In this document: positions 1-64,000 of the stretch, in pieces
Layout of the letters: each line of letters begins with the position of its first letter
How positions within the stretch are numbered: position 1 is the first letter of the stretch
Assembly (NCBI RefSeq): GCF_947179015.1
Contig: NZ_CAMXCM010000002.1
Location: 124,001 to 188,000, forward strand
Reading direction: 5' to 3'
Source: Commensalibacter communis
GTDB taxonomy: Bacteria > Pseudomonadota > Alphaproteobacteria > Acetobacterales > Acetobacteraceae
Length of the DNA: 64,000 bases
The notes under the pieces: generated by a model
The model's database searches: none
Seen by the model: only the letters and a program-made list of their open reading frames with translations
Told to the model about the DNA's origin: nothing
Made by a program: the position numbers and the translations under genes

Positions 1-510
1 TTTGTCATGGGATTAACAATTGTTCCTGTTCAATCCTACGCACATGAATCACATACAACGCACACGGATCCAACACATTGTGAAGCACCTCCTAAAGAAA
101 TGAGTTCTTGGAAAGAGCCTTCCAGCATTTCTGCTGCTAAAACAAGTGAAGAATTATCTCATTCTACCGTTACGATTAACCAAGCAGTACAAGCCTCTCT
201 TTTCCCAACCCGCACTGTTAAATTTGTTGTTAATCCAGAAGAGCGCGGTGGCAGTGTCAGTTTTGCAGGTATGGTGCAATTCAATGTTCCAACTCAAGCA
301 ACCTATCGTATTATTACCGATAGCCGTCCATGGGTCGAAATGGTAAAAGATGGAAAAACCATTGAATCGTCTAAACACCAACATGGTTCAAAATGTTTAG
401 GGATGGAAAAAGTTTTAGATTTCCCGCTATCTCCTGGTCAACACACCATAGAATTCACAGCAAATGGTAAAGATACCATCAAATTTATTATTGTTCCTGT
501 TTCTAAATAG
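1..510 (+). CDS. Periplasmic protein of unknown function, 5' end cut by window edge
   Basis: The frame is open from base 1, and the first in-frame ATG (base 7) lies inside what looks like the hydrophobic core of a signal peptide ending in SYA, so the true start is probably upstream of the window. The mature part begins with a His/Thr-rich stretch and continues as a beta-rich domain of about 100 residues, with a HQHGSKC segment near residue 123. I do not recognise the family. The gene ends 12 bp before a di-heme cytochrome c peroxidase on the same strand, so the two are probably cotranscribed and both act in the periplasm. A role in metal or heme handling is only a guess from the His-rich segments. 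Confidence 0.6.
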   Translation, partial: FVMGLTIVPVQSYAHESHTTHTDPTHCEAPPKEMSSWKEPSSISAAKTSEELSHSTVTINQAVQASLFPTRTVKFVVNPEERGGSVSFAGMVQFNVPTQATYRIITDSRPWVEMVKDGKTIESSKHQHGSKCLGMEKVLDFPLSPGQHTIEFTANGKDTIKFIIVPVSK

Positions 511-522
511 CGATTTATAGCA

Positions 523-1440
523 ATGAAAATAACGGCAGTAATTTTAACTTTAGCAATTAGTATTCTCTCTGTATGTGTTTACACCGCAAACGCAGAAACA
601 GATAAAATCGATCATTCTGTTATTGCTAATCAAGTAAAGTTAGGTCGTTATCTTTTTTATGATGCGGATTTATCCAAAGATGGCAGCATGTCTTGTGCGA
701 CTTGCCACAGGCAAAAACAGGCTTTTACAGACGGAAATCCAACGCATCCTGGCGTTAATAATGACCAAGGAATTTATAACGTTCCCACACTTGGCAATGT
801 TGGACAACTAAAAACATTCACTTGGACAGATCAACATGTTTTCGCACTGGATAAACAAGCATTAATGCCTATTACAGGAACCACTCCCGTAGAAATGGGA
901 ATGCATCATGGGGAAAAGGAAATTGAAAAGCGTATTGCGTCCAATGCTTGCTATGTTCGCCTATTTAACTCTGCTTTTCCGGACGTCAAGGGAAATAAGA
1001 TTACAATAGACACTATAACACAAGCCATCGCAAGCTTTCAACGCACCTTAATTACAGATCATAGTATATGGGACACGAAACAAGGCTATACCAAAGAAAT
1101 GCAACAAGGTGAACAAATATTCTTTGGCAAGGGGCAATGCGCAACTTGTCACACACCCCCTTTATTTACTGATCAAAAATTTTATCAAATAAATAAAGGA
1201 ACAACCAAAGCAATGCGTACGCCTACTTTACGAAACATAGAATTGACAGCTTCCTATTTCCATGATGGATCGATTGAGACACTTAAAGAGGCTATTTTAG
1301 CACATCATTCTGATACGATAAAATTACCTCATTTATCAGAGAAAGATATGTATGATTTGATACAATTTTTAAACTCATTAACTGATAAGCAATTTATTAA
1401 TAATCCAAAATTCTCTTTACCAGCTGAGCCTTGTGAATAA
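523..1440 (+). CDS. Di-heme cytochrome c peroxidase (CcpA/MauG family)
   Basis: This 305-residue protein has an N-terminal signal peptide (about residues 1-24) and two heme c attachment motifs, C58-A-T-C61-H62 and C206-A-T-C209-H210. The spacing fits bacterial di-heme peroxidases, which reduce hydrogen peroxide in the periplasm with electrons from small cytochromes. An RTPTLRN segment followed by YFHDGS is also typical of the family's C-terminal half. Some members are MauG-like oxidases rather than peroxidases, and the sequence alone does not separate these. The gene follows the truncated periplasmic protein by 12 bp and converges on moaC with 7 bp between them. Confidence 0.85.
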   Translation: MKITAVILTLAISILSVCVYTANAETDKIDHSVIANQVKLGRYLFYDADLSKDGSMSCATCHRQKQAFTDGNPTHPGVNNDQGIYNVPTLGNVGQLKTFTWTDQHVFALDKQALMPITGTTPVEMGMHHGEKEIEKRIASNACYVRLFNSAFPDVKGNKITIDTITQAIASFQRTLITDHSIWDTKQGYTKEMQQGEQIFFGKGQCATCHTPPLFTDQKFYQINKGTTKAMRTPTLRNIELTASYFHDGSIETLKEAILAHHSDTIKLPHLSEKDMYDLIQFLNSLTDKQFINNPKFSLPAEPCE

Positions 1441-1447
1441 TAAGTGA

Positions 1448-1921
1448 CTAAAAATTAAACTCTCCACTTTTTCCACCCTTTTTTTGAATTAAATGAATAT
1501 TACTAATGACCATATTTTTTTCTATTGCTTTTAACATATCATAGACAGTTAATAAGCCTGCAGACACACCACTCAAAGCTTCCATTTCAACCCCTGTTTT
1601 ACCAACAGTTTCGGTTGTCACAATAATTGAAAGGCAATGATTTTCTTCATCTTTAACAAAATCAACATGCACATGCGTCAACGCCAAAGGATGACATAAA
1701 GGAATTAAATTCGCTGTTATTTTTGTACCTTGGATGGCAGCAATTCTTGCAATTCCCAACACATCCCCTTTGCGACTGGCATTAAATTCCAACAACTGAA
1801 ATGCCTCTGCGGACATAGTAATAGATCCAGTAGCAATTGCGGTACGTTTTGTTTCATCCTTATTGGCAATATCAACCATATGAGCTTGCCCTGAAGCATC
1901 AAAATGAGATAATTTGGTCAT
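1448..1921 (-). CDS. moaC: Cyclic pyranopterin monophosphate synthase MoaC
   Basis: MoaC, with the radical-SAM enzyme MoaA, converts GTP to cyclic pyranopterin monophosphate, the first step of molybdenum cofactor synthesis. The 157-residue length is normal. The conserved LIPLCHPL segment and the GVEMEALSGVSAGLLTVYDM region, which form the active site of the hexameric enzyme, are intact. The ATG start has an AGGAAAA ribosome site just upstream. The gene is divergent from moaD, with a 58-bp gap that must hold both promoters, and lies opposite to most moa genes here but on the same strand as moaA. Confidence 0.95.
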   Translation of the reverse strand: MTKLSHFDASGQAHMVDIANKDETKRTAIATGSITMSAEAFQLLEFNASRKGDVLGIARIAAIQGTKITANLIPLCHPLALTHVHVDFVKDEENHCLSIIVTTETVGKTGVEMEALSGVSAGLLTVYDMLKAIEKNMVISNIHLIQKKGGKSGEFNF

Positions 1922-1979
1922 GTGTTTTTCCTATTATAAATTACTTTAACCATCATAAACATATGGAACAAAGGAAACC

Positions 1980-2228
1980 ATGATTAAAATTCGTTATTTT
2001 GGATTTTTAAAAGAAATTCTTAACTTAGAAGAAGAAGAAATTAAATGGTCAAAAGGTAACTCTCAAGAGTTACTAACCTTTTTACGTACTCGCAGTTCAT
2101 TTTGGGCAGAGAGTTTGTCAGAAGAAAACATTTTTAGGCTGGTCATTAATAAAAAAGTTATTTATGAAACAACCCCAATTTCTTCAGGGGATGAAATCGC
2201 TATTCTTCCACCTGTTACAGGAGGATAA
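1980..2228 (+). CDS. moaD: Molybdopterin synthase small subunit MoaD
   Basis: This 82-residue ubiquitin-fold protein ends in PPVTGG. The C-terminal Gly-Gly is the group that is adenylated by MoeB and converted to thiocarboxylate, so MoaD can donate sulfur to the pterin. An AAAGGA ribosome site precedes the ATG. It opens a plus-strand run (moaD, moaE, mobA, moeA, mogA), and the stop is one base before the moaE start, so the two synthase subunits are probably translationally coupled. A MoeB-like activator is encoded at 19185-19928. Confidence 0.93.
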   Translation: MIKIRYFGFLKEILNLEEEEIKWSKGNSQELLTFLRTRSSFWAESLSEENIFRLVINKKVIYETTPISSGDEIAILPPVTGG

Positions 2229-2229
2229 A

Positions 2230-2691
2230 ATGTTTTGGGTAAAAATTCAAGAAGCACCATTTGATGCAGAATTACCGAATTTAGATCAAAAGATTCAAGA
2301 AAATAATTGTGGTGCTTTGGTCAGTTTCAAGGGTATTGTTCGTGGATATGATGAAAAAGATCCATTAGATTACCTTTATCTTGAGCATTTCCCAGAGGTT
2401 ACAGAACAAGAAATTGAACGTATCTTACAACGCGCACAAGGACATTGGGGTATCCGCAGCGCCATTGTTATTCATCGTGTTGGACGATTAAATATAGGGG
2501 AAAATATTGTTCTTGTAATGGTTTCTGCCTCACATCGTAAGGCAGCTTTTGAAGCCTCTCAATTCATTATGGATTATTTAAAAACAGAGGCTCCTTTCTG
2601 GAAAAAAGAATTTTTTCAAAATGGTAATTCTCGTTGGGTTGAAGCCAAACAATCAGATATAGAACAAAAAAAACGTTGGGCTCTCTCATGA
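2230..2691 (+). CDS. moaE: Molybdopterin synthase catalytic subunit MoaE
   Basis: MoaE forms the heterotetrameric molybdopterin synthase with MoaD and inserts two sulfurs into cyclic pyranopterin monophosphate. I chose ATG 2230, which follows the moaD stop directly and gives a 153-residue protein of family length. A longer reading from 2164 overlaps moaD and is not needed. The GALVSFKGIVRG segment, the VIHRVGRLNIGE segment, the SASHRKAAFEA segment and a KTEAPFWKKE active-site region are all present. The gene overlaps mobA by 4 bp (ATGA). Confidence 0.93.
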   Translation: MFWVKIQEAPFDAELPNLDQKIQENNCGALVSFKGIVRGYDEKDPLDYLYLEHFPEVTEQEIERILQRAQGHWGIRSAIVIHRVGRLNIGENIVLVMVSASHRKAAFEASQFIMDYLKTEAPFWKKEFFQNGNSRWVEAKQSDIEQKKRWALS

Positions 2692-3281
2692 TAAAACAAA
2701 AACCCATCATAACTGGAGTGATTTTAGCTGGTGGAGAGGGGCGACGTATGGGAAGAAAAAATAAAGGACTTATTCCTTTAAATGACCGCCCTCTAATTCA
2801 ACATGTTATTGAACGATTACATCCTCAATTAGATCATATTCTTATCAGTGCCAACGAAGATATTGCAACCTATCAAGAGTTGGGTTTTCCTGTTATTTCA
2901 GATCACGCAGATTTTAAAAATAAAGGACCTCTTGCTGGTATTCTTAGCACAACTGCTTTTATTCCAAAAAGCACGGATGCTGTTCTTATTGTTCCTTGTG
3001 ATACCCCTTTCCTACCCATTCATCTAGTGTCATTGTTAGTAAATAACTTATATGCTCAAACAGAATATGAGATTGCTTATGCTGCAACAGCGTCCCAAAT
3101 CCATCCTAGTATTTTCCTATATAAGCCAATAATTAACAATCAATTAGCAGCGCATCTCAATCAACAACAATATAGTTTAAAATCTTGGATTTTTAAACAT
3201 AATGCCGTTAAAACTATTTTCGAAGATGAACATGCATTTACAAACATGAATGATATGGAAACACTTCATCAAAACCAATAG
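2688..3281 (+). CDS. mobA: Molybdenum cofactor guanylyltransferase MobA
   Basis: MobA attaches GMP to molybdenum-molybdopterin, giving the bis-MGD form used by enzymes of the DMSO reductase family, including the NarG encoded nearby. The nucleotide-binding motif LAGGEGRRMG is followed by the conserved lysine (KGLIPL), and the metal-binding segment VPCDTPFLP is present. I use ATG 2688, which overlaps the moaE stop as ATGA and gives 197 residues. An upstream TTG at 2676 would add only four residues inside moaE. Confidence 0.9.
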   Translation: MIKQKPIITGVILAGGEGRRMGRKNKGLIPLNDRPLIQHVIERLHPQLDHILISANEDIATYQELGFPVISDHADFKNKGPLAGILSTTAFIPKSTDAVLIVPCDTPFLPIHLVSLLVNNLYAQTEYEIAYAATASQIHPSIFLYKPIINNQLAAHLNQQQYSLKSWIFKHNAVKTIFEDEHAFTNMNDMETLHQNQ

Positions 3282-3290
3282 GAACCTATC

Positions 3291-4502
3291 ATGCTCGATT
3301 ATTATCAGGCACTCCATAATTTATTAACACAAAACACTCCTTCTTTAACAAAACAAACTATTCCTTTAACCGAAGCAGACCGTCTTATATTAGCTGCAAA
3401 TTTAACAGTCCAATATGACACTCCTTTTTTTAGCAATAGCGCAATGGATGGTTATGCTCTTGGCGGTGATATTGACGTATGTCAAGAATGGAAAATCATC
3501 CATCGTATTGCCGCAGGCGATACCGCACAATCAATGACTTTAAAAACAGGAGAAGCAGCCCGAATATTTACTGGTGCGCCAATCCCCGAAGGGACAAGTG
3601 CAGTTATTCAGCAGGAAAATACTGAAGTTAATGACAATATTTTAACCGTTACATCAACACTTAAAAAAGGGCAAAATATTCGTTATCAAGCCGAAGAATT
3701 AAAAAAAGGGGATATATTTCTACCTACAGGTCAATATATTACACCTGCTGTCACCGCTTTATTAGCCAGCCAAGGATATGCTGAAGTCCCTGTCTTTAAA
3801 CCATTAACAATTTATGTATTTTCAACAGGAAACGAGCTTATTAATCCAGGAGAAACATTAAAATCTGGTCAAATCTATGATGCTAATCGTTATTTACTTC
3901 TTTCATGGTTAAAACAAACCCCTCATCTTATTGTCGATGCAGGAACACTACCTGATAATAAAGAAGCAACTGAACAAGCGTTAAAAAATGCCAGTCAAAA
4001 AGCAGATATTATTATCACTTCTGGTGGGGTTTCTGTTGGTGAGGAAGATCATGTTCATGCAGCCATAACCGAATTAGGAAAACTAACCTTATGGAAACTT
4101 GCCATTAAACCTGGAAAACCGTTTGCATGGGGAGAGATTGATAAAGCAACAGTTTTTATGCTGCCTGGCAATCCAGTCAGCACCTTTGTAACGTTCCAAC
4201 AGCTTGTTGTTCCTGCTCTTAAAAGATTATCAGGAATTGCATTAGAACATTGTATGCCAAAAGCAATCATGGCTAAAGCAACATTTTCCACTAAGAAAAC
4301 ACAAAACCGCAAAGAGTTCCTTAGAGTCCAGCTCCAACCCAGTGCTACTGGACTTTATGTCCAACTGCTTTCACATCAAGGCTCTGCAATGCTCTCTGCG
4401 TTTACACAAGCCGATGCCTTGGCAGAAATACCAGAAAATACTCTGATTCATGAAAATGATTATATCAAAGTCTATCCTCTTTCTTACAATTTCAACGCTT
4501 AA
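3291..4502 (+). CDS. moeA: Molybdopterin molybdenumtransferase MoeA
   Basis: MoeA inserts molybdate into adenylated molybdopterin. At 403 residues it has full family length. Visible signatures are the N-terminal FFSNSAMDGYAL segment, the GAPIPEGTSAVI segment, the central MoaB/Mog-like domain with STGNEL and TSGGVSVGEEDH, the KPGKPFAWG loop and the MLPGNPVS motif. The gene follows mobA by 9 bp and precedes mogA, its partner in metal insertion. Confidence 0.94.
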   Translation: MLDYYQALHNLLTQNTPSLTKQTIPLTEADRLILAANLTVQYDTPFFSNSAMDGYALGGDIDVCQEWKIIHRIAAGDTAQSMTLKTGEAARIFTGAPIPEGTSAVIQQENTEVNDNILTVTSTLKKGQNIRYQAEELKKGDIFLPTGQYITPAVTALLASQGYAEVPVFKPLTIYVFSTGNELINPGETLKSGQIYDANRYLLLSWLKQTPHLIVDAGTLPDNKEATEQALKNASQKADIIITSGGVSVGEEDHVHAAITELGKLTLWKLAIKPGKPFAWGEIDKATVFMLPGNPVSTFVTFQQLVVPALKRLSGIALEHCMPKAIMAKATFSTKKTQNRKEFLRVQLQPSATGLYVQLLSHQGSAMLSAFTQADALAEIPENTLIHENDYIKVYPLSYNFNA

Positions 4503-4521
4503 AAATATCTGAGAATCTATT

Positions 4522-5088
4522 ATGAAAAAAATTAAAATTGGGCTTATTTCTATTAGTGACAGAGCCAGCAAAGGAATCTATGAAGATAAAGGTCTCCCTG
4601 CGCTGAAAGGTTGGTTGAACCTTGCTGTCTTAAATGACAAAGAATATATCGAACATTTAATTCCAGATGAGCAAGATCTGATTGAGAAAACACTCATTGA
4701 GTTAGTGGACAAAGAAAAATGCCCTCTAGTTTTAACAACAGGAGGCACAGGTCCTTATATTCGTGATGTTACGCCCGATGCTACCTTGGCTGTTGCAGAT
4801 AAAGTTATGCCAGGATTTGGCGAGCAAATGCGTCAAGTAAGTTTATATTATGTACCAACAGCAATTTTATCCAGACAAGTCGGTGTTATTCGTAAAAAAA
4901 GCCTCATCTTAAACCTTCCAGGTCGTCCAAATGCAATCAAAGAAACCTTGGAAGGTGTTAAAGACGAAAATGGTAATGTCAAAATCCATGGTGTTTTTGC
5001 TTCTGTTCCAATGTGTATCGAAGTGATTGGTGGACCAAGAATTGAAACAAACGAAAAAATTGTTAAAGCATTCCTACCTAAAATATAA
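4522..5088 (+). CDS. mogA: Molybdopterin adenylyltransferase MogA
   Basis: MogA adenylates molybdopterin so that MoeA can load molybdate. The 188-residue protein closely follows the E. coli MogA pattern: GLISISDRAS near the start, LTTGGTGP, RDVTPDATLAVADK, MPGFGEQMRQ and LPGRPNAIKETLEGV. It is the last plus-strand gene of the cofactor operon and meets the oppositely oriented moaA end to end, with no intergenic base between the two stops. Confidence 0.93.
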   Translation: MKKIKIGLISISDRASKGIYEDKGLPALKGWLNLAVLNDKEYIEHLIPDEQDLIEKTLIELVDKEKCPLVLTTGGTGPYIRDVTPDATLAVADKVMPGFGEQMRQVSLYYVPTAILSRQVGVIRKKSLILNLPGRPNAIKETLEGVKDENGNVKIHGVFASVPMCIEVIGGPRIETNEKIVKAFLPKI

Positions 5089-6063
5089 TTAACCACCCGT
5101 CATTGACATAATACGATTAACTTTTTTTGGCTGCTCTAAGAAATCATGTGCTTTTGGTTTTAACTTAATTGCTTGCATAATAGCATTTTGTAACGCCTCA
5201 TCGCTACATAGATTTCTTAGCAAAGGTTTCAATTCAAAACTATTATCTTGCCCTAAACACATCAATAAAGTGCCATCAACAGTTAACCGAACACGATTAC
5301 AAGTCTCGCAAAAATGCTGAGATAATGGAGTAATCAAACCAAGATTAACAAACCCACTTTTAGTTTCCCAATATCTGGCTGGTCCATTTCCAATTTTCTT
5401 AGTTGTTGGTTGTAATTTGAAATTTTTTTCAAGCCTTTTTACTGTTTCTTGTAAATATACAGAAGCCGTACCCCGCCCACTTTCGCCCATAGGCATGACT
5501 TCTATCAAACATAAAATATATTGATGTTGAATACAGAACCTTAACATTTCTTCAATTTCATCAACGTTACGATCTGGCATAACAACCATATTAATGCGAA
5601 CTTTTTGAAAACCAGCTCTCTTAGCCGCAGATAATCCCGCTAAAATATTTTCAAGGCAATTGCTTCCTGTTATTGCCTCCATATGTTTAGAATTTAAGGA
5701 ATCAAGACTGATATTCAACCGATCTAAACCTGCTTCAAATAAAGCTTCAGCCTTGTCTTCTAATAAAGTTGCATTCGTTGTTATGGACAAATCCGTGACT
5801 TGATCTATTGCTTTCATATCACGAACCAATTCAACGATATTTTTTCTTAATAAAGGCTCACCACCTGTCAGGCGAAAATGATGTGTTCCTAATACTGAAA
5901 AATTATAAACAACTCTTAAAATCTCTTCAGTGGATATCCAATGATCAGAATCTTTAAAACCTTTAAAGCCTTTTGGAATACAATAATTACACCTTAAATT
6001 ACAGCGGTCTGTAACAGATATTCTTAAGTAATCTATTGTTCTACCGAAATCATCTATAAGCAT
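5089..6063 (-). CDS. moaA: GTP 3',8-cyclase MoaA (radical SAM)
   Basis: MoaA performs the radical rearrangement of GTP that starts molybdenum cofactor synthesis. The N-terminal [4Fe-4S]/SAM motif CNLRCNYC, the LTGGEPLLR segment, the C-terminal cluster motif CETCNRVRLTVDG with a further cysteine in LLMCLGQD, and the terminal Gly-Gly are all present. I start it at ATG 6063, giving 324 residues that begin just before the FGRTIDYLRISVTDRC block. An open frame extends to 6144, but the extra 27 residues are hydrophobic and atypical. It lies 111 bp downstream of modC on the same strand. Confidence 0.93.
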   Translation of the reverse strand: MLIDDFGRTIDYLRISVTDRCNLRCNYCIPKGFKGFKDSDHWISTEEILRVVYNFSVLGTHHFRLTGGEPLLRKNIVELVRDMKAIDQVTDLSITTNATLLEDKAEALFEAGLDRLNISLDSLNSKHMEAITGSNCLENILAGLSAAKRAGFQKVRINMVVMPDRNVDEIEEMLRFCIQHQYILCLIEVMPMGESGRGTASVYLQETVKRLEKNFKLQPTTKKIGNGPARYWETKSGFVNLGLITPLSQHFCETCNRVRLTVDGTLLMCLGQDNSFELKPLLRNLCSDEALQNAIMQAIKLKPKAHDFLEQPKKVNRIMSMTGG

Positions 6064-6174
6064 TCTACAGACCGTTCTTGAAATAATAATTATTTTGAAA
6101 ATTATACTATCATTAAGATATATTATTGGAGCAAATATATACAAATTTTATATCTTTTTACTGTAACCTATATA

Positions 6175-6840
6175 TTATTTTTTTAATTTTCCATTCTCTA
6201 AAATCAAAACATCTTCAGCAAAGAAATCAACATCTTCTTGGTCATGTGAAATTATTAATAACAAGCAATTTATTTGTTGTTGAATAGCTTTTACCTCGCT
6301 ACGTAAACGTTTCCGCAGCTGATAATCCAACATTGAAAATGGCTCATCTAATAATAGGAGCTTAGGTTTTGTTATTAAGGCTCTTGCTAATGCGACTCTT
6401 TGTTGCTGTCCACCAGATAATTCATGAGGATATTGATGGGCAAGGTTCACCAATTCAAAACGCTCTAATAACAGAGATATTTCTAAATTATTATATTTTT
6501 TAGTTGGATTAAAGATCCCTTTTTTCAACGGAAATGATATATTTTGCTGTACGGTTAAATGAGGAAACAAACTATAAGATTGAAAAAAATAAGCTAGGTT
6601 TCTTTGCTGTGGTTTTAAATTAATTTTTTGTTTTTTATCAAAAAAAACACAACTACCAATCTTAATCAATCCAATATCAGGTTGCAATAATCCTGCAATC
6701 ATCTTAATTAACGTTGTTTTTCCAGCCCCTGATGGACCAAATATTGCAACAGATTTGCATGATGAAGCATATTCAAGATGTAATTGAAAAGAACGTTGAC
6801 CTGCCAATAATGTTTTTTGAACATTCCAAATAAAATTCAT
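6175..6840 (-). CDS. modC: Molybdate ABC transporter ATP-binding protein, short form
   Basis: This is the ATPase of the molybdate importer. Walker A (GPSGAGKTT), the Q-loop region (FFQSYSLFPHLT), the ABC signature LSGGQQQR, Walker B (LLLLDEPF) and the switch histidine (ISHDQED) are visible. At 221 residues it ends soon after the ABC domain, whereas E. coli ModC is about 350 residues and carries a C-terminal molybdate-binding TOBE region. The transporter may therefore lack that feedback domain. It follows modB by 9 bp in a modA-modB-modC order. Confidence 0.88.
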   Translation of the reverse strand: MNFIWNVQKTLLAGQRSFQLHLEYASSCKSVAIFGPSGAGKTTLIKMIAGLLQPDIGLIKIGSCVFFDKKQKINLKPQQRNLAYFFQSYSLFPHLTVQQNISFPLKKGIFNPTKKYNNLEISLLLERFELVNLAHQYPHELSGGQQQRVALARALITKPKLLLLDEPFSMLDYQLRKRLRSEVKAIQQQINCLLLIISHDQEDVDFFAEDVLILENGKLKK

Positions 6841-6849
6841 CTTTTGCCA

Positions 6850-7521
6850 CTAATGAAAAATTTTATAACCAGTTAATTTTTTTGCAACAACTAAAACAGC
6901 AATACAAACAATCGATAAAATAATTACTGCTATACTTGCGGTATCATTATCACCCTCTTGAACCGCTTGATAAATAGCAATGGACAAGGTTTCTGTTTTA
7001 CCAGGAATGCTGCCTGCAACCATTAACGTTGCACCAAACTCCCCCAATGCTCTGGCAAATGATAATAACAAACCAGCAAAAATACCACGCCAAGCTAGTG
7101 GTAAAATAATACGAAAAAATATAGAAAAATTAGAAATTCCTAAAACACTAGCAGCTTGTTCATAACAGACATTTACACTCTCAAAAGCTGTTCTGGTAGG
7201 TTTAAAAACCAAAGGAAACGTAACAATTGTTGCAGCAACTACTGCCGCTTGCCATGTAAAAATTAGATTAATATTAAAATACTTCTCTAAACATTGTCCA
7301 ATCCAACCATGTCGCCCCAACAGAACCAACAAATAATATCCCAAAACAGTAGGAGGCAGTACCATGGGTAGCGTTAAAATCGTATCTAAAAATTCTTTGC
7401 CAATAAATTTTTTACGTGCGAATAGAAAACCAATTGGTACCGTAATTACAAGATTAATAATAACTGAGCACCCTGCAACTTTTAATGATAAAAACAGTGC
7501 ATCCCACGAAAAATTCATCAT
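6850..7521 (-). CDS. modB: Molybdate ABC transporter permease ModB
   Basis: The 223-residue inner-membrane permease has several hydrophobic segments. Its cytoplasmic coupling segment, ARALGEFGATLMVAGSIPGKTETL, is characteristic of molybdate/tungstate permeases and docks with the ATPase. PMVLPPTVLGYYLL is another conserved block. The start is MMN, so either of two adjacent ATGs may be used. It lies between modA (9 bp upstream) and modC. Confidence 0.9.
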   Translation of the reverse strand: MMNFSWDALFLSLKVAGCSVIINLVITVPIGFLFARKKFIGKEFLDTILTLPMVLPPTVLGYYLLVLLGRHGWIGQCLEKYFNINLIFTWQAAVVAATIVTFPLVFKPTRTAFESVNVCYEQAASVLGISNFSIFFRIILPLAWRGIFAGLLLSFARALGEFGATLMVAGSIPGKTETLSIAIYQAVQEGDNDTASIAVIILSIVCIAVLVVAKKLTGYKIFH

Positions 7522-7530
7522 ATTGTTTTA

Positions 7531-8313
7531 TTAAGGAGAAAGATTGGCAAAACCATATTTTTCTAAAATATTTTGCCCTGTAGAGGATAAAACGAAGTCA
7601 ATAAATCTTTGAGCATTTTGATTTGGTTTTCTTTGCTTAACTAAAGCAATAGGATAACAAATTGAACGATTTAACGAAAATTCCAAGAGGATTTTTACCT
7701 TATCTTGTGCAATGGCTGCATCACTATGATATACAAATCCAACATTCACTTCATCACGCCCTACATAATCCAAAACTTGTCTTACATTTTGCCCAATAAT
7801 CAATTTATTCTGAACTTTATCCCATACATGATTTTGTTCTAATAATTGCTGAGTATATCTACCTGCTGGAACTATTTGAGGTTGTCCCATTGCAATTTTT
7901 TGAATGGCTGGTTGTAATAAATCATCTACATTCTGCACATGCAAAACACTATGGATTGGGGCAATTAATACAAGGTTATTATAGGTAAAATCTTTTCTAC
8001 TTTTCTTTATAATCAACCCTTTCTCGCTGGCTTGATCCATCGTTTTTTCATCTGCAGAAGCAAAAACATCAACTGGTGCCCCTTGGTTAAGTTGTTGAAG
8101 CAAACTACCAGAAGCACCAAAATTAAATAATATTTTATCCGTAGGATGTTCAGCTTCATAAGTTTTAGCAATCTCTTTAAAAGCATTGCTTAGACTTATT
8201 GCCGCTGAAACAACAATGTCATTCGCTTTAGCATAATATAATCCACCAAAAAGAAAAATCATTGCAATTACAATATTTTGAATTACCTTACGAACAAAAT
8301 AATATTTTTTCAT
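7531..8313 (-). CDS. modA: Molybdate-binding periplasmic protein ModA
   Basis: ModA captures molybdate in the periplasm for ModBC. After a signal peptide (roughly residues 1-30) the mature protein shows family features: VSAAISLSNAFKEIA near the N-terminus, FNFGASGSLLQQL, PVDVFASADEKTMDQA and a VNVGFVYHSDA segment. I prefer ATG 8313, which has an AAAAGAG ribosome site. A GTG two codons upstream is the alternative. The gene starts 15 bp after the narI stop, which suggests molybdate uptake is cotranscribed with the nitrate reductase that needs it. Confidence 0.9.
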   Translation of the reverse strand: MKKYYFVRKVIQNIVIAMIFLFGGLYYAKANDIVVSAAISLSNAFKEIAKTYEAEHPTDKILFNFGASGSLLQQLNQGAPVDVFASADEKTMDQASEKGLIIKKSRKDFTYNNLVLIAPIHSVLHVQNVDDLLQPAIQKIAMGQPQIVPAGRYTQQLLEQNHVWDKVQNKLIIGQNVRQVLDYVGRDEVNVGFVYHSDAAIAQDKVKILLEFSLNRSICYPIALVKQRKPNQNAQRFIDFVLSSTGQNILEKYGFANLSP

Positions 8314-8328
8314 TACCACTCTTTTCTT

Positions 8329-9015
8329 TTATGAACGAGGTCTTACCAATTGCCATTTACGTGTAATATATGTCACCATTCCAAATCCACTGAAAATATG
8401 CACTAAACGCGTAAACGGGAAAATAGCAAATAAAGTCATCCCCATAAATAAATGAATTTTAAAAATAATAGAAGCATTCATTATGTAACTTGCAGCATCA
8501 CCACGAACAGTCACTACATGTTGTGCCCATGTCATTAAGTTAACCATTTCGTGCCCATCTAAATGTTGCGCTGAGACAAAAATTGTTGATAAACCAAGAC
8601 ATAATGTCACCAATAACCATGAAAGCAAAAGTTTATCACGCCAGGTGCTATTTTGTGTTAAACGATCTACAGTAAAGCGTCTGTGGATTAAAATAACTAA
8701 TCCAACGAAACACATACTGCCCATAATACCACCCGCAGTCATAGCCACCAATTGTTTTAAGGAATGGCTGACCCCAAGTGTATCCCACACAATCACTGGG
8801 GTTAATAACCCACCCAAATGACCAAAGAATAAACCCAAAATTCCAAGATGAAACAGAATGCTACCAACGCGCAACTGCCCACGATATAGTAATTGACTGG
8901 AATCACTTTTCCACGAATATTGTTCACGTTCAAATCGAACAAGGCAACCAACAATAAAAATTGTTAATACAATATACGGATAAATTCCAAAAATAAATTT
9001 ATCTAGGTAATCCAT
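8329..9015 (-). CDS. narI: Respiratory nitrate reductase gamma subunit (cytochrome b)
   Basis: NarI is the membrane subunit that oxidises quinol and passes electrons through two b hemes to NarH. The 228-residue protein has about five membrane segments. His56 and His66 (FHLGILGLFFGHLGG) fall at the positions used as heme ligands in E. coli NarI, and further histidines near the C-terminus (KIHLF, RLVHIFSG) can supply the others. I start it at ATG 9015 (MDYLDKFIFG), which overlaps the narJ end by 17 bp. The longer frame to 9084 would lie deep within narJ. Confidence 0.93.
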   Translation of the reverse strand: MDYLDKFIFGIYPYIVLTIFIVGCLVRFEREQYSWKSDSSQLLYRGQLRVGSILFHLGILGLFFGHLGGLLTPVIVWDTLGVSHSLKQLVAMTAGGIMGSMCFVGLVILIHRRFTVDRLTQNSTWRDKLLLSWLLVTLCLGLSTIFVSAQHLDGHEMVNLMTWAQHVVTVRGDAASYIMNASIIFKIHLFMGMTLFAIFPFTRLVHIFSGFGMVTYITRKWQLVRPRS

Positions 9016-9655
9016 GACTTCCCCCTTTATTTTGATCATAGGTCGGGCAAATTTTACAAGTGTTTGGTTGCAGCAAGGGTTCAATTCCCTCTATATTAGG
9101 TTCAAATTTTTCTAATGCCTCATCCATATCGCGAATAGGTGGCGTTACCAAAGGAACTGGCTTTGCCGTTGAATATTGTTCCAATAAAGAAAAAATACCC
9201 ACATAAGCAGAATTTGTATCTTGTAATTTTTTACCAATATGACCAATCACATCAATCGCAGCAGTTAAAAGTTGAATTGCGTGCTTTTCTTCACAAACAG
9301 ATAAATACTCAAGGAATAATGGTAAATAATCCGGAAGCTCATCAACTACAGAAAGCTCAAACCCATTATTTTGATACTCATTCATCAAATCAACCAAAGC
9401 CTGCCCACGAATGCGGTCTTCGCCATGAATATGTTCAAACATATGTAAAGAGTGATTCCGCCCTCGATCAAAAAGATTTACATATTCTTCTTGCAAAGTA
9501 AGCAACTCTTTCTCACTCAACTCTGTCAGCAAGGGAGATAGAAAAGTAGAGTCTATTTTTAACTTATTCAAACAATCTTTTAATTCAGGAACAGCATCTA
9601 CCAACTCTTGTTCCGGATAACAAAGAAGCACTGAAAGGATTTTAAAAATTTGCAT
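8999..9655 (-). CDS. narJ: Nitrate reductase assembly chaperone NarJ
   Basis: NarJ is a cytoplasmic TorD-type chaperone that binds NarG and allows cofactor insertion and membrane docking. It is not part of the final enzyme. The 218-residue protein has the LLCYPEQELVD start, the LQEEYVNLFDRGR segment and SLHMFEHIHGEDRIRGQAL, which are typical. Its ATG shares one base with the narH stop (TAATG), and its end overlaps narI, so narHJI is translationally coupled. Confidence 0.93.
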   Translation of the reverse strand: MQIFKILSVLLCYPEQELVDAVPELKDCLNKLKIDSTFLSPLLTELSEKELLTLQEEYVNLFDRGRNHSLHMFEHIHGEDRIRGQALVDLMNEYQNNGFELSVVDELPDYLPLFLEYLSVCEEKHAIQLLTAAIDVIGHIGKKLQDTNSAYVGIFSLLEQYSTAKPVPLVTPPIRDMDEALEKFEPNIEGIEPLLQPNTCKICPTYDQNKGGSHGLPR

Positions 9656-11211
9656 TAACTATTACTTTCCTTTTCTTTATTACGGTTTCGATCATTAATC
9701 ATATCTGTAAAAACAATAGGTGACTGTTTTTTACCGAATAAGCTTTCTTTACTAGCACCATCAGAACAGCCATTGCCGAATGAAAAACCGCAAGATGCTT
9801 TATCTTGGAAAGCATCTTCAACCATTTCTTTATGAGATGAAGGAATAACGAAACGATCTTCATAATTAGCAATTGCCATTATTTGATACATTTCATTAAT
9901 CTGTTCCTCAGAAACATGAAGATTTTCTATAGTTGATAAATCTGGTTGAGCATCGACGGATTTGCTGCGCATGTAACGACGCATTGCAATCATTGTTTCT
10001 AATGCTTCAACAATAGGCTCCTCTTTTCCTGCCGTTAATAAATTAGCAAGATAACGAACTGGAATACGTAATTCCTTGATTCCAGGAATAATACCTTTAT
10101 CCCCAATCACGCCTTGTTCTACTGCAGATTGAATAGGGGACAGGGGAGGAATATACCAAACCATTGGTAATGTACGATATTCTGGATGTAATGGGAATGC
10201 AACTTTCCAATCCACTGCCATTTTATATACAGGTGATTTCTTAGCAGCATCCAACCAACTTTGTGGGATTCCTTGTTTTAATGCCTCAGCAATAACTTCT
10301 GGATCATTGGGATCCAAAAACAAATCTAATTGAGACTGATATAAATCTTTTGGATCTTCAGCAGAAGCAGCATCTTCAATTTTATCAGCATCATATAACA
10401 AAACACCGAGATACCGAATACGTCCAACACAAGTTTCAGAACAAACCGTTGGTTGCCCACCTTCAATTCGTGGATAACAAAAAATACATTTTTCAGATTT
10501 TCCAGACACCCAGTTATAATAAATCTTTTTATAAGGGCACCCAGAAACACACATCCGCCAACCACGACATTTATCTTGGTCAATCAAAACAATGCCATCA
10601 TCTTCACGTTTATAAATAGATCCAGAAGGACAACTGGCAACACAAGCTGGATTTAAACAATGTTCACATAACCTTGGTAAATACATCATAAATGTATTCT
10701 CAAATGTAGACATCATTTCTTTTTGAATACCTTCAAATAAGGCATCTTTTGATCTTTTAGAGAACTCCCCCCCAAGATCATCTTCCCAATTAGGACCCCA
10801 TTTAATTTTATCCATTTTTTTGCCAGTTAAGACAGAAACGGGACGCGCTGTCGGTGGTGTTTTCATATCAGGAGCATTTTGTAGATGTTCATAATCATAC
10901 GTAAATGGCTCATAATAATCATCAATTTGAGGCAAGTCTGGATTGGCAAAAATATTTGCCATAATTTTTAACTTACCCCCTTGGCGAGGTTTTAACTTAT
11001 TATTTTTTAAAACCCATCCACCATTATATTTGTCTTGATTTTCCCACTCTTTTGGATAACCAACACCAGGCTTTGTTTCAACATTGTTAAACCATGCATA
11101 TTCAACACCATCACGGCTGGTCCAAACATTTTTACAAGTGACTGAACAAGTATGACACCCAATACATTTGTCCAGATTTAACACCATGCCAATTTGTGCT
11201 CTAATTTTCAT
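9655..11211 (-). CDS. narH: Respiratory nitrate reductase beta subunit (iron-sulfur)
   Basis: NarH carries three [4Fe-4S] and one [3Fe-4S] clusters linking NarI hemes to NarG. The 518-residue protein contains the N-terminal CIGCHTCSVTCKNVW motif, a CEHCLNPACVASCPSG motif, and CRGWRMCVSGCPYKK, where tryptophan replaces a cysteine as expected for the [3Fe-4S] cluster. CIFCYPRIEGG followed by CSETC completes the set. It starts 15 bp after narG. The C-terminal 30 residues contain extra cysteines and a Gly/Ser stretch. Confidence 0.96.
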   Translation of the reverse strand: MKIRAQIGMVLNLDKCIGCHTCSVTCKNVWTSRDGVEYAWFNNVETKPGVGYPKEWENQDKYNGGWVLKNNKLKPRQGGKLKIMANIFANPDLPQIDDYYEPFTYDYEHLQNAPDMKTPPTARPVSVLTGKKMDKIKWGPNWEDDLGGEFSKRSKDALFEGIQKEMMSTFENTFMMYLPRLCEHCLNPACVASCPSGSIYKREDDGIVLIDQDKCRGWRMCVSGCPYKKIYYNWVSGKSEKCIFCYPRIEGGQPTVCSETCVGRIRYLGVLLYDADKIEDAASAEDPKDLYQSQLDLFLDPNDPEVIAEALKQGIPQSWLDAAKKSPVYKMAVDWKVAFPLHPEYRTLPMVWYIPPLSPIQSAVEQGVIGDKGIIPGIKELRIPVRYLANLLTAGKEEPIVEALETMIAMRRYMRSKSVDAQPDLSTIENLHVSEEQINEMYQIMAIANYEDRFVIPSSHKEMVEDAFQDKASCGFSFGNGCSDGASKESLFGKKQSPIVFTDMINDRNRNKEKESNS

Positions 11212-11226
11212 AATCTTGACCTCTTA

Positions 11227-14200
11227 TTACGCTTTGATATTTTGCTGAGCTAAATTGTCGGTTTCTTGTAACCAATCAACATTTTTCATTTTACGAATAA
11301 CCACGAATTCATCACGATTAGAACCAACCGTTCCATAATAATTAAACCCATAAGAAAGCTGAGCATAACCACCGATCATATGCGTTGGTTTTAAAACAGT
11401 TCTTGTTACAGAGTTGTGAATACCACCGCGTTTTTTAGAAACTTCAGCACCTGGAACATTAATAATCCTTTCCTGAGCGTGATACATTAACGTCATGCCT
11501 TCTGGCACACGTTGGCTGACCACTGCTCTGGCTGTTAAAGTTCCATTCAGATTGAATGCCTCGATCCAATCATTATCAACAATGCCTGCCTTTTGGGCAT
11601 CGATTTCGGAAATCCAAACATGGGGACCACCACGAGATAAAGTCAACATCCTAATATTGTCAGAATAAGTACTATGAATACCCCATTTTTGATGTGGTGT
11701 AATGAAATTAAGAACAATCTCAGTATTCCCATTATCATGTTTACCAAGCACTTGTTTTGTTGTTTTTAAATCTATTGCAGGCTTGTAAACGCACAAACTC
11801 TCACCAAAAGCACGCATCCATTGATGATCTTGATAAAATTGTTGGCGACCTGTAATTGTTCTCCAAGGAATCAGCTCATGGACATTGGTATAACCAGCAT
11901 TATAACTGACGGTTTCACTTTCCAAACCAGACCAAGTAGGTGAGGAAATAATCTTACGAGGTTGCGCTTGAATATCTCTAAAACGAATTGTATCGTGCTC
12001 TCTGGGTAATGCTAAAGGTGTATGATCTAAACCCGTTATTTGAGATAGTGCATCCCATGCTTTAACCGCAATATGACCATTGGTTTCTGGTGCTAATGTC
12101 AAAATCATTTCCGCAGCATCAATTGCTGTTTCTAACTTAGGTTGACCTTTGGCAACACCATCTTGAACAACTTTATTCAATCCACGAAGTACATCCACTT
12201 CATGTTTAGTATCCCAGCTAATCCCTTTGCCACCATTCCCAATTTTTTCAAGTAATGGTCCAATCGACGTATATTGCTGATAAATTGCCCCATAATCTCT
12301 TTCGACCACAGTCATGGCAGGCATTGTTTTCCCTGGAACGGGATCACATTCTCCTTTTTTCCAATCTTTCACGTCAAAAGGTTGACCCAGTTCTTGAGGC
12401 GTATCATGCATCAATGGGGTTAAAACTAAATCTTTTTGTACACCCAAATAATCTTCTGCTAATTCAGAAAACTTTTTAGAAATACCCTTAAAGATCTCCC
12501 AATCACTTTTACTTTGCCACAAAGGTTGTACAGCCTCACTTAATGGATGAATAAAAGGATGCATGTCTGATGTATTTAAATCATCTTTTTCATACCATGT
12601 TGCTGTTGGTAAAATAACATCAGCATATAAACAAGTCGTTGACATACGGAAATCTAAAACAACCATCAAATCCAATTTCCCCTCAGCAGCAGGTCTTACC
12701 GTAATTTCTTGGGGTTTGATGCAGTCTTCTTCCTCACTTAACACAGCATTTTGTGTGCCCAGCAAATATTTTAGGAAATATTCATGCCCTTTGCCAGATG
12801 AACCCAAAATATTTGAACGCCATACAAACATATTTCTTGGGAAATTCTTTGGATTATCTGGATCATTACAAGACATATCCAATGAACCATCTTTTAACCC
12901 ATCAACAGCATAAGCAACAGGATCTTTTGATGCAGCAATTGCTTGTTGTGTGACTTGCAAAGGATTAGTCGTTAATTGCGGTGCAGAAGGCAACCATCCC
13001 AAACGTTCAGCTTTGGCATTACAATCAATGAGTGATAAATTTTCAAACTGATTTAACGCTGTTGATGATGTAATTTCATGCAGATTTAATTTTTCATGGC
13101 GCCACTGACTGGTATGATTATAGAAAAATGAAGTTCCATTCATTTGACGTACTGGACGATACCAATCCAAACCAAAAGCAAGTGGTGTCCAACCTGTTTG
13201 TGGTCTTAACTTTTCTTGCCCTACATAATGGCACCAACCACCACCGCTTTGTCCAATACAACCACACATCATCAGTATATTAATAATACCACGATAAGTC
13301 ATATCCATATGATACCAATGGTTCAAAGCAGCACCCACGATGACCATACTCTTACCTTGGGTTTGGTCTGCATTTTGTGCAAATTCACGAGCCACTTGAA
13401 TCACAAGCTCTGGCTTTACCCCAGTATGTTTTTGTTGCCATGCAGGCGTATAAGGAACATTGTCAAAATAATCCTTTGCTCCGTCGCCTAATCCACGATC
13501 AATACTGTAATTTGCAGCCATTAAATCAAAGACGGTTGTTACCAGTGCTTCTGATCCATCAGCTAACTTAATTTTTTTAACTGGCACTTTGCGTGTAAAC
13601 TGCTCATTTTCACCTTCACCAGCAAAATAGTCAAAAGCAACCTCAACAACTTGATCCTGTGTATTTAAAAGAGAAAGCTGTGCTTCGATAGATTGTCCTT
13701 GACTATCTTGCTCTTGTAAATTCCATTTGCCATTATCACCCCATCTAAATCCAATAGACCCTTTAGGCGCAACAATATTCCCGGTTTTACCATCAATAAC
13801 GAGGGTCTTCCATTCTGGGTTTATTTGTTCATTAAGATTACCATCTAAATGACTGGCTCTTAGGAAATAATTTGGTAGATAATGTTCACCCTTATTATCC
13901 AACATAACCAACATCGGCATATCGGTATATTGACGGCAATAACGTGTGAAATAATCAGAAGGATTATCTAGATGAAATTCTTTAAAAATTACATGCCCCA
14001 TTGCCATGGCAAGCGCAGCATCTGTTCCTTGTTTTGGTGCCAACCAAATATCACCAAATTTAACCATTTCACCATAATCAGAAGAAACAGCAACAGTCTT
14101 GGTTCCTTTATAACGCACTTCTGTATAAAAATGTGCATCAGGTGTTCTGGTCATAGGAACATTTGATCCCCAAACCATTAAATAGGTAGAATTATACCAA

Positions 14201-14925
14201 TCCGCAGATTCTGGAACGTCTGTTTGCTCGCCCCAAACTTGGGGACTGGCAGGGGGTAAATCACAATACCAATCATAAAAAGATAAAGGCACGCCACCAA
14301 TTAATGATAAATATCTTGAACCAGAAGCATAGCTTATCATTGACATCGCAGGAATTGGAGAGAACCCAACAACACGATCAGGTCCAAATTCTTTTACAGT
14401 AAAATTATTAGCAGCAGCGATAATTTCATTGACCTCGTCCCAATTTGAGCGAACAAAACCACCCAGACCACGCCGAGATTTATAAGTTTTCGCAATTTCC
14501 GGAGTTTGACTGATATATTCCCAAGCCGCAATTGGATCTTTACTCTTACGTACTTCACGCCATAATTTTGCCAATACCCCCCTTAACATCGGATATTTTA
14601 CCCGTTGAGCAGAGTAAACATACCAACTATAAGATGCACCACGTGGGCAGCCTCTGGGTTCATGATTAGGCAAATCAGGGCGTGTACGTGGATAATTAAC
14701 TTGCTGCGTTTCCCACGTGATTAATCCGCTTTTGACGTAAATTTGCCAGCTGCAAGATCCAGTGCAATTCACACCATGAGTAGATCTTACAATTTTATCA
14801 TGCTGCCAACGTTGCCTATATGCGTTTTCCCATTTTCTATCTTCTTGAACAACAGCACCATGACCATTGGCAAAAGTACTCCTAGTTCTTTTAAAGAACG
14901 ATAAACGATCTAATAAGTGACTCAT
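11227..14925 (-). CDS. narG: Respiratory nitrate reductase alpha subunit (Mo-bisMGD catalytic)
   Basis: NarG reduces nitrate to nitrite on the cytoplasmic face of the membrane. The 1232-residue length is normal. His50, Cys54, Cys58 and Cys93 match the His/Cys set binding the FS0 cluster in E. coli NarG (offset by one), and Asp222 (YCDLPPASP) falls at the molybdenum-coordinating aspartate. WGEQTDVPESADWYNS is also conserved. There is no twin-arginine signal, so this is the cytoplasmic Nar type, not periplasmic Nap. It is the first structural gene of narGHJI and follows narK by 34 bp. Confidence 0.97.
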   Translation of the reverse strand: MSHLLDRLSFFKRTRSTFANGHGAVVQEDRKWENAYRQRWQHDKIVRSTHGVNCTGSCSWQIYVKSGLITWETQQVNYPRTRPDLPNHEPRGCPRGASYSWYVYSAQRVKYPMLRGVLAKLWREVRKSKDPIAAWEYISQTPEIAKTYKSRRGLGGFVRSNWDEVNEIIAAANNFTVKEFGPDRVVGFSPIPAMSMISYASGSRYLSLIGGVPLSFYDWYCDLPPASPQVWGEQTDVPESADWYNSTYLMVWGSNVPMTRTPDAHFYTEVRYKGTKTVAVSSDYGEMVKFGDIWLAPKQGTDAALAMAMGHVIFKEFHLDNPSDYFTRYCRQYTDMPMLVMLDNKGEHYLPNYFLRASHLDGNLNEQINPEWKTLVIDGKTGNIVAPKGSIGFRWGDNGKWNLQEQDSQGQSIEAQLSLLNTQDQVVEVAFDYFAGEGENEQFTRKVPVKKIKLADGSEALVTTVFDLMAANYSIDRGLGDGAKDYFDNVPYTPAWQQKHTGVKPELVIQVAREFAQNADQTQGKSMVIVGAALNHWYHMDMTYRGIINILMMCGCIGQSGGGWCHYVGQEKLRPQTGWTPLAFGLDWYRPVRQMNGTSFFYNHTSQWRHEKLNLHEITSSTALNQFENLSLIDCNAKAERLGWLPSAPQLTTNPLQVTQQAIAASKDPVAYAVDGLKDGSLDMSCNDPDNPKNFPRNMFVWRSNILGSSGKGHEYFLKYLLGTQNAVLSEEEDCIKPQEITVRPAAEGKLDLMVVLDFRMSTTCLYADVILPTATWYEKDDLNTSDMHPFIHPLSEAVQPLWQSKSDWEIFKGISKKFSELAEDYLGVQKDLVLTPLMHDTPQELGQPFDVKDWKKGECDPVPGKTMPAMTVVERDYGAIYQQYTSIGPLLEKIGNGGKGISWDTKHEVDVLRGLNKVVQDGVAKGQPKLETAIDAAEMILTLAPETNGHIAVKAWDALSQITGLDHTPLALPREHDTIRFRDIQAQPRKIISSPTWSGLESETVSYNAGYTNVHELIPWRTITGRQQFYQDHQWMRAFGESLCVYKPAIDLKTTKQVLGKHDNGNTEIVLNFITPHQKWGIHSTYSDNIRMLTLSRGGPHVWISEIDAQKAGIVDNDWIEAFNLNGTLTARAVVSQRVPEGMTLMYHAQERIINVPGAEVSKKRGGIHNSVTRTVLKPTHMIGGYAQLSYGFNYYGTVGSNRDEFVVIRKMKNVDWLQETDNLAQQNIKA

Positions 14926-14959
14926 GATTTTTTCTCAATCCTTAAAGATATAATACCGA

Positions 14960-16339
14960 TTAACATGCGCTTTCTGCATTTTTACGAAGATAAAACCACC
15001 AATTCATCAACAAACAAGAGCTATAAAAGGCAATAAAACAACAAAAAGCGAGATTAAATGTGCCTGTATATGCAACTGCTGTTCCACAAAGTTTTGGGAT
15101 AACAAACCCACCATAAGCACCAATAGCGCCCATAAACCCAAGCACCGCACCTGTTTCTTTGACAGCAGTTTTTGCAGATTCTTCGGCACTGATGCCTGTT
15201 GTAGCAGCTAATTTACGATGAAAGATTCCAAAAATAATGGGCGTTTGAGCAAAAACGGATCCGTTCCCAATACCAACAAAGACAAAAACCAGCATAAAAC
15301 TAATAAAAAAAGCCATAAAATTTTCTGTTTGTCCGTGTTCTGGAATAAAATATAAAACGGCAAGTGTAAAAACAATAACCCCAGCATAAGCAATTTGAGT
15401 AACAATACTGGCTCTAATTTTATCTGAAATCATACCACCAACCACTCTAAAAATAGAACCGAGCAAGGGCCCTAAGAATGCGTATTTCAAAGGATCAATA
15501 TCTGGAAAAGAATGTTTCAATAAAATAGGAAAAACAGAGGAATATCCAATAAATGAACCAAACATTCCTAAATATAACCAACATAGAATCCAGTTATCTT
15601 TGCGTTTAAAAATAGTAGATTGTTCAGAAAATGATGCTTTTGCAGAAGAAAGATCATTCATCCCAAACCAAATAAAAAATAAGATAATCAAAATAATAGG
15701 AACCCATACAAACCCAATATTTTGAAGCCAAATAGAGGTTTCCTGTCCATTTTGGACAATTACTTTAGGATCCCCACCTAATGCGCCAAAAATACCTATA
15801 CCAATAATTAAAGGCGCAACAAATTGAACCACAGAAACACCAAGATTTCCTAAACCTGCATTAACACCTGTGGCATATCCTTTTTCAGATTTTGGAAAAA
15901 AATATCCTATATTTGCCATAGAGGAGCTAAAATTCCCGCCTCCAAGCCCACATAAAAGTGCAATGATTGTCATTGTGAAAAAGCTGGTTTGGGGATCTTG
16001 AACAGCTATTCCAAACCAAACTAGAGGAATTAACATTACTGCTGTTGAAAAAAATGTCCATTTTCTACCACCAAAAATAGGCACCATAAATGCATAAAAT
16101 ATTCTTAATGTTGCACCAGATAAAGCAGGTAAAGCTGTTAGTAACATCAACTGATTTTGATCATAATCAAAACCTAGTTTAGGCAAATAAATAACAACCA
16201 CACTCCATAAAGACCAAACAACAAAAGCAAATAAAAGTGCTGGTACTGAAATCCATAGATTTCGTGTCGCTACTCTTTTTCCATGCTTTTGCCAGAATTC
16301 TTCATTTTCTGGCTCCCAATTTGTTAATAAATTAGACAT
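14960..16339 (-). CDS. narK: NarK-type nitrate/nitrite transporter (major facilitator superfamily)
   Basis: This 459-residue protein has about 12 membrane segments and the glycine-rich nitrate signatures of the NNP family (GLGGGNFSSSMANIGYFFP in the first half, GIGNGSVFAQTP in the second). It should bring nitrate to NarG and/or export nitrite. Whether it is a proton symporter (NarK1-like) or an antiporter (NarK2-like) cannot be read from this. A GGAAGC ribosome site precedes ATG 16339. It leads the minus-strand narK-narGHJI-modABC run. Confidence 0.9.
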   Translation of the reverse strand: MSNLLTNWEPENEEFWQKHGKRVATRNLWISVPALLFAFVVWSLWSVVVIYLPKLGFDYDQNQLMLLTALPALSGATLRIFYAFMVPIFGGRKWTFFSTAVMLIPLVWFGIAVQDPQTSFFTMTIIALLCGLGGGNFSSSMANIGYFFPKSEKGYATGVNAGLGNLGVSVVQFVAPLIIGIGIFGALGGDPKVIVQNGQETSIWLQNIGFVWVPIILIILFFIWFGMNDLSSAKASFSEQSTIFKRKDNWILCWLYLGMFGSFIGYSSVFPILLKHSFPDIDPLKYAFLGPLLGSIFRVVGGMISDKIRASIVTQIAYAGVIVFTLAVLYFIPEHGQTENFMAFFISFMLVFVFVGIGNGSVFAQTPIIFGIFHRKLAATTGISAEESAKTAVKETGAVLGFMGAIGAYGGFVIPKLCGTAVAYTGTFNLAFCCFIAFYSSCLLMNWWFYLRKNAESAC

Positions 16340-16499
16340 TCATAGCTTCCTATTACAAATGAATTCTTTCTGTAATTTTCTCAACAAAATATTATATAAA
16401 TTTTTAATACATAATAATTGGCTGTAAATTATCTATGATGCTAATATATTTAAAACGATTAACCAATTCATCTAAGGGGCAAAATGAACTATCTACTTG

Positions 16500-16537
16500 A
16501 CTAGATAATATCTAGTTCTTTTGGACTAGTTCTAGTC
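16500..16537. promoter_or_regulatory. Two adjacent CTAG-centred inverted repeats, candidate operators
   Basis: Bases 16500-16516 form a perfect palindrome with arms ACTAGATA and TATCTAGT around one A. Bases 16524-16537 form a second (GACTAG, two T, CTAGTC). CTAG occurs four times within 35 bp, although this tetramer is generally scarce in proteobacterial DNA. The pair sits between divergent narK and the narX-like gene, about 65 bp upstream of the latter. It is not the TTGAT-N4-ATCAA FNR site nor the TACYNMT NarL heptamer, so the binding protein is unknown. Binding is inferred from symmetry only. Confidence 0.5.
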
Positions 16538-16601
16538 TCTATCTATTGAAAAAACTCTTATTACCTCACCCTCTAAAGTCAGCAATATCCTGAATAATTC
16601 A

Positions 16602-18506
16602 ATGACAAAAACATCAAGACGACACAGCCTCTCTGTTAAACTACTTGTTTCAGTTATCCTCTGGGTAACAAGTGCTATCTTCTTTACAGGATATGCCTTG
16701 GCGTTACTTTGGCAGTTAGAGAATGCAGGTAAAAATATTAATTATGCCGGCAGTTTGCGGATGAAAATGTATCATATGCTTCTTTTATCAAGTCAACCTG
16801 ACCATCAAAAAGATCTACAATCCGAGCGGAATCAATTTGTCTTTATTTTAAATAATTTATTAAAATCGGACAAAAATAATTTTATTTTTCCAAACAACAC
16901 GAAGATTGATACACAAATACAAATCATTCAACAATCTTATACAAGCAATATCTTACCAATTCTAAACCAATCGCCAACATTCAGTCATATAATATCAACA
17001 AAAGATCTTCTGACTATCAATCAGTTTGTAGGAAATATTAATTATCTTGTAAAAATTATTGAAAATCAAAATACACAAAATATTATTTGGCTTCGATTTA
17101 TACAAACTGTACTAATTATAATGGTTATTTTTACCGCTTTTTCAGCCATTTACCTTTTATATAGATTTGTTATTAATCCTCTAACACACTTACAAACTGC
17201 TATTCAACAAATCAGTCTAGGCAATTTATCTCAACGTATTACAATTACAAACAAAGATGAATTTAATATTGTATCTGCTGGATTTAATAAAATGGCTGAT
17301 AACTTACAAGATTTATATAATAATCTTGAACAAAAAGTATCTCAGAAAACTATTTCTTTAGAAGAAAAAAACCATGAACTTGCTATTTTATATGATATGA
17401 CGACTTTCTTACATGAATCCTTGATGCAAGAAACACTTTTAGAAAGCTTTTTAGATAAAATTATTCAATTAGGTAATGCTGATGCTGGGTTCATTGGTCT
17501 TTTAAACAGCAATAAAGATTCTTTTGATTTTTTATATGGTCAAGGGTTACCAAAACAGTCAGATATTATTAAAAAATGTTATTTTTCTGCGCGTTGTTTT
17601 TTTGATGTCAATGTATTACCCAAAAACCCAAATCCTATTTATATTCACACCAAGCAACAAAATAAATTTCACCTTTCAATTCCAAACTGTATTCAAAAAA
17701 CTTTTGAATATTTTGTAATTTTCCCTATTTGGCATAACAATAATGAAATAGGCATGATAGGTTTATATTTTACAAACCCTCAAAATGATTCTGCAACAGA
17801 AAAACGAAATCATTACCTTATAAAAACACTTATTAAACAATTAGCAATTTCTATTGAAAATCAACATCTTACCATCAAAGAAAAGCAACTTGCGGTTCTG
17901 GAGGAAAGAAATATGATTGCTCAAGGATTACATGATAGTATTGCACAATCCTTATCCTTCCTAAATTTACAAACACAAATATTAGAAAAAGCAATCGATC
18001 AACAAAACTATAGCCGTATCAAACAAAACCTTAACTTTATACAAAAAGGTATCCAAGAATGTTATGAAGATGTCAGAGAGCTTTTGTTGAATTTCAGAAC
18101 GAAGATTAATAATACTGATGATTTTTCCAAAGTAATTCAAAATGTTTTAGACCGTTTTAAATCACAAACAAACATTCCCATTGAGGTTCATAGCCTTAAG
18201 CAACAATTCTTTTTAACACAGCAGCAACAACTGCAAGTTGTGTTTATATTACAAGAAGCATTATCCAATATTCGTAAACACTCATCTTGCAGCCTTGTGC
18301 AAATCTTTTTTAAAAATGATAAAGATTTCTTAATGAAAATTCAGGATAATGGTGTAGGTTTTGATACAAAAATTATACAAGAAAAAAAAATAAGCCATGT
18401 TGGTATATCTATTATGAAAGAAAGAGCTGAAAAAATTCCCGGAATCATTCATATTAACTCTGTATTACATCATGGCACGACTATTGAACTCATTATTCCC
18501 CAATAA
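16602..18506 (+). CDS. NarX/NarQ-like nitrate sensor histidine kinase
   Basis: The 634-residue sensor has a first membrane segment (about 12-36), directly followed by a P-box-like motif (NAGKNINYAGSLRMKMY, residues 41-57) that binds nitrate in NarX/NarQ. A second membrane segment (about 163-190), a HAMP domain (190-243), a short coiled coil, a GAF-like region (about 270-420) and a HisKA_3 domain with phospho-accepting His444 (QGLHDSIAQS) follow. The ATPase domain shows an N-box (EALSNIRKHSS) and a G-box (DNGVGFD). It is divergent from narK and 14 bp upstream of its response regulator. Confidence 0.88.
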   Translation: MTKTSRRHSLSVKLLVSVILWVTSAIFFTGYALALLWQLENAGKNINYAGSLRMKMYHMLLLSSQPDHQKDLQSERNQFVFILNNLLKSDKNNFIFPNNTKIDTQIQIIQQSYTSNILPILNQSPTFSHIISTKDLLTINQFVGNINYLVKIIENQNTQNIIWLRFIQTVLIIMVIFTAFSAIYLLYRFVINPLTHLQTAIQQISLGNLSQRITITNKDEFNIVSAGFNKMADNLQDLYNNLEQKVSQKTISLEEKNHELAILYDMTTFLHESLMQETLLESFLDKIIQLGNADAGFIGLLNSNKDSFDFLYGQGLPKQSDIIKKCYFSARCFFDVNVLPKNPNPIYIHTKQQNKFHLSIPNCIQKTFEYFVIFPIWHNNNEIGMIGLYFTNPQNDSATEKRNHYLIKTLIKQLAISIENQHLTIKEKQLAVLEERNMIAQGLHDSIAQSLSFLNLQTQILEKAIDQQNYSRIKQNLNFIQKGIQECYEDVRELLLNFRTKINNTDDFSKVIQNVLDRFKSQTNIPIEVHSLKQQFFLTQQQQLQVVFILQEALSNIRKHSSCSLVQIFFKNDKDFLMKIQDNGVGFDTKIIQEKKISHVGISIMKERAEKIPGIIHINSVLHHGTTIELIIPQ

Positions 18507-18520
18507 TAACTAGGAGTATT

Positions 18521-19183
18521 ATGGAAAATTCTAAAATTAAAATCTTATTAATTGATGACCATGCTCTTTTTCGTTCTGGTCTAAGATTTTTGCTTGAAAC
18601 TGAAAAAGATTTTGAAATTGTAGGCGAAGCTCAAGATGGTTTGCAAGGCGTTAAGCTTGCAAATACCTTACACCCCGACGTTGTCTTACTGGATCTTGAT
18701 ATGCCTGTTATGGCAGGCAAAGAAACGTTACAACAATTATTAAGTGCAGATCCAAAACTACATGTTTTAATTTTAACGGTTTCCGAAGACAATGAAAATT
18801 TGCTTGAATGCATGGAAATAGGGGCAAGTGGGTATTTACTAAAAAACATTGATATTGATTTTTTGCTTCAAAGTATTCGTAAAACACTTGATGGAGATAA
18901 TATTCTATCACCTGAAATGACAACCAAACTAATCCGTCAACTTAAAAATCCCAAACAGCAGGATAATGAACCCTATAAATTGTACGAAAGCCTTACCTCA
19001 AGAGAGAAAGAAATCCTTGCTTGGCTAACTAAAGGTGGCAGTAATAAAGAAATCGCACGTTTTTTCAATTTATCAGAAAGCACTATCAAGCTGCATGTGC
19101 AAAATATTTTACGTAAATTAAATATTCATAGCCGTGTTCAAGCCGCTGTATTTGCACTAAAATATGGATTTAACAAAATATAA
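18521..19183 (+). CDS. NarL-family response regulator
   Basis: This 220-residue protein has a receiver domain with acidic pocket (IDDHALFR) and phospho-acceptor Asp58 (VVLLDLDMP), then a LuxR-type helix-turn-helix (LTSREKEILAWLTKGGSNKEIA ... ESTIKLHVQNILRKL). It pairs with the NarX-like kinase 14 bp upstream and probably activates the divergent nar operon in response to nitrate. Its target sites are not known here; the CTAG palindromes are one candidate. It ends one base before the convergent moeB-like gene. Confidence 0.88.
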   Translation: MENSKIKILLIDDHALFRSGLRFLLETEKDFEIVGEAQDGLQGVKLANTLHPDVVLLDLDMPVMAGKETLQQLLSADPKLHVLILTVSEDNENLLECMEIGASGYLLKNIDIDFLLQSIRKTLDGDNILSPEMTTKLIRQLKNPKQQDNEPYKLYESLTSREKEILAWLTKGGSNKEIARFFNLSESTIKLHVQNILRKLNIHSRVQAAVFALKYGFNKI

Positions 19184-19184
19184 A

Positions 19185-19928
19185 TCAATGACTGCATATT
19201 TTACAATGAGGGTTTCGATCAAAGTAAATTTGGTCAAACTGTGCATTTAACGCATTATAATGCAACAATTTCCCCATCAATACATCACCAACATTTAAAA
19301 TAACTTTTAAAGCCTCAGAAACCTGCATAGAACCGATAATGCTGACTAAAGGCGCAAAAACCCCTGAGAAAGAACAGCTATCTTGCCCATTATCAGTACC
19401 ATCAAATAAACAAGCATAACATGGAGAATTTGGGTTACGACTATCAAAAACACTTAACTGCCCTTCAAAACGAAGAGCTGACCCAAATATTAAAGGAACC
19501 TTACTAATAAAAGCCGCTTGATTAATATCTTGACGTGTTTGTAAATTATCACTGCAATCAATGACAAGATCATGATGTTTACATAATATGATTAAATCGT
19601 TCAGTGATAACCTCTGTGTCTTTATATTAACCTGTACCTCTTGATTTTGTTTATGTATAAAATTCTTTATTACTTCGACTTTAAATTGCCCTATATCTTC
19701 ATATACATAATGTGTTTGCCGTTGCAAATTTGATAAATCGACTTTGTCATCATCAACACAGGTTAAATATCCAACACCAGCTGCTGCTAATAAAGGGGCC
19801 ACAGCACATCCCAGCCCCCCACAACCAATCACCAATATTTTACTATTTAAAATAGCATCCTGCCCTCTTAAATCAATTTGAGGGAGCAATATATGCCGGC
19901 TATATCGTATTAATTGGGAGTCATCCAT
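19185..19928 (-). CDS. moeB: MoeB/ThiF-family adenylyltransferase (MoaD activation)
   Basis: The protein adenylates the C-terminal glycine of a small sulfur carrier. It has the RYSRHILLPQID start common to MoeB/ThiF, the nucleotide loop VIGCGGLGCAVAPLL, the DDDKVDLSNLQRQ segment and two zinc cysteine pairs (CYAC and CKIC). At 247 residues it has MoeB length without a rhodanese domain. Placement at the end of the molybdenum island supports MoaD as the substrate, but a ThiS partner for thiamine synthesis cannot be excluded. Confidence 0.8.
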   Translation of the reverse strand: MDDSQLIRYSRHILLPQIDLRGQDAILNSKILVIGCGGLGCAVAPLLAAAGVGYLTCVDDDKVDLSNLQRQTHYVYEDIGQFKVEVIKNFIHKQNQEVQVNIKTQRLSLNDLIILCKHHDLVIDCSDNLQTRQDINQAAFISKVPLIFGSALRFEGQLSVFDSRNPNSPCYACLFDGTDNGQDSCSFSGVFAPLVSIIGSMQVSEALKVILNVGDVLMGKLLHYNALNAQFDQIYFDRNPHCKICSH

Positions 19929-20138
19929 AGGACATCGTTATAATAAAGTAAAATTCAAATTATAACCTGATTTTAATCTATAATCTACTATCAAAACAGG
20001 CAGTAATGACTATCCAAAAGTATATCTTACTTTACCCAATAGAATTGAATTTTATACACTTCATACCAATAGGAATTGTTATCTAAAAGAATAAAATAAG
20101 TCTGAAAACTATTACAGTTAATAACGAAATGTTATATC

Positions 20139-21803
20139 ATGAAGCATTCCAAAAGACTTATTTATAAAACAATTACAGTAATGACCGTATCATTTTGTTG
20201 CAGTTTTTTAGGGAACCCCGCAATAGCGATCAAACCCTCCACCAATTCTTTGTCTGATGACAAAATAATATTAAATAAACGTTGTCAAAACATTATTACC
20301 GCAGCAGGAAAATATGGGAAAAGCCGACACCCAGATTGGGGTGGTGCTTTTAACAAAGGAACTGCCGCTGGATTTGGTGCTGTTGGAAATTATTCATGGT
20401 ATGCTTTTGGGGAAAATGCTCCATATGCACAAGCACGCTGGGCAGAGGATTGGAGTGGGTTATGTAATGATCCAAATAAAAACAAAGACTGGTTCAATCG
20501 ATTAAAATATATCCCTTTAAATGATTCTGGTACTATTTGGCTCAGCTTAAACGGAAATGAACGTTTACGACACGTCTATGATTCTCAACCTTATCTAGGA
20601 TACACAACAAAGAAGAATTCAAACAAACTCCTTTTACGCAGCTTATATGGGGCAGACCTGCATATTGGAAAACATGTACGTGCCTATGCAGAACTTATTA
20701 ATGCCGTTGCGGGGGGAAGTAACACATTTGGATATCAAACTGGCTTTCAACGTAAAAGATTAGACCTTCAGCAAGGTTTTCTTGAGTTAAAAGCAAACTT
20801 ACTGGGTGCTAAAATGGGTGTTATGGGTGGTAGACAATTTTTTGTCGATGCCCCCTTATCCATTACATCTCCTCGTGAAATTACAAACGTAAGGCAAAGC
20901 TGGGACGGCGTCAGAGGATACGCCATATGGGATCGTTTTCGTATTGATCTGTTTGATTTTTGGCAAACTGATTTAACAGACAGAAAAATTTTTGGATATG
21001 GTCCCAGTTGGAATGCTCGCTTTTACGGTGGGTATGCCAGCCTTGCCCTTCCAACGTTTCAAGCCTTTGGTAAAAAGAGCCAGCTCTATGTCGATAGTTT
21101 CTTTATGGGATATTTATATAGTGGAACGCCTGCATCAATCCCTACCCCTACTATAGGAGGTTGGCAAAAAGGATCAAGCCGCAGAGATAATATCGGAGGA
21201 AGAATAGGCGGAAATATAGCTGATCTTAATCTTGAAATTATTGGTATTTATCAAGGTGGTGAATTTAGACCTGAGAAAGGGGGAGATTCACGTCCTGTCA
21301 ATGCCTTCGCATTTAATACTTTATTCTCCTATAGTTTTTCAAATATAAAGGGAAAACCTACTATTGGATTACAAAGCGATTACTATTCAGGCGGCAATTA
21401 TAAAAAATCAAAAGGGGCAATCCATAATTTTGCTTCACCATATTTCCCAACTGCTAATTATCAAGACATGACTCTTTATATGAATCTATCTAACGTTATT
21501 AGTACTGGTCCATTAATTACTTATAATCCAACACCTAAATCTTTACTTAAACTTCATGCTCCTGTTATGTGGCGTGCAAGTACAAATGATACAATTTATG
21601 GTATTGGCATTAATTACCCTCTTAGAGATAATTTCTCTGGCGGATTTGTTGGTGCTTTACCTCAATTTACATTTGCTTATGCTATTGCACCTCATTTGGT
21701 TTTAACCAACGATTTTGCAGGATTTATTGGCTCTAAATCTATTAGAAATGCTGGCACAAAAAGTGGAGCTTTCATCATGGAAACATTAGATTTTAGGTTT
21801 TAG
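20139..21803 (+). CDS. Alginate-export-type outer membrane porin
   Basis: This 554-residue protein has a signal peptide (about residues 1-31) and a long beta-strand-rich body ending in phenylalanine (LDFRF), as expected for outer membrane barrels. The segment WLSLNGNERLRHVY followed by HIGKHVRAYAELINA resembles the N-terminal strands of AlgE-type channels (alginate export family). In organisms without alginate such proteins act as porins for sugars or organic acids, so the substrate is unknown. It stands alone, with 210 bp upstream and an AT-rich hairpin just after the stop. Confidence 0.72.
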   Translation: MKHSKRLIYKTITVMTVSFCCSFLGNPAIAIKPSTNSLSDDKIILNKRCQNIITAAGKYGKSRHPDWGGAFNKGTAAGFGAVGNYSWYAFGENAPYAQARWAEDWSGLCNDPNKNKDWFNRLKYIPLNDSGTIWLSLNGNERLRHVYDSQPYLGYTTKKNSNKLLLRSLYGADLHIGKHVRAYAELINAVAGGSNTFGYQTGFQRKRLDLQQGFLELKANLLGAKMGVMGGRQFFVDAPLSITSPREITNVRQSWDGVRGYAIWDRFRIDLFDFWQTDLTDRKIFGYGPSWNARFYGGYASLALPTFQAFGKKSQLYVDSFFMGYLYSGTPASIPTPTIGGWQKGSSRRDNIGGRIGGNIADLNLEIIGIYQGGEFRPEKGGDSRPVNAFAFNTLFSYSFSNIKGKPTIGLQSDYYSGGNYKKSKGAIHNFASPYFPTANYQDMTLYMNLSNVISTGPLITYNPTPKSLLKLHAPVMWRASTNDTIYGIGINYPLRDNFSGGFVGALPQFTFAYAIAPHLVLTNDFAGFIGSKSIRNAGTKSGAFIMETLDFRF

Positions 21804-21808
21804 ATTTA

Positions 21809-21834
21809 ATAATATTTTGTTTAAACAATATTAT
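21809..21834 (+). terminator. AT-rich hairpin after the porin gene
   Basis: Arms ATAATATT (21809-21816) and AATATTAT (21827-21834) flank a loop that is itself partly self-complementary (TTGTTTAAAC). It begins six bases after the porin stop and is followed by a short T-containing stretch. A weak intrinsic terminator is likely. The rest of the 238-bp gap to the next gene shows no feature I can name. Confidence 0.45.
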
Positions 21835-22041
21835 ATTTTGCTAATAATCAATGAAGCTAATGATGGAAATTTGAACAACATATCAATATACATATCTGTT
21901 CATAACAAAGTATAAATGTAACTCTGCCAAAGCTATCACTAGTTTTCTTTCATAATATTTCAAATAAAATAAAACGAAATAAATACTCAATGCTAGACTA
22001 ATAATTATTGTTCACATCATATTTAACATCAAACATAACGC

Positions 22042-22878
22042 TTAATTCACTTTTCTAGCTTTCTTATAAAAAGATAAATTTTTACTTACTAATAATGACA
22101 ATATATAAGTCACAAAACTTAATAAACTAATCCAAAAAGAAACGGGGTAATCAGTAATCCAAGCAATAATAATACCTCCCCATGTTTCTGCGAGTGCTAA
22201 AAATATGGATAAAAATATACCTTTCCAAACGGTCTTACTTAACTGACGTGCAACCGCAGCAGGTCCCACCATGAGAGAAAAGGTCAACAAAACCCCAGTA
22301 ACTTGAACGCACGCAGCCGTCACGCATGCAACCAACCCCAAGAAAAAAATAGAAACACGTCGTAAAGATAATCCTTTTGCCTCTGCCAAATCTGGTTGCA
22401 AAGAGGCAAACAACAAGGGACGCATAAAAAACAACATCGCAATACAACAAACAATACTAAGAATAATCAGTCCATATAAAGTTTGCGTATCGACCGCAAA
22501 AACATTCCCAAAAAGCAATCCTGTCACTTGCGAGGCATAACGGGTATAAAAATGCAAAAATAATAAGCCAAGACCCATCGAGGTCGATAATACCAACCCA
22601 ATGGCAATATCTCTATCTTTTAACTTTGGCCCTATTGCGCCTATTAATCCACCGGCACAAAGGCTGAAAATTAATAACCCAAGGAATGGAGAAACACCAA
22701 TCAAGCTTGCCCCTGTTGCCCCTGCAAAACCAACATGCGACAACGCATGTCCTGCAAAGGTTTCTCTGCGGATCAGCAAAAAATATCCAATTAATCCACA
22801 AATAACTGCAACAATACCTGATGCAATAAATGCAGTTTGCATAAATTCAAGGGAAAACATCCTCGAATCAACTTTCAA
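22042..22878 (-). CDS. Zinc/manganese-type ABC transporter permease (ZnuB family)
   Basis: The 278-residue inner-membrane permease has about eight hydrophobic segments. The signature RRETFAGHALSHVGFAGATGA near residue 35 and the TGVLLTFSLMVGPAAVARQL region match the ABC-3 family that imports zinc, manganese or iron. It lies last in a minus-strand operon of micropeptide, binding protein, ATPase and permease, with 9 bp after the ATPase stop. The metal cannot be fixed from this subunit. Confidence 0.87.
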   Translation of the reverse strand: MKVDSRMFSLEFMQTAFIASGIVAVICGLIGYFLLIRRETFAGHALSHVGFAGATGASLIGVSPFLGLLIFSLCAGGLIGAIGPKLKDRDIAIGLVLSTSMGLGLLFLHFYTRYASQVTGLLFGNVFAVDTQTLYGLIILSIVCCIAMLFFMRPLLFASLQPDLAEAKGLSLRRVSIFFLGLVACVTAACVQVTGVLLTFSLMVGPAAVARQLSKTVWKGIFLSIFLALAETWGGIIIAWITDYPVSFWISLLSFVTYILSLLVSKNLSFYKKARKVN

Positions 22879-22887
22879 ATTAATAAA

Positions 22888-23643
22888 TTAACAAGCCGTT
22901 GTAACAAAAAGATGCTGATCTGTTTTAACCACCTCAATCGGAAACCCATATAACTGAGTCAATACGTCTGAGGTCATCACTTGATTCACATCACCTAAAA
23001 TTGCTTTTTGATTTCCAATACAGATAACCTGATCCATAACTTTCATCAAAGGATTTAAATCATGCGTCGAAAGTAAAATTGTTAATCCTCTTCGCTCTTG
23101 TAACTCTTTAAGCAAAGACAAAATAATTTTAACCCATTTAGGATCTAGATTACTAAAGGGCTCATCCATAATAATGAGCTGTGGATTACCAAGCAACGCT
23201 TGCGCCAATAGTAATCGCTGTCTTTGTCCCCCAGACATTTCAGACAAGGGAACACCAGCCAGCTCTTTGGCATGCACATGATCTAAAACTGCATCTATAT
23301 GATATAAATCTTGCTTTGTTAAAAAAGGAAGTCCCCATTTATGGCCACGAATACTGGTGGCGATAAACTCTCTCCCCGCTAATTGAAAGGATTCCATATC
23401 ACGATATTGGGGGATATACCCTATTTGTTTTCGAGCTTTATAAGGCGAATTTCCTAAAATCTTTATTTTATTTTCAGCACAAGGAATAATCCCCAAGAGT
23501 GCCTTCATAAACGTCGTTTTACCAGAACCATTCGGCCCAAAGATACCAATAAACTGATTTTCTTTGATCTCTAGATTAAGTCGAGATAAAATGATACGCG
23601 AGCCCAATCGAACATCAAGGTTTTGACATTCAATAACATTCAT
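22888..23643 (-). CDS. Zinc/manganese-type ABC transporter ATPase (ZnuC family)
   Basis: This 251-residue ATPase has Walker A (GPNGSGKTT), Q-loop (YIPQYRDME), ABC signature (MSGGQRQR), Walker B (LIIMDEPF) and a switch histidine (LSTHDLNPL). It energises the adjacent ABC-3 permease. Its ATG overlaps the end of the binding-protein gene by 4 bp, which indicates translational coupling. No C-terminal zinc-sensing extension is evident. Confidence 0.88.
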   Translation of the reverse strand: MNVIECQNLDVRLGSRIILSRLNLEIKENQFIGIFGPNGSGKTTFMKALLGIIPCAENKIKILGNSPYKARKQIGYIPQYRDMESFQLAGREFIATSIRGHKWGLPFLTKQDLYHIDAVLDHVHAKELAGVPLSEMSGGQRQRLLLAQALLGNPQLIIMDEPFSNLDPKWVKIILSLLKELQERRGLTILLSTHDLNPLMKVMDQVICIGNQKAILGDVNQVMTSDVLTQLYGFPIEVVKTDQHLFVTTAC

Positions 23644-24551
23644 TGATGCTGACTTTTTAAAGCAGTCTCGACTCTATCCAGCACCTGGTTCATCCATTGC
23701 TGATAGCTTAAATGAGCTGGCATCGTTTCTGAAACACCAACCACTGCTACACCCGATTCTAAAGCAATTTTCTTTAATTGTTGCGTTGCTGGAGTAGAAA
23801 CTTGTTCATTATAAAATAAGATTTGGATTTGATGCGTTTTTAAGTCTTGAACAAACTGGGCAATTTGCTTGGGTGTCGGTTCACCACCATTCATAACAAC
23901 CCATTGATAAGGTTCTTCCAACATTTCAAACCCTAGTTTTTGAGCCATCAATCCAAATACAGGTTCCGTTGCAGCCACCTTCGTATGTGGGTATTGTTGA
24001 CGTAGGATTTGAATACGCTGCTGAATTTTTTTTAAATCAGTATCAAGCAAAGTAAATTGTTTTTGAAAGAATAATTTCTCTTGTGGATCCAACTGAGCAT
24101 AAACTTGCTGCAACCGTTGAGATAATATTTCTATTGCTTCAAAATCATACCACAAATGCGGATTGTCACCGTCTTTACGACCCAACAAAGACTGTACAGA
24201 TAAAATATCTTGATGATTAAAATGATATTTTGTTAATAAACGATTCATCCAAGAATCATAGCCTAGTCCGTTAACAATAATTACCTCAGCTTCAGCAATA
24301 TTTTTACCAATACTCGGCGTAAGCTCAAATAAATGTGGATCTTGGTCTGGATTTTTTAAAATAGAATCAACTTGCACATACTTCCCGCCTAGTTGTTGAG
24401 CAATATCACCATACATATTCTCTGCTGCAATAACGTGGATAATTTTCGTATCATTAATCGCATAAGCAACTTGATAATTACTATATAACAATATCGTAAC
24501 AAAAGAAGAGAAAAGGATAAATCTGGAAAACAAGAAATATGTAACTTTCAT
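23640..24551 (-). CDS. Metal ABC transporter periplasmic binding protein (ZnuA/PsaA class)
   Basis: This cluster A-I solute-binding protein has a signal peptide and two histidines in the expected places (DQDPHLFELTP and DNPHLWYDF). The third ligand position, usually His in ZnuA, reads Glu here (AATEPVFGLMA), resembling the Glu of manganese-binding PsaA. The metal could therefore be manganese or zinc. I start it at ATG 24551 (303 residues), since the upstream ATG at 24578 lies inside the micropeptide gene ending at 24559. No strong ribosome site is visible for either. Confidence 0.82.
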   Translation of the reverse strand: MKVTYFLFSRFILFSSFVTILLYSNYQVAYAINDTKIIHVIAAENMYGDIAQQLGGKYVQVDSILKNPDQDPHLFELTPSIGKNIAEAEVIIVNGLGYDSWMNRLLTKYHFNHQDILSVQSLLGRKDGDNPHLWYDFEAIEILSQRLQQVYAQLDPQEKLFFQKQFTLLDTDLKKIQQRIQILRQQYPHTKVAATEPVFGLMAQKLGFEMLEEPYQWVVMNGGEPTPKQIAQFVQDLKTHQIQILFYNEQVSTPATQQLKKIALESGVAVVGVSETMPAHLSYQQWMNQVLDRVETALKSQHQ

Positions 24552-24558
24552 TTTTGTG

Positions 24559-24693
24559 TTATAAATACCAAGCACCATACGTCATAAGTGCAAGCACCGC
24601 GATTAATATCCCGTGTAAAATTAAAAGCCATTTAATGGTAATCACAGGCACATAATATTCATCTTTTGGCTGTTCAAGTTCCCATTTCATCAT
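24559..24693 (-). CDS. 44-residue single-pass membrane micropeptide
   Basis: The short frame begins with two ATG codons preceded by a strong AAGGAGAG ribosome site six bases upstream, and ends 7 bp before the preferred start of the binding-protein gene. The product has a polar N-terminus (MKWELEQPKDEYY) and one strongly hydrophobic helix (about residues 22-40) ending in GAWYL. I do not recognise it. The layout resembles the small subunits that accompany membrane complexes, and its position suggests either a transporter accessory or a leader peptide coupled to the binding-protein gene. Reality is supported by the ribosome site and composition, not by homology. Confidence 0.6.
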   Translation of the reverse strand: MMKWELEQPKDEYYVPVITIKWLLILHGILIAVLALMTYGAWYL

Positions 24694-24744
24694 GTCTCTC
24701 CTTAACGAACCTACTCTTTATATCTTAATAAAACCATTGTTTAT

Positions 24745-24770
24745 ATGCTGTTTACATATGTAAACAGCAT
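24745..24770. promoter_or_regulatory. 26-bp perfect palindrome, candidate metalloregulator operator
   Basis: Each 13-base arm reads ATGCTGTTTACAT from its own end, and the arms abut with no spacer. It lies 52 bp upstream of the micropeptide and metal importer operon and 10 bp beyond the etfA stop. No T-run follows on either strand, so an intrinsic terminator is unlikely. Its length and symmetry suit a dimeric repressor of the Fur/Zur class. The exact sequence does not match a consensus I can quote, so the regulator identity is inference. Confidence 0.6.
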
Positions 24771-24779
24771 GTGAATTCA

Positions 24780-25727
24780 TTATCTTGCTTTTAAAGCAGC
24801 TTCTAGTTGTGGTAAAATTTCAAAAAGATCACCAATGATCCCATAATCTGAAACTTTAAAAATCGGAGCTTCTGGATCTTTATTGATCGCCACCACAATT
24901 TTGCTGTCTTTCATTCCAGCTAAATGTTGAATAGCACCAGAAAGAGCCACAGCAACATAGAGCTCTGGAGCAACAATTTTACCTGTTTGCCCAACTTGAT
25001 AGTCATTGGGAACAAATCCAGCGTCAACAGCTGCTCTTGATGCACCAATTGCAGCATCTAATTGATCTGCAATTTTTTCAAGAAGCACAAAATTTTCACC
25101 GCTTTGCATACCACGTCCGCCAGAGATAACCACACGAGCTGATTCAAGCTCTGGTCTATCGGATTGTGATAATTTTAACTCTTTAAAAACAGATAGTTGT
25201 TTGTCTGAAGCAGGTAAGTTCTCAATTTTTTCAATTGTTGCATTACCACCTGTTTCTGCAACGGCTTCAAACGTAGTACCACGAACAGATAAAAGTTTCT
25301 TTGCATCTTTCGAAGTCACCGTTGCAAGAATGCTGCCTGCATAAATAGGACGCACAAAAGTAGAGGCATCAATCATTTCAACAACATCAGAAATTGGTTG
25401 AACATCCAACAGTCCAGCTAAACGAGGCAGAATATCTTTACCCTCTGCATTTGCAGGAGCAACGATAAATTCATAAGAACCAGCCAATGAAGCAATTAAA
25501 TCAGCTACTGGCTCTGCTTGCATATGGGCATAAGCAGCATGTTCTGCAACAAGTAATTTTTGGATACCTTGTAACTGAGATGCTTTTTGAGATAACCCAT
25601 CTAAATGATCCCCAACCAACAACGCATGAACTTCTGTGCCTAATTTCCCTGCAGCAGAAATTGCTGAACGGCTGATCTTGCGAATTTGATCGCCTTTTTC
25701 ATAACTTAATAAAACTAAAACAGCCAT
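24780..25727 (-). CDS. etfA: Electron transfer flavoprotein alpha subunit
   Basis: EtfA binds FAD and, with EtfB, collects electrons from acyl-CoA and related dehydrogenases. The 315-residue protein shows the C-terminal FAD-binding signature: VISGGRGMQ, GASRAAVDAGFVPNDYQVGQTGK, LYVAVALSGAIQHLAGM and VAINKDPEAPIFKVSDYGI. It follows etfB by 2 bp. No acyl-CoA dehydrogenase is in the window, so the electron donors are unknown here. Confidence 0.95.
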   Translation of the reverse strand: MAVLVLLSYEKGDQIRKISRSAISAAGKLGTEVHALLVGDHLDGLSQKASQLQGIQKLLVAEHAAYAHMQAEPVADLIASLAGSYEFIVAPANAEGKDILPRLAGLLDVQPISDVVEMIDASTFVRPIYAGSILATVTSKDAKKLLSVRGTTFEAVAETGGNATIEKIENLPASDKQLSVFKELKLSQSDRPELESARVVISGGRGMQSGENFVLLEKIADQLDAAIGASRAAVDAGFVPNDYQVGQTGKIVAPELYVAVALSGAIQHLAGMKDSKIVVAINKDPEAPIFKVSDYGIIGDLFEILPQLEAALKAR

Positions 25728-25729
25728 TC

Positions 25730-26479
25730 TTAAATTACCTTTGCTTCATTTTGAAGTTTATCCATAAGCTCTTCAACAGAACCAACAATAACACCTTCAC
25801 GAACAGATGAAGATTCTGCTACAGATTTAACTTGTAAACGAACAGCAGTATCCACCCCAAGATCAGCAAGCGCAACCGTTTCAATTGGTTTCTTTTTTGC
25901 TTTCATAATATTTGGCAATGAAGCAAAACGAGGTTCATTCAAGCGCAAATCTGTTGTAATAACAGCTGGTAAAGTAAGCTCTAGGATTTCTTGACCATCG
26001 TCTATTTCACGCGTAATTTGTGCTTTACCATCAGAAAGCTCTAATTTACTGACGAATGTTCCCTGCGCCCAGCCCAATTTTGCTGCCAAAATTTGACCCG
26101 TTGCATTCATATCATCGTCAGATGCTTGTTTACCCATTAAAACAACATCAGGTTGTTCTTTGGTAACAAAATGCTGTAAAATTTTCGCAACACTTAGAGA
26201 TTCCAAAGCATCTTCTGAGGTTACTAAAATCCCTCTATCTGCACCCATTGCCATTGCAGTGCGCAATGTATCTTGGCATTTAGGTTCACCAATGGAAATT
26301 ACCACTACCTCAGAAGCTATCTTTTGCTCTTTAAGACGAACAGCTTCCTCGACTGCGGTTTCATCAAAAGGGTTCATGGACATTTTCACGCCACCAACCT
26401 CGACACCAGAATTATCGGACTTTACCAACGGTTTAATATTAGAATCAACAACCCGTTTCACCGGAACTAATATTTTCAT
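25730..26479 (-). CDS. etfB: Electron transfer flavoprotein beta subunit
   Basis: EtfB pairs with EtfA and holds the AMP cofactor. The 249-residue protein begins MKILVPVKRVVD and has the family blocks NPFDETAVEEAVRLKE, MAMGADRGILV, VLMGKQASDDD and LPAVITTDLRLNEPR. It lies 41 bp downstream of the ETF-quinone oxidoreductase gene, forming a full ETF electron route. Confidence 0.95.
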   Translation of the reverse strand: MKILVPVKRVVDSNIKPLVKSDNSGVEVGGVKMSMNPFDETAVEEAVRLKEQKIASEVVVISIGEPKCQDTLRTAMAMGADRGILVTSEDALESLSVAKILQHFVTKEQPDVVLMGKQASDDDMNATGQILAAKLGWAQGTFVSKLELSDGKAQITREIDDGQEILELTLPAVITTDLRLNEPRFASLPNIMKAKKKPIETVALADLGVDTAVRLQVKSVAESSSVREGVIVGSVEELMDKLQNEAKVI

Positions 26480-26520
26480 AACACCCTTTCGTTACGATAT
26501 TATTAACTAAAATTAAAATC

Positions 26521-28158
26521 TTACATTCCACCTGGATAATTCGGACCACTGCCACCTTCTGGCGTTTCCCAATCTATATTTTGTGTGGGGTCCTTAATAT
26601 CACAAGTTTTACAGTGAATACAATTCTGAGAATTAATTTGCAGCTTTGGCTCTGTTTCGGTATCAATTGCTTCATATACCCCTGCTGGGCAATATCTTGT
26701 TTCAGGAGATTTAAAGATATTCCAATTGACCGTTTTCCAAATAGAATTATTTTTTAACTTCAAATGAACGGGCTGATCGTCTCTATGATCGATATTGGAT
26801 AAGAATACAGAGGACTCACGACTGAACGTTAATTCATTATCTGGTTTTGGATATTGAACTTTTTCAAATAAAGAAGCTGCTTCTAATTTTTCATTATCAG
26901 CCAAACGATGGTGAAATGTCCAAGGCACTTTTCCACGCACCATTGAATCGAACCCGGTATATAACGTTGCAATCTTGGCACCAAATTTCGCAAAAGCAGG
27001 ACGAATATTACGTGCTTGATGCAGCTCTTGCCAAACCCAAGATTGACGCATACGGAACTGATAAGAAATTGGTTCTATTTCTTGTGTTGTTAATGCTTCC
27101 ACAATTGCTTCAGCTGCAACCATACCTGATTTCATGGCTGTGTGTGTGCCTTTGATTTTAGGCATATTTAAAAAGCCCGCAGCGTCACCAATTAATAACC
27201 CACCAGGAAAAGAAAGTTTTGGAATAGATTGCAACCCACCTTCTGATAATGCGCGTGCAGAATAGCTAATCCTTCTTCCCCCTTCTAAATGATATTTAAT
27301 TACAGGGTGTAATTTAGAACGCTGGGTTTCTTCAAATGGGGATAACCAAGGATTAGAATAGTCCAGACCAACGACAAATCCAAAAGACACTAAATTATCG
27401 CCAAAATGATACAACCAAGAACCACCATAAGTATGATTGTCTAATGGCCATCCAAAACTATGTTGTATATATCCAGGTTTATGTTTATGTGCAGGAATTT
27501 CCCATAACTCTTTAATCCCAAGACCATAGGTTTGTGGGTCAACCCCTTGTCTTAATTTAAATTGATCCATCAATTTTTTAGATAAAGATCCACGGCATCC
27601 TTCAGCAAATAGCGTATATTTGGCTCTTAATTCCATACCAGGTTCATGATTTGACCCTTGGCCACCATCTTTCTCTAATCCCATATCGCCAGTCACAACA
27701 CCGACAACTTGACCATCTTCAATAATCAATTCACTGCCAGAAAAGCCAGGGAAAATCTCAACGCCTAATTCTTCTGCTTGAGTGGCTAACCAACGGCAGA
27801 AATTACCCAAACTAATGATATAGTTTCCATCATTATTCATCTGAGGCATCAATGATTTAATCATTGGTATAGCGGTATATTTTTGTTCATCAGGTAAATA
27901 GAACATACGTTCATGATTAACAGGCGTATCTAGTGGTGCGCCCCTTTGTTTCCAATCTGGAAATAGTTCATTTAATGCCGTTGGTTCTAATACCGCACCA
28001 GAAACAATATGAGCACCAATTTCAGACGCTTTCTCGATCAAGCAAATCTCAACAGAAGGTGCCAATTGTTTTAATCGAATAGCGGCAGATAACCCAGCAG
28101 GACCACCCCCTATAATTAAAACATCAAACTCCATTTGCTCACGTACGATGTCATTCAT
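26521..28158 (-). CDS. Electron transfer flavoprotein-ubiquinone oxidoreductase
   Basis: ETF-QO passes electrons from reduced ETF to ubiquinone at the inner membrane. The 545-residue protein has an N-terminal FAD motif (VLIIGGGPAGLSAAIRLKQ), a GLLIGDAAGFLNMPKIKGTH segment and a C-terminal [4Fe-4S] motif CIHCKTCDIKDPTQNIDW that ends the polypeptide near GGSGPNYPGGM. It leads the ETF-QO, etfB, etfA order. A 103-bp gap with no recognised site precedes it. Confidence 0.95.
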   Translation of the reverse strand: MNDIVREQMEFDVLIIGGGPAGLSAAIRLKQLAPSVEICLIEKASEIGAHIVSGAVLEPTALNELFPDWKQRGAPLDTPVNHERMFYLPDEQKYTAIPMIKSLMPQMNNDGNYIISLGNFCRWLATQAEELGVEIFPGFSGSELIIEDGQVVGVVTGDMGLEKDGGQGSNHEPGMELRAKYTLFAEGCRGSLSKKLMDQFKLRQGVDPQTYGLGIKELWEIPAHKHKPGYIQHSFGWPLDNHTYGGSWLYHFGDNLVSFGFVVGLDYSNPWLSPFEETQRSKLHPVIKYHLEGGRRISYSARALSEGGLQSIPKLSFPGGLLIGDAAGFLNMPKIKGTHTAMKSGMVAAEAIVEALTTQEIEPISYQFRMRQSWVWQELHQARNIRPAFAKFGAKIATLYTGFDSMVRGKVPWTFHHRLADNEKLEAASLFEKVQYPKPDNELTFSRESSVFLSNIDHRDDQPVHLKLKNNSIWKTVNWNIFKSPETRYCPAGVYEAIDTETEPKLQINSQNCIHCKTCDIKDPTQNIDWETPEGGSGPNYPGGM

Positions 28159-28261
28159 GCTTCTTTATCCTATTTTTCCGCCATACAACCCAATTTTAGA
28201 ACTAAGTTATCGTTTTTAATACAAAATACAAAAAAGAGTAATAAAAATATTAAATTAATTA

Positions 28262-28915
28262 TTATTCGTAATTAAATGCAAGCTCATGCTTAGCTCGCCA
28301 GTTTTGAGAGACATAATTCATAATTAAAGTACGACGAATACCATTCATTGGGCGTTTTTTATAGCCATGCCACGTATCTTTACCAGGAATAAATAGAAAT
28401 GCTGAATTGAATTTTCCAGAGCTTCTTGCCAAAGAATCCCCTTGAGCATTCATAATATCAGTACCCCAGCTTTCAGCATCCTCTCCCAAAGATAAAGAAA
28501 TTAGAAATGTCAGCTTCTTTGCGCCAATATCCGTATGATGCTCAAGCCAAAACCCTTCTTTATCCAAACACAGCTCTAATCTTAACCATGTATCAGAAAG
28601 ATCAGCACCCGTCATTGTAGAAAAAAGATCCCGCGTCTCTTGCGCTTCAAATGCCTGAGCCAATGCAGCACATCTTGGATCTTCTTGTTGTTTTTGAGGA
28701 TCTACAAAAACACGATTTTGATTGTGGTTTTCACGCCGCCCCTGAATATCACCCGAAATTGCCCGAGCATCTGGCATCCATTCAATTAATGAGTCGCATA
28801 CAAAATCTGGTAAAACATTTTCTAACAACCAATGTTGATAAGGATACCCATATTCCGAAGCCTGATGGATAGATTGATGTAAAATTTGACAAACATCTTG
28901 ATCTTGGACGCTCAT
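28262..28915 (-). CDS. 2-oxoglutarate/Fe(II)-dependent oxygenase-like protein
   Basis: The 217-residue protein has the double-stranded beta-helix iron triad pattern: an H-x-D motif in LEHHTDIG (near residue 125), a distal histidine in KDTWHGYKKR and an arginine in IRRTLIMNYV that would bind 2-oxoglutarate. The substrate is unknown. It begins 12 bp after the hemN stop and is likely cotranscribed with ompW and hemN. An oxygen-using enzyme beside the oxygen-independent heme enzyme is an interesting pairing but proves nothing. Confidence 0.68.
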   Translation of the reverse strand: MSVQDQDVCQILHQSIHQASEYGYPYQHWLLENVLPDFVCDSLIEWMPDARAISGDIQGRRENHNQNRVFVDPQKQQEDPRCAALAQAFEAQETRDLFSTMTGADLSDTWLRLELCLDKEGFWLEHHTDIGAKKLTFLISLSLGEDAESWGTDIMNAQGDSLARSSGKFNSAFLFIPGKDTWHGYKKRPMNGIRRTLIMNYVSQNWRAKHELAFNYE

Positions 28916-28927
28916 ATAGATACCCCG

Positions 28928-30289
28928 TTATATTGCTTGGGCATGACGTTGCGGCGCAACACGATAGTATGTATCAAATACAACCACTATGTTTCTCAAA
29001 AAACAACGCCCCTCTTCTGTGACTGTAATTTTATAATCTTCTACCCTAACTAAACCATCTTCTTCAAAAGTCTTTAGTTTAGCCAGAGCCTCATCAAAAA
29101 AACTGTTCGGTTTATTATACTGACGTGTTACAGAATTTAAATCAATATACAAATCACACATTAATCTTTCAATCACTGTCCAACGCAACAAATCTTCCTC
29201 ATCACGCTCTACCCCACGAGCAATAGGCAATCCCTCTTGAGACATAGCCTTTTGATACATTGCAACCGAAGCATGATTTTGAACAATTCCTTGAGGAACA
29301 ATTGACACAGAGGACGCGCCAACCCCAAGCAAGGCAGGGGCATTATCGATTGTATATCCTTGGAAATTACGATGCAACGTTCCTTTTTGAGCAGTTGTAC
29401 TCATAGAATCGTGAGGCAAAGCGTAATGATCCAACCCAATAACCTGATATCCAGCCTCCTGTAATATTTCGTCTATCACTTGTCTTTGTTGAAAACGTTC
29501 CATGCTATCTGGTAAAACATCACCTTCAAGCAACGTTTGACGTTTAAATTTCCAAGGAACATGGGCATATCCAAAAACTGCTAAACGATCTGGTTTTAGC
29601 TCTACGACAGAGTGAATCGTTTCGCGTAAACTTTCAACTGTTTGGTTAGGAAGCCCATAAATTAAATCAACATTCACAGATTGAATATGATTCTGACGTA
29701 CTACATCGATACAATGTGCTGTTAACTCTTTACTTTGGATACGCCCACATGCCTTTTGTACCTTTGGATCTAAATCCTGTACGCCAAAACTTACTCTGGT
29801 AAATCCTAAAGGATGTAGCATAGAAAAATATTCAACGGAAACATGTCGAGGATCAAGCTCTATTGAAATATCAGCATCTTCTTGAATGTCGAACAAAGAG
29901 TAAATCGTTTGCATTACTCTTTTCATTGCATTCATAGGTAGTGTTGTTGGGGTTCCGCCACCAAAGTGAATAAAACTAACTGAACGACGCGTTTGAAGAA
30001 ACCCAGCCAATCTTTTCAGCTCTTCACACAACAAATCCCCATAAGCACTACGTATCGATTCTTGATTAACAACTTGTGTATTACAGGCACAAAATTTGCA
30101 TAACTCATCACAAAAGGGTACGTGTAAATACAACGAAACAGGCTCCCCTGTTGGAAGAGCCTGCAACCATTCTTTATAATGACTAAAACCCACATTATCT
30201 GTAAATTGTACAGCTGTGGGATAGCTTGTGTAACGCGGTAAGTTTCCTTCATACCGCGCAAGACGGTCAAAGGAAACAACCTGTTTCAT
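28928..30289 (-). CDS. hemN: Oxygen-independent coproporphyrinogen III oxidase HemN
   Basis: HemN is the radical-SAM enzyme making protoporphyrinogen IX without oxygen. The 453-residue length, the cluster motif HVPFCDELCKFCACN, the FGGGTPTTL block, the SIELDPRHV segment, the GLPNQT segment and the YAHVPWKFKRQ segment identify it as true HemN rather than HemW. It lies 18 bp after ompW. It fits anaerobic or low-oxygen growth with the nitrate reductase in this window, which needs heme b in NarI. Confidence 0.93.
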   Translation of the reverse strand: MKQVVSFDRLARYEGNLPRYTSYPTAVQFTDNVGFSHYKEWLQALPTGEPVSLYLHVPFCDELCKFCACNTQVVNQESIRSAYGDLLCEELKRLAGFLQTRRSVSFIHFGGGTPTTLPMNAMKRVMQTIYSLFDIQEDADISIELDPRHVSVEYFSMLHPLGFTRVSFGVQDLDPKVQKACGRIQSKELTAHCIDVVRQNHIQSVNVDLIYGLPNQTVESLRETIHSVVELKPDRLAVFGYAHVPWKFKRQTLLEGDVLPDSMERFQQRQVIDEILQEAGYQVIGLDHYALPHDSMSTTAQKGTLHRNFQGYTIDNAPALLGVGASSVSIVPQGIVQNHASVAMYQKAMSQEGLPIARGVERDEEDLLRWTVIERLMCDLYIDLNSVTRQYNKPNSFFDEALAKLKTFEEDGLVRVEDYKITVTEEGRCFLRNIVVVFDTYYRVAPQRHAQAI

Positions 30290-30307
30290 TCCGAACTCCG
30301 CAATTAG

Positions 30308-31144
30308 TTAAAAGCGATATCCAATACCTGCACTAACCACTGTTGGATTTAAAGAAGTACGGGCATCAATTCTGTTAGGACTATCATTAATATGAACGCG
30401 TTGATTTAACAAGATTTGTTTTGCGTCCATGTTAAAGAACCAATTTCCAACCACTTGATAATCAAACCCAACATTGAACGCTGGACCAACAGTCGTTTCC
30501 AACCCAATTTTTTGTGCAATGCCGCCACCTGGCTTAACATTATGCCAAAAAGCAACCGTTAAACCAACACCAACATATGGATTAAATGCTTTGTGTGGGC
30601 GAAAATGCCATTGTGCCGTAATTGTAGGAGGAATAACCCATGCTTTACCAACATGAACATTTCCAGCAGCAGTGCCCTTAGCCCAAATGCTATGACGTGT
30701 GCTTGATGCAATCAATTCAAAAGCTAAGTTATCAGTAACAAAGTAATTCGCACTTAATTCCGCCATTACACCATTGGATGCTGTAATACGTCCACCCACT
30801 GAAGTACGGCTACTTGTATTATTTGGAATAGTTGCTAATGCACCAAGACGAACAATGAAATCACCTTTGCCAAGACCAATTTTAGTGACACCAGGACATG
30901 TTTGAAAAACACCACAATGTGGCTTTGGTGCTTTTGGTGTCTTATACATCGGAACGTCACGATATTGAACTTTCCCACTCCAACCAGAAGCCCAAATTTC
31001 CTCTCTGACCATTGGAACAGAAGCAGCATTTTGTGCTTGATTAACAGCTGGACCTAGATTGGTATTTGAATAATTTTGTGCATAACCTGCAACAGGAGCA
31101 AACACAGCGGCGATAATAGCAAGACGACTTAATGACTTTTTCAT
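30308..31144 (-). CDS. OmpW-family outer membrane protein
   Basis: A signal peptide (cleavage near GYAQ) precedes a mature protein with OmpW traits: GDFIVRLGALATIPNN, a segment ending SANYFVTDNLAFELIAS, PPTITAQWHFRP, NPYVGVGLTVAFW and a C-terminal phenylalanine (GIGYRF). OmpW forms a small eight-stranded barrel channel for hydrophobic compounds. I start at ATG 31144 (MKKSLSRLA, 278 residues), the start of a normal signal peptide. The frame extends 10 codons further upstream. It heads ompW, hemN and the 2OG oxygenase. Confidence 0.85.
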   Translation of the reverse strand: MKKSLSRLAIIAAVFAPVAGYAQNYSNTNLGPAVNQAQNAASVPMVREEIWASGWSGKVQYRDVPMYKTPKAPKPHCGVFQTCPGVTKIGLGKGDFIVRLGALATIPNNTSSRTSVGGRITASNGVMAELSANYFVTDNLAFELIASSTRHSIWAKGTAAGNVHVGKAWVIPPTITAQWHFRPHKAFNPYVGVGLTVAFWHNVKPGGGIAQKIGLETTVGPAFNVGFDYQVVGNWFFNMDAKQILLNQRVHINDSPNRIDARTSLNPTVVSAGIGYRF

Positions 31145-31457
31145 GATGTGAAAAACCTTACTGAATCTTAGCAAACAATAACTATATATTGGTAATAAAA
31201 TCTACTAGCGTGGTAATCAATCAAAAAATACCCTTAAGCCCCTCAACAACAAGACATGTGATAAAAAAACAACTTGATTTTGTATCGATAGTAAATCAAA
31301 TATCGAACACATCCATTGGTACACCTGATAAAATACTGAAAAATCACTTTTTTAAGGTATTTTTGATACATGTATTTAATTAAAAAAATTCATTAACGAA
31401 TCGAAAAACATGTATCTTTTATGCATCATTTTGACCTCTAAAAATGATGCATATTTA
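31145..31457. other. Intergenic region between ompW and chvG
   Basis: This 313-bp gap should hold the minus-strand ompW promoter. It contains a spaced inverted repeat, TTGATTT (31274-31280) and AAATCAA (31293-31299), 12 bp apart, and the hairpin at 31421-31452. The repeat looks FNR-like at its ends, but the spacing is wrong for FNR. No gene is apparent; the 64-codon plus-strand frame at 31189-31383 has no ribosome site or protein-like composition. Confidence 0.5.
31421..31452 (-). terminator. 12-bp perfect stem-loop after chvG
   Basis: Arms ATGCATCATTTT (31421-31432) and AAAATGATGCAT (31441-31452) enclose an 8-base loop, five bases beyond the chvG stop on the minus strand. No T-run follows the stem in that direction, so it is not a classic intrinsic terminator. 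It may protect the 3' end of the chvIG transcript or act with Rho. Confidence 0.4.
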
Positions 31458-33263
31458 TCACATAACCCTTGGCAACGATATCACAAAACGAGCACCAATC
31501 ACCTTTCGTTGCTCATCATGTATATTTTGCGCTTGTATCGTCCCTCTTAAAGCAACAATAATTTGTCGACAAATTGATAACCCTAAACCTGAATGTTGAC
31601 CGAAATTTTCTCCTTCGGGGCGTTCTGTATAAAAACGCTCAAATATACTATTGAGTTTATTTTCAGGAACTCCGGGACCCTGATCGCTGACACTCAATTC
31701 AACTTCATCTTTTAACGCTTTGACAGATAAAGTAATTTGACCATTCGGCGGAGAAAACGATATCGCATTTCCAATTAGGTTGCGTAAAACTTGCACCAAA
31801 CGATCCTCTACAGCCAATACTTTAAAATTGTGCTGATGGTCTTCTTGATCTACTTCTACAACAATATGGGGGTCACCCACCTTATGAGTGGCCTCATAGA
31901 GTTCTGATAACAACTTGAAAATTGGCATCACCTCAACAGCCTCAGGGGTCACACGCGACATTTCTGTTTCAATACGACTGGAGCTTGCAATATCGGTAAT
32001 CAAACGATCAAGCCGATTCACGTCATCTCGAACGACAGCAAATAAACGTTTTCTATGCTCCATATCAGCAATTCTTGGCAATAATTCTATCGCAGAACGA
32101 ATCGAAGATAATGGGTTTTTCAGCTCATGACTGACATCGGCTGCGAAACGTTCAATCGCGCCCATTCTGGTCCATAATGCTTTGGCGCTGTCTTGTAATG
32201 CCCTAGCCAAATCACCAATTTCATCTTTGCGACTTAATAACCCCTCGGGAACCATTCCTGTTTTACCCACTGAGTCACGCATTTTATGAGTCGCTATTGC
32301 CAATGCTAACAACGGTCTGGCAATTGTTAGTGATAAATACCAAGACAATAAAACCGTAATAATCAAAGCAAGTAAGAACAGGATTAAAATTGACGAACGT
32401 ACTGCAAATAGTGCCCTATCTACATTCGTAGCTTCTCTGGTTAATTGAATAATTCCAACGGTTTTCCCTTGATGAACAATAGGTTCAGAAATTGTAATCA
32501 ATAAACGATGATCAACTGTCCGACGGATATAAGGTGGCATTTCTTGACTATTTGGGTCATTGGTAAACTGTAAATATTTCTTTACAGCATTTGGAATTGC
32601 CTCTGGATCCGCATTTACAGTTAGATTTTTAATTTTACGCTCGCCAGAGTATGGCATCAGATTTAAAAGATGTGTATAAACCTTCTCTAAAACCGTATCA
32701 TAGCGCGTATTGATAATTTTTTCATTTTCCGTGTTTATCTTTGAAAAATCGCTCTTTCCTTTGGATGAGTGTATCAAAACAGATGATGCATTCTCTTTTG
32801 TATTTTTAACTTGTTTTTCTTTACTTAATGCATCGCGACTATCAACCACTAATTGACCGTCTGGACCATAAACTCTGGCTCTGACACTCGGACTTGGTTC
32901 AGTCAAACTCAATAACAACGGACGAGCCAGATCAACAGATAAAAAATGTATATCCATCGGTTTTTTGGCAAACATGACCCCAAAAGCATCTTCTGAAACA
33001 AGTTGATCTTTTATTTTACGTGTAGCACTTTGTCCTAATGCGCCAGCATAAATTTTTGCCTGCTCTCGTAAAGCAGTGACTTCTGTTTCCAGCAAGCTAT
33101 TTTGAAATTGATTGAGGTATAATAACGTTGCAACCAAAACGACAAGTGGCAACGCATTGACAAGTAAAATACGCCTCATCAATGGTGATGAGAATCTTGC
33201 TTTGTAATTTATTTTATCTGTTGATACTGTTTTACCATTTTGAAAGTAGGAAAAAAGAGCCAT
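31458..33263 (-). CDS. chvG: ChvG-type sensor histidine kinase
   Basis: The 601-residue kinase has two membrane segments (near 32-48 and 292-315) around a periplasmic sensing region, a HAMP domain, a HisKA domain with the H-box FAADVSHELKNPLSSIRSA and an ATPase domain (N-box RNLIGNAISFSPP, G1 SDQGPGVPENK, G2 GLGLSICRQI). Alphaproteobacterial ChvG/ExoS kinases respond to acid and envelope stress. The assignment rests largely on the adjacent ChvI-like regulator, whose stop it overlaps by one base. Confidence 0.82.
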   Translation of the reverse strand: MALFSYFQNGKTVSTDKINYKARFSSPLMRRILLVNALPLVVLVATLLYLNQFQNSLLETEVTALREQAKIYAGALGQSATRKIKDQLVSEDAFGVMFAKKPMDIHFLSVDLARPLLLSLTEPSPSVRARVYGPDGQLVVDSRDALSKEKQVKNTKENASSVLIHSSKGKSDFSKINTENEKIINTRYDTVLEKVYTHLLNLMPYSGERKIKNLTVNADPEAIPNAVKKYLQFTNDPNSQEMPPYIRRTVDHRLLITISEPIVHQGKTVGIIQLTREATNVDRALFAVRSSILILFLLALIITVLLSWYLSLTIARPLLALAIATHKMRDSVGKTGMVPEGLLSRKDEIGDLARALQDSAKALWTRMGAIERFAADVSHELKNPLSSIRSAIELLPRIADMEHRKRLFAVVRDDVNRLDRLITDIASSSRIETEMSRVTPEAVEVMPIFKLLSELYEATHKVGDPHIVVEVDQEDHQHNFKVLAVEDRLVQVLRNLIGNAISFSPPNGQITLSVKALKDEVELSVSDQGPGVPENKLNSIFERFYTERPEGENFGQHSGLGLSICRQIIVALRGTIQAQNIHDEQRKVIGARFVISLPRVM

Positions 33264-33976
33264 TAATCTTCCTTATATCGATACCCTATTCCATATAATG
33301 TTTCAATTTTATTGAACTCAGGATCGACTTGACGAAATTTTTTACGAATACGTTTAATATGACTATCTATGGTTCGATCATCAACATAGATATTTTCACC
33401 ATAAGCCGCATCAATCAATTGGTCTCTAGACTTTACCAAGCCAGGACGCATTGCAAGTGCTTTGGTTAACAAGAACTCTGTTACTGTTAATTGGATATCT
33501 TCGTTATTCCAACGACATTGATGACGCAAATCATCCAATGTCAAAGATCCACGCACAACCACACCACTGGCTACAGCACCACCTTCGACCTCCGTTTTAT
33601 TAACGTCGTTACGTCTTAATAAGGCTCTAATGCGTTCAAGTAACAAACGTTGTGAAAATGGTTTGGTAATGTAATCATCTGCACCCAAACGTAGACCCAT
33701 TAATTGATCGATTTCTTCATCTTTAGAAGAAAGCATAATAACTGGCATCTGTGAACGGCTACGAAGTCTTTGTAAAAGTTCAATCCCATCCATACGAGGC
33801 ATTTTAATATCTAAAACAGCTAAATCCACTGGACGTGACAATAATCCTTGTAACGCACTTTCACCGTCCGTATATGTTTGCACAGCAAAACCATCTGCCT
33901 CTAACATCATAAAAACAGAGGTTAAAATATTGCGATCATCATCAACCAATGCAATCACATATTTTCCAGCTTCCAT
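33263..33976 (-). CDS. chvI: ChvI-type response regulator (OmpR family)
   Basis: The 237-residue regulator has a receiver domain ([14 protein letters not shown], phospho-acceptor in [41 protein letters not shown]), followed by a winged-helix DNA-binding domain ([45 protein letters not shown]). These blocks closely follow ChvI of rhizobia, which controls acid and envelope responses. It is upstream of and overlaps the kinase gene. A divergent 277-bp gap separates it from grpE. Confidence 0.87.
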
Positions 33977-34112
33977 ATCGATTACTCCATCTTCGAAAAA
34001 ATTAAGGTTATATATAAAAATAAATCATGGCAAAAACCCGTGCGTTTAGTCTTAATTATCACATTAATTAAAAACAAAACCATTTAACTTATCTAACTTA
34101 ATCGAAAACTTA

Positions 34113-34139
34113 CTTGAATTCCTTGTTATCTTTTATAAA
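34113..34139 (+). promoter_or_regulatory. Possible heat-shock-type promoter of grpE
   Basis: CTTGAA (34113-34118) and TATAAA (34134-34139) are 15 bp apart, upstream of grpE in the gap divergent from chvI. A CTTG -35 element with a T/A-rich -10 is typical of alphaproteobacterial RpoH promoters, but the -10 match is loose and the leader would be about 110 nt. Nearby arms CTTGTTAT (34122-34129) and ATAACAAG (34153-34160) form an 8-bp inverted repeat that could bind a regulator. This is tentative. Confidence 0.25.
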
Positions 34140-34253
34140 TTTTATTAAAATAATAACAAGATAGTTTTAGTTTATAAATTATCTTCAAGCTTGTTATGAA
34201 AAATAAGAGCTTGTTCTGATCGTGAATTTTAACAACAAAGTACATGAAATATT

Positions 34254-34865
34254 ATGACACAACAAGAACATAAACCAAATGACGCAGAGGCCAATATTGG
34301 CTCTGAACAAGAAGAGGTGTCCTCTGGACATGAAACCATATTTAATCAAACTCAAGAGGCTGCAGAAGATGCAGCTAGTGAGCCAAATTCTGTTGAGAAG
34401 CTAAAGGCTGAACTTCAAGAAGCCAAAGATAATTGGCTACGCTCTGAAGCTGAAAACCAAAATTTACGTAATCGTCATAAAAAAGAACTTGATGATACCC
34501 GTTTATACAGCGTACAAAAATTTGCACGTGACGTTGTAGAAGCTGCAGAAAATTTACGCCGTGGTCTGGATAGCCTTCCCGCTAAAACAGAAGGTGAAGA
34601 CCCTATCTTAACCAAAATGCGTGAAGGTTTTGAAAGTACAGAGCGTTCTTTTTTACAAATCTTAGATAAAAATGGCATTAAATACGAAGATCCAACCGGC
34701 GCTCCATTTGATGCAAATAAACATCAAGCCATGGCAGAGCAACCCTCTGATGAACATCCTTCTGGAACTGTTATTCAAAGCTGGACACCAACCTGGACTT
34801 TAAATAATCGCCTATTGAAACCAGCGATGGTCATTGTTGCCAAGGCTGGCGAGAAAAAAGAATAA
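34254..34865 (+). CDS. grpE: Nucleotide exchange factor GrpE
   Basis: GrpE drives ADP release from DnaK. The 203-residue protein has an acidic, disordered N-terminus, a long helical region (EKLKAELQEAKDNWLRSEAENQNLRNRHKKE would form a coiled coil), FARDVVEAAENLRRGLDSL, and a C-terminal beta domain (GAPFDANKHQAM, GTVIQSWTPTWTLNNRLLKPAMVIVAK). It lies directly before dnaK and dnaJ, which gives a complete DnaK chaperone set. A hairpin with a T-run follows its stop. Confidence 0.95.
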   Translation: MTQQEHKPNDAEANIGSEQEEVSSGHETIFNQTQEAAEDAASEPNSVEKLKAELQEAKDNWLRSEAENQNLRNRHKKELDDTRLYSVQKFARDVVEAAENLRRGLDSLPAKTEGEDPILTKMREGFESTERSFLQILDKNGIKYEDPTGAPFDANKHQAMAEQPSDEHPSGTVIQSWTPTWTLNNRLLKPAMVIVAKAGEKKE

Positions 34866-34884
34866 AAACTGTTATTAATTTTTT

Positions 34885-34912
34885 ATTAAGTTGCTGACTT
34901 AATGAATTTTTT
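34885..34912 (+). terminator. Hairpin plus T-run after grpE
   Basis: Arms ATTAAGT (34885-34891) and ACTTAAT (34897-34903) with loop TGCTG are followed by GAATTTTTT. It begins 20 bases after the grpE stop and overlaps the likely dnaK promoter, so grpE and dnaK may be separately transcribed. Confidence 0.55.
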
Positions 34913-34921
34913 GTGTATAAT
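34894..34921 (+). promoter_or_regulatory. Likely dnaK promoter
   Basis: CTGACT (34894-34899) and a consensus TATAAT (34916-34921) lie 16 bp apart. This would start a leader of about 165 nt before dnaK. The -10 is perfect, while the -35 differs from TTGACA at two positions. It resembles a housekeeping promoter more than a heat-shock one. Confidence 0.5.
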
Positions 34922-34939
34922 ATAGTGTTAGATAAAATT

Positions 34940-35095
34940 CCTTGAAACAAACCTCAAGGATACATATTTATATCTTGTATCACTCCTATGGCTTAGCCAA
35001 GATTGGGAGATCATAAGAGTGATAAACTTTTTAAAATAGAGGACTTTTACAAGACGCTTCGGGTCTTATTGAAAGTTGCTAAAAGGAGCTTATTT
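34940..35095 (+). promoter_or_regulatory. dnaK: Structured 5' leader of dnaK
   Basis: Several complementary arms occur: CCTTGA/TCAAGG (34940-34945 with 34954-34959), TATCACTC/GAGTGATA (34978-34985 with 35017-35024) enclosing a small TGGC/GCCA hairpin and a CTCC/GGAG pair, and AAGAC/GTCTT (about 35051-35067). The AAAAGGAG ribosome site lies just before ATG 35096, in a GCT-to-AGC mini-hairpin loop. Such a layout could give temperature- or protein-dependent control of dnaK translation. No known RNA family was recognised. Confidence 0.4.
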
Positions 35096-37009
35096 ATGAG
35101 TAAAGTTATTGGTATCGACTTAGGTACAACAAACTCTTGTATTTCTATCCGTGAAGGGAATGAAACAAAAGTTATCGAAAACAGCGAAGGTGCACGTACA
35201 ACCCCTTCTATGGTTGCTTTCACTGAAGGCGACGAAATGTTGGTGGGTCAATCTGCTAAAAGACAAGCAGTTACTAACCCAAGCAACACTTTATATGCTG
35301 TAAAAAGATTAATTGGTCGTCGTTTTGATGATAAAATGGTTGCACGCGATAAAGGTTTGGTTCCCTACGAAATTGTTAAAGGTGATAATGGCGACGCATG
35401 GGTTGAAGCTCGCGGTAAAAAATATGCACCTTCTCAAGTTTCTGCATTCATCCTTGGTAAAATGAAAGAAACAGCAGAATCTTACCTTGGTGAAAAAGTA
35501 ACACAAGCTGTGATTACGGTTCCTGCTTACTTTAACGATGCACAACGTCAAGCAACCAAAGATGCAGGTAAAATTGCAGGACTAGAAGTCCTTCGTATTA
35601 TTAACGAACCCACAGCTGCTGCTTTGGCTTATGGTTTGGAAAAGAAAAACAGTGGCACCATTGCTGTGTATGACTTGGGTGGTGGTACTTTTGATATTTC
35701 TGTTTTGGAAATCTCTGATGGTGTGATTGAAGTTAAATCGACCAACGGTGATACATTCCTTGGTGGTGAAGATTTCGATTCTCGTATCATCGAATTTCTC
35801 GCTGATGAATTCAAAAAAGAACAAGGTATTGATCTCCGTGGGGATAAACTTGCTTTACAACGCTTAAAAGAAGCTGCTGAAAAAGCAAAAATCGAACTTT
35901 CTTCTTCTAAAGAAACCGAAATCAACTTGCCTTTTATCACTGCTGATGCTTCTGGACCAAAACATTTGGTTCTTAAATTAAGCCGTGCAAAACTAGAGAG
36001 TCTTGTTGAAGATCTTATCAAAAGAACTCTTGAACCTTGTAAAGCTGCATTAAAAGATGCTGCTCTTTCTGCTGGTGGTATTGATGAAGTGATTTTGGTC
36101 GGTGGTATGACCCGTATGCCTAAGGTCATCGAAACCGTTAAAGAATTCTTTGGTAAAGAGCCTGCTCGTAATGTGAACCCTGATGAGGTGGTTGCTATCG
36201 GTGCAGCAATTCAGGGTGCGGTATTAAAAGGTGATGTTAAAGACGTTCTATTGTTAGACGTTACCCCATTATCTTTGGGTATTGAAACGCTGGGTGGTGT
36301 ATTTACCCGTTTAATCGACAGAAATACAACCATTCCGACCAAGAAAAGCCAAACCTTCTCTACTGCTGAAGATAATCAAAACGCTGTTACCATTCGCGTC
36401 TGCCAAGGTGAACGTGAAATGGCTGCAGACAATAAATTGTTAGGTAACTTTGACCTAACAGGCATCGCACCTGCACCTCGTGGCGTTCCTCAGATTGAAG
36501 TTACTTTTGATATTGACGCTAACGGTATCGTATCTGTATCTGCAAAAGATAAAGCAACAGGCAAAGAACAACAAATCAAAATCCAAGCATCTGGTGGTCT
36601 ATCTGATGCGGATATTGAAAACATGGTTAAAGATGCAGAAGCAAATGCTGATGCAGATAAAGCCAAAAAAGAAATGGTTGAAACAAGAAACCAAGCTGAT
36701 TCATTGGTCGCTCAAGTAGAGAAAAATCTGCAAGAGCATGGCGACAAGCTTGACGATGCAACAAAAACAGAAATCGAAACTGCAGTTGCTGATGTTAAAG
36801 CTAAAAAAGAAAGCAGTGACGTCGCTGAACTTAAAGCAGCAACAGAAAAACTGTCTCAATTATTGATGAAAATTGGTGAAACCATTTACAAAGCAACCGG
36901 TGGTGCTGATGCAGCAGCTGGTGCTCAAGATTCTTCTGAAAAACCTGCAGAAGATGTTGTTGATGCCGATTTTGAAGATGTTAACCAAAATGATAAGAAA
37001 TCTACCTGA
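35096..37009 (+). CDS. dnaK: Molecular chaperone DnaK (Hsp70)
   Basis: DnaK is the ATP-driven chaperone working with DnaJ and GrpE. The ATG at 35096 follows an AAAAGGAG ribosome site and opens with the phosphate-1 motif [10 protein letters not shown], giving 637 residues. An open frame from 35003 adds 31 untypical residues and is not the start. IYDLGGG-type ([15 protein letters not shown]), [10 protein letters not shown] and [17 protein letters not shown] blocks are intact, with an acidic C-terminal tail. Confidence 0.97.
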
Positions 37010-37073
37010 TCTTTTCGCAGGTATCTAAATAAATAAGGTATATTCACTTTAGTATGCCTTAGATTACTTTGAG

Positions 37074-37099
37074 GCCCGCGCTTCTCTTCGAAGGCGGGC
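37074..37099 (+). terminator. GC-rich hairpin between dnaK and dnaJ
   Basis: GCCCGC (37074-37079) pairs with GCGGGC (37094-37099), extended by CTTC/GAAG around a TCTTC loop. It is much richer in G+C than its surroundings, and the following TGATTTATTATA is only moderately T-rich. It probably reduces read-through, lowering dnaJ relative to dnaK, or shields the dnaK 3' end. Confidence 0.5.
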
Positions 37100-37140
37100 T
37101 GATTTATTATACACCAAAAAAAGTAATATTGAGAAAATCA

Positions 37141-38268
37141 ATGTCTAAACGAGATTATTATGAAGTGCTGAAAATCAGCCGCACCGCGACTCAGGTGGAA
37201 ATAAAGCAAGCCTATCGCAAAAAGGCGATGAAATATCATCCCGATCGCAACCAAGGCGATCCAGAGGCAGAAGCAAAATTCAAAGAAGTTAATGAAGCTT
37301 ATGATGTTCTGAAAGACGAACAGAAAAAAGCTGCATATGACCAATATGGTCATGACGCTTTCCAAAATGGCGGCCCAGGCGCCGGAGGATTTGGAGCTGG
37401 CGGGTTTGGTGATATTTTCGATATGTTTGGCGATATGATGGGAATGCGCCGTGGTGGTCAAGGACAAAGACGCACTGGAGCCGACATCCAAATTCAAATA
37501 GAAATTGAGCTCACTGAAGCCTTTTCTGGCGTAAAAAAGACCGTTAAATTCCAAAGTAAAAAATCTTGTACAAGTTGTAATGGTTCTGGCTCTGAAGACA
37601 AAGCAAAAGGTAGCCAAACTTGTCCTACTTGTCATGGATCAGGAAAAATTCGCTCTCAAAATGGCTTCTTCCTTGTCGAACGTCCATGTCATACTTGCCA
37701 TGGGTCAGGTCAGGTCATAAGCAATCCATGTAAAAAATGTCAAGGTACTGGCTTAGAAAGCCAAGAAAAAGAACTTGAAATCGATATTCCTGCAGGAATT
37801 GAAGATGGAACCCGAATCCGTATCGCTGGTGAAGGTGAAGCAGGCAGTAATGGAACGCCTCCTGGCGATTTATATGTTCATGTCAGCGTCTTGCCTCATG
37901 ATATTTTCCAACGTGACGGCGGCACAATCTTTTGTCGTATTCCAGTAAGAATGACCCAAGCCGCTTTGGGTGCAGAAATCGAAGTTCCAATTATCGATGG
38001 TGGCAGAACCAAAGTTAAAATCCCAACAGGAACGCAATCAGGCAAGCAATTCCGTCTGCGTGGCAAAGGATTTTCTGTATTAAGATCCTCTTCACGTGGG
38101 GATATGTATATTGAGGTCAAAGTTGAAACGCCTCAAAATCTTACCAAACGTCAAAAAGAACTTCTTGAAGAATTCGAAAAAGAATCTCAAGATGGACACG
38201 AACAAGGCAGTCCTGAAACCTCAGGATTCTTTAGTAAAGTAAGAGATTTCTTTGAAGGAAAATCTTGA
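37141..38268 (+). CDS. dnaJ: Co-chaperone DnaJ (Hsp40)
   Basis: The 375-residue protein has all domains: J-domain with HPD (KYHPDRNQGDP), Gly/Phe-rich linker (GGPGAGGFGAGGFGD), four zinc-binding CxxCxGxG repeats (CTSCNGSG, CPTCHGSG, CHTCHGSG, CKKCQGTG) and the C-terminal substrate-binding region. I start at ATG 37141 (MSKRDYYEVL). An in-frame extension to 37069 covers the intergenic hairpin and is not coding. It stimulates DnaK ATPase activity. Confidence 0.96.
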   Translation: MSKRDYYEVLKISRTATQVEIKQAYRKKAMKYHPDRNQGDPEAEAKFKEVNEAYDVLKDEQKKAAYDQYGHDAFQNGGPGAGGFGAGGFGDIFDMFGDMMGMRRGGQGQRRTGADIQIQIEIELTEAFSGVKKTVKFQSKKSCTSCNGSGSEDKAKGSQTCPTCHGSGKIRSQNGFFLVERPCHTCHGSGQVISNPCKKCQGTGLESQEKELEIDIPAGIEDGTRIRIAGEGEAGSNGTPPGDLYVHVSVLPHDIFQRDGGTIFCRIPVRMTQAALGAEIEVPIIDGGRTKVKIPTGTQSGKQFRLRGKGFSVLRSSSRGDMYIEVKVETPQNLTKRQKELLEEFEKESQDGHEQGSPETSGFFSKVRDFFEGKS

Positions 38269-38296
38269 TTCTATTTCTTAATATGAAAGTTTAAAA

Positions 38297-39094
38297 ATGA
38301 CATCATCTCCTTTACGAATTGGTATTGCTGGTATCACTGGGCGCGTTGGGCGTTTATTGGTCGAAGAAGTTCAACAGCAAGAAAACGCAGTTTTATCAGG
38401 TGGAACAGCTTTATCAAAAGATATTAACAATTTGTCAGATACCGTTCCAGTCTTTGATAATATCGATGCGCTGATCCAAGTGAGTGATGTCATTATTGAT
38501 TTTACCAATGCTGCTATTACTGGAACCCACGCCAAAGCTTTTAAAAATAGTCACGTTGCTTGGGTTTTAGGAACGACAGGAATCAGTGAAGAAACTCAAC
38601 GATTAATTCAAGAAGCAGCCAGCACAGTTCCCGTCATCCAAGCTGCAAATTTTTCACCTGGGGTCACATTAATGTTGCGCCTTGCAGGTGAATTGGCAAA
38701 GGCATTACCTGCCACTCACTACGATGCTGAAATTATCGAAACACATCATCGCCAAAAAGTAGATGCGCCTTCCGGCACAGCCTTGGCAATTGGAGAGTCC
38801 ATTGCAAAAGCAAGAAATGTACAATTAAAAGATGTAAAAGAATCTGGTCGAGACGGTGTTACAGGGGCTCGTAAAGAGGGTGCAATTGGATTTGCTGCAC
38901 TTCGTGGTGGGCAAATTGTAGGTGAACATAGTGCTATTTTCTTATCAGATGTAGAAGAAATCAGTTTGACTCATAAAGCATTTGATCGTCGAATTTTTGC
39001 CAAAGGTGCCGTTCGCTCTGCGTTATGGAGTGCAGGAAAACCCGCAGGTTTGTACGGCATGACTCATGTCCTTGGGCTTGATCCTGTGCAATAG
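38297..39094 (+). CDS. dapB: 4-hydroxy-tetrahydrodipicolinate reductase
   Basis: DapB catalyses the NAD(P)H-dependent step of lysine and meso-diaminopimelate synthesis. The 265-residue protein has the nucleotide-binding start IGIAGITGRVGRLL, the VLGTTGISEE segment, and the active-site block IETHHRQKVDAPSGTAL. It starts 28 bp after dnaJ, a common neighbourhood in acetic acid bacteria and relatives, and is followed by a 101-bp gap before metK. Confidence 0.95.
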   Translation: MTSSPLRIGIAGITGRVGRLLVEEVQQQENAVLSGGTALSKDINNLSDTVPVFDNIDALIQVSDVIIDFTNAAITGTHAKAFKNSHVAWVLGTTGISEETQRLIQEAASTVPVIQAANFSPGVTLMLRLAGELAKALPATHYDAEIIETHHRQKVDAPSGTALAIGESIAKARNVQLKDVKESGRDGVTGARKEGAIGFAALRGGQIVGEHSAIFLSDVEEISLTHKAFDRRIFAKGAVRSALWSAGKPAGLYGMTHVLGLDPVQ

Positions 39095-39195
39095 ATAAAG
39101 TTTTTTTTACTTTTACTCTTGACGTAGACGTTACAAAAGGGTCTGTTATGAAATTCGTTTTTTACATTTAAATTAGATGGGATAGCAGAAAAATT

Positions 39196-40383
39196 ATGCG
39201 AAACAATAGCGATTTTCTGTTCGCTTCTGAATCAGTATCTGAAGGACATCCAGACAAAGTTGCTGATCGTATCAGCGATGCCGTGTTGGACACATATCTT
39301 GCAGCAGATCCAGAAGCTCGCGTAGCTTGTGAAACTCTTGTCACCACAAACCAAATTATTTTGGCTGGTGAAGTTCGTGGCCCAGAAAGCATTACCAAAG
39401 AATTGCTTATTGAAAAGGCTCGTGAAACCGTTAAAGAAATCGGTTACGATCAAGAGGGCTTTTCATGGAAAAATGCCAGTGCTTTGAACCTCCTTCATGC
39501 TCAGTCTGCTCATATTGCAATGGGTGTGGATAGTGGTGAAGGCAAAGATGAAGGTGCTGGTGACCAAGGCATCATGTTTGGGTATGCTACCACAGAAACA
39601 GACAGTTTAATGCCTGCACCGATTTACTATGCGCATAAGATTTTACAAAATCTGAATGATCTTCGTAAATCCAGTGATCCAAAAGGCAAAGGCTTTCTTC
39701 CTGACGCAAAAAGCCAAGTCACTTTGAAATATGTCAATGGTAAACCTGTTGGGGCAACCTCTATTGTGTTGTCTACTCAACATGAAGAAGCCATGAAACA
39801 AAGTGATATTCGTAATACACTACATGAGCTCATCACAAATACGCTTCCAGAAGGTTGGATGTGTCCTGAAAATGAATTCTATGTTAACCCAACAGGCTTA
39901 TTCATTATTGGTGGCCCAGATGGGGATTGTGGATTAACAGGACGCAAAATCATTGTTGATACTTATGGTGGGGCTGCACCGCATGGTGGTGGAGCATTCT
40001 CTGGTAAAGATCCAACGAAAGTAGATCGTTCAGCAGCTTATGCTTGTCGTTATTTAGCTAAGAATATCGTGGCCGCAGGTCTTGCAGATAGCTGTACTTT
40101 ACAGATTTCTTATGCTATTGGTGTTTCTCATCCTTTATCTGTTTATGTTGATTTACATAATAGTGGTAAAGATATTAATGAAGAAAAATTGGAAAAAGTT
40201 CTCCGTGAAGTGATGGATTTGTCCCCCAAAGGAATCCGTAAACATTTACGTTTAAACCGTCCAATTTATAGAGAAACTGCAGCTTATGGTCATTTTGGTC
40301 GCACGCCTGACCTCAAGAAAGACAACTTTACTTGGGAACAAACTGACCTAGTTGATACTTTACGTAATGCGTTTAATCGTTAA
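39196..40383 (+). CDS. metK: S-adenosylmethionine synthetase
   Basis: MetK makes S-adenosylmethionine from methionine and ATP. The 395-residue protein shows [20 protein letters not shown] near the start, [13 protein letters not shown], and [20 protein letters not shown]. The 101-bp upstream gap contains TTGACG (39119-39124) as a possible -35 element. I looked for, but did not recognise, a SAM- or SAH-binding riboswitch there. Confidence 0.97.
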
Positions 40384-40402
40384 TTTGTAAAGACTGTTTG
40401 TT

Positions 40403-41149
40403 ATGAATACTACAAAGAAAAGCTCCTCTGAGAAGGAGCTTCTCTTCTCATTGGAAAATGAAAAGCCCGCAACTGAACGTTTATATGGTCGCCGTCGTGG
40501 TCATCCCCTGCGCGATCGTCAACAACGTTTATATGATGATTATCTTCCTAGAATTAAATTTCCACAAACTGCTTTAAAAGAGCCTGCCTCTGCTTTTGGT
40601 CAAACACCAAAAGAGGTTTGGATGGAGGTTGGTTTTGGTGGCGGAGAGCATAGTATTGCTCGACATCAAGCCAATCCTGAGGTGGGTTATATTGCCTGTG
40701 AAGTTTTTGAAAATGGGGTTTGTTCACTTTTATCAAATCTATTAGATGAAACCGACGATGAAAAATCAGCACCTATTCCAGATATGCTACGACTTTGGAA
40801 TGAAGATGCGCGTATTTTAATTCGTGAATTTCCAGATCAATCGATTGATAAACTTTTTTTAATGTTTCCTGATCCTTGGCCAAAAGCACGTCATGCGAAG
40901 CGTCGTTTTGTCCATCCTAATCGTATTCCATTATTACATCGGATTTTGCGTACTGGGGCGCATTGGCACGTTGCCAGTGATGATCCTACTTATCAAGAAT
41001 GGGTATTAGAGGTCATGGGAAATCAGTATTATTTTGAGAAAATCTTGGAAACGACTGAACGTCCATCAGATTGGCCATCTACGCGATATGAACAAAAAGC
41101 ATATCAAGCAGGCAGACAGCCTATTTTTTGGATCTTTAAAAGGGTCTAA
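40403..41149 (+). CDS. trmB: tRNA (guanine-N7-)-methyltransferase
   Basis: TrmB methylates G46 in the variable loop of many tRNAs using the S-adenosylmethionine made by MetK next door. The 248-residue protein has LYGRRRGHPLR, the SAM-binding MEVGFGGGEHS, DKLFLMFPDPWPKARHAKRR and YEQKAYQAGRQPIFW. The start is uncertain: ATG 40403 has a weak ribosome site, while TTG 40451 has AAGGAG 12 bp upstream and would remove 16 poorly conserved residues. The 3' end overlaps the convergent DedA gene by 4 bp. Confidence 0.92.
   Translation: MNTTKKSSSEKELLFSLENEKPATERLYGRRRGHPLRDRQQRLYDDYLPRIKFPQTALKEPASAFGQTPKEVWMEVGFGGGEHSIARHQANPEVGYIACEVFENGVCSLLSNLLDETDDEKSAPIPDMLRLWNEDARILIREFPDQSIDKLFLMFPDPWPKARHAKRRFVHPNRIPLLHRILRTGAHWHVASDDPTYQEWVLEVMGNQYYFEKILETTERPSDWPSTRYEQKAYQAGRQPIFWIFKRV
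40421..40440 (+). terminator. Hairpin within the 5' end of the trmB frame
   Basis: AGCTCCT (40421-40427) and AGGAGCT (40434-40440) flank CTGAGA and are followed by TCTCTTCTC. It lies 38 bp after metK and contains an AAGGAG ribosome-like sequence in its right arm. It may be a metK attenuator, or it may hide the ribosome site for an internal TTG start of trmB. Confidence 0.4.
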
Positions 41150-41847
41150 TTATTGATACTATGATCTAACTCAGCAGCTTCACGCTCAGCTTCTTTTTGA
41201 GCGTGTTCAATAAGTTTCTTTTCATTTTTATGAATAAACCAAATAAAAGATAGCAAAATTACACCACCAATAACGCCTAAGACAATACCAATTGTTCCTT
41301 CGAGTTGTAAAATTTGTTTACCAAGGAAATAAGTTACGTAGCTATATCCACCAGCCCATGCAATACCGCCTAAGGCATTATAAAACATAAAACCTTTCCA
41401 AGGCATTTTGTTCGCACCTGCTAATAAAGCAGTAAAAAGACGCAGCAGCACCATAAAGCGTCCGATAAAGACAACTTTACCCCCATGATGTCTAAACAAA
41501 TATTGACCTAACAATAATCGTTCTGGTGTTAGCTTAATTTTGGGACCGTATTTTTTAAGAACATGATATCCAATTTTATGTCCTATTAAATAACCAAAAT
41601 TATCCCCCATAATTGCACCAACAATTGCCGATAATGCGATTAAATGAATATTTAATCCACTATTGGGAGAGGCTGCATATATAGAAGCGGCAATCAGCAT
41701 TGTTTCAGCAGGGAGCAAAAGCCCCATACTTTCCAACATAATCACCAGACCAACGACCAAATATCCGTAATAACTATAATCACGGATAAAATCCATAAAT
41801 TGTTCTACCAGTGTTCTATACCCATCATGTGTTATAGAGTTATACAA
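41146..41847 (-). CDS. DedA-family inner membrane protein
   Basis: The 233-residue protein has several membrane segments and the DedA/SNARE-associated pattern: PAETMLIAASIYAA, GDNFGYLIGHKIGYHVL, FIGRFMVLLRLFTALLAGANKMPWKGFM and a glycine-rich C-terminal segment. DedA proteins act in membrane homeostasis, probably as lipid-carrier or phospholipid translocases. The C-terminal tail is charged (KKLIEHAQKEAEREAAE). It converges on trmB with a 4-bp overlap. Confidence 0.85.
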   Translation of the reverse strand: MYNSITHDGYRTLVEQFMDFIRDYSYYGYLVVGLVIMLESMGLLLPAETMLIAASIYAASPNSGLNIHLIALSAIVGAIMGDNFGYLIGHKIGYHVLKKYGPKIKLTPERLLLGQYLFRHHGGKVVFIGRFMVLLRLFTALLAGANKMPWKGFMFYNALGGIAWAGGYSYVTYFLGKQILQLEGTIGIVLGVIGGVILLSFIWFIHKNEKKLIEHAQKEAEREAAELDHSINN

Positions 41848-41921
41848 ATAATTTTCTTTACCTTATTATTTATCTTTATGAAACTAAAAACTACAAAGAT
41901 AGCAGACACAAAAAGATTGTA

Positions 41922-43025
41922 TTAAAAATCTCTGGCCCCATCAAACCATTCCATAGCAAGATCCTCTGAAATATCAAAATGACATTCCTTGACCAGTTGT
42001 TGAACGGCAAACCATGTATCTTCTCGTTCGGTGGTTTCAATATTAGATAATATATTTATTATCTTAATAAGTTTTAAAACTGCTTCTTTGACTTGCTTTT
42101 CGGCTTTCGCGTTTGATACTTCTTTCACAGCAAGTTTATAGGCTTTGGATGCTTTCTTTTCATTTTTATCTGACCAGCTAGCAAAAAAATTATTCCCCTC
42201 TCCCATAAACCATAATTTACTTTTTAGTTTACTGACTGAGAAAAAATTATTTTCTGTATCAGGTAACTTCTCTTCTTTAATTAATTGTTTCAGCTCAGCC
42301 CTAAGAAGCTTCCCTTGCTTTTCTTCCACAACATACGCGATGAACCTTCTTAATTTAGTCCAAGATGTTAAAGAAGGCATTCCTGAGAGATCAGGCATAT
42401 AACGTAACCCAAGAGATTCAATCTGTGTTAATTCTTTTAACGCATGAAGATTACTTACATTGCCATTTAAATTTAATGACTTTAAATTGATAAAAGGCAA
42501 TAAATATTCACAATTAAAAATTATATTTGCCCCACTGCTAATATCTATTGATTTGATTGCTTCAGGATTTACAATATGAATCGTCTCGATATTCCCAGAC
42601 AGAGATAAAGAACGAATTTGATGCGCATTGCGCAACTCTATTTTATTACCTGCTGAATCTATCGATAAATTAGAAATCTGTGCATTGGCAAGATCTATCA
42701 CAACATCATCATATGGACACCAGTTAAACTCTTCTATCTTTCTTTTCTTTGACCATTCTACAAAGCCAATGTCATTTCCAGCATAGTAAAAAAACCTTGG
42801 AAAATTACCATAGGGATATTCTTCAGGCTGATCTTCTGCCGCTGGGGTAAATAAATCATTAAAAGCATCCCAGTTTACCAGAACATCTTCTTCTAATAAA
42901 ATATCATAGTTTCCTTTTGATATTCCTTTGATGCCAATTGAGCAGCTTCCTTGACCAGACACAGGTCTAAACTGAACCATTTTACCTGACGTCAATTTCA
43001 GATTAAACTCTCTAAAAGATGACAT
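41922..43025 (-). CDS. Orphan leucine-rich-repeat-like protein, function unknown
   Basis: I do not recognise this 367-residue protein. It has no signal peptide. The N-terminal 90 residues are mixed. Residues about 110-235 hold irregular repeats of LxxLxL-type strands (SNLSIDSAG, RSLSLSGN, KSLNLNGN, ESLGLRYM), suggesting a short leucine-rich-repeat solenoid. The last 100 residues are helical and rich in lysine and glutamate. It stands alone between dedA and an S9 peptidase gene. A role in protein-protein interaction, perhaps as an immunity or adaptor protein, is a guess from fold type alone. Confidence 0.7.
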   Translation of the reverse strand: MSSFREFNLKLTSGKMVQFRPVSGQGSCSIGIKGISKGNYDILLEEDVLVNWDAFNDLFTPAAEDQPEEYPYGNFPRFFYYAGNDIGFVEWSKKRKIEEFNWCPYDDVVIDLANAQISNLSIDSAGNKIELRNAHQIRSLSLSGNIETIHIVNPEAIKSIDISSGANIIFNCEYLLPFINLKSLNLNGNVSNLHALKELTQIESLGLRYMPDLSGMPSLTSWTKLRRFIAYVVEEKQGKLLRAELKQLIKEEKLPDTENNFFSVSKLKSKLWFMGEGNNFFASWSDKNEKKASKAYKLAVKEVSNAKAEKQVKEAVLKLIKIINILSNIETTEREDTWFAVQQLVKECHFDISEDLAMEWFDGARDF

Positions 43026-43115
43026 CTTATAAAACTCCCAGATAAACGCTTACAAATTGTTTTTATGATATAGTATAATTCCGATGGTAACAGATAATTT
43101 GTAAAGGTTATATTG

Positions 43116-45041
43116 ATGACGGATTTAAAAACACCACAATTATGCGGCAGCTGGGTATCTTCCTTTACACCCCAAATCGTTAATGGAAAAAATGTTATTT
43201 TTTCCGAACTAACAACAGACCATGATGATATTTATTGGTTAGAACGACGTCCAGAAGAGCAAGGCAGAACCGTTTTAGTTAAACAAAATCCAACAACAAC
43301 CAATATAAGAGATATGATACCTCACCCCTTTTCTGTGGGAACGCATGTCCATGAATATGGAGGTGGAGCCTATCACGTCCATCACCAACAAATTGTCTTT
43401 AGTGATAAAAAAACAGGGTCTGTCTGGTTTATCGATAAAGAACAAGAACCTCTTCTCATCTTCCAAGATAATAATTATCGTTTTGCTGATTTTCGAATAA
43501 CGGGTCAATTTGTCATCTGTGTTGCTGAACATCATACGCAAAATAATGTAGAAAATTATATTGTTGCTTTATCCTTATCCAACCCACAACAATTAACCAT
43601 TTTAGTCAAAGGATCTGATTTTTACAGTTTCCCTCGTTTATCCCCAGATCAAAATCAGTTAGCATGGATTGAATGGGATCATCCCAATATGCCTTGGGAA
43701 GCAACGCGTTTATGTATCGCAGAAATTAATCAAACGCTTTCTTTAAATCATACCAAGATCATCGCAGGAACAGAAACCCAAGAATCATTAATTCAGCCTG
43801 AGTGGACATCAGATCATACCCTTGTTGTCTGTAGTGATCGCAGTGGTTATTGGAATCTCTATCAAGTAAGCATCAATGATTCAAAAATTTGTACTATTGC
43901 CCCAATGGATGCCGAGATCGGATTGCCCGCATGGGTGTTTGGGCAACAGAGTTGGTATCCAATTCAACAAAACGAATTTATTGCTCAGGCAATAACAAAT
44001 GGGAATGCAGAAACAATTTTAATTCGCGATGGGCAACCATCAAAAATTGATCTTAACCATCCAGAAGCATGCCCTGTGCCTTTAAAAGAAAAAAATAGTT
44101 TTGCATGGATTAATCATTCATCCTATCATCCTGCTCAAATCATGATGCAAGATGCTAATGGGAAACACCATGTTTTACGGTCTTCTAGCACTGTTCAGCT
44201 AAGCCCAGAAGATATTTCCCACGGACAATTGATGACTTTCCCAACGCAAGATCATCAAGAGGCACATGCGTTCTTTTATCCACCGACCAACAAAAACTTT
44301 TGTCCGAATAAAGACGAATTACCCCCTTTATTAGTTCTGGCTCACGGTGGGCCAACAGGGCAAACAACCAATGGTTTCTCCCCACGTATTCAATTTTGGA
44401 CAAGCCGAGGATTTGCTGTTGTTGATGTAAATTATCGAGGCTCTACGGGTTTTGGAAAAAACTATCGTGAAGCCTTACAAAAACAATGGGGTATTCTTGA
44501 TGTTCAAGATTGCATTGATGCGTGCCAATATCTTATTCATCAAGGTAAAGTTGACCCTAAACGGATCGTCATTCGGGGCAGCAGTGCGGGTGGATTTACA
44601 GTTCTCACAGCTTTGATCCAATCCCCATTATTTGCAGCAGGATCGTGCTTGTATGGCGTGGGAGATTTAACGGCTTTAGCAGAGGAAACACATAAATTCG
44701 AAGCACGTTATTTAGATGGGTTAATCGGTGAGTATCCCAAAGAAAAACATATTTATCATGATCGCTCCCCTTTAACCCACATTCACAAGATTCAATCTCC
44801 TTTGATCGTCTTTCAAGGATTAAAAGATCAAGTTGTCCCACCGTCTCAAGCAGAAGCAATTATTCAAGCATTAAAAGAAAATCACATTCCCTATGCCTAT
44901 TATTCTTTTCCAGAAGAAGGACATGGTTTTAGACAAGAAGCAACATTAACCAAAATATTGGAAATGGAGCTATCTTTTTTTGGAAAAATTCTAGGGTTTA
45001 TCCCCGCGAACCAAAGTGAAGAAGTCATTATCCATCATTAA
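43116..45041 (+). CDS. S9-family (prolyl oligopeptidase-type) peptidase
   Basis: This 641-residue cytoplasmic serine peptidase has an N-terminal beta-propeller-like region with a DPP-like repeat pattern (SPDQNQLAWIEWDHPNMPW) and a C-terminal alpha/beta hydrolase domain. Catalytic Ser is in GSSAGG (about residue 489), Asp in GLKDQVVP (about 570) and His in EGHGF (about 602). VDVNYRGSTGFG supplies the oxyanion region. I use ATG 43116; a TTG immediately before it is in frame. The substrates, likely short peptides, are not defined. Confidence 0.9.
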   Translation: MTDLKTPQLCGSWVSSFTPQIVNGKNVIFSELTTDHDDIYWLERRPEEQGRTVLVKQNPTTTNIRDMIPHPFSVGTHVHEYGGGAYHVHHQQIVFSDKKTGSVWFIDKEQEPLLIFQDNNYRFADFRITGQFVICVAEHHTQNNVENYIVALSLSNPQQLTILVKGSDFYSFPRLSPDQNQLAWIEWDHPNMPWEATRLCIAEINQTLSLNHTKIIAGTETQESLIQPEWTSDHTLVVCSDRSGYWNLYQVSINDSKICTIAPMDAEIGLPAWVFGQQSWYPIQQNEFIAQAITNGNAETILIRDGQPSKIDLNHPEACPVPLKEKNSFAWINHSSYHPAQIMMQDANGKHHVLRSSSTVQLSPEDISHGQLMTFPTQDHQEAHAFFYPPTNKNFCPNKDELPPLLVLAHGGPTGQTTNGFSPRIQFWTSRGFAVVDVNYRGSTGFGKNYREALQKQWGILDVQDCIDACQYLIHQGKVDPKRIVIRGSSAGGFTVLTALIQSPLFAAGSCLYGVGDLTALAEETHKFEARYLDGLIGEYPKEKHIYHDRSPLTHIHKIQSPLIVFQGLKDQVVPPSQAEAIIQALKENHIPYAYYSFPEEGHGFRQEATLTKILEMELSFFGKILGFIPANQSEEVIIHH

Positions 45042-45066
45042 TTTTTTAACCAATCAAAAGAGTAAT

Positions 45067-45294
45067 ATGAAAAACAATCATTGGAATTATCGTGTTATGA
45101 AAAGTTCTGTTAATGGATTGGGTATCTATGAGGTCTATTACAATGAAGATGGAAGCATACAAGGTTTCAGTCATAATATTGTTTCACCCAGAGGTGACTC
45201 TTTAAAAGAATTAAATGACGATCTATTACTCTATGTAAAAGCTTTAGAAAAACCTATTTTAGATTACGATCAACTAACAAAGCAATTTCAATGA
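45067..45294 (+). CDS. Small conserved-looking protein, function unknown
   Basis: This 75-residue protein begins MKNNHWNYRVMK after an AAAAGAG ribosome site and 25 bp after the peptidase stop. It contains YEVYYNEDGSIQGFS and LKELNDDLLLYVKALEKPILDY. The pattern resembles small hypothetical proteins of mixed beta-alpha fold that occur widely in proteobacteria, but I cannot assign a function. It may be cotranscribed with the upstream peptidase. Confidence 0.65.
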   Translation: MKNNHWNYRVMKSSVNGLGIYEVYYNEDGSIQGFSHNIVSPRGDSLKELNDDLLLYVKALEKPILDYDQLTKQFQ

Positions 45295-45432
45295 TTACTG
45301 TATGTGGTTGACTTTTTGGAACTGAAAAAGTGATTAACAATTCAATCTCATATTCGCCATAAATATAATGAATTATTTGGCAAATAAACTTTGAGAACCA
45401 TAATCCAAATGCTTACGAAAAAGATTTAAACT

Positions 45433-46989
45433 ATGCAACGTCGTGACTTTTTAAAACTAACATCTCTCTTTGGTATGGCAGGAACAGGGATATTCCCTTA
45501 TCAAGCTGCTCTAGCAACACAGGAAAGAACAGCATTACCAATCCCACCACTTTTATATCCAGATACTCAAGGAAATATCAATCTAACTTTGCAAGAAGGA
45601 AATACTCATTTTATTCATGGCAAACAAACCAAAACTTGGGGAATGAATCAAGCCTTTTTTGGCCCTGCTCTGGTGTTAGATGTTGGTAAAAAAACCTCAA
45701 TAGCCATTCATAATCAACTTCCCGACCCTACGACGTTACATTGGCATGGATTAATTATCCCTGGTGCGTCTGATGGTGGCCCACAAGATCTGATCCCACC
45801 TAAAACAAGCCAAACCGTTGAACTTACGCTTCAACAACCTGCATCTACTTGCTGGGTTCACCCTCATACCCATGGACAGACAGGAAAACAAGTTACGATG
45901 GGATTGGCTGGATTGGTGCTTATTCAAGATGAGCAAAGTAAAAATCTACCCATCCCTAAGCAATGGGGAAAAGACGATATTCCTGTTATTTTACAAGATC
46001 GACAGTTTAATGCTTTGGGGCAATTTGAATATAAACTAGACATTATGAGTGCTGCGCTTGGATGGTTTGGTAATCATATGCTGACTAATGGTGCAAGCTA
46101 TCCTTGTCAAATTGTTCCACGAGGGTGGGTCAGATTACGTTTTCTGAATGGATGTAATGCACGCACCCTGAACCTTGCGACTAGTGACGGCAGACCTTTT
46201 TATGTGATTGCCAGTGATGGTGGTTTCTTACAAGAGCCTATTAAGGTAACTGAGCTACCCATTTGGATGGGTGAACGATTTGAAGTCATGGTCAATACTT
46301 CTGATGGGAAACCATTTGATATTATTACACAGCCCGTTTCACAAATGGGAATGAATCTGCCCCCGTTTAATAAAAACGTCTCTGTTTTAACCCTTCGACC
46401 ATCATCAGAAACAAATCAAGCATCACTTCCAGATCATTTGGTCGATGTACCCGCTCTGCCTAAACTTTCTGATCTCTATCAACGCAAGCTACATCTTTCG
46501 ATGAATCCTCAATTAGATCAAATGGGAATGCAAGCATTTCAAGATCAATACCCTCAACACTCAATGTCAAACATGAGTATGCATCATGGGCATGATATGA
46601 AAATGGATCATATGGCTCATCATTCTGATCATACCTTTAATTTCCACAATGGGAATATGATTAATGGTAAAGCCTATGACATGAATCGTCCACTATTTAA
46701 TGTAAAGCAAGGACAATACGAAAAATGGATTATTTCTGGCAAAGGCGACATGATGGTACATCCATTTCATATTCATGGGACACAATTCCGTATCTTATCA
46801 GAAAATAATGCGCCCCCTGCCCCTCATAGAGCTGGATGGAAGGATATTGTGCATGTCGAGGGAAAAATCAGCGAAGTCTTAGTTCGTTTTGATCATTTAG
46901 CCAGTCAAAAAAGAGCTTATATGGCACACTGCCATTTATTAGAACATGAAGACACAGGAATGATGTGCGGTTTTACCGTCAGTACTTAA
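45433..46989 (+). CDS. Multicopper oxidase, CueO/SufI-like, Tat-exported
   Basis: The 518-residue protein begins with a twin-arginine signal (QRRDFLKLTSLFG). Copper-binding motifs are complete: TLHWHG (about 100), WVHPHTHG (about 140), HPFHIHG (about 442) and HCHLLEHEDTGMM (about 499-511), which supply type 1, 2 and 3 sites, with Met as the likely axial ligand. A Met/His-rich insert (residues about 376-400, with SMHHGHDMKMDHM) resembles the copper-sensing loop of CueO. A periplasmic cuprous oxidase role in copper tolerance is likely. It stands alone, with no copper pump nearby. Confidence 0.87.
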   Translation: MQRRDFLKLTSLFGMAGTGIFPYQAALATQERTALPIPPLLYPDTQGNINLTLQEGNTHFIHGKQTKTWGMNQAFFGPALVLDVGKKTSIAIHNQLPDPTTLHWHGLIIPGASDGGPQDLIPPKTSQTVELTLQQPASTCWVHPHTHGQTGKQVTMGLAGLVLIQDEQSKNLPIPKQWGKDDIPVILQDRQFNALGQFEYKLDIMSAALGWFGNHMLTNGASYPCQIVPRGWVRLRFLNGCNARTLNLATSDGRPFYVIASDGGFLQEPIKVTELPIWMGERFEVMVNTSDGKPFDIITQPVSQMGMNLPPFNKNVSVLTLRPSSETNQASLPDHLVDVPALPKLSDLYQRKLHLSMNPQLDQMGMQAFQDQYPQHSMSNMSMHHGHDMKMDHMAHHSDHTFNFHNGNMINGKAYDMNRPLFNVKQGQYEKWIISGKGDMMVHPFHIHGTQFRILSENNAPPAPHRAGWKDIVHVEGKISEVLVRFDHLASQKRAYMAHCHLLEHEDTGMMCGFTVST

Positions 46990-47066
46990 TTTTAATACTA
47001 TAAATAAAATAGGCGAGCAGCACTAAAATGATGTTTGACAATCAAAATCGATCCAAGCAATTACTT

Positions 47067-47318
47067 TTATTGAGACACATGATCTCTACGAAATAATGCC
47101 CATTCCTCGATTTGTTCCCCACTCGGTAATGCACAAATCGCATACTCCCCTTGTGGGGTGGAAACAGACCTCAATTTTCCGTTTAATTTTATACAATATA
47201 CTGAAGCAGGATTAGGCATACCTATTATTTGATCTTTTGTTTTTTCTTCTGGATGTTGACATGCTGTTAACATAAATAAACCTACTCCTAGATAAATCCA
47301 AAATCGAAGTTTCATCAT
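47067..47318 (-). CDS. DUF333-type small lipoprotein
   Basis: The 83-residue protein has a lipoprotein signal with lipobox LTAC (Cys20), followed by the DUF333 core: GMPNPASVYCIKLNGKL, an S-T-P-Q-G-E-Y segment, CALPSGEQIEEWALFRR. Proteins with this domain are small periplasmic lipoproteins, some loosely named hemolysins without good reason. The function is unknown. It converges on the multicopper oxidase, with a 77-bp gap, and is followed upstream by an AT-rich gap of 260 bp with no visible feature. Confidence 0.8.
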   Translation of the reverse strand: MMKLRFWIYLGVGLFMLTACQHPEEKTKDQIIGMPNPASVYCIKLNGKLRSVSTPQGEYAICALPSGEQIEEWALFRRDHVSQ

Positions 47319-47578
47319 ATCTGTATACCTAATTTAATATTTGCTATTTGAATATTATAAAAAAATATAAAGTCATTTTATAAATGCTAAAAAATAGATC
47401 TGACTTCTATATTATTATGAGATATTTCCCCTAGCATAAAATAGTGCATATTTATTACTACATCCATTCTACAAATAATGATTTAACCTCTTACAATACA
47501 ATCACCAAATCAATTTTTTGGCTCTTTTTACTGCTGCTAAATTATATTGTAGAATGTATTCTCTACTATAATTTACTG

Positions 47579-48481
47579 TTACTCTGGTTTACGTTTCCTA
47601 TTTTCATGACGACCATGAAATAAATAATGAGTCACAGGATCCATGTTAGAAGCTCTTACGTCTGAGTATGTGTTCAAATAAAAATCTCTATCGAAATCTT
47701 TTAATATTTCCCATTCTGGAATAGTGATTTTTTGTCCTATTCCTTCGAACTCAGATAAAAATTCTTGTCGCTGTTGTTCATTAAACCAAGGAAAACGATA
47801 TAAAGGCTCATTACCCAATTCATTTAGTAAATGCTCATTTTTTTTTGCCTCTTCCAAACTCCCACTAGACGGAAGATAATTCATCTCTAATCCACTATTC
47901 ATAATAGCGTAAAGCATCGTTTGATCTTCACGGATAATTCCCCCAAACCCTGCTTTAACAAATCGATTAGTATATTCTGTATGTTCGTGACCATAACGAC
48001 CAAAACGATTATCCATATATCCTACAAATTGCAACGCCTCTCTACTTATTGCTAAAGCAGCGCCTTGCACTAGGCCACATAATCCAGGATTATGTGCTGT
48101 ACATCGACCAAATACAATCGGTGCATTTACGAAATCAGAAATATAATTCACATGACCATGAAGCAATGCGCCTTGACGCCATTCAACATCCCACCCATAC
48201 ATACAAGGCAAGATATCATCATCAAGCAATAAAAAGGCATCACAAGATGTATAATTTGCAAGATAATATATTCCTCTGTTTTTATTCCAAGCAACGCCTT
48301 TATTTTCAGAAGAGATATACGAGACTTCTTCTTTTTCCAAAAGCTCAATCGTATTATCTGATGATCCATCATCACAAACGATCAATTCATAATTTCCTAA
48401 ACAAAACTTACGAATAAGACCAATTTGTTTTAATAAATGCTCAGCTCTATTATATGTTGTTATTGCAATTCCAAGTTTCAT
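47579..48481 (-). CDS. Family 2-type glycosyltransferase
   Basis: The 300-residue protein starts with a GT-A nucleotide-sugar fold (GIAITTYNRAEHLLKQI, LIVCDDGSSDNT) and has a DxD-type metal motif (LLLDDDILP). The C-terminal 45 residues contain YLNTYSDVRASNMDPVTHYLFHGRHENR, a short motif often attached to glycosyltransferases of surface polysaccharide systems. No other polysaccharide genes are adjacent, so its acceptor is unknown. It stands isolated in AT-rich flanks. Confidence 0.82.
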   Translation of the reverse strand: MKLGIAITTYNRAEHLLKQIGLIRKFCLGNYELIVCDDGSSDNTIELLEKEEVSYISSENKGVAWNKNRGIYYLANYTSCDAFLLLDDDILPCMYGWDVEWRQGALLHGHVNYISDFVNAPIVFGRCTAHNPGLCGLVQGAALAISREALQFVGYMDNRFGRYGHEHTEYTNRFVKAGFGGIIREDQTMLYAIMNSGLEMNYLPSSGSLEEAKKNEHLLNELGNEPLYRFPWFNEQQRQEFLSEFEGIGQKITIPEWEILKDFDRDFYLNTYSDVRASNMDPVTHYLFHGRHENRKRKPE

Positions 48482-48721
48482 TTTTAATGCTTCAAAATTA
48501 TTATTGTTGAAATTAAATTTATCTTACCCCTAAAACAAAAATAGTCTCATTATTTTTAAAGTAAAAATTAACTTATTATTAATAATTAATTAATAAAATT
48601 AAGTAAAAATTATTTTTATTCATCTTTTATTTTCAGAAATGATTACCATTATTAATTCAGACTAAGGTATAAATAAATTCCGCTCTCTAATTACCATAAT
48701 TTTTTAAATTAGGATAATATC

Positions 48722-49057
48722 ATGAAAAAATCATTAATGCTTTTAGCAACATGCGCTTTCTCTATTTCCACAATAGCAGCTGCTCACGCAGCAGACAAGC
48801 AACAACCATCACAAATAAAACAAGTTAAGCCTGTTGGGCAATTAACGTGTAAAGACTTCTTGATGCTCGATGAAAGTTTTAGACCAACTGCAGTTGCTTT
48901 TGCCGAAGGTGTAACCAAAAAAGATAAAATTGTTGATCCGACATTAGATGTACAAGGAATTGCACAAGTTGTTCCTGTTTTAGTTCAAGAGTGCGAAAAA
49001 ACACCACAAGACAACTTTATAAGCAAAGTGAAAACACATCTTACCAATAAAAAATAG
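48722..49057 (+). CDS. HdeA-like periplasmic acid-stress chaperone
   Basis: The 111-residue protein has a signal peptide (cleavage near AHA-AD) and two cysteines, Cys43 (LTCKDFLMLD) and Cys91 (VQECEKTPQDNF), placed as in HdeA, where they form a disulfide. HdeA unfolds at low pH and holds periplasmic proteins soluble. An acid-tolerant lifestyle fits this. The gene stands alone with a strong terminator after it; the 240-bp AT-rich region before it likely carries its promoter. Confidence 0.8.
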   Translation: MKKSLMLLATCAFSISTIAAAHAADKQQPSQIKQVKPVGQLTCKDFLMLDESFRPTAVAFAEGVTKKDKIVDPTLDVQGIAQVVPVLVQECEKTPQDNFISKVKTHLTNKK

Positions 49058-49093
49058 TCTTTTAAGATTAGCCTTACAATTCCGTATTTTATA

Positions 49094-49126
49094 TAACCTG
49101 ATTATAATGTAATCAGGTTATTTTTT
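49094..49126 (+). terminator. Strong intrinsic terminator after the HdeA-like gene
   Basis: An 11-bp stem (TAACCTGATTA at 49094-49104 with TAATCAGGTTA at 49110-49120) has a five-base loop and is followed by six T residues. This matches a classic Rho-independent terminator. Confidence 0.88.
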
Positions 49127-49133
49127 CGATCAG

Positions 49134-49147
49134 TCACAAAATTGTGA
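49134..49147. promoter_or_regulatory. 14-bp palindrome upstream of the arabitol genes
   Basis: TCACAA and TTGTGA arms surround AA, 81 bp upstream of the polyol dehydrogenase start. The symmetry and position suit an operator for a polyol-responsive repressor or a global regulator. It is the reverse of the CRP pattern TGTGA-N6-TCACA, so CRP is not the obvious binder. Confidence 0.35.
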
Positions 49148-49228
49148 TTAAATAAAAAAAGTTACTTGATATCACGAAAATGTCATATAGTAAGCTATTG
49201 GTTTTTATTTTACTAAAGAGTTTATAAC

Positions 49229-50605
49229 ATGACAAATATATGGATGCACATTGGTGCTGGATCATTTCATCGCGCTCATCAAGCTTGGTATTTACACCGT
49301 TTATTAAAAGAAGTTACTGCTGATCAATGGAAAATTGCCATTGGTGGCATTCGTGATGACGTTGTGCCTCTGTTAACTGCTCTTGCTCAACAAGATAATG
49401 AGTATATTTTAGAAACCGTTACCCCTCAAGGTGTTCGTAGTTACGAAAAAATCACTTCGATTGCCAAAGTTCTGCATTGGGATGAAAAAATGACCAATCT
49501 TATTGAACAAGGGGCAAAAACAGAAACAAAGATTATCGGATTTACAGTAACCGAAGGGGGGTATTATCTTGATACCAGCCACAATTTAGATCCAAATAGC
49601 CCCGATATTCAAAACGAATTAAAAGGAAAAATCTGCACGATTTATGGTGCATTACGTGCAATTTTAAAAGAACGTATTAAACAAAATGGTAATCCTGTTA
49701 CCTTATTAAGCTGTGACAATTTACGTCATAACGGGGATCGTTTCCGTCACGGGTTCCTTCAATTCCTCGAACTTTGTAAAGATCAAGAGTTGGCGGAATG
49801 GGTAAAGAAAAACACAACTTCTCCTAATGATATGGTGGATCGCATTGTTCCTCGTCCTGCTGCAGATTTAGCCCCGCGCGTTAAAAAAGAAACAGGCGTT
49901 GATGACAAAGCCCCAGTGATGGGCGAAGCATTCATCCAATGGGTTATTGAAGACAATTTTATCGATGGTCGCCCTGCTCTTGAAAAAGTTGGTGCAGAAA
50001 TGGTCAAAGATGTTCAACCTTATGAAGAAGCCAAAATTCGTATTTTAAATGCCAGCCACAGCTGTATTGCTTGGGCAGGTACATTGGTTGGCTTATCTTA
50101 TATTCACGAAGGCACCCAAACCCCTGAAATTAAGCAGCTGGCATGGAATTATGTCACTGAAGATGTTATTCCTTGTTTAACCCCATGCCCATTGGATCTA
50201 GAAGACTATAGAGATGTTGTTTTAGATCGCTTCAGCAACCCTAATATTCAAGATACTAACCAACGCGTTGCAGCAGATGGATTATCCAAACTTCCAGGCT
50301 TCATTACCCCAACCCTGGTTGAATGTTATGAACGTGGTGTTGAACCAAAAGCAACCGCGGTACTTCCTGCTTTATTCTATGTGTTCCTAGAAGAATGGCA
50401 TAAAGGAACCATCCCATACGAATATCAAGATGGCATTTTGGATGCAAAAGCAATGCATGCAATGCTTGATGGCGCAGATCCAATTGCTCAATTTACCAGT
50501 GACAAAGCATTATTTGGCAGCCTTGCTGGAAAAGCCGAATTTGTTTCTTTGATGCGTAAAACAGTTGAAGAAATCAGAAATTGGAAAAACAACTTTAAAA
50601 AGTAA
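49229..50605 (+). CDS. Mannitol dehydrogenase family polyol dehydrogenase, probably D-arabinitol 4-dehydrogenase
   Basis: The 458-residue enzyme belongs to the long-chain polyol dehydrogenases: an N-terminal NAD-binding start ([20 protein letters not shown]), [14 protein letters not shown], and the catalytic K-x4-N-x2-H pattern in KIRILNASH. It oxidises a sugar alcohol to a ketose. Pairing with an RbtT/DalT-like transporter 101 bp downstream favours D-arabitol to D-xylulose. Mannitol or fructuronate as substrate remain possible. No pentulose kinase is nearby. Confidence 0.85.
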
Positions 50606-50622
50606 GCTTTCATAATGCTCGA

Positions 50623-50656
50623 AAGGCAACACTAAAGCTTGTGTTGCCTTTTTTTT
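50623..50656 (+). terminator. Strong terminator between polyol dehydrogenase and transporter
   Basis: AAGGCAACAC (50623-50632) pairs with GTGTTGCCTT (50641-50650) around an 8-base loop, followed by a T-run to 50656. It should limit read-through into the transporter gene, which then needs its own promoter in the last 50 bp. Confidence 0.88.
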
Positions 50657-50706
50657 GGGTCTTTTGATCGTATATTATCAACATTTGTAACTTGTAAGAG
50701 CATCTT

Positions 50707-51981
50707 ATGAATTCTCAAAAACTCTTATTCGGCTTTATGCCTTTACCCTTAATTTGGGGTTATATTGCTATCGCTATTTTCATGGCTGGCGATGGCTTTG
50801 AAATGGCTTTCTTATCCAAATATATTACCAATATGGGCTTTTCCCAAGAACAAGCAACCTTTGTCTTTACTGTTTACGCCTTTGTTGCTGCGATCGCTGC
50901 GTGGAGCTCTGGGGTAATTGCAGAAGTCATCACGCCACAAAAAGCAATGTTAGCAGGCTTTGCCATTTGGGTTGTTTTCCATGTGTTATTCATGACTTTG
51001 GGAATAGGCATGCATAATTATCCATTAATGGTTATTTTTTACGGACTACGTGGGTTTGGGTATCCTCTCTTTATCTACTCCTTCATTATTTTGTTAATTC
51101 ATAACCTGCCTCAAAATAAAATTTCTACTGCAATGGGATGGTTTTGGGCTGCTTACTCTGTGGGCTTAGGCACTATTGGCGGACTATTACCTGGATATAC
51201 TAATTCCAAAATTGGCGAACATGGTACTTTGTGGTTAGCATTAATTTGGGTCGCAGTTGGTGGATTACTTGCTTTATTTGCACTTAGAAAAGTTAAAATT
51301 TCTGAAGAAAAAGCCAATTTATCTAGTTCTGAAAAAATTCATGAGCTTACGCGTGCCATAACAATTTTATTTACCAATAAATATATTTTTATGTCTGCCT
51401 TAATCCGTATCATTAATACTATTCCTTTGTTTGGTGTAGCAATCATTATGCCTTGGTTCCTAGAAGGAGACCCAAAACATAATCTTGCTGGACTAGGATT
51501 TAAAAACGAAGAATGGCAACAAATTTGGGCTCTATTCTTAACTATTACGATCTTTACCAATGTATTATGGGGAATTATGGGCGATCATATTGGTTGGTTA
51601 AGACAAGTACGCTGGATTGGATGTGTTTGCGGTGTATTTTCCTGCCTAGCATTCTATTACGTCCCCCTTTATTTTGGTCATAATTATTATGCCGCCATGA
51701 TCCCCGCGGTTATGTTAGGAATTACTGTTGCTGCCTTTGTTCCAATGACCGCGGTCTTTACAGCGCTTGAACCAAATCACCAAGGGGCGGCTGTATCGAT
51801 TTATAACCTCTCTGCTTCTCTTAGCCAAAGCGTTGCTGCCATTATTGCTGGTGCAGTAATTGGAATTTGGGGTATTTCTGGTGTTTTATGGACATATGCA
51901 GGCCTATATGTCTTTGCTGCGATTTTAACCTATTTCATTAAAGTCGATCAGCCTAAAATGGTAAAAACTGTTAGAAATTAG
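50707..51981 (+). CDS. RbtT/DalT/CsbX-type polyol transporter (MFS)
   Basis: The 424-residue protein has about 12 membrane segments and the start PLPLIWGYIAIAIFMAGDGFEMAFLSKYI typical of the ribitol/D-arabitol transporter subfamily, along with GLRGFGYPLFIYSFI. It should import the substrate of the dehydrogenase upstream by proton symport. The 3' end overlaps the convergent secreted-protein gene by 11 bp. Confidence 0.83.
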   Translation: MNSQKLLFGFMPLPLIWGYIAIAIFMAGDGFEMAFLSKYITNMGFSQEQATFVFTVYAFVAAIAAWSSGVIAEVITPQKAMLAGFAIWVVFHVLFMTLGIGMHNYPLMVIFYGLRGFGYPLFIYSFIILLIHNLPQNKISTAMGWFWAAYSVGLGTIGGLLPGYTNSKIGEHGTLWLALIWVAVGGLLALFALRKVKISEEKANLSSSEKIHELTRAITILFTNKYIFMSALIRIINTIPLFGVAIIMPWFLEGDPKHNLAGLGFKNEEWQQIWALFLTITIFTNVLWGIMGDHIGWLRQVRWIGCVCGVFSCLAFYYVPLYFGHNYYAAMIPAVMLGITVAAFVPMTAVFTALEPNHQGAAVSIYNLSASLSQSVAAIIAGAVIGIWGISGVLWTYAGLYVFAAILTYFIKVDQPKMVKTVRN

Positions 51982-52456
51982 TAAAAAAAGCCTCCTTTAC
52001 TGGAGGTTTTTTTATAATTAATTCATAGACCCATAACAAACGCTCACAACGTATGTCTTCACAACCAAAATATTTTTGTTCCTTACCTCTATACCAAGTA
52101 GCTGTTGCGCCACCATTAATATAAAAATCCCACTTTTCTCCATTATATATTAATTTTCCAGTAATATCACACTGGGTCTGAGAATAATGATGATAAGGGC
52201 TCATTGAATAATTAATATTTAACCTAAAAAAGCGAATAATTTGTGCTTTAGTTAATTTCCATTTTTTACATGCTTTTTCCTCACCTTTATCAGAAAAATC
52301 TTTTGTATCCATCCGAACAGGATTAATAGTAAGAATCTTTATTTGATCTGATGCAGGTAGCTTTCTTTCAAAATATACCTCATCAGATTTTGCCTTAGCA
52401 TTCAATACACCCGACAGTAATGATGAAACAATTAAAATTGATTGAAATTTTTTCAT
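51971..52456 (-). CDS. Secreted protein of unknown function
   Basis: The 161-residue protein has a clear signal peptide (MKKFQSILIVSSLLSGVLNAKA) and four cysteines in the mature part (KACKKWK, TQCDITG, FGCEDIRCE), likely paired in the periplasm. I do not recognise the family. Its last codons run through a hairpin with flanking A and T runs (51983-52013). If that works on the minus strand, transcription would stop before the stop codon at 51971-51973. Confidence 0.6.
   Translation of the reverse strand: MKKFQSILIVSSLLSGVLNAKAKSDEVYFERKLPASDQIKILTINPVRMDTKDFSDKGEEKACKKWKLTKAQIIRFFRLNINYSMSPYHHYSQTQCDITGKLIYNGEKWDFYINGGATATWYRGKEQKYFGCEDIRCERLLWVYELIIKKPPVKEAFFTNF
51983..52013. terminator. Bidirectional-looking terminator inside the end of the convergent gene
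   Basis: CCTCC (51991-51995) and GGAGG (52002-52006) enclose TTTACT, with seven A residues before and seven T residues after. It begins two bases after the transporter stop. On the minus strand the run of seven A residues becomes the U-tract, but it lies upstream of the stop codon of the opposing gene. Confidence 0.82.
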
Positions 52457-52623
52457 TTATTACACTATTCATAATTATAAACATTTTGATATCAAAAAAA
52501 TTGTCTTACCATTAAACATAGTCCTTAAATAAAATAATTATTTCAGTCATTCGTTATAAAATCTCTTGTCTTTTTAATTTTTTCCACGATAAACAAGAAG
52601 TAATGATATCAAGGAGACTATTC

Positions 52624-53409
52624 ATGAATAAATGTGCGTTATATTTAGCTTCAATAATAACAATGTCCTGTATTTCTTTTGCCCAAGCAAAAGAGAACGA
52701 TCCTCTTTTTATTAAACAAGATAAATATGACTCTTGGCTTTTATCAGAATATTATAATTCCGTATCTTTGAACACCGTAGCCCAATCATCACCAATTACA
52801 GTAGAAATCAAACCTTATGGATATTCGATTTCTATTAATGTTGCTTTGGATCCAAAAGAAAAAGACTTTCCTGCCACAATAGAATTCGATGTCGGTGATT
52901 TTACAACAGAATTAAAAAGAGTAGATCAAACCAATACATATAGTGCAACCTTAGACCCCATGCCCAGCTTAACAGTCATTAATAGTTTAAAAGAAAATAA
53001 AAATATTATTCTTTATTTGAATAATGATAAAACCGTTAATATTTCTTTAAATGGTATGAATAAAGCACTGGATACAATGGAAAATTTTGCAAAAGATCAT
53101 TATATTCCATTGCCTCCACCATTCTCTTCAAAAATAGACGTGTATTCAACAATGTCTATTCCAAATATTATTCCTTTTGATTTATATCCTGTTTTCCGTC
53201 AACAAAGCTATTTCAATGATATTTGTAAAGAAAAAGATGACAAGAAGAACAAAGATCAAAATAAGCAAGATGCTTGTAAAAAAGATGAAATATTAACTAA
53301 TATTTTAAAAGAAAAAGGGTTTTGTTCAAAAGAAAATATTCAACTTCCACAAAGCTTTATGCAAAACTCCAAAATATCCTATGAATGGATGGAATGTTCT
53401 AAAAAATAG
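52624..53409 (+). CDS. Secreted protein of unknown function, Lys/Asp-rich C-terminus
   Basis: The 261-residue protein has a signal peptide (to about AQAKEND) and no family that I recognise. I start at ATG 52624, which has AAGGAG seven bases upstream; an ATG at 52603 lies before that ribosome site. The middle resembles a beta-sandwich (PITVEIKPYGYSISINVALD). A charged Lys/Asp stretch (about residues 205-225) and four cysteines follow near the end. It and the previous gene are divergent, with 167 bp between them, and may be functionally related. Confidence 0.62.
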   Translation: MNKCALYLASIITMSCISFAQAKENDPLFIKQDKYDSWLLSEYYNSVSLNTVAQSSPITVEIKPYGYSISINVALDPKEKDFPATIEFDVGDFTTELKRVDQTNTYSATLDPMPSLTVINSLKENKNIILYLNNDKTVNISLNGMNKALDTMENFAKDHYIPLPPPFSSKIDVYSTMSIPNIIPFDLYPVFRQQSYFNDICKEKDDKKNKDQNKQDACKKDEILTNILKEKGFCSKENIQLPQSFMQNSKISYEWMECSKK

Positions 53410-53419
53410 AATATTTTAA

Positions 53420-53448
53420 GAGTGTAAAAAGTATTTTACACTCTTTTT
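53420..53448 (+). terminator. Strong intrinsic terminator
   Basis: GAGTGTAAAA (53420-53429) pairs with TTTTACACTC (53434-53443) around AGTA, followed by TTTTT. It ends the preceding secreted-protein gene, and lies between two convergent genes, so it may serve both. Confidence 0.88.
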
Positions 53449-53462
53449 ATTAAGACCTTAGA

Positions 53463-54422
53463 CTAACCAACCCACTTGGCAAACTGTTTTAAGTCTACGT
53501 TCCCACCGCTAAGGATAACTCCAATTTTTTTACCTTCAATTGGGACGTTGTTCTTCATTGCTGCGGCAGCCGCTAAACATCCAGTAGGTTCAACAATCAT
53601 TTTCATACGTTCAGCAAAAAATGGCATCATTGACACTAATTCTTGATCTGAAACAGTCAGAATATCATCAACCAAGTTCTGAATAATTGGAAAAGTATGT
53701 TGTCCTAAATGAGTTGTTGCAGCACCATCAGCAATGGTTTTTGGCGCTGTGATGTGAATAATCTCGCCTTTACGTAAAGATTGTTGTCCATCATTTCCTG
53801 CTTCTGGCTCAACACCAAAAACTTTGATATTAGGTAATAAATATTTAGCGGCCAATAGAGACCCAGATAATAATCCACCACCACCCAAAGGCACAAACAA
53901 ATAATCCAAAGCACCCACTTCTTCTATCAATTCTTTAGCTGCTGTTCCTTGCCCTGCGATAACATCAGGATGATCGTAAGGTGGTATTAATGTTAATCCA
54001 TGTTCTTTGGATAATTGTTGTGCAATGATTTCTCGATCTTCAGTATAACGATCATATAAATAAATCTCTGCACCATATCCTTTGGTCGCTGCCATTTTGA
54101 TTTCTGGCGCATCTTTAGGCATGATAATCAATGCTCTACTATTATGTAGTTTACTGGCGTAGGCAATGGCTTGAGCATGATTGCCAGAAGAATAGGTAAT
54201 TACCCCTGCCCGACGTTGTTCTGCTGTTAAACAGGCAATTGCATTAAAAGCTCCTCTAAATTTGAAAGCTCCAACATGCTGATAATTTTCACATTTGAAA
54301 TAAAATTGCGCTTTTGTTAATTCATTTGCAGTTCTTGATGTAAAAACAGGCGTTTTAATTGCTTTATCTTTTAATCGAACAGCCGCAGCTTCAACATCTT
54401 TGTAAGTTACTGAATAATTCAC
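53463..54422 (-). CDS. Catabolic-type threonine/serine dehydratase (PLP)
   Basis: The 319-residue pyridoxal-phosphate enzyme has the lysine motif HVGAFKFRGAFNA, the phosphate-binding glycine loop PLGGGGLLSGS and a C-terminal SGGNVD block. It lacks the ACT regulatory domain of biosynthetic IlvA. It deaminates threonine or serine to oxoacids; serine racemase or threo-3-hydroxyaspartate activity cannot be excluded. It is the last gene of the hemE operon, 9 bp after hemJ, though it has no obvious link to heme. Confidence 0.85.
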   Translation of the reverse strand: MNYSVTYKDVEAAAVRLKDKAIKTPVFTSRTANELTKAQFYFKCENYQHVGAFKFRGAFNAIACLTAEQRRAGVITYSSGNHAQAIAYASKLHNSRALIIMPKDAPEIKMAATKGYGAEIYLYDRYTEDREIIAQQLSKEHGLTLIPPYDHPDVIAGQGTAAKELIEEVGALDYLFVPLGGGGLLSGSLLAAKYLLPNIKVFGVEPEAGNDGQQSLRKGEIIHITAPKTIADGAATTHLGQHTFPIIQNLVDDILTVSDQELVSMMPFFAERMKMIVEPTGCLAAAAAMKNNVPIEGKKIGVILSGGNVDLKQFAKWVG

Positions 54423-54431
54423 TGTAGCCCC

Positions 54432-54884
54432 TTAAAAAGGTTTAACGACAACCATAATCACGATAATAATCATTAAAATTGTTGGGATCTCGTTCATATA
54501 GCGATAAAATTTCTCAGAATGTTTATTTTGATCTTTGAAAAACTGTTTACGCCAACGTGAACAAGCACCGTGAAAGCCCAGTAAAAGCAATACAGAAATA
54601 AATTTAACAGGCCACCAAATAGAATGAAAATCAACTATTCCTGGTATACATACTAATAGAATACCAAAAAGAAGCGTAAATATCATTGCTGGATTAATGA
54701 TGACACGCTGTAACTTATGCTCCATCGTTTTGAATCGTTCGCTTTCTTCTGAACCAACTTTGGCTTGACAATGATAAACAAATAATCTGGGCAGATAAAA
54801 TTGCCCAGCCATCCATGCAATCATTGCAATAATATGAAACGCTTTTAACCATAAATAATAAGGAACAATTACAGCAAACATCAT
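54432..54884 (-). CDS. hemJ: Protoporphyrinogen oxidase HemJ
   Basis: The 150-residue membrane protein has four hydrophobic segments. A conserved His (KAFHIIAMIAWMAGQFYLPRLFVYH) and a downstream FRxMNE-type segment (FYRYMNEIPT) match HemJ, which oxidises protoporphyrinogen IX in many alphaproteobacteria. It lies in the hemE operon, 6 bp from the phosphatase gene. The start has two adjacent ATG codons. Confidence 0.87.
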   Translation of the reverse strand: MMFAVIVPYYLWLKAFHIIAMIAWMAGQFYLPRLFVYHCQAKVGSEESERFKTMEHKLQRVIINPAMIFTLLFGILLVCIPGIVDFHSIWWPVKFISVLLLLGFHGACSRWRKQFFKDQNKHSEKFYRYMNEIPTILMIIIVIMVVVKPF

Positions 54885-54890
54885 AAACCT

Positions 54891-55616
54891 TTATTTCTTT
54901 TGACTTTGAACAACTTCTTTAATGAACTCAGACGCTTCATTTAATGTTTCAACACGAATTAACCCACGATAATCTGGGGCTGGTTTCTTTAAATCTCTAA
55001 GTAAAATACAAACCATTCCAGCATCGTAAGCTGCCTTTAATCCTGTATCAGAATCCTCAACAACAATACAATCTTCTGGATTTACTTTTTCTTGCTCTGC
55101 AGCGTATAAATATAAATCGGGAAAAGGTTTAGGGCGTTCCACATCACAACCAGAATGAGTACGGTGATCTTCGAACCAATGTGTTAATTTAGATGTTTTG
55201 AATTTAATAACCATCTCTTCTTGTGAAGAATTAGAACCAATTCGATATGGAATGTCAAAATCTTTCAAAGTTTGTAGAATGGTTTCAACACCATCCATAG
55301 GATGAATATCATTATACATTGCTTCTACAATTTGATTATGTGCATGTTGCCGCCAATGTAGAGGTAAAGGCGTTGTTACATGTTTTTCAATTTCTTTTTC
55401 TATATCGACTAATTGAACACCACTAAATAATTCTCTTGCTTCTGGACCGGTGATATTCCAACCATATTTTCTGGCTTCTTTACCTAGAACTTCACCAACA
55501 ACATGTTCACTTTCAACTAAAACGCCATCACAATCAAAAATAACAAGCTTTAACTTTCCATCCTTATGAACAGCTTTCGGGGCTTGTAAAATAGCTTTTT
55601 TGATATCTTCTCTCAT
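54891..55616 (-). CDS. HAD-superfamily phosphatase
   Basis: The 241-residue protein has HAD motif I (VIFDCDGVLVESE), motif II (RIGSNSSQEEM) with serine, motif III lysine (VERPKPFPDLY) and motif IV acidic (VVEDSDTGLKAA). It resembles beta-phosphoglucomutase- or phosphoglycolate-phosphatase-like enzymes of subfamily IA. Its location between hemE and hemJ suggests cotranscription, not a heme function. The substrate is unknown. Confidence 0.83.
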   Translation of the reverse strand: MREDIKKAILQAPKAVHKDGKLKLVIFDCDGVLVESEHVVGEVLGKEARKYGWNITGPEARELFSGVQLVDIEKEIEKHVTTPLPLHWRQHAHNQIVEAMYNDIHPMDGVETILQTLKDFDIPYRIGSNSSQEEMVIKFKTSKLTHWFEDHRTHSGCDVERPKPFPDLYLYAAEQEKVNPEDCIVVEDSDTGLKAAYDAGMVCILLRDLKKPAPDYRGLIRVETLNEASEFIKEVVQSQKK

Positions 55617-55626
55617 TTTTAATCCT

Positions 55627-56691
55627 TTATTTCAAATTACGAACTGTGTTTACCAATTCATAAACATGCTCAACAGGTGTAGTTGGAAGAACGCCATGTC
55701 CAAGATTAAGGATATGAGGTCTGTTTTTTAATTCAACACATAAATTATGAATTTCTTGTTTCAAAATATTTTGATTATGCAATAAACACAAAGGATCGAT
55801 ATTCCCTTGAAAACCAATTTTCTGATCAATTGTTTTATTTAATACAGAAATATCTGCTGTTTGATCAATACCAATTGTTTGTAAACCTGTTCCATCAATA
55901 TAAGATTGTAGTTTTGTTCCTGCCAATCTTGGAAAGCCAATAATAGGTATATGAGGATATTTACTTTTAACAATATTAACAATTTGACGCGTGGGTTGTA
56001 CAACATACTGATCAAATAAAGTTACAGAAAGTAATCCGCCCCAACTATCAAACAATTTAACAGCTTCAGCACCAGCTTCAATTTGTCTACATAAATAATC
56101 AGCGGTTGTTTGCGTAAGCAAATCAATAATTTTTCCAAATAAAGACGGATTTTCGTACATCATTTTAAATACAGTTGAAAAATCTTTAGAACTTCCCCCT
56201 TCAACCATATAACATGCTACTGTAAAAGGTGATCCTGTGAATCCAATCAGCGTTACTGATTGTGCTGCTGCTGTTCCAATAGTGTCTGGACTATTTACAA
56301 TTTTATTTAATCGTCGAATAGCCTCTAAAACAGGTTCTGTTTTTTCAATAGCATGTTGAGCATTTAACTTGTGGAAATCTTGCTCGGATTGAATAGGAGG
56401 TAAAACAGGACCTTTTCCTTCAACGAATTTTAAATCTTGTCCCAAAGCCCAAGGTAAAATTAAAATATCTGAAAATAAAATAGCAGCATCAAAAGCAAAA
56501 CGTCGAATAGGTTGTAATGTAATTTCTACGGCAATATCAGGGGTTAAACATCGTGTAAGAAAGTCAGCTTGTTGTCGTAACAATCTAAATTCTGGTAAAT
56601 ATCTTCCTGCTTGTCGCATTAACCAAACCGGTGGAGGCCAAACAGATTGGCCATTTAAGACTGTTAATAATTTTTTGTTTGTTGACAACAT
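55627..56691 (-). CDS. hemE: Uroporphyrinogen decarboxylase HemE
   Basis: HemE decarboxylates uroporphyrinogen III to coproporphyrinogen III. The 354-residue protein shows PPVWLMRQAGRYLPEFR near the N-terminus, FSDILILPWALG, IGFTGSPFTVACYMVEGG and the LGHGVLPTTPVEHV end. It leads hemE, a HAD phosphatase, hemJ and a dehydratase. Its promoter must lie in the 445-bp upstream region that I propose as the replication origin, an arrangement known next to hemE in other alphaproteobacteria. Confidence 0.96.
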   Translation of the reverse strand: MLSTNKKLLTVLNGQSVWPPPVWLMRQAGRYLPEFRLLRQQADFLTRCLTPDIAVEITLQPIRRFAFDAAILFSDILILPWALGQDLKFVEGKGPVLPPIQSEQDFHKLNAQHAIEKTEPVLEAIRRLNKIVNSPDTIGTAAAQSVTLIGFTGSPFTVACYMVEGGSSKDFSTVFKMMYENPSLFGKIIDLLTQTTADYLCRQIEAGAEAVKLFDSWGGLLSVTLFDQYVVQPTRQIVNIVKSKYPHIPIIGFPRLAGTKLQSYIDGTGLQTIGIDQTADISVLNKTIDQKIGFQGNIDPLCLLHNQNILKQEIHNLCVELKNRPHILNLGHGVLPTTPVEHVYELVNTVRNLK

Positions 56692-57136
56692 TAAAAAAAA
56701 CTTTCTGTTAATTTCTTTCTATTTTCAGAGTGTATCAAAAGTTTTCCATTTTTACATTCCCTTTAAAATAAAAAGAAAATTTAAAATTTATAGTGTTTGT
56801 TTATTGTTCCCTGTTAGTACTGTGGTACCCAGCTTTCAAAAAATGTACCCCATTTTTATCACAGAGTGTACAGTTTTTAATCAATTGTTTTTATTGGGTA
56901 AAATAGAGTTATCCAGATATTATCACCCTACCCCTGTGTACAACTCACTGAATTTAAAAAAGAGAGTACAATCCCCAGTACTAGGTACCCTTATGATTAT
57001 AGGGTCGTACAATCCCCATGTACCTCAGTGTACCACAGGGTAAAAACAAGTTATACTTTTGAATAAAAATGCAAGAATCGATTTTATGATTTAAAATGAA
57101 AAGCCAGACTGAATCTTAAAATCAAAGGATGAAAAG
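56692..57136. other. Candidate chromosomal replication origin (oriC)
   Basis: This 445-bp region has no credible gene; the 122-codon frame at 56675-57043 starts in hemE and looks non-coding. Bases 56817-57033 hold eleven GTAC tetramers. TTATCCAGA (56909-56917) differs from the DnaA box TTATCCACA at one base, and TGTGTACAA (56936-56944) is the complement of a one-mismatch TTATNCACA site. An A/T-only stretch near 56761-56790 could unwind. Origins in Caulobacter, Rickettsia and Sinorhizobium lie beside hemE. The call is inference from these together. Confidence 0.5.
56966..57018 (+). repeat. Direct repeats of GTACAATCCCCA
   Basis: The 12-mer GTACAATCCCCA occurs at 56966-56977 and 57007-57018, 41 bp apart, each followed closely by further GTAC sites (56978, 56985; 57020, 57030). 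The repeat units look like iterated protein-binding sites in the hemE-upstream region. Confidence 0.8.
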
Positions 57137-57577
57137 ATGAATATTAAAAGAATTAACTATTACAAAGCAGCCCCTCAGATGATGAAAGCAATGATGGATC
57201 TTGAAAATGCAACACATGAATCTGTTTTGCCTATTTTATTGAGAGAGTTGGTTAAGATAAGAGCGTCACAGCTAAATCATTGTGCATTTTGTTTAAATAT
57301 GCATACCAAAGATGCTTTAAAAGCAGGTGAAGATATTCATCGATTAATGGCTATCAGTGTATGGAAAGAAAGCCGTTTATTTACCGATCGTGAACGTGCT
57401 GCATTATTATGGACGGAAACATTAACCTTATTATCAGAAAAAGAAGCATCAGATGAAATTTATCAGCAAGTTTCTACGCACTTTAATGACCAAGAATTAG
57501 CAGAATTAAGCGTAGTCATTGCAGTCATTAATGCTTGGAACAGGTTTGGCGTTGGTTTTGCGATGCAGCCTGAATAA
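57137..57577 (+). CDS. AhpD-like carboxymuconolactone decarboxylase family protein
   Basis: This 146-residue helical protein has the redox motif C49-A-F-C52 with His56 (HCAFCLNMH), the hallmark of alkylhydroperoxidase-type members of this family, and LLRELVKIRASQ just before. Such proteins reduce peroxides or have related thiol chemistry. The start ATG follows AAAGGATG, a good ribosome site. It lies at the right edge of the candidate origin, transcribed away from it. Confidence 0.85.
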   Translation: MNIKRINYYKAAPQMMKAMMDLENATHESVLPILLRELVKIRASQLNHCAFCLNMHTKDALKAGEDIHRLMAISVWKESRLFTDRERAALLWTETLTLLSEKEASDEIYQQVSTHFNDQELAELSVVIAVINAWNRFGVGFAMQPE

Positions 57578-57586
57578 TGGATAATG

Positions 57587-57628
57587 TTTAAAATCTTATT
57601 TGGATTAAATTTCAGATAAGATTTTAAA
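57587..57628 (+). terminator. Long stem-loop after the AhpD-like gene
   Basis: TTTAAAATCTTAT (57587-57599) and ATAAGATTTTAAA (57616-57628) form a 13-bp stem with a 16-base loop. It starts 10 bases after the stop. No T-run follows, though the 3' arm itself contains TTTT. Confidence 0.55.
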
Positions 57629-57687
57629 ATTGCATCACGATTAATAGTTGATTTTTTAAGTCGAACTGTTTATATGTTAATCTTATT

Positions 57688-57763
57688 GGGGTCATAGCTC
57701 AGTTGGGAGAGCGTCTGGATGGCATTCAGAAGGCCAGGGGTTCGATTCCCCTTGACTCCACCA
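57688..57763 (+). tRNA. tRNA-Ala (anticodon GGC), CCA encoded
   Basis: The 76-base cloverleaf is complete: acceptor stem GGGGTCA with TGACTCC, D-stem GCTC with GAGC, anticodon stem TCTGG with TCAGA around loop ATGGCAT (anticodon GGC), T-stem AGGGG with CCCCT around TTCGATT, and encoded ACCA. The GGC anticodon reads GCC and GCU alanine codons. It is next to the disrupted CHAT-like gene, and tRNA genes are common integration sites. Confidence 0.97.
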
Positions 57764-57803
57764 AATAAACTGAAATAAATGTTTATTTATTTAAAAAGAA
57801 AAA

Positions 57804-58672
57804 TTATTTTTTATTTTCTTCATCTAAATCCTTAATAACATCTTGTAGAGTATAAGTAGATTTTTTTTCCGATTAGGAATTCTTTTTCTCTGTCTGCAAA
57901 TATTTTTTGTAATTCTCCAGGATAAAGTTCTTTTAATTTTTTTCTTGTTTCTGTCAGAGATAATATTTCTAAAACACGAGTATTTTTAATAAAACTAGTT
58001 AAATGTTCTTCTTTATATTTTTTATAAGGATACCATTTACTTATTACATCTTTGATTAATATTTTCCAAAATATTTCGCAAAAATATATTTTCATACAGT
58101 TTAACAAGATTGTTTTCTATATCTTGATTATTTATTTTTTCCTCTGGGCCAAAAGCCGCATAGACTGAGCAAGCTATAGGTAGGCCTTTTTCTTCTGTTT
58201 TTATTATTTCTTTTAAATTGGATATATGTGACGTTGCGTAACATGTGTTGCTTAGTAAAACAGTATTATTTTCAGAAGCTATATTGATTTTTAGAATTTT
58301 TTCATAAAATATTTCTGCTGCAACAATCTCACCATTTGCCATTTGAATAGCTTCTTTTGATCCATGGGCTTCTATATGAATAAAAGGGAGAACTGTTTGC
58401 ATTATATTGTTAGCTCTTATAGCCTGATGTAATCTATATAAATTAACTTCTTCAAAAATTTTATCGAGTGCATTTAAAAATTTTGCGGCTGAATCACAAT
58501 CAATACGTTCATAGCGGTCTTTATAAATTTTTTTATTGAGAATAATTGCGTTTATATCTTCATAACAGCGATTAAATACGCCAACATCCTCATCAGGCAA
58601 ACAATTTATAAAGAAAATTTTAGTAATAATAAGATCATCTGATTTTAGAGGATACTGAAGAGTTGTTTGCAT
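57804..58672 (-). pseudogene. CHAT/caspase-like protease gene with two apparent frameshifts
   Basis: The first frame (58672-58037, 211 residues) has a caspase-fold pattern: HIEAHGS with candidate catalytic His103 and LLSNTCYAT with candidate Cys144, as in CHAT-domain proteases. It then shifts frame. Dropping one T from a five-T run near 58080 joins it to a second frame (YENIF-CEIFWKILIKDVISKWYP). Dropping one base of the eight-T run at 57861-57868 joins that to a third, protein-like end (STYTLQDVIKDLDEENKK) with a stop at 57804. The full product would be about 288 residues. Sequencing error at the homopolymers is the alternative. Confidence 0.55.
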
Positions 58673-58775
58673 GATAATTATTGCTTTTATTTTATAAGTA
58701 TATTTGAAATAAATTTATTGAACTTACAAAATATTATATATTAAAGATTATATCTTTTAATAGATTATATAGATT

Positions 58776-61148
58776 CTACTGAATCGAATCTACTGTAATA
58801 TTTATACTCTCACTTTGCCCCTGATCGTCAGTAACGGATAGATGATACTTACCAACCAATTCTGGTTGCCAAAAGATCGGCATATTGGGTGTTGTTTGTC
58901 CGATAAATACATTATTTGCAAACCAATATAAACGTGAAGCATTTCCATCGGCATTGGCGGTTAATAGGATTGAATTCTGAGTATTTTCCTCTGATTTTGA
59001 ACGCAATATATAGGTTTGATATGCATGAGGAGACTTGATATGGGGAGGACGAGTATTTTTAAATTCTTTCTTGCATGTTGGATCAGAAGGAGGATGTCGA
59101 TAAGATAATCCAGCTTTGTTAAAAAGCAATTGAATTTCAGAGGGCCAAAATTCATAGATTTCTGTATGGATTTGTTTCCCTTCATAAGGGGGGCATGCAA
59201 CTTTTCCTGTAAGCGTATCAATTTTAACAGGTTGGTGTAACGTGCTGACTTTGATGGGTGATACGCTTGGGATAAACCATGTATATCCTGTTTGTGGACA
59301 CCAACGATTGGGCAAATCACCACTGGCAAGGCAGATTTGCACTTTCTTTAAATCTTTTGGTGGGTTCCAAGCAGCCAAATCGTGCGTTGTTGTCACAGGT
59401 CGTAATGCATCAATAATATTGAAAAATAAAGGGGCTGCTGTTTTAATACCTGTTGCGTTACTGTTGCTGGAATTATCAAAATTTCCAACCCAAACAATTA
59501 ATACATAATGGCTAAATAATCCTGCTGTCCAAGCATCACGAAAGCCTGATGAGGTTCCTGTTTTCCATGCAATTGGAAAAGGCGACATAATCGCAGAAGT
59601 GGTTTCATCTGGACGTTTATTTTGGGACAATATATCCAAAACCATAAAGCGAGCTGCATCACTTAATAAAGGCTTTCCTTCTTGTATAGGATCAATAGAG
59701 AGAAACCGTAAAGGACGTAATTTTCCTCGGTGGCTTAACAAAGCATATAAAGTTGCCTCTTGTTGCATACTAATTTCTTCCCCGCCCAGTGCCAAGGATA
59801 ACCCATAATATTGTTGGCTTTTAAGATGGCTAATATTGGCTGATGATAAAAAATGATAGAAATCAGGATTTTTTAGTTGTGCGTTAACCCAAACAGCGGG
59901 AATGTTTCGGCTTAAATTTAACGCAATTGTTGCCGTTAAGGGCCCTTTAAAATGTCCATCGAAATTTTCAGGCATATATCCTGAAAAACTCATAGGGATA
60001 TCGTACAAAATCGTTTGAGGATGCAGAAACCCTTGATCGAACCCTAATCCATAAATAAAGGGTTTTAATGATGATCCTGGTGACCTTCTGATATTGGTGC
60101 CGTTGATTTGACCAGAAATGGCAGGATTGAAATAATTGGCTGATCCAACCAAAGCTTTGACGCTCATATCATTCGTATCAACTAATAAAGCAGCACTATT
60201 GCGAATGACAAATTGATGATTTGCGTTGATAAAATTAGAAATTTGCTGCTCTAAAACATGTTGTAGATTCAAATCTAATGTTGAATTTATCCGATGTTGT
60301 GTAGGATAAGTATGTAAAATTTGTTCTACAAAGTGCGGGGCTTCAAAAGGCAATTTTGTAGTGGGTCGAATTGGTAAAGGTAATTGCATTAAAGCAGAAA
60401 GATTTTGATCGATTGAATATGTTTCTTTCCATGCTTCATAGAGGCGAGATCTTGTATCCAATAAATGCTGGTTGGTAATAAAACAATTATCTTTTTGTTT
60501 GCATTTGATTTTTAAATTAGGCTCTTGAGGAATAATGGCTAATAAAAGTGCTTCAGGTATTGTTAATTCAGATGCGTTTTTATTAAAATATATCAGGCTT
60601 GCGGTTTGGATCCCTTCTACATTCCCACCGTAAGGCGCAAGGTTTAAATAAGCTTCTAAAATTGCATCTTTTGAATAAAAGAGTTCCAATTGTGTGGCAT
60701 AGTAAATCTGTTTTGCTTTGCCCCAAGGAGTTTTGGTATTGAGGTGATATAATAACCGTGCAAGCTGCATCGTAATGGTTGATCCACCTTGCCGATGACC
60801 ATGTAAAAGATAAGTAACGACAGCACCTCTGGCAATACCATAGGGGTTCGTGCCAAAATGGTGATAAAACCATTGATCTTCATGCAGCAAAACCGCATTG
60901 ATTAAAGAGGGCGATATTTGGGCTAGCGGCACCCATAATCGATAACGATCATCTCTGGCTAGGGTCAGTCGTAATAATTTGCCTTGTTGGTCATACACGA
61001 TCTGAGATACAGGTAATATGTCTTGTAAAGGGGGATGGGGATATAGGCGACAGCCAATAATCACCAGGATTATTAAGCTGCCTGCACAAATCCAATTTTG
61101 CCACTTTTTTATATAATGAGTGGCAGAATGTATCAGTAGACGGATCAT
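58776..61148 (-). CDS. pbpC: Penicillin-binding protein 1C
   Basis: The 790-residue bifunctional cell-wall enzyme has a membrane anchor (about 19-37), a glycosyltransferase domain (EDQWFYHHFGTNPYGIARG, QGGSTITMQLARLL), a transpeptidase domain with the serine motif SSLKPF and KTGTSSGFRDAW, and a C-terminal BiPBP_C-type beta domain (about 715-789). It overlaps the upstream alpha-2-macroglobulin gene by 4 bp (ATGA). The pbpC/A2M pairing is widespread in Gram-negative bacteria. Confidence 0.93.
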   Translation of the reverse strand: MIRLLIHSATHYIKKWQNWICAGSLIILVIIGCRLYPHPPLQDILPVSQIVYDQQGKLLRLTLARDDRYRLWVPLAQISPSLINAVLLHEDQWFYHHFGTNPYGIARGAVVTYLLHGHRQGGSTITMQLARLLYHLNTKTPWGKAKQIYYATQLELFYSKDAILEAYLNLAPYGGNVEGIQTASLIYFNKNASELTIPEALLLAIIPQEPNLKIKCKQKDNCFITNQHLLDTRSRLYEAWKETYSIDQNLSALMQLPLPIRPTTKLPFEAPHFVEQILHTYPTQHRINSTLDLNLQHVLEQQISNFINANHQFVIRNSAALLVDTNDMSVKALVGSANYFNPAISGQINGTNIRRSPGSSLKPFIYGLGFDQGFLHPQTILYDIPMSFSGYMPENFDGHFKGPLTATIALNLSRNIPAVWVNAQLKNPDFYHFLSSANISHLKSQQYYGLSLALGGEEISMQQEATLYALLSHRGKLRPLRFLSIDPIQEGKPLLSDAARFMVLDILSQNKRPDETTSAIMSPFPIAWKTGTSSGFRDAWTAGLFSHYVLIVWVGNFDNSSNSNATGIKTAAPLFFNIIDALRPVTTTHDLAAWNPPKDLKKVQICLASGDLPNRWCPQTGYTWFIPSVSPIKVSTLHQPVKIDTLTGKVACPPYEGKQIHTEIYEFWPSEIQLLFNKAGLSYRHPPSDPTCKKEFKNTRPPHIKSPHAYQTYILRSKSEENTQNSILLTANADGNASRLYWFANNVFIGQTTPNMPIFWQPELVGKYHLSVTDDQGQSESINITVDSIQ

Positions 61149-64000
61149 TTAGGCGAGGTAACAGAAAGATATCCACCTGAAAGCGATCTTGCTTGAATGG
61201 TTGGGTTATACATTCCTTCACCATAAGCAGGCGGGATGATATATTTCCCAGCATTGGTTGCTTTGATCCGATAGACATATTCCTGAATATCTTTGGTTAC
61301 CGATGTGTAAATTAGCACTTTATCTTCTTGCTTATTGACAAAGTCAGGGTAAAAGCCGTTACTTTCCGCAGGTTCATTTTCTGTCATCAGATCAAACCCA
61401 CCAGGAAGCAAATCCGTAATGGCGATATTTGCATGTGTTTTATTATCCGTTGAACGGAATTTAAGATGAACCAAGATTTCCTGACCAATCTTAACGCTGG
61501 ATACAGGATTGTTTTTTTGATCCGTATAGTCGCGAATAATTTCCATTTGATGCTGAATAGCTGTTTTCGGTGGGTTTTGATCAAAACCTCTTTGAATAAC
61601 GCTATACCATGCTTTGTTGCCTGTTTTATTATCAAAAGATAAAGAATTTGTCGGTCCTTGTTGCCAGTTTAGAATTTGTATCCCATTCTTGAGTTGACTG
61701 GTTTTCAAGACAGAAGGTACTTTTTGCCCCTGTTCTGTTGAGTCCTGCAGTGCTTGGATCAAAAGGTTTTGAGTATTATCTTTCATATTGGCTGAATAAG
61801 TATCAAACGCCATCACCGTTAAGGAAGAAGACAACGTATTATAGTAACCTTGTTCAATAGTGTTCAAAATATTGGTAAAAGTATTTTTAGAGAGCGTTGG
61901 TATGATTTCTTGGAAATGTTGAGACAAAAGATAAAGGGTCGTTGCATCCTGTGCTAGATCGCCACCGTCATACCCATCAAACTCCCAACCCAGAGTGGAT
62001 TGTTTAGGATCACGTTGCAGCCTTTTTAAAGGGCCAGCCATCATTTGTTGTGCAGCTTCATCTTGCTTCATCAGCTTCATTGCAGAGGCTAACCATGCAG
62101 CCGTTGAATCTTGTTTCCATTCATCTTTATAGTGATTGTTCAAATCTTTTACCAGACCAGCAATCGGGCTGGTCATGATAACGCCATGCTTGGTTAATAT
62201 ATAAATGGCAAACGCTTTATTACGCATCTCTGATAAAGTGCTGGTATTCCCATTAATGGCATAATCTTTTAAATAGACATATGCTTTGTCTAAAGCAGTG
62301 CTGGAAACTTGTTTGCCCTGATCTGCTGCGTTTTGTAAAAAGAATGTAACATAAGCGGTTACAAAATTATCAGCATTCGGTGTTGACCTCCATAAACCAA
62401 AAGCCCCTGCATTATTTTGCCGTTCTTGCAATACAGAAATCGTTTGATCCAACGAGCTGTTCAATGCGCTGATTTGCTTTGGATCCGTTTGAGCAAAAAT
62501 AGTTTTCAAAGCTGAATTATTCTGGATGGTAAGCAATGCAAAAGCACGGCTGACTAACTGTTCAGAACAACTATGCTCATAATTAATCAGATAGGTTCCT
62601 AAACCTTGGATAACGACCATTGGCAGATTAGAAAACGAAGCGTAATGCAACGCATTATGAGGATAGACATGGCGCAAATCTGTAAAGCGTTTGGTTTGTC
62701 CTGCCCCGACGCTGTTCATATCGACTTGAGTGCGATAGGTAGATGCAGGTCGTAATAAAACATGGGCGGTGGCATTGGTTAAGGATTGATTATAGTTAAG
62801 CGAGAAATGTAAGTCCCCTGACCCAAGATTTTGGTTCAAAGCTTTGATACGGAATCTAACCGTTACAGTTTGTTTTTCGCCCAAAGATAATGTTTGGCTA
62901 TTATCACCAATAACTTGAAACTGAGGGGTTGTTTTCAAACGAACCGTAACAGGAACTTTTTGATTATTAAGATTTTCTAAATTATTTGCAACTAAAACGC
63001 TGACTTCACTCTCATCGCCTGGGGTTAACGTTGTGGGTGCATTGGGTTTTAATACAAAATCATCTCTGACAATGCTTTCTTGGCTGGTGACACCAATTTG
63101 TTCATCGGAAACAGATAATGCCATAACTTTTAACGTGCCGTTAAAATAGTCTGGGGCATCATAGGTGAATTCTCTGGTGCCATCAATATCAACAATGCCT
63201 GACCAAAACACCACAGGTTTATCTTGTTTGCGCTTAAACGGGTTAACATGTTGTGCAAATGGAGATTCGTCATCCCCACCAGAAGCAGAAACAGATTTTA
63301 GTAATTGACTAAATTCAGGAAGAATTTGGTCTAGGATCTGTAAGGTTTGCACATCAAGCATTTTCTTGCTGAAGAAATAACCCAAGGGGTTAGGTAGTTG
63401 ATATTTTGAAACTTGTAAAATGCCTTTATCAACCGCCCACAAAACCACACGTGTTGGTCGTTCTGACGTCACGCTGAACGTTATCTTACGATCCTTTGTG
63501 ATTTTAGGAGCTGTGATGGTCAATGGATTTTGATGTTGTTCAAGATCAACAGAGAAAGGCATAACGCCATAGCTGAGTGGACTCATAAAGATTTCATCAG
63601 AAGCAGGATCACGAATAAATTGGACATTGATATATCCATTGCCATCCAGATTTTCTGGCACGGTAATATGCTGTACAGAACTGGTGGTATCCGTATGGAA
63701 CCATGTATGCGCATAGACTTTATCTTTTTCAATTGTGATTAATCCGCTGCCCGCATAAGGGGCGCGAATAGCAACTTCAATTTGCTCGCCTGGCTTATAA
63801 GATTTTTTATCAAGATGAATATTAAGCTCGGCATTTCGTTCCAAAGATCGAGATAGATTACCAGCCCCAATAATAGAATAGTTAATGCTATTGAGTTCAT
63901 GATTATCTTTGTCGATAATAACAAGCTTATAGTCCCCAGAGATTTTGGTATTGATGGGATAATCACTGCCATTCTTAGCAATCGTGAATGGTGTTTCACT
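61145..64000 (-). CDS. Bacterial alpha-2-macroglobulin, 5' part beyond window
   Basis: The frame is open through 64000 (952 codons in the window), so the N-terminus lies outside. The apparent start at 63844 is a TTG inside the reading frame. The protein has macroglobulin-like beta domains (SYKPGEQIEVAIRAP), and a thioester motif C-x-E-Q in HSCSEQLVSRAF. It then has an alpha/alpha toroid and receptor-like end. Bacterial A2Ms trap proteases in the periplasm; with PBP1C they are thought to guard and repair breached cell wall. The ATG of pbpC overlaps the stop. Confidence 0.9.
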   Translation of the reverse strand, partial: SETPFTIAKNGSDYPINTKISGDYKLVIIDKDNHELNSINYSIIGAGNLSRSLERNAELNIHLDKKSYKPGEQIEVAIRAPYAGSGLITIEKDKVYAHTWFHTDTTSSVQHITVPENLDGNGYINVQFIRDPASDEIFMSPLSYGVMPFSVDLEQHQNPLTITAPKITKDRKITFSVTSERPTRVVLWAVDKGILQVSKYQLPNPLGYFFSKKMLDVQTLQILDQILPEFSQLLKSVSASGGDDESPFAQHVNPFKRKQDKPVVFWSGIVDIDGTREFTYDAPDYFNGTLKVMALSVSDEQIGVTSQESIVRDDFVLKPNAPTTLTPGDESEVSVLVANNLENLNNQKVPVTVRLKTTPQFQVIGDNSQTLSLGEKQTVTVRFRIKALNQNLGSGDLHFSLNYNQSLTNATAHVLLRPASTYRTQVDMNSVGAGQTKRFTDLRHVYPHNALHYASFSNLPMVVIQGLGTYLINYEHSCSEQLVSRAFALLTIQNNSALKTIFAQTDPKQISALNSSLDQTISVLQERQNNAGAFGLWRSTPNADNFVTAYVTFFLQNAADQGKQVSSTALDKAYVYLKDYAINGNTSTLSEMRNKAFAIYILTKHGVIMTSPIAGLVKDLNNHYKDEWKQDSTAAWLASAMKLMKQDEAAQQMMAGPLKRLQRDPKQSTLGWEFDGYDGGDLAQDATTLYLLSQHFQEIIPTLSKNTFTNILNTIEQGYYNTLSSSLTVMAFDTYSANMKDNTQNLLIQALQDSTEQGQKVPSVLKTSQLKNGIQILNWQQGPTNSLSFDNKTGNKAWYSVIQRGFDQNPPKTAIQHQMEIIRDYTDQKNNPVSSVKIGQEILVHLKFRSTDNKTHANIAITDLLPGGFDLMTENEPAESNGFYPDFVNKQEDKVLIYTSVTKDIQEYVYRIKATNAGKYIIPPAYGEGMYNPTIQARSLSGGYLSVTSPK

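Follow-up and report, generated by a model that had tools for sequence, protein, structure and literature searches.

Why does the tetramer GTAC, which is rather rare in the surrounding DNA, occur eleven times within 217 bp of an intergenic region next to hemE, in a Commensalibacter-type member of the Acetobacteraceae? The original prediction was that the region is a candidate replication origin (oriC), and that the GTAC sites may bind an unknown origin or initiation factor. The cluster was analyzed within a 64-kb stretch of DNA, hereafter the window, and compared with the rest of the genome and with the genomes of the family. The region is very probably the place where chromosome replication starts, and the sites are most likely the substrate of a conserved orphan methyltransferase, though a binding protein is not excluded.

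A cluster of GTAC palindromes in the intergenic region next to hemE

The features of the locus, given in window positions, are the following.

55627-56691, minus strand: hemE, uroporphyrinogen decarboxylase (an ORF named according to the original prediction)
56692-57136: intergenic region, very probably the replication origin (oriC)
56755-56809: A+T-rich stretch (82%), candidate unwinding element on the basis of composition only
56776-56792: longest A/T-only run, 17 bp
56817-57033: array of eleven GTAC palindromes, starting at 56817, 56825, 56845, 56868, 56938, 56966, 56978, 56985, 57007, 57020 and 57030
56825-56941: core of four GTAC sites (56825, 56845, 56868, 56938), used as search pattern
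56978-57023: further conserved GTAC sites (56978, 56985, 57007, 57020)
56909-56917, plus strand: DnaA-box-like TTATCCAGA
56935-56943, minus strand: DnaA-box-like TTGTACACA (TGTGTACAA on the plus strand), containing a GTAC site
57137-57577, plus strand: carboxymuconolactone decarboxylase family gene (Pfam PF02627, E 5.5e-21)

The sequence just right of the latter gene (57690-57765) reads by eye like a tRNA gene. Matches to hemE were found in 37 of 40 genomes.

The cluster is real. GTAC occurs 82 times in the window, less than the mean of 106.9 in shuffled sequences. None of 20,000 first-order Markov copies of the 445-bp region had more than 6 GTAC in a 217-bp span, and the densest span of this length elsewhere in 400 kb of the 411-kb contig has 4. 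In the whole genome, three GTAC with gaps of at most 30 bases occur at nine overlapping places, seven of which are in the array. The control pattern (CATG triples, the word read backwards) occurs 104 times, and thus says nothing for the array. Of the two other places, one is at C1:133940, the second (C1:450942-450985) lies between small ORFs which look mobile by eye, one of them resembling an excisionase-type helix-turn-helix protein. The two DnaA-box-like words are each one mismatch from TTWTNCACA on one strand. The region has no perfect box, and five with one mismatch.

The array marks the replication origin

Over 400 kb of the contig hosting the window the minimum of the cumulative GC skew is at contig position 181036 (window position 57036), 3 bp past the last GTAC of the array, which ends at 181033. 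Two single-contig relatives, G008 and G021, were sampled with 20 stretches of 20 kb, and in both skew changes from negative to positive in the interval holding the array. The flip is between 0 and 98 kb in G008, where the array is at 24 kb, and between 540 and 675 kb in G021, where the array is at 611 kb. A hemE flank as origin position is known from Caulobacter and Rickettsia (PMC1914354). Yet, the hemE flank is not essential. In two further genomes, G124 and G056, the array lies 20 and 26 kb from hemE, and the skew minimum stays with the array (41988, against array 42204 and hemE 61931, in G124; 58875, against array 59534 and hemE 85578, in G056, the latter computed on 100 of 275 kb of the contig). 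The array, not hemE, marks the origin. Though skew was analyzed in 400 kb of a draft genome and in sampled relatives, rather than over a full genome, we regard the assignment as very probable. Interestingly, dnaA lies almost opposite the array origin in several array genomes, 0.495, 0.50, 0.46 and 0.47 of the circle or main contig away in G008 (C1:994840-996282), G021 (C1:1964900-1966336), G069 (C1:656708-658072) and G093 (C1:64-1443), respectively, and less so in G083 (0.35). In G008 and G021 this is near the terminus by skew.

Conservation of the array in Acetobacteraceae

All nine members of the genus searched have 10 to 12 GTAC within 700 bp upstream of hemE, at nearly the same spacing. 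A pattern of four GTAC derived from the core, three at exact spacing and the fourth within a 26-base range, occurs once in each of 106 of 397 Acetobacteraceae genomes, distributed among 24 of 102 genera, and the reversed control is 0 in every genome. The number is a lower bound, since at least two array variants (G231, G202) are missed by the pattern. Arrays were aligned for 62 of the 106 genomes (63 loci, one genome being represented twice), and 62 distinct arrays were compared. The four pattern sites are kept by construction, but sites 56978, 56985, 57007 and 57020, which are not in the pattern, are kept in 56, 56, 50 and 61 arrays, respectively. In contrast, sites 56817, 56966 and 57030 are kept only in 11, 29 and 9. 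Yet the total stays near twelve (mean 11.5, median 12, range 6 to 15 per about 405 bp), nearly five times the next palindromic tetramer, CATG, at 2.4. Such turnover of single sites fits a count of sites better than fixed protein docking alone, but the base-exact spacing is more than a count of sites needs, and points to bound proteins too. TTATCC is found in the column of TTATCCAGA in 51 of 62 arrays, and TGTGTACAA in 62 of 62, largely by construction of the pattern. The array is a precise sequence signature for oriC in this group, including drafts where hemE has moved away.

A candidate partner methyltransferase

The genome hosting the window (G000) has two PF01555 matches. One looks like CcrM by eye, the second is a 290 aa protein encoded at G000:C3:153753-154622, outside the window. 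The latter matches PF01555 with E 7.2e-46, and PF02086 (D12 class) only at 19.1 bits, under the cut-off of 22. ORFs in its neighbourhood look by eye like hemC, hemD, secB, Tim44 and mltA, with no nuclease evident. A nuclease of phage Syn19, described below, finds no relative (tblastn, E up to 1) in the enzyme neighbourhoods of ten pattern genomes. The enzyme is thus regarded as an orphan, though other nuclease families were not searched. Matches to the enzyme at E 1e-40 or better were found in 170 of 397 family genomes, which include 106 of the 106 pattern genomes and 64 of the 291 others. The 106 genomes share ancestry, and do not represent 106 independent events, and other methyltransferase families (PF02086, PF00145, PF07669 and others) were not searched in the array genomes. 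In six array-negative genomes (G018, G165, G090, G132, G087, G303) the enzyme gene lies 3 to 9 kb from hemE; in 17 others the two are on different contigs. The enzyme is present in named Acetobacter, Gluconobacter, Gluconacetobacter, Komagataeibacter, Asaia and Bombella genomes; that these strains also carry the array is inferred from the unnamed family genomes.

Does the enzyme track GTAC beyond the array clade? Thirty of the 64 enzyme-positive, pattern-negative genomes and 30 of the 227 enzyme-negative genomes were chosen by hand, and hemE was found in 27 and 29 of them, respectively. In 420 bp upstream of hemE, the 27 enzyme-positive genomes have 59 GTAC where 22.3 are expected (45 against 20.0 in 25 genomes, when the two array variants are excluded), the 29 enzyme-negative genomes 17 where 14.0 are expected. 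Several of the latter keep one to three GTAC, which could be remnants, or reflect an older role.

Three genomes, G089, G053 and G139, lack both the enzyme (at E 1e-40) and the pattern. They have 0, 1 and 0 GTAC in 1,500 bp upstream of hemE, but 11, 3 and 4 perfect DnaA boxes in 450 bp. In a tree of 30 hand-picked rpoB sequences they fall inside a group of eight with five array bearers (SH-aLRT 100), though the tree was made by a quick method, without bootstrap, and is midpoint rooted on a long row. In a tree of 47 hand-picked hemE sequences G089 and G053 fall inside the array clade (support 100/98), but the two outgroup sequences fall inside the rest of the family, and the deep order is poor. 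A tree of 33 hand-picked DnaA sequences, from which G010 and G231 were left out because of partial matches, disagrees for G053 and G139. These fall outside all others on a very long branch (stem 7.05), and G089 falls beside array bearers, but is also a long branch (4.07), the median end branch being 0.42. DnaA evolves very fast or was replaced in these lineages. Array and enzyme have plausibly been lost jointly, in one or two events rather than three.

Predicted specificity of the enzyme

Motif IV is TSPPYN in 39 of 39 homologs compared, against ADPPYN in the CcrM sequence, and SPPY probably suits N4-cytosine enzymes. The best PDB match is named a DNA cytosine-N4 methyltransferase (8s9n, E 6.6e-16), and CcrM, PvuII, MboIIA and RsrI enzymes follow. 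A homolog in Synechococcus phage Syn19 (43.6% identity) overlaps a gene deposited as R.RsaI endonuclease (Syn19_153); other listed cyanophages show the methyltransferase with no nuclease name among the features under the match. ORFs related to the Syn19 nuclease (phmmer E 5e-5 and 1e-4 among 4,363 ORFs; none was found by tblastn) lie directly downstream of homologs in a Caulobacteraceae genome (L129) and an Acetobacteraceae MAG (L131), 2 of 80 named loci. M.RsaI makes GTAC m4C in Rhodobacter blasticus 28/5 (PMC6256690). The stretch between motifs VIII and X, taken here as the specificity region, is 46-63% identical between the window genome enzyme and 24 homologs outside the acetic-acid group, higher than the preceding part in all 24, though the part after it is as high in a few.

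These data support GTAC specificity only indirectly. The RsaI label is one depositor's, and the inference rests on it and on relationship at 44-56% identity. Pfam and NCBIfam do not recognise the nuclease, while PADLOC matches it to a type II restriction enzyme model (E 1.6e-11). In a tree of 41 hand-picked homologs Syn19 and the L129/L131 group fall in separate groups, neither inside the acetic-acid group, but the order of these groups is not resolved, and the acetic-acid group itself has weak support (86/0). Homologs at 47-51% identity to the query are found in Archaea, Acidobacteria and Armatimonadetes. Archaeal taxa holding homologs also carry AGCT and CGCG m4C enzymes, and archaeal orphan m4C enzymes include AGCT and CGCG as well as GTAC ones (PMC10609329); relatives may therefore differ in specificity.

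A model for the array

According to the view we favour, and hold with fair confidence as a whole, the array is the target of the orphan enzyme, predicted to be an N4-cytosine methyltransferase of the M.RsaI kind. When the origin is copied, the dozen or so clustered sites are hemimethylated together. With the orphan enzyme restoring the second strand later, the block is a timer, a local mark which, by analogy with Dam/GATC at E. coli oriC, would delay or gate DnaA-driven re-initiation, through a reader protein not yet identified, or by direct effects on DnaA at the GTAC-containing box TTGTACACA. GTAC specificity, m4C chemistry, methylation in the cell and control of initiation are all inferred, no methylome of a pattern-bearing species having been seen. 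That GTAC is methylated by this enzyme is likely, that methylation controls initiation only slightly more likely than not. In B. cenocepacia, mutants lacking origin-site methylases showed no growth difference in exponential phase (PMC7364216). The fixed spacing suggests that proteins sit between or over the sites. GANTC, plausibly the CcrM site, is also present, twice in the region and at least once in 58 of 62 arrays (mean 2.65), and CcrM could act here as well. More tentatively, acetic acid bacteria may have evolved an N4-cytosine counterpart of the Dam/SeqA replication clock, in which a fixed array of about twelve GTAC sites is hemimethylated as a block at each initiation and read by an unknown protein, beside the CcrM/GANTC system, and lineages which lost the methylase may have rebuilt their origins with canonical DnaA boxes.

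Alternative explanations

The GTAC words could be the core of binding sites for a sequence-specific origin protein, an initiator helper or repressor, methylation being incidental or absent. The spacing of the core is conserved over 24 genera, and some flanks (GGGGTACCC, GTACCCC, CTGTGTACAA, CCCATGTACCCC) are conserved. Yet, flanks differ from site to site, and no shared word longer than GTAC is evident. Three sites are poorly kept while the total stays near 12, and array and methyltransferase occur and are missing together. We consider this hypothesis unlikely, though the likeliest of the alternatives.

Even less likely, the GTAC-containing words could be diverged DnaA boxes, and the array an ordinary DnaA box cluster with altered consensus. 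TTGTACACA is indeed one mismatch from the box, and array origins average 4.05 one-mismatch boxes per about 405 bp, against 1.96 and 1.93 in the two other groups, but only 0.24 perfect boxes, while the three array-less, enzyme-less genomes have several. However, most GTAC sites (for example GGGTACCC and ATGTACCCC) do not resemble the box, and the DnaA segment DHTTVMHA reads by eye the same in the eleven DnaA ends inspected, with and without array. Family members without array also have few perfect boxes (mean 0.40 in 25 and 0.48 in 27, G231 and G202 being left out of the first group, G089 and G053 out of the second), and this lack is not special to the array.

That the array is a leader RNA or promoter element of hemE is very unlikely. 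It lies directly upstream of hemE in the window genome and in the other genus members searched, but is displaced from hemE, together with the skew minimum, in G124 and G056. No Rfam match was found up to E 1, and the predicted RNA fold is weak (z-score -1.79, 7 of 200 shuffles fold as well). Chance or compositional clustering, for which nothing speaks beyond the shortness of the word, is refuted by the Markov copies and by conservation in 106 genomes.

Comparison with known systems

M.RsaI, a restriction-modification enzyme (PMC6256690), is predicted to share its site with the enzyme described here, and a nuclease overlapping a distant homolog is deposited as R.RsaI. The Caulobacter-type origin with CtrA sites (PMC1914354) has a similar position beside hemE, but no TTAA-N7-TTAA, the presumed full CtrA site, half-sites not being scored, occurs in the region or in any of 62 arrays. 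Burkholderia cenocepacia origins (PMC7364216) carry orphan-enzyme motifs in and near them, CACAG and GTWWAC, the latter a similar palindrome. In that case methylation is on adenine, and GTWWAC positions differ between replicons, with no fixed array described in the parts of the paper examined.

Clusters of orphan methyltransferase motifs in non-coding DNA at putative origins, tracking the presence of the enzyme, have been reported for GATC, for TTAA in Arthrobacter, CTCGAG in Nocardia, and an m4C motif of Haloarchaea, printed m4CATG in the text and CTAG in the figure legend (PMC4752239). Motif, clade and enzyme are different here, the core spacing is fixed, and a joint loss is seen; neither GTAC nor Acetobacter occurs in the main text of that paper. 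No report on GTAC methylation, or on an origin array in acetic acid bacteria, was noticed among the listed hits of searches restricted to the open literature.

A close parallel is the gammaproteobacterial oriC, where hemimethylated GATC lets SeqA sequester the E. coli origin and prevent re-initiation (PMC7364216). In both cases a dense cluster of one 4-bp palindrome lies inside oriC, and cluster and orphan methyltransferase co-occur across genomes (PMC4752239). The site is GTAC rather than GATC, which is absent from the region, the predicted mark m4C rather than m6A, and the enzyme a PF01555 protein. No SeqA homolog has been identified, none having been searched for. The system would add a methylation-marked origin in Alphaproteobacteria, known in principle, and apparently new in motif, clade, predicted chemistry for a bacterium, fixed spacing and joint loss.
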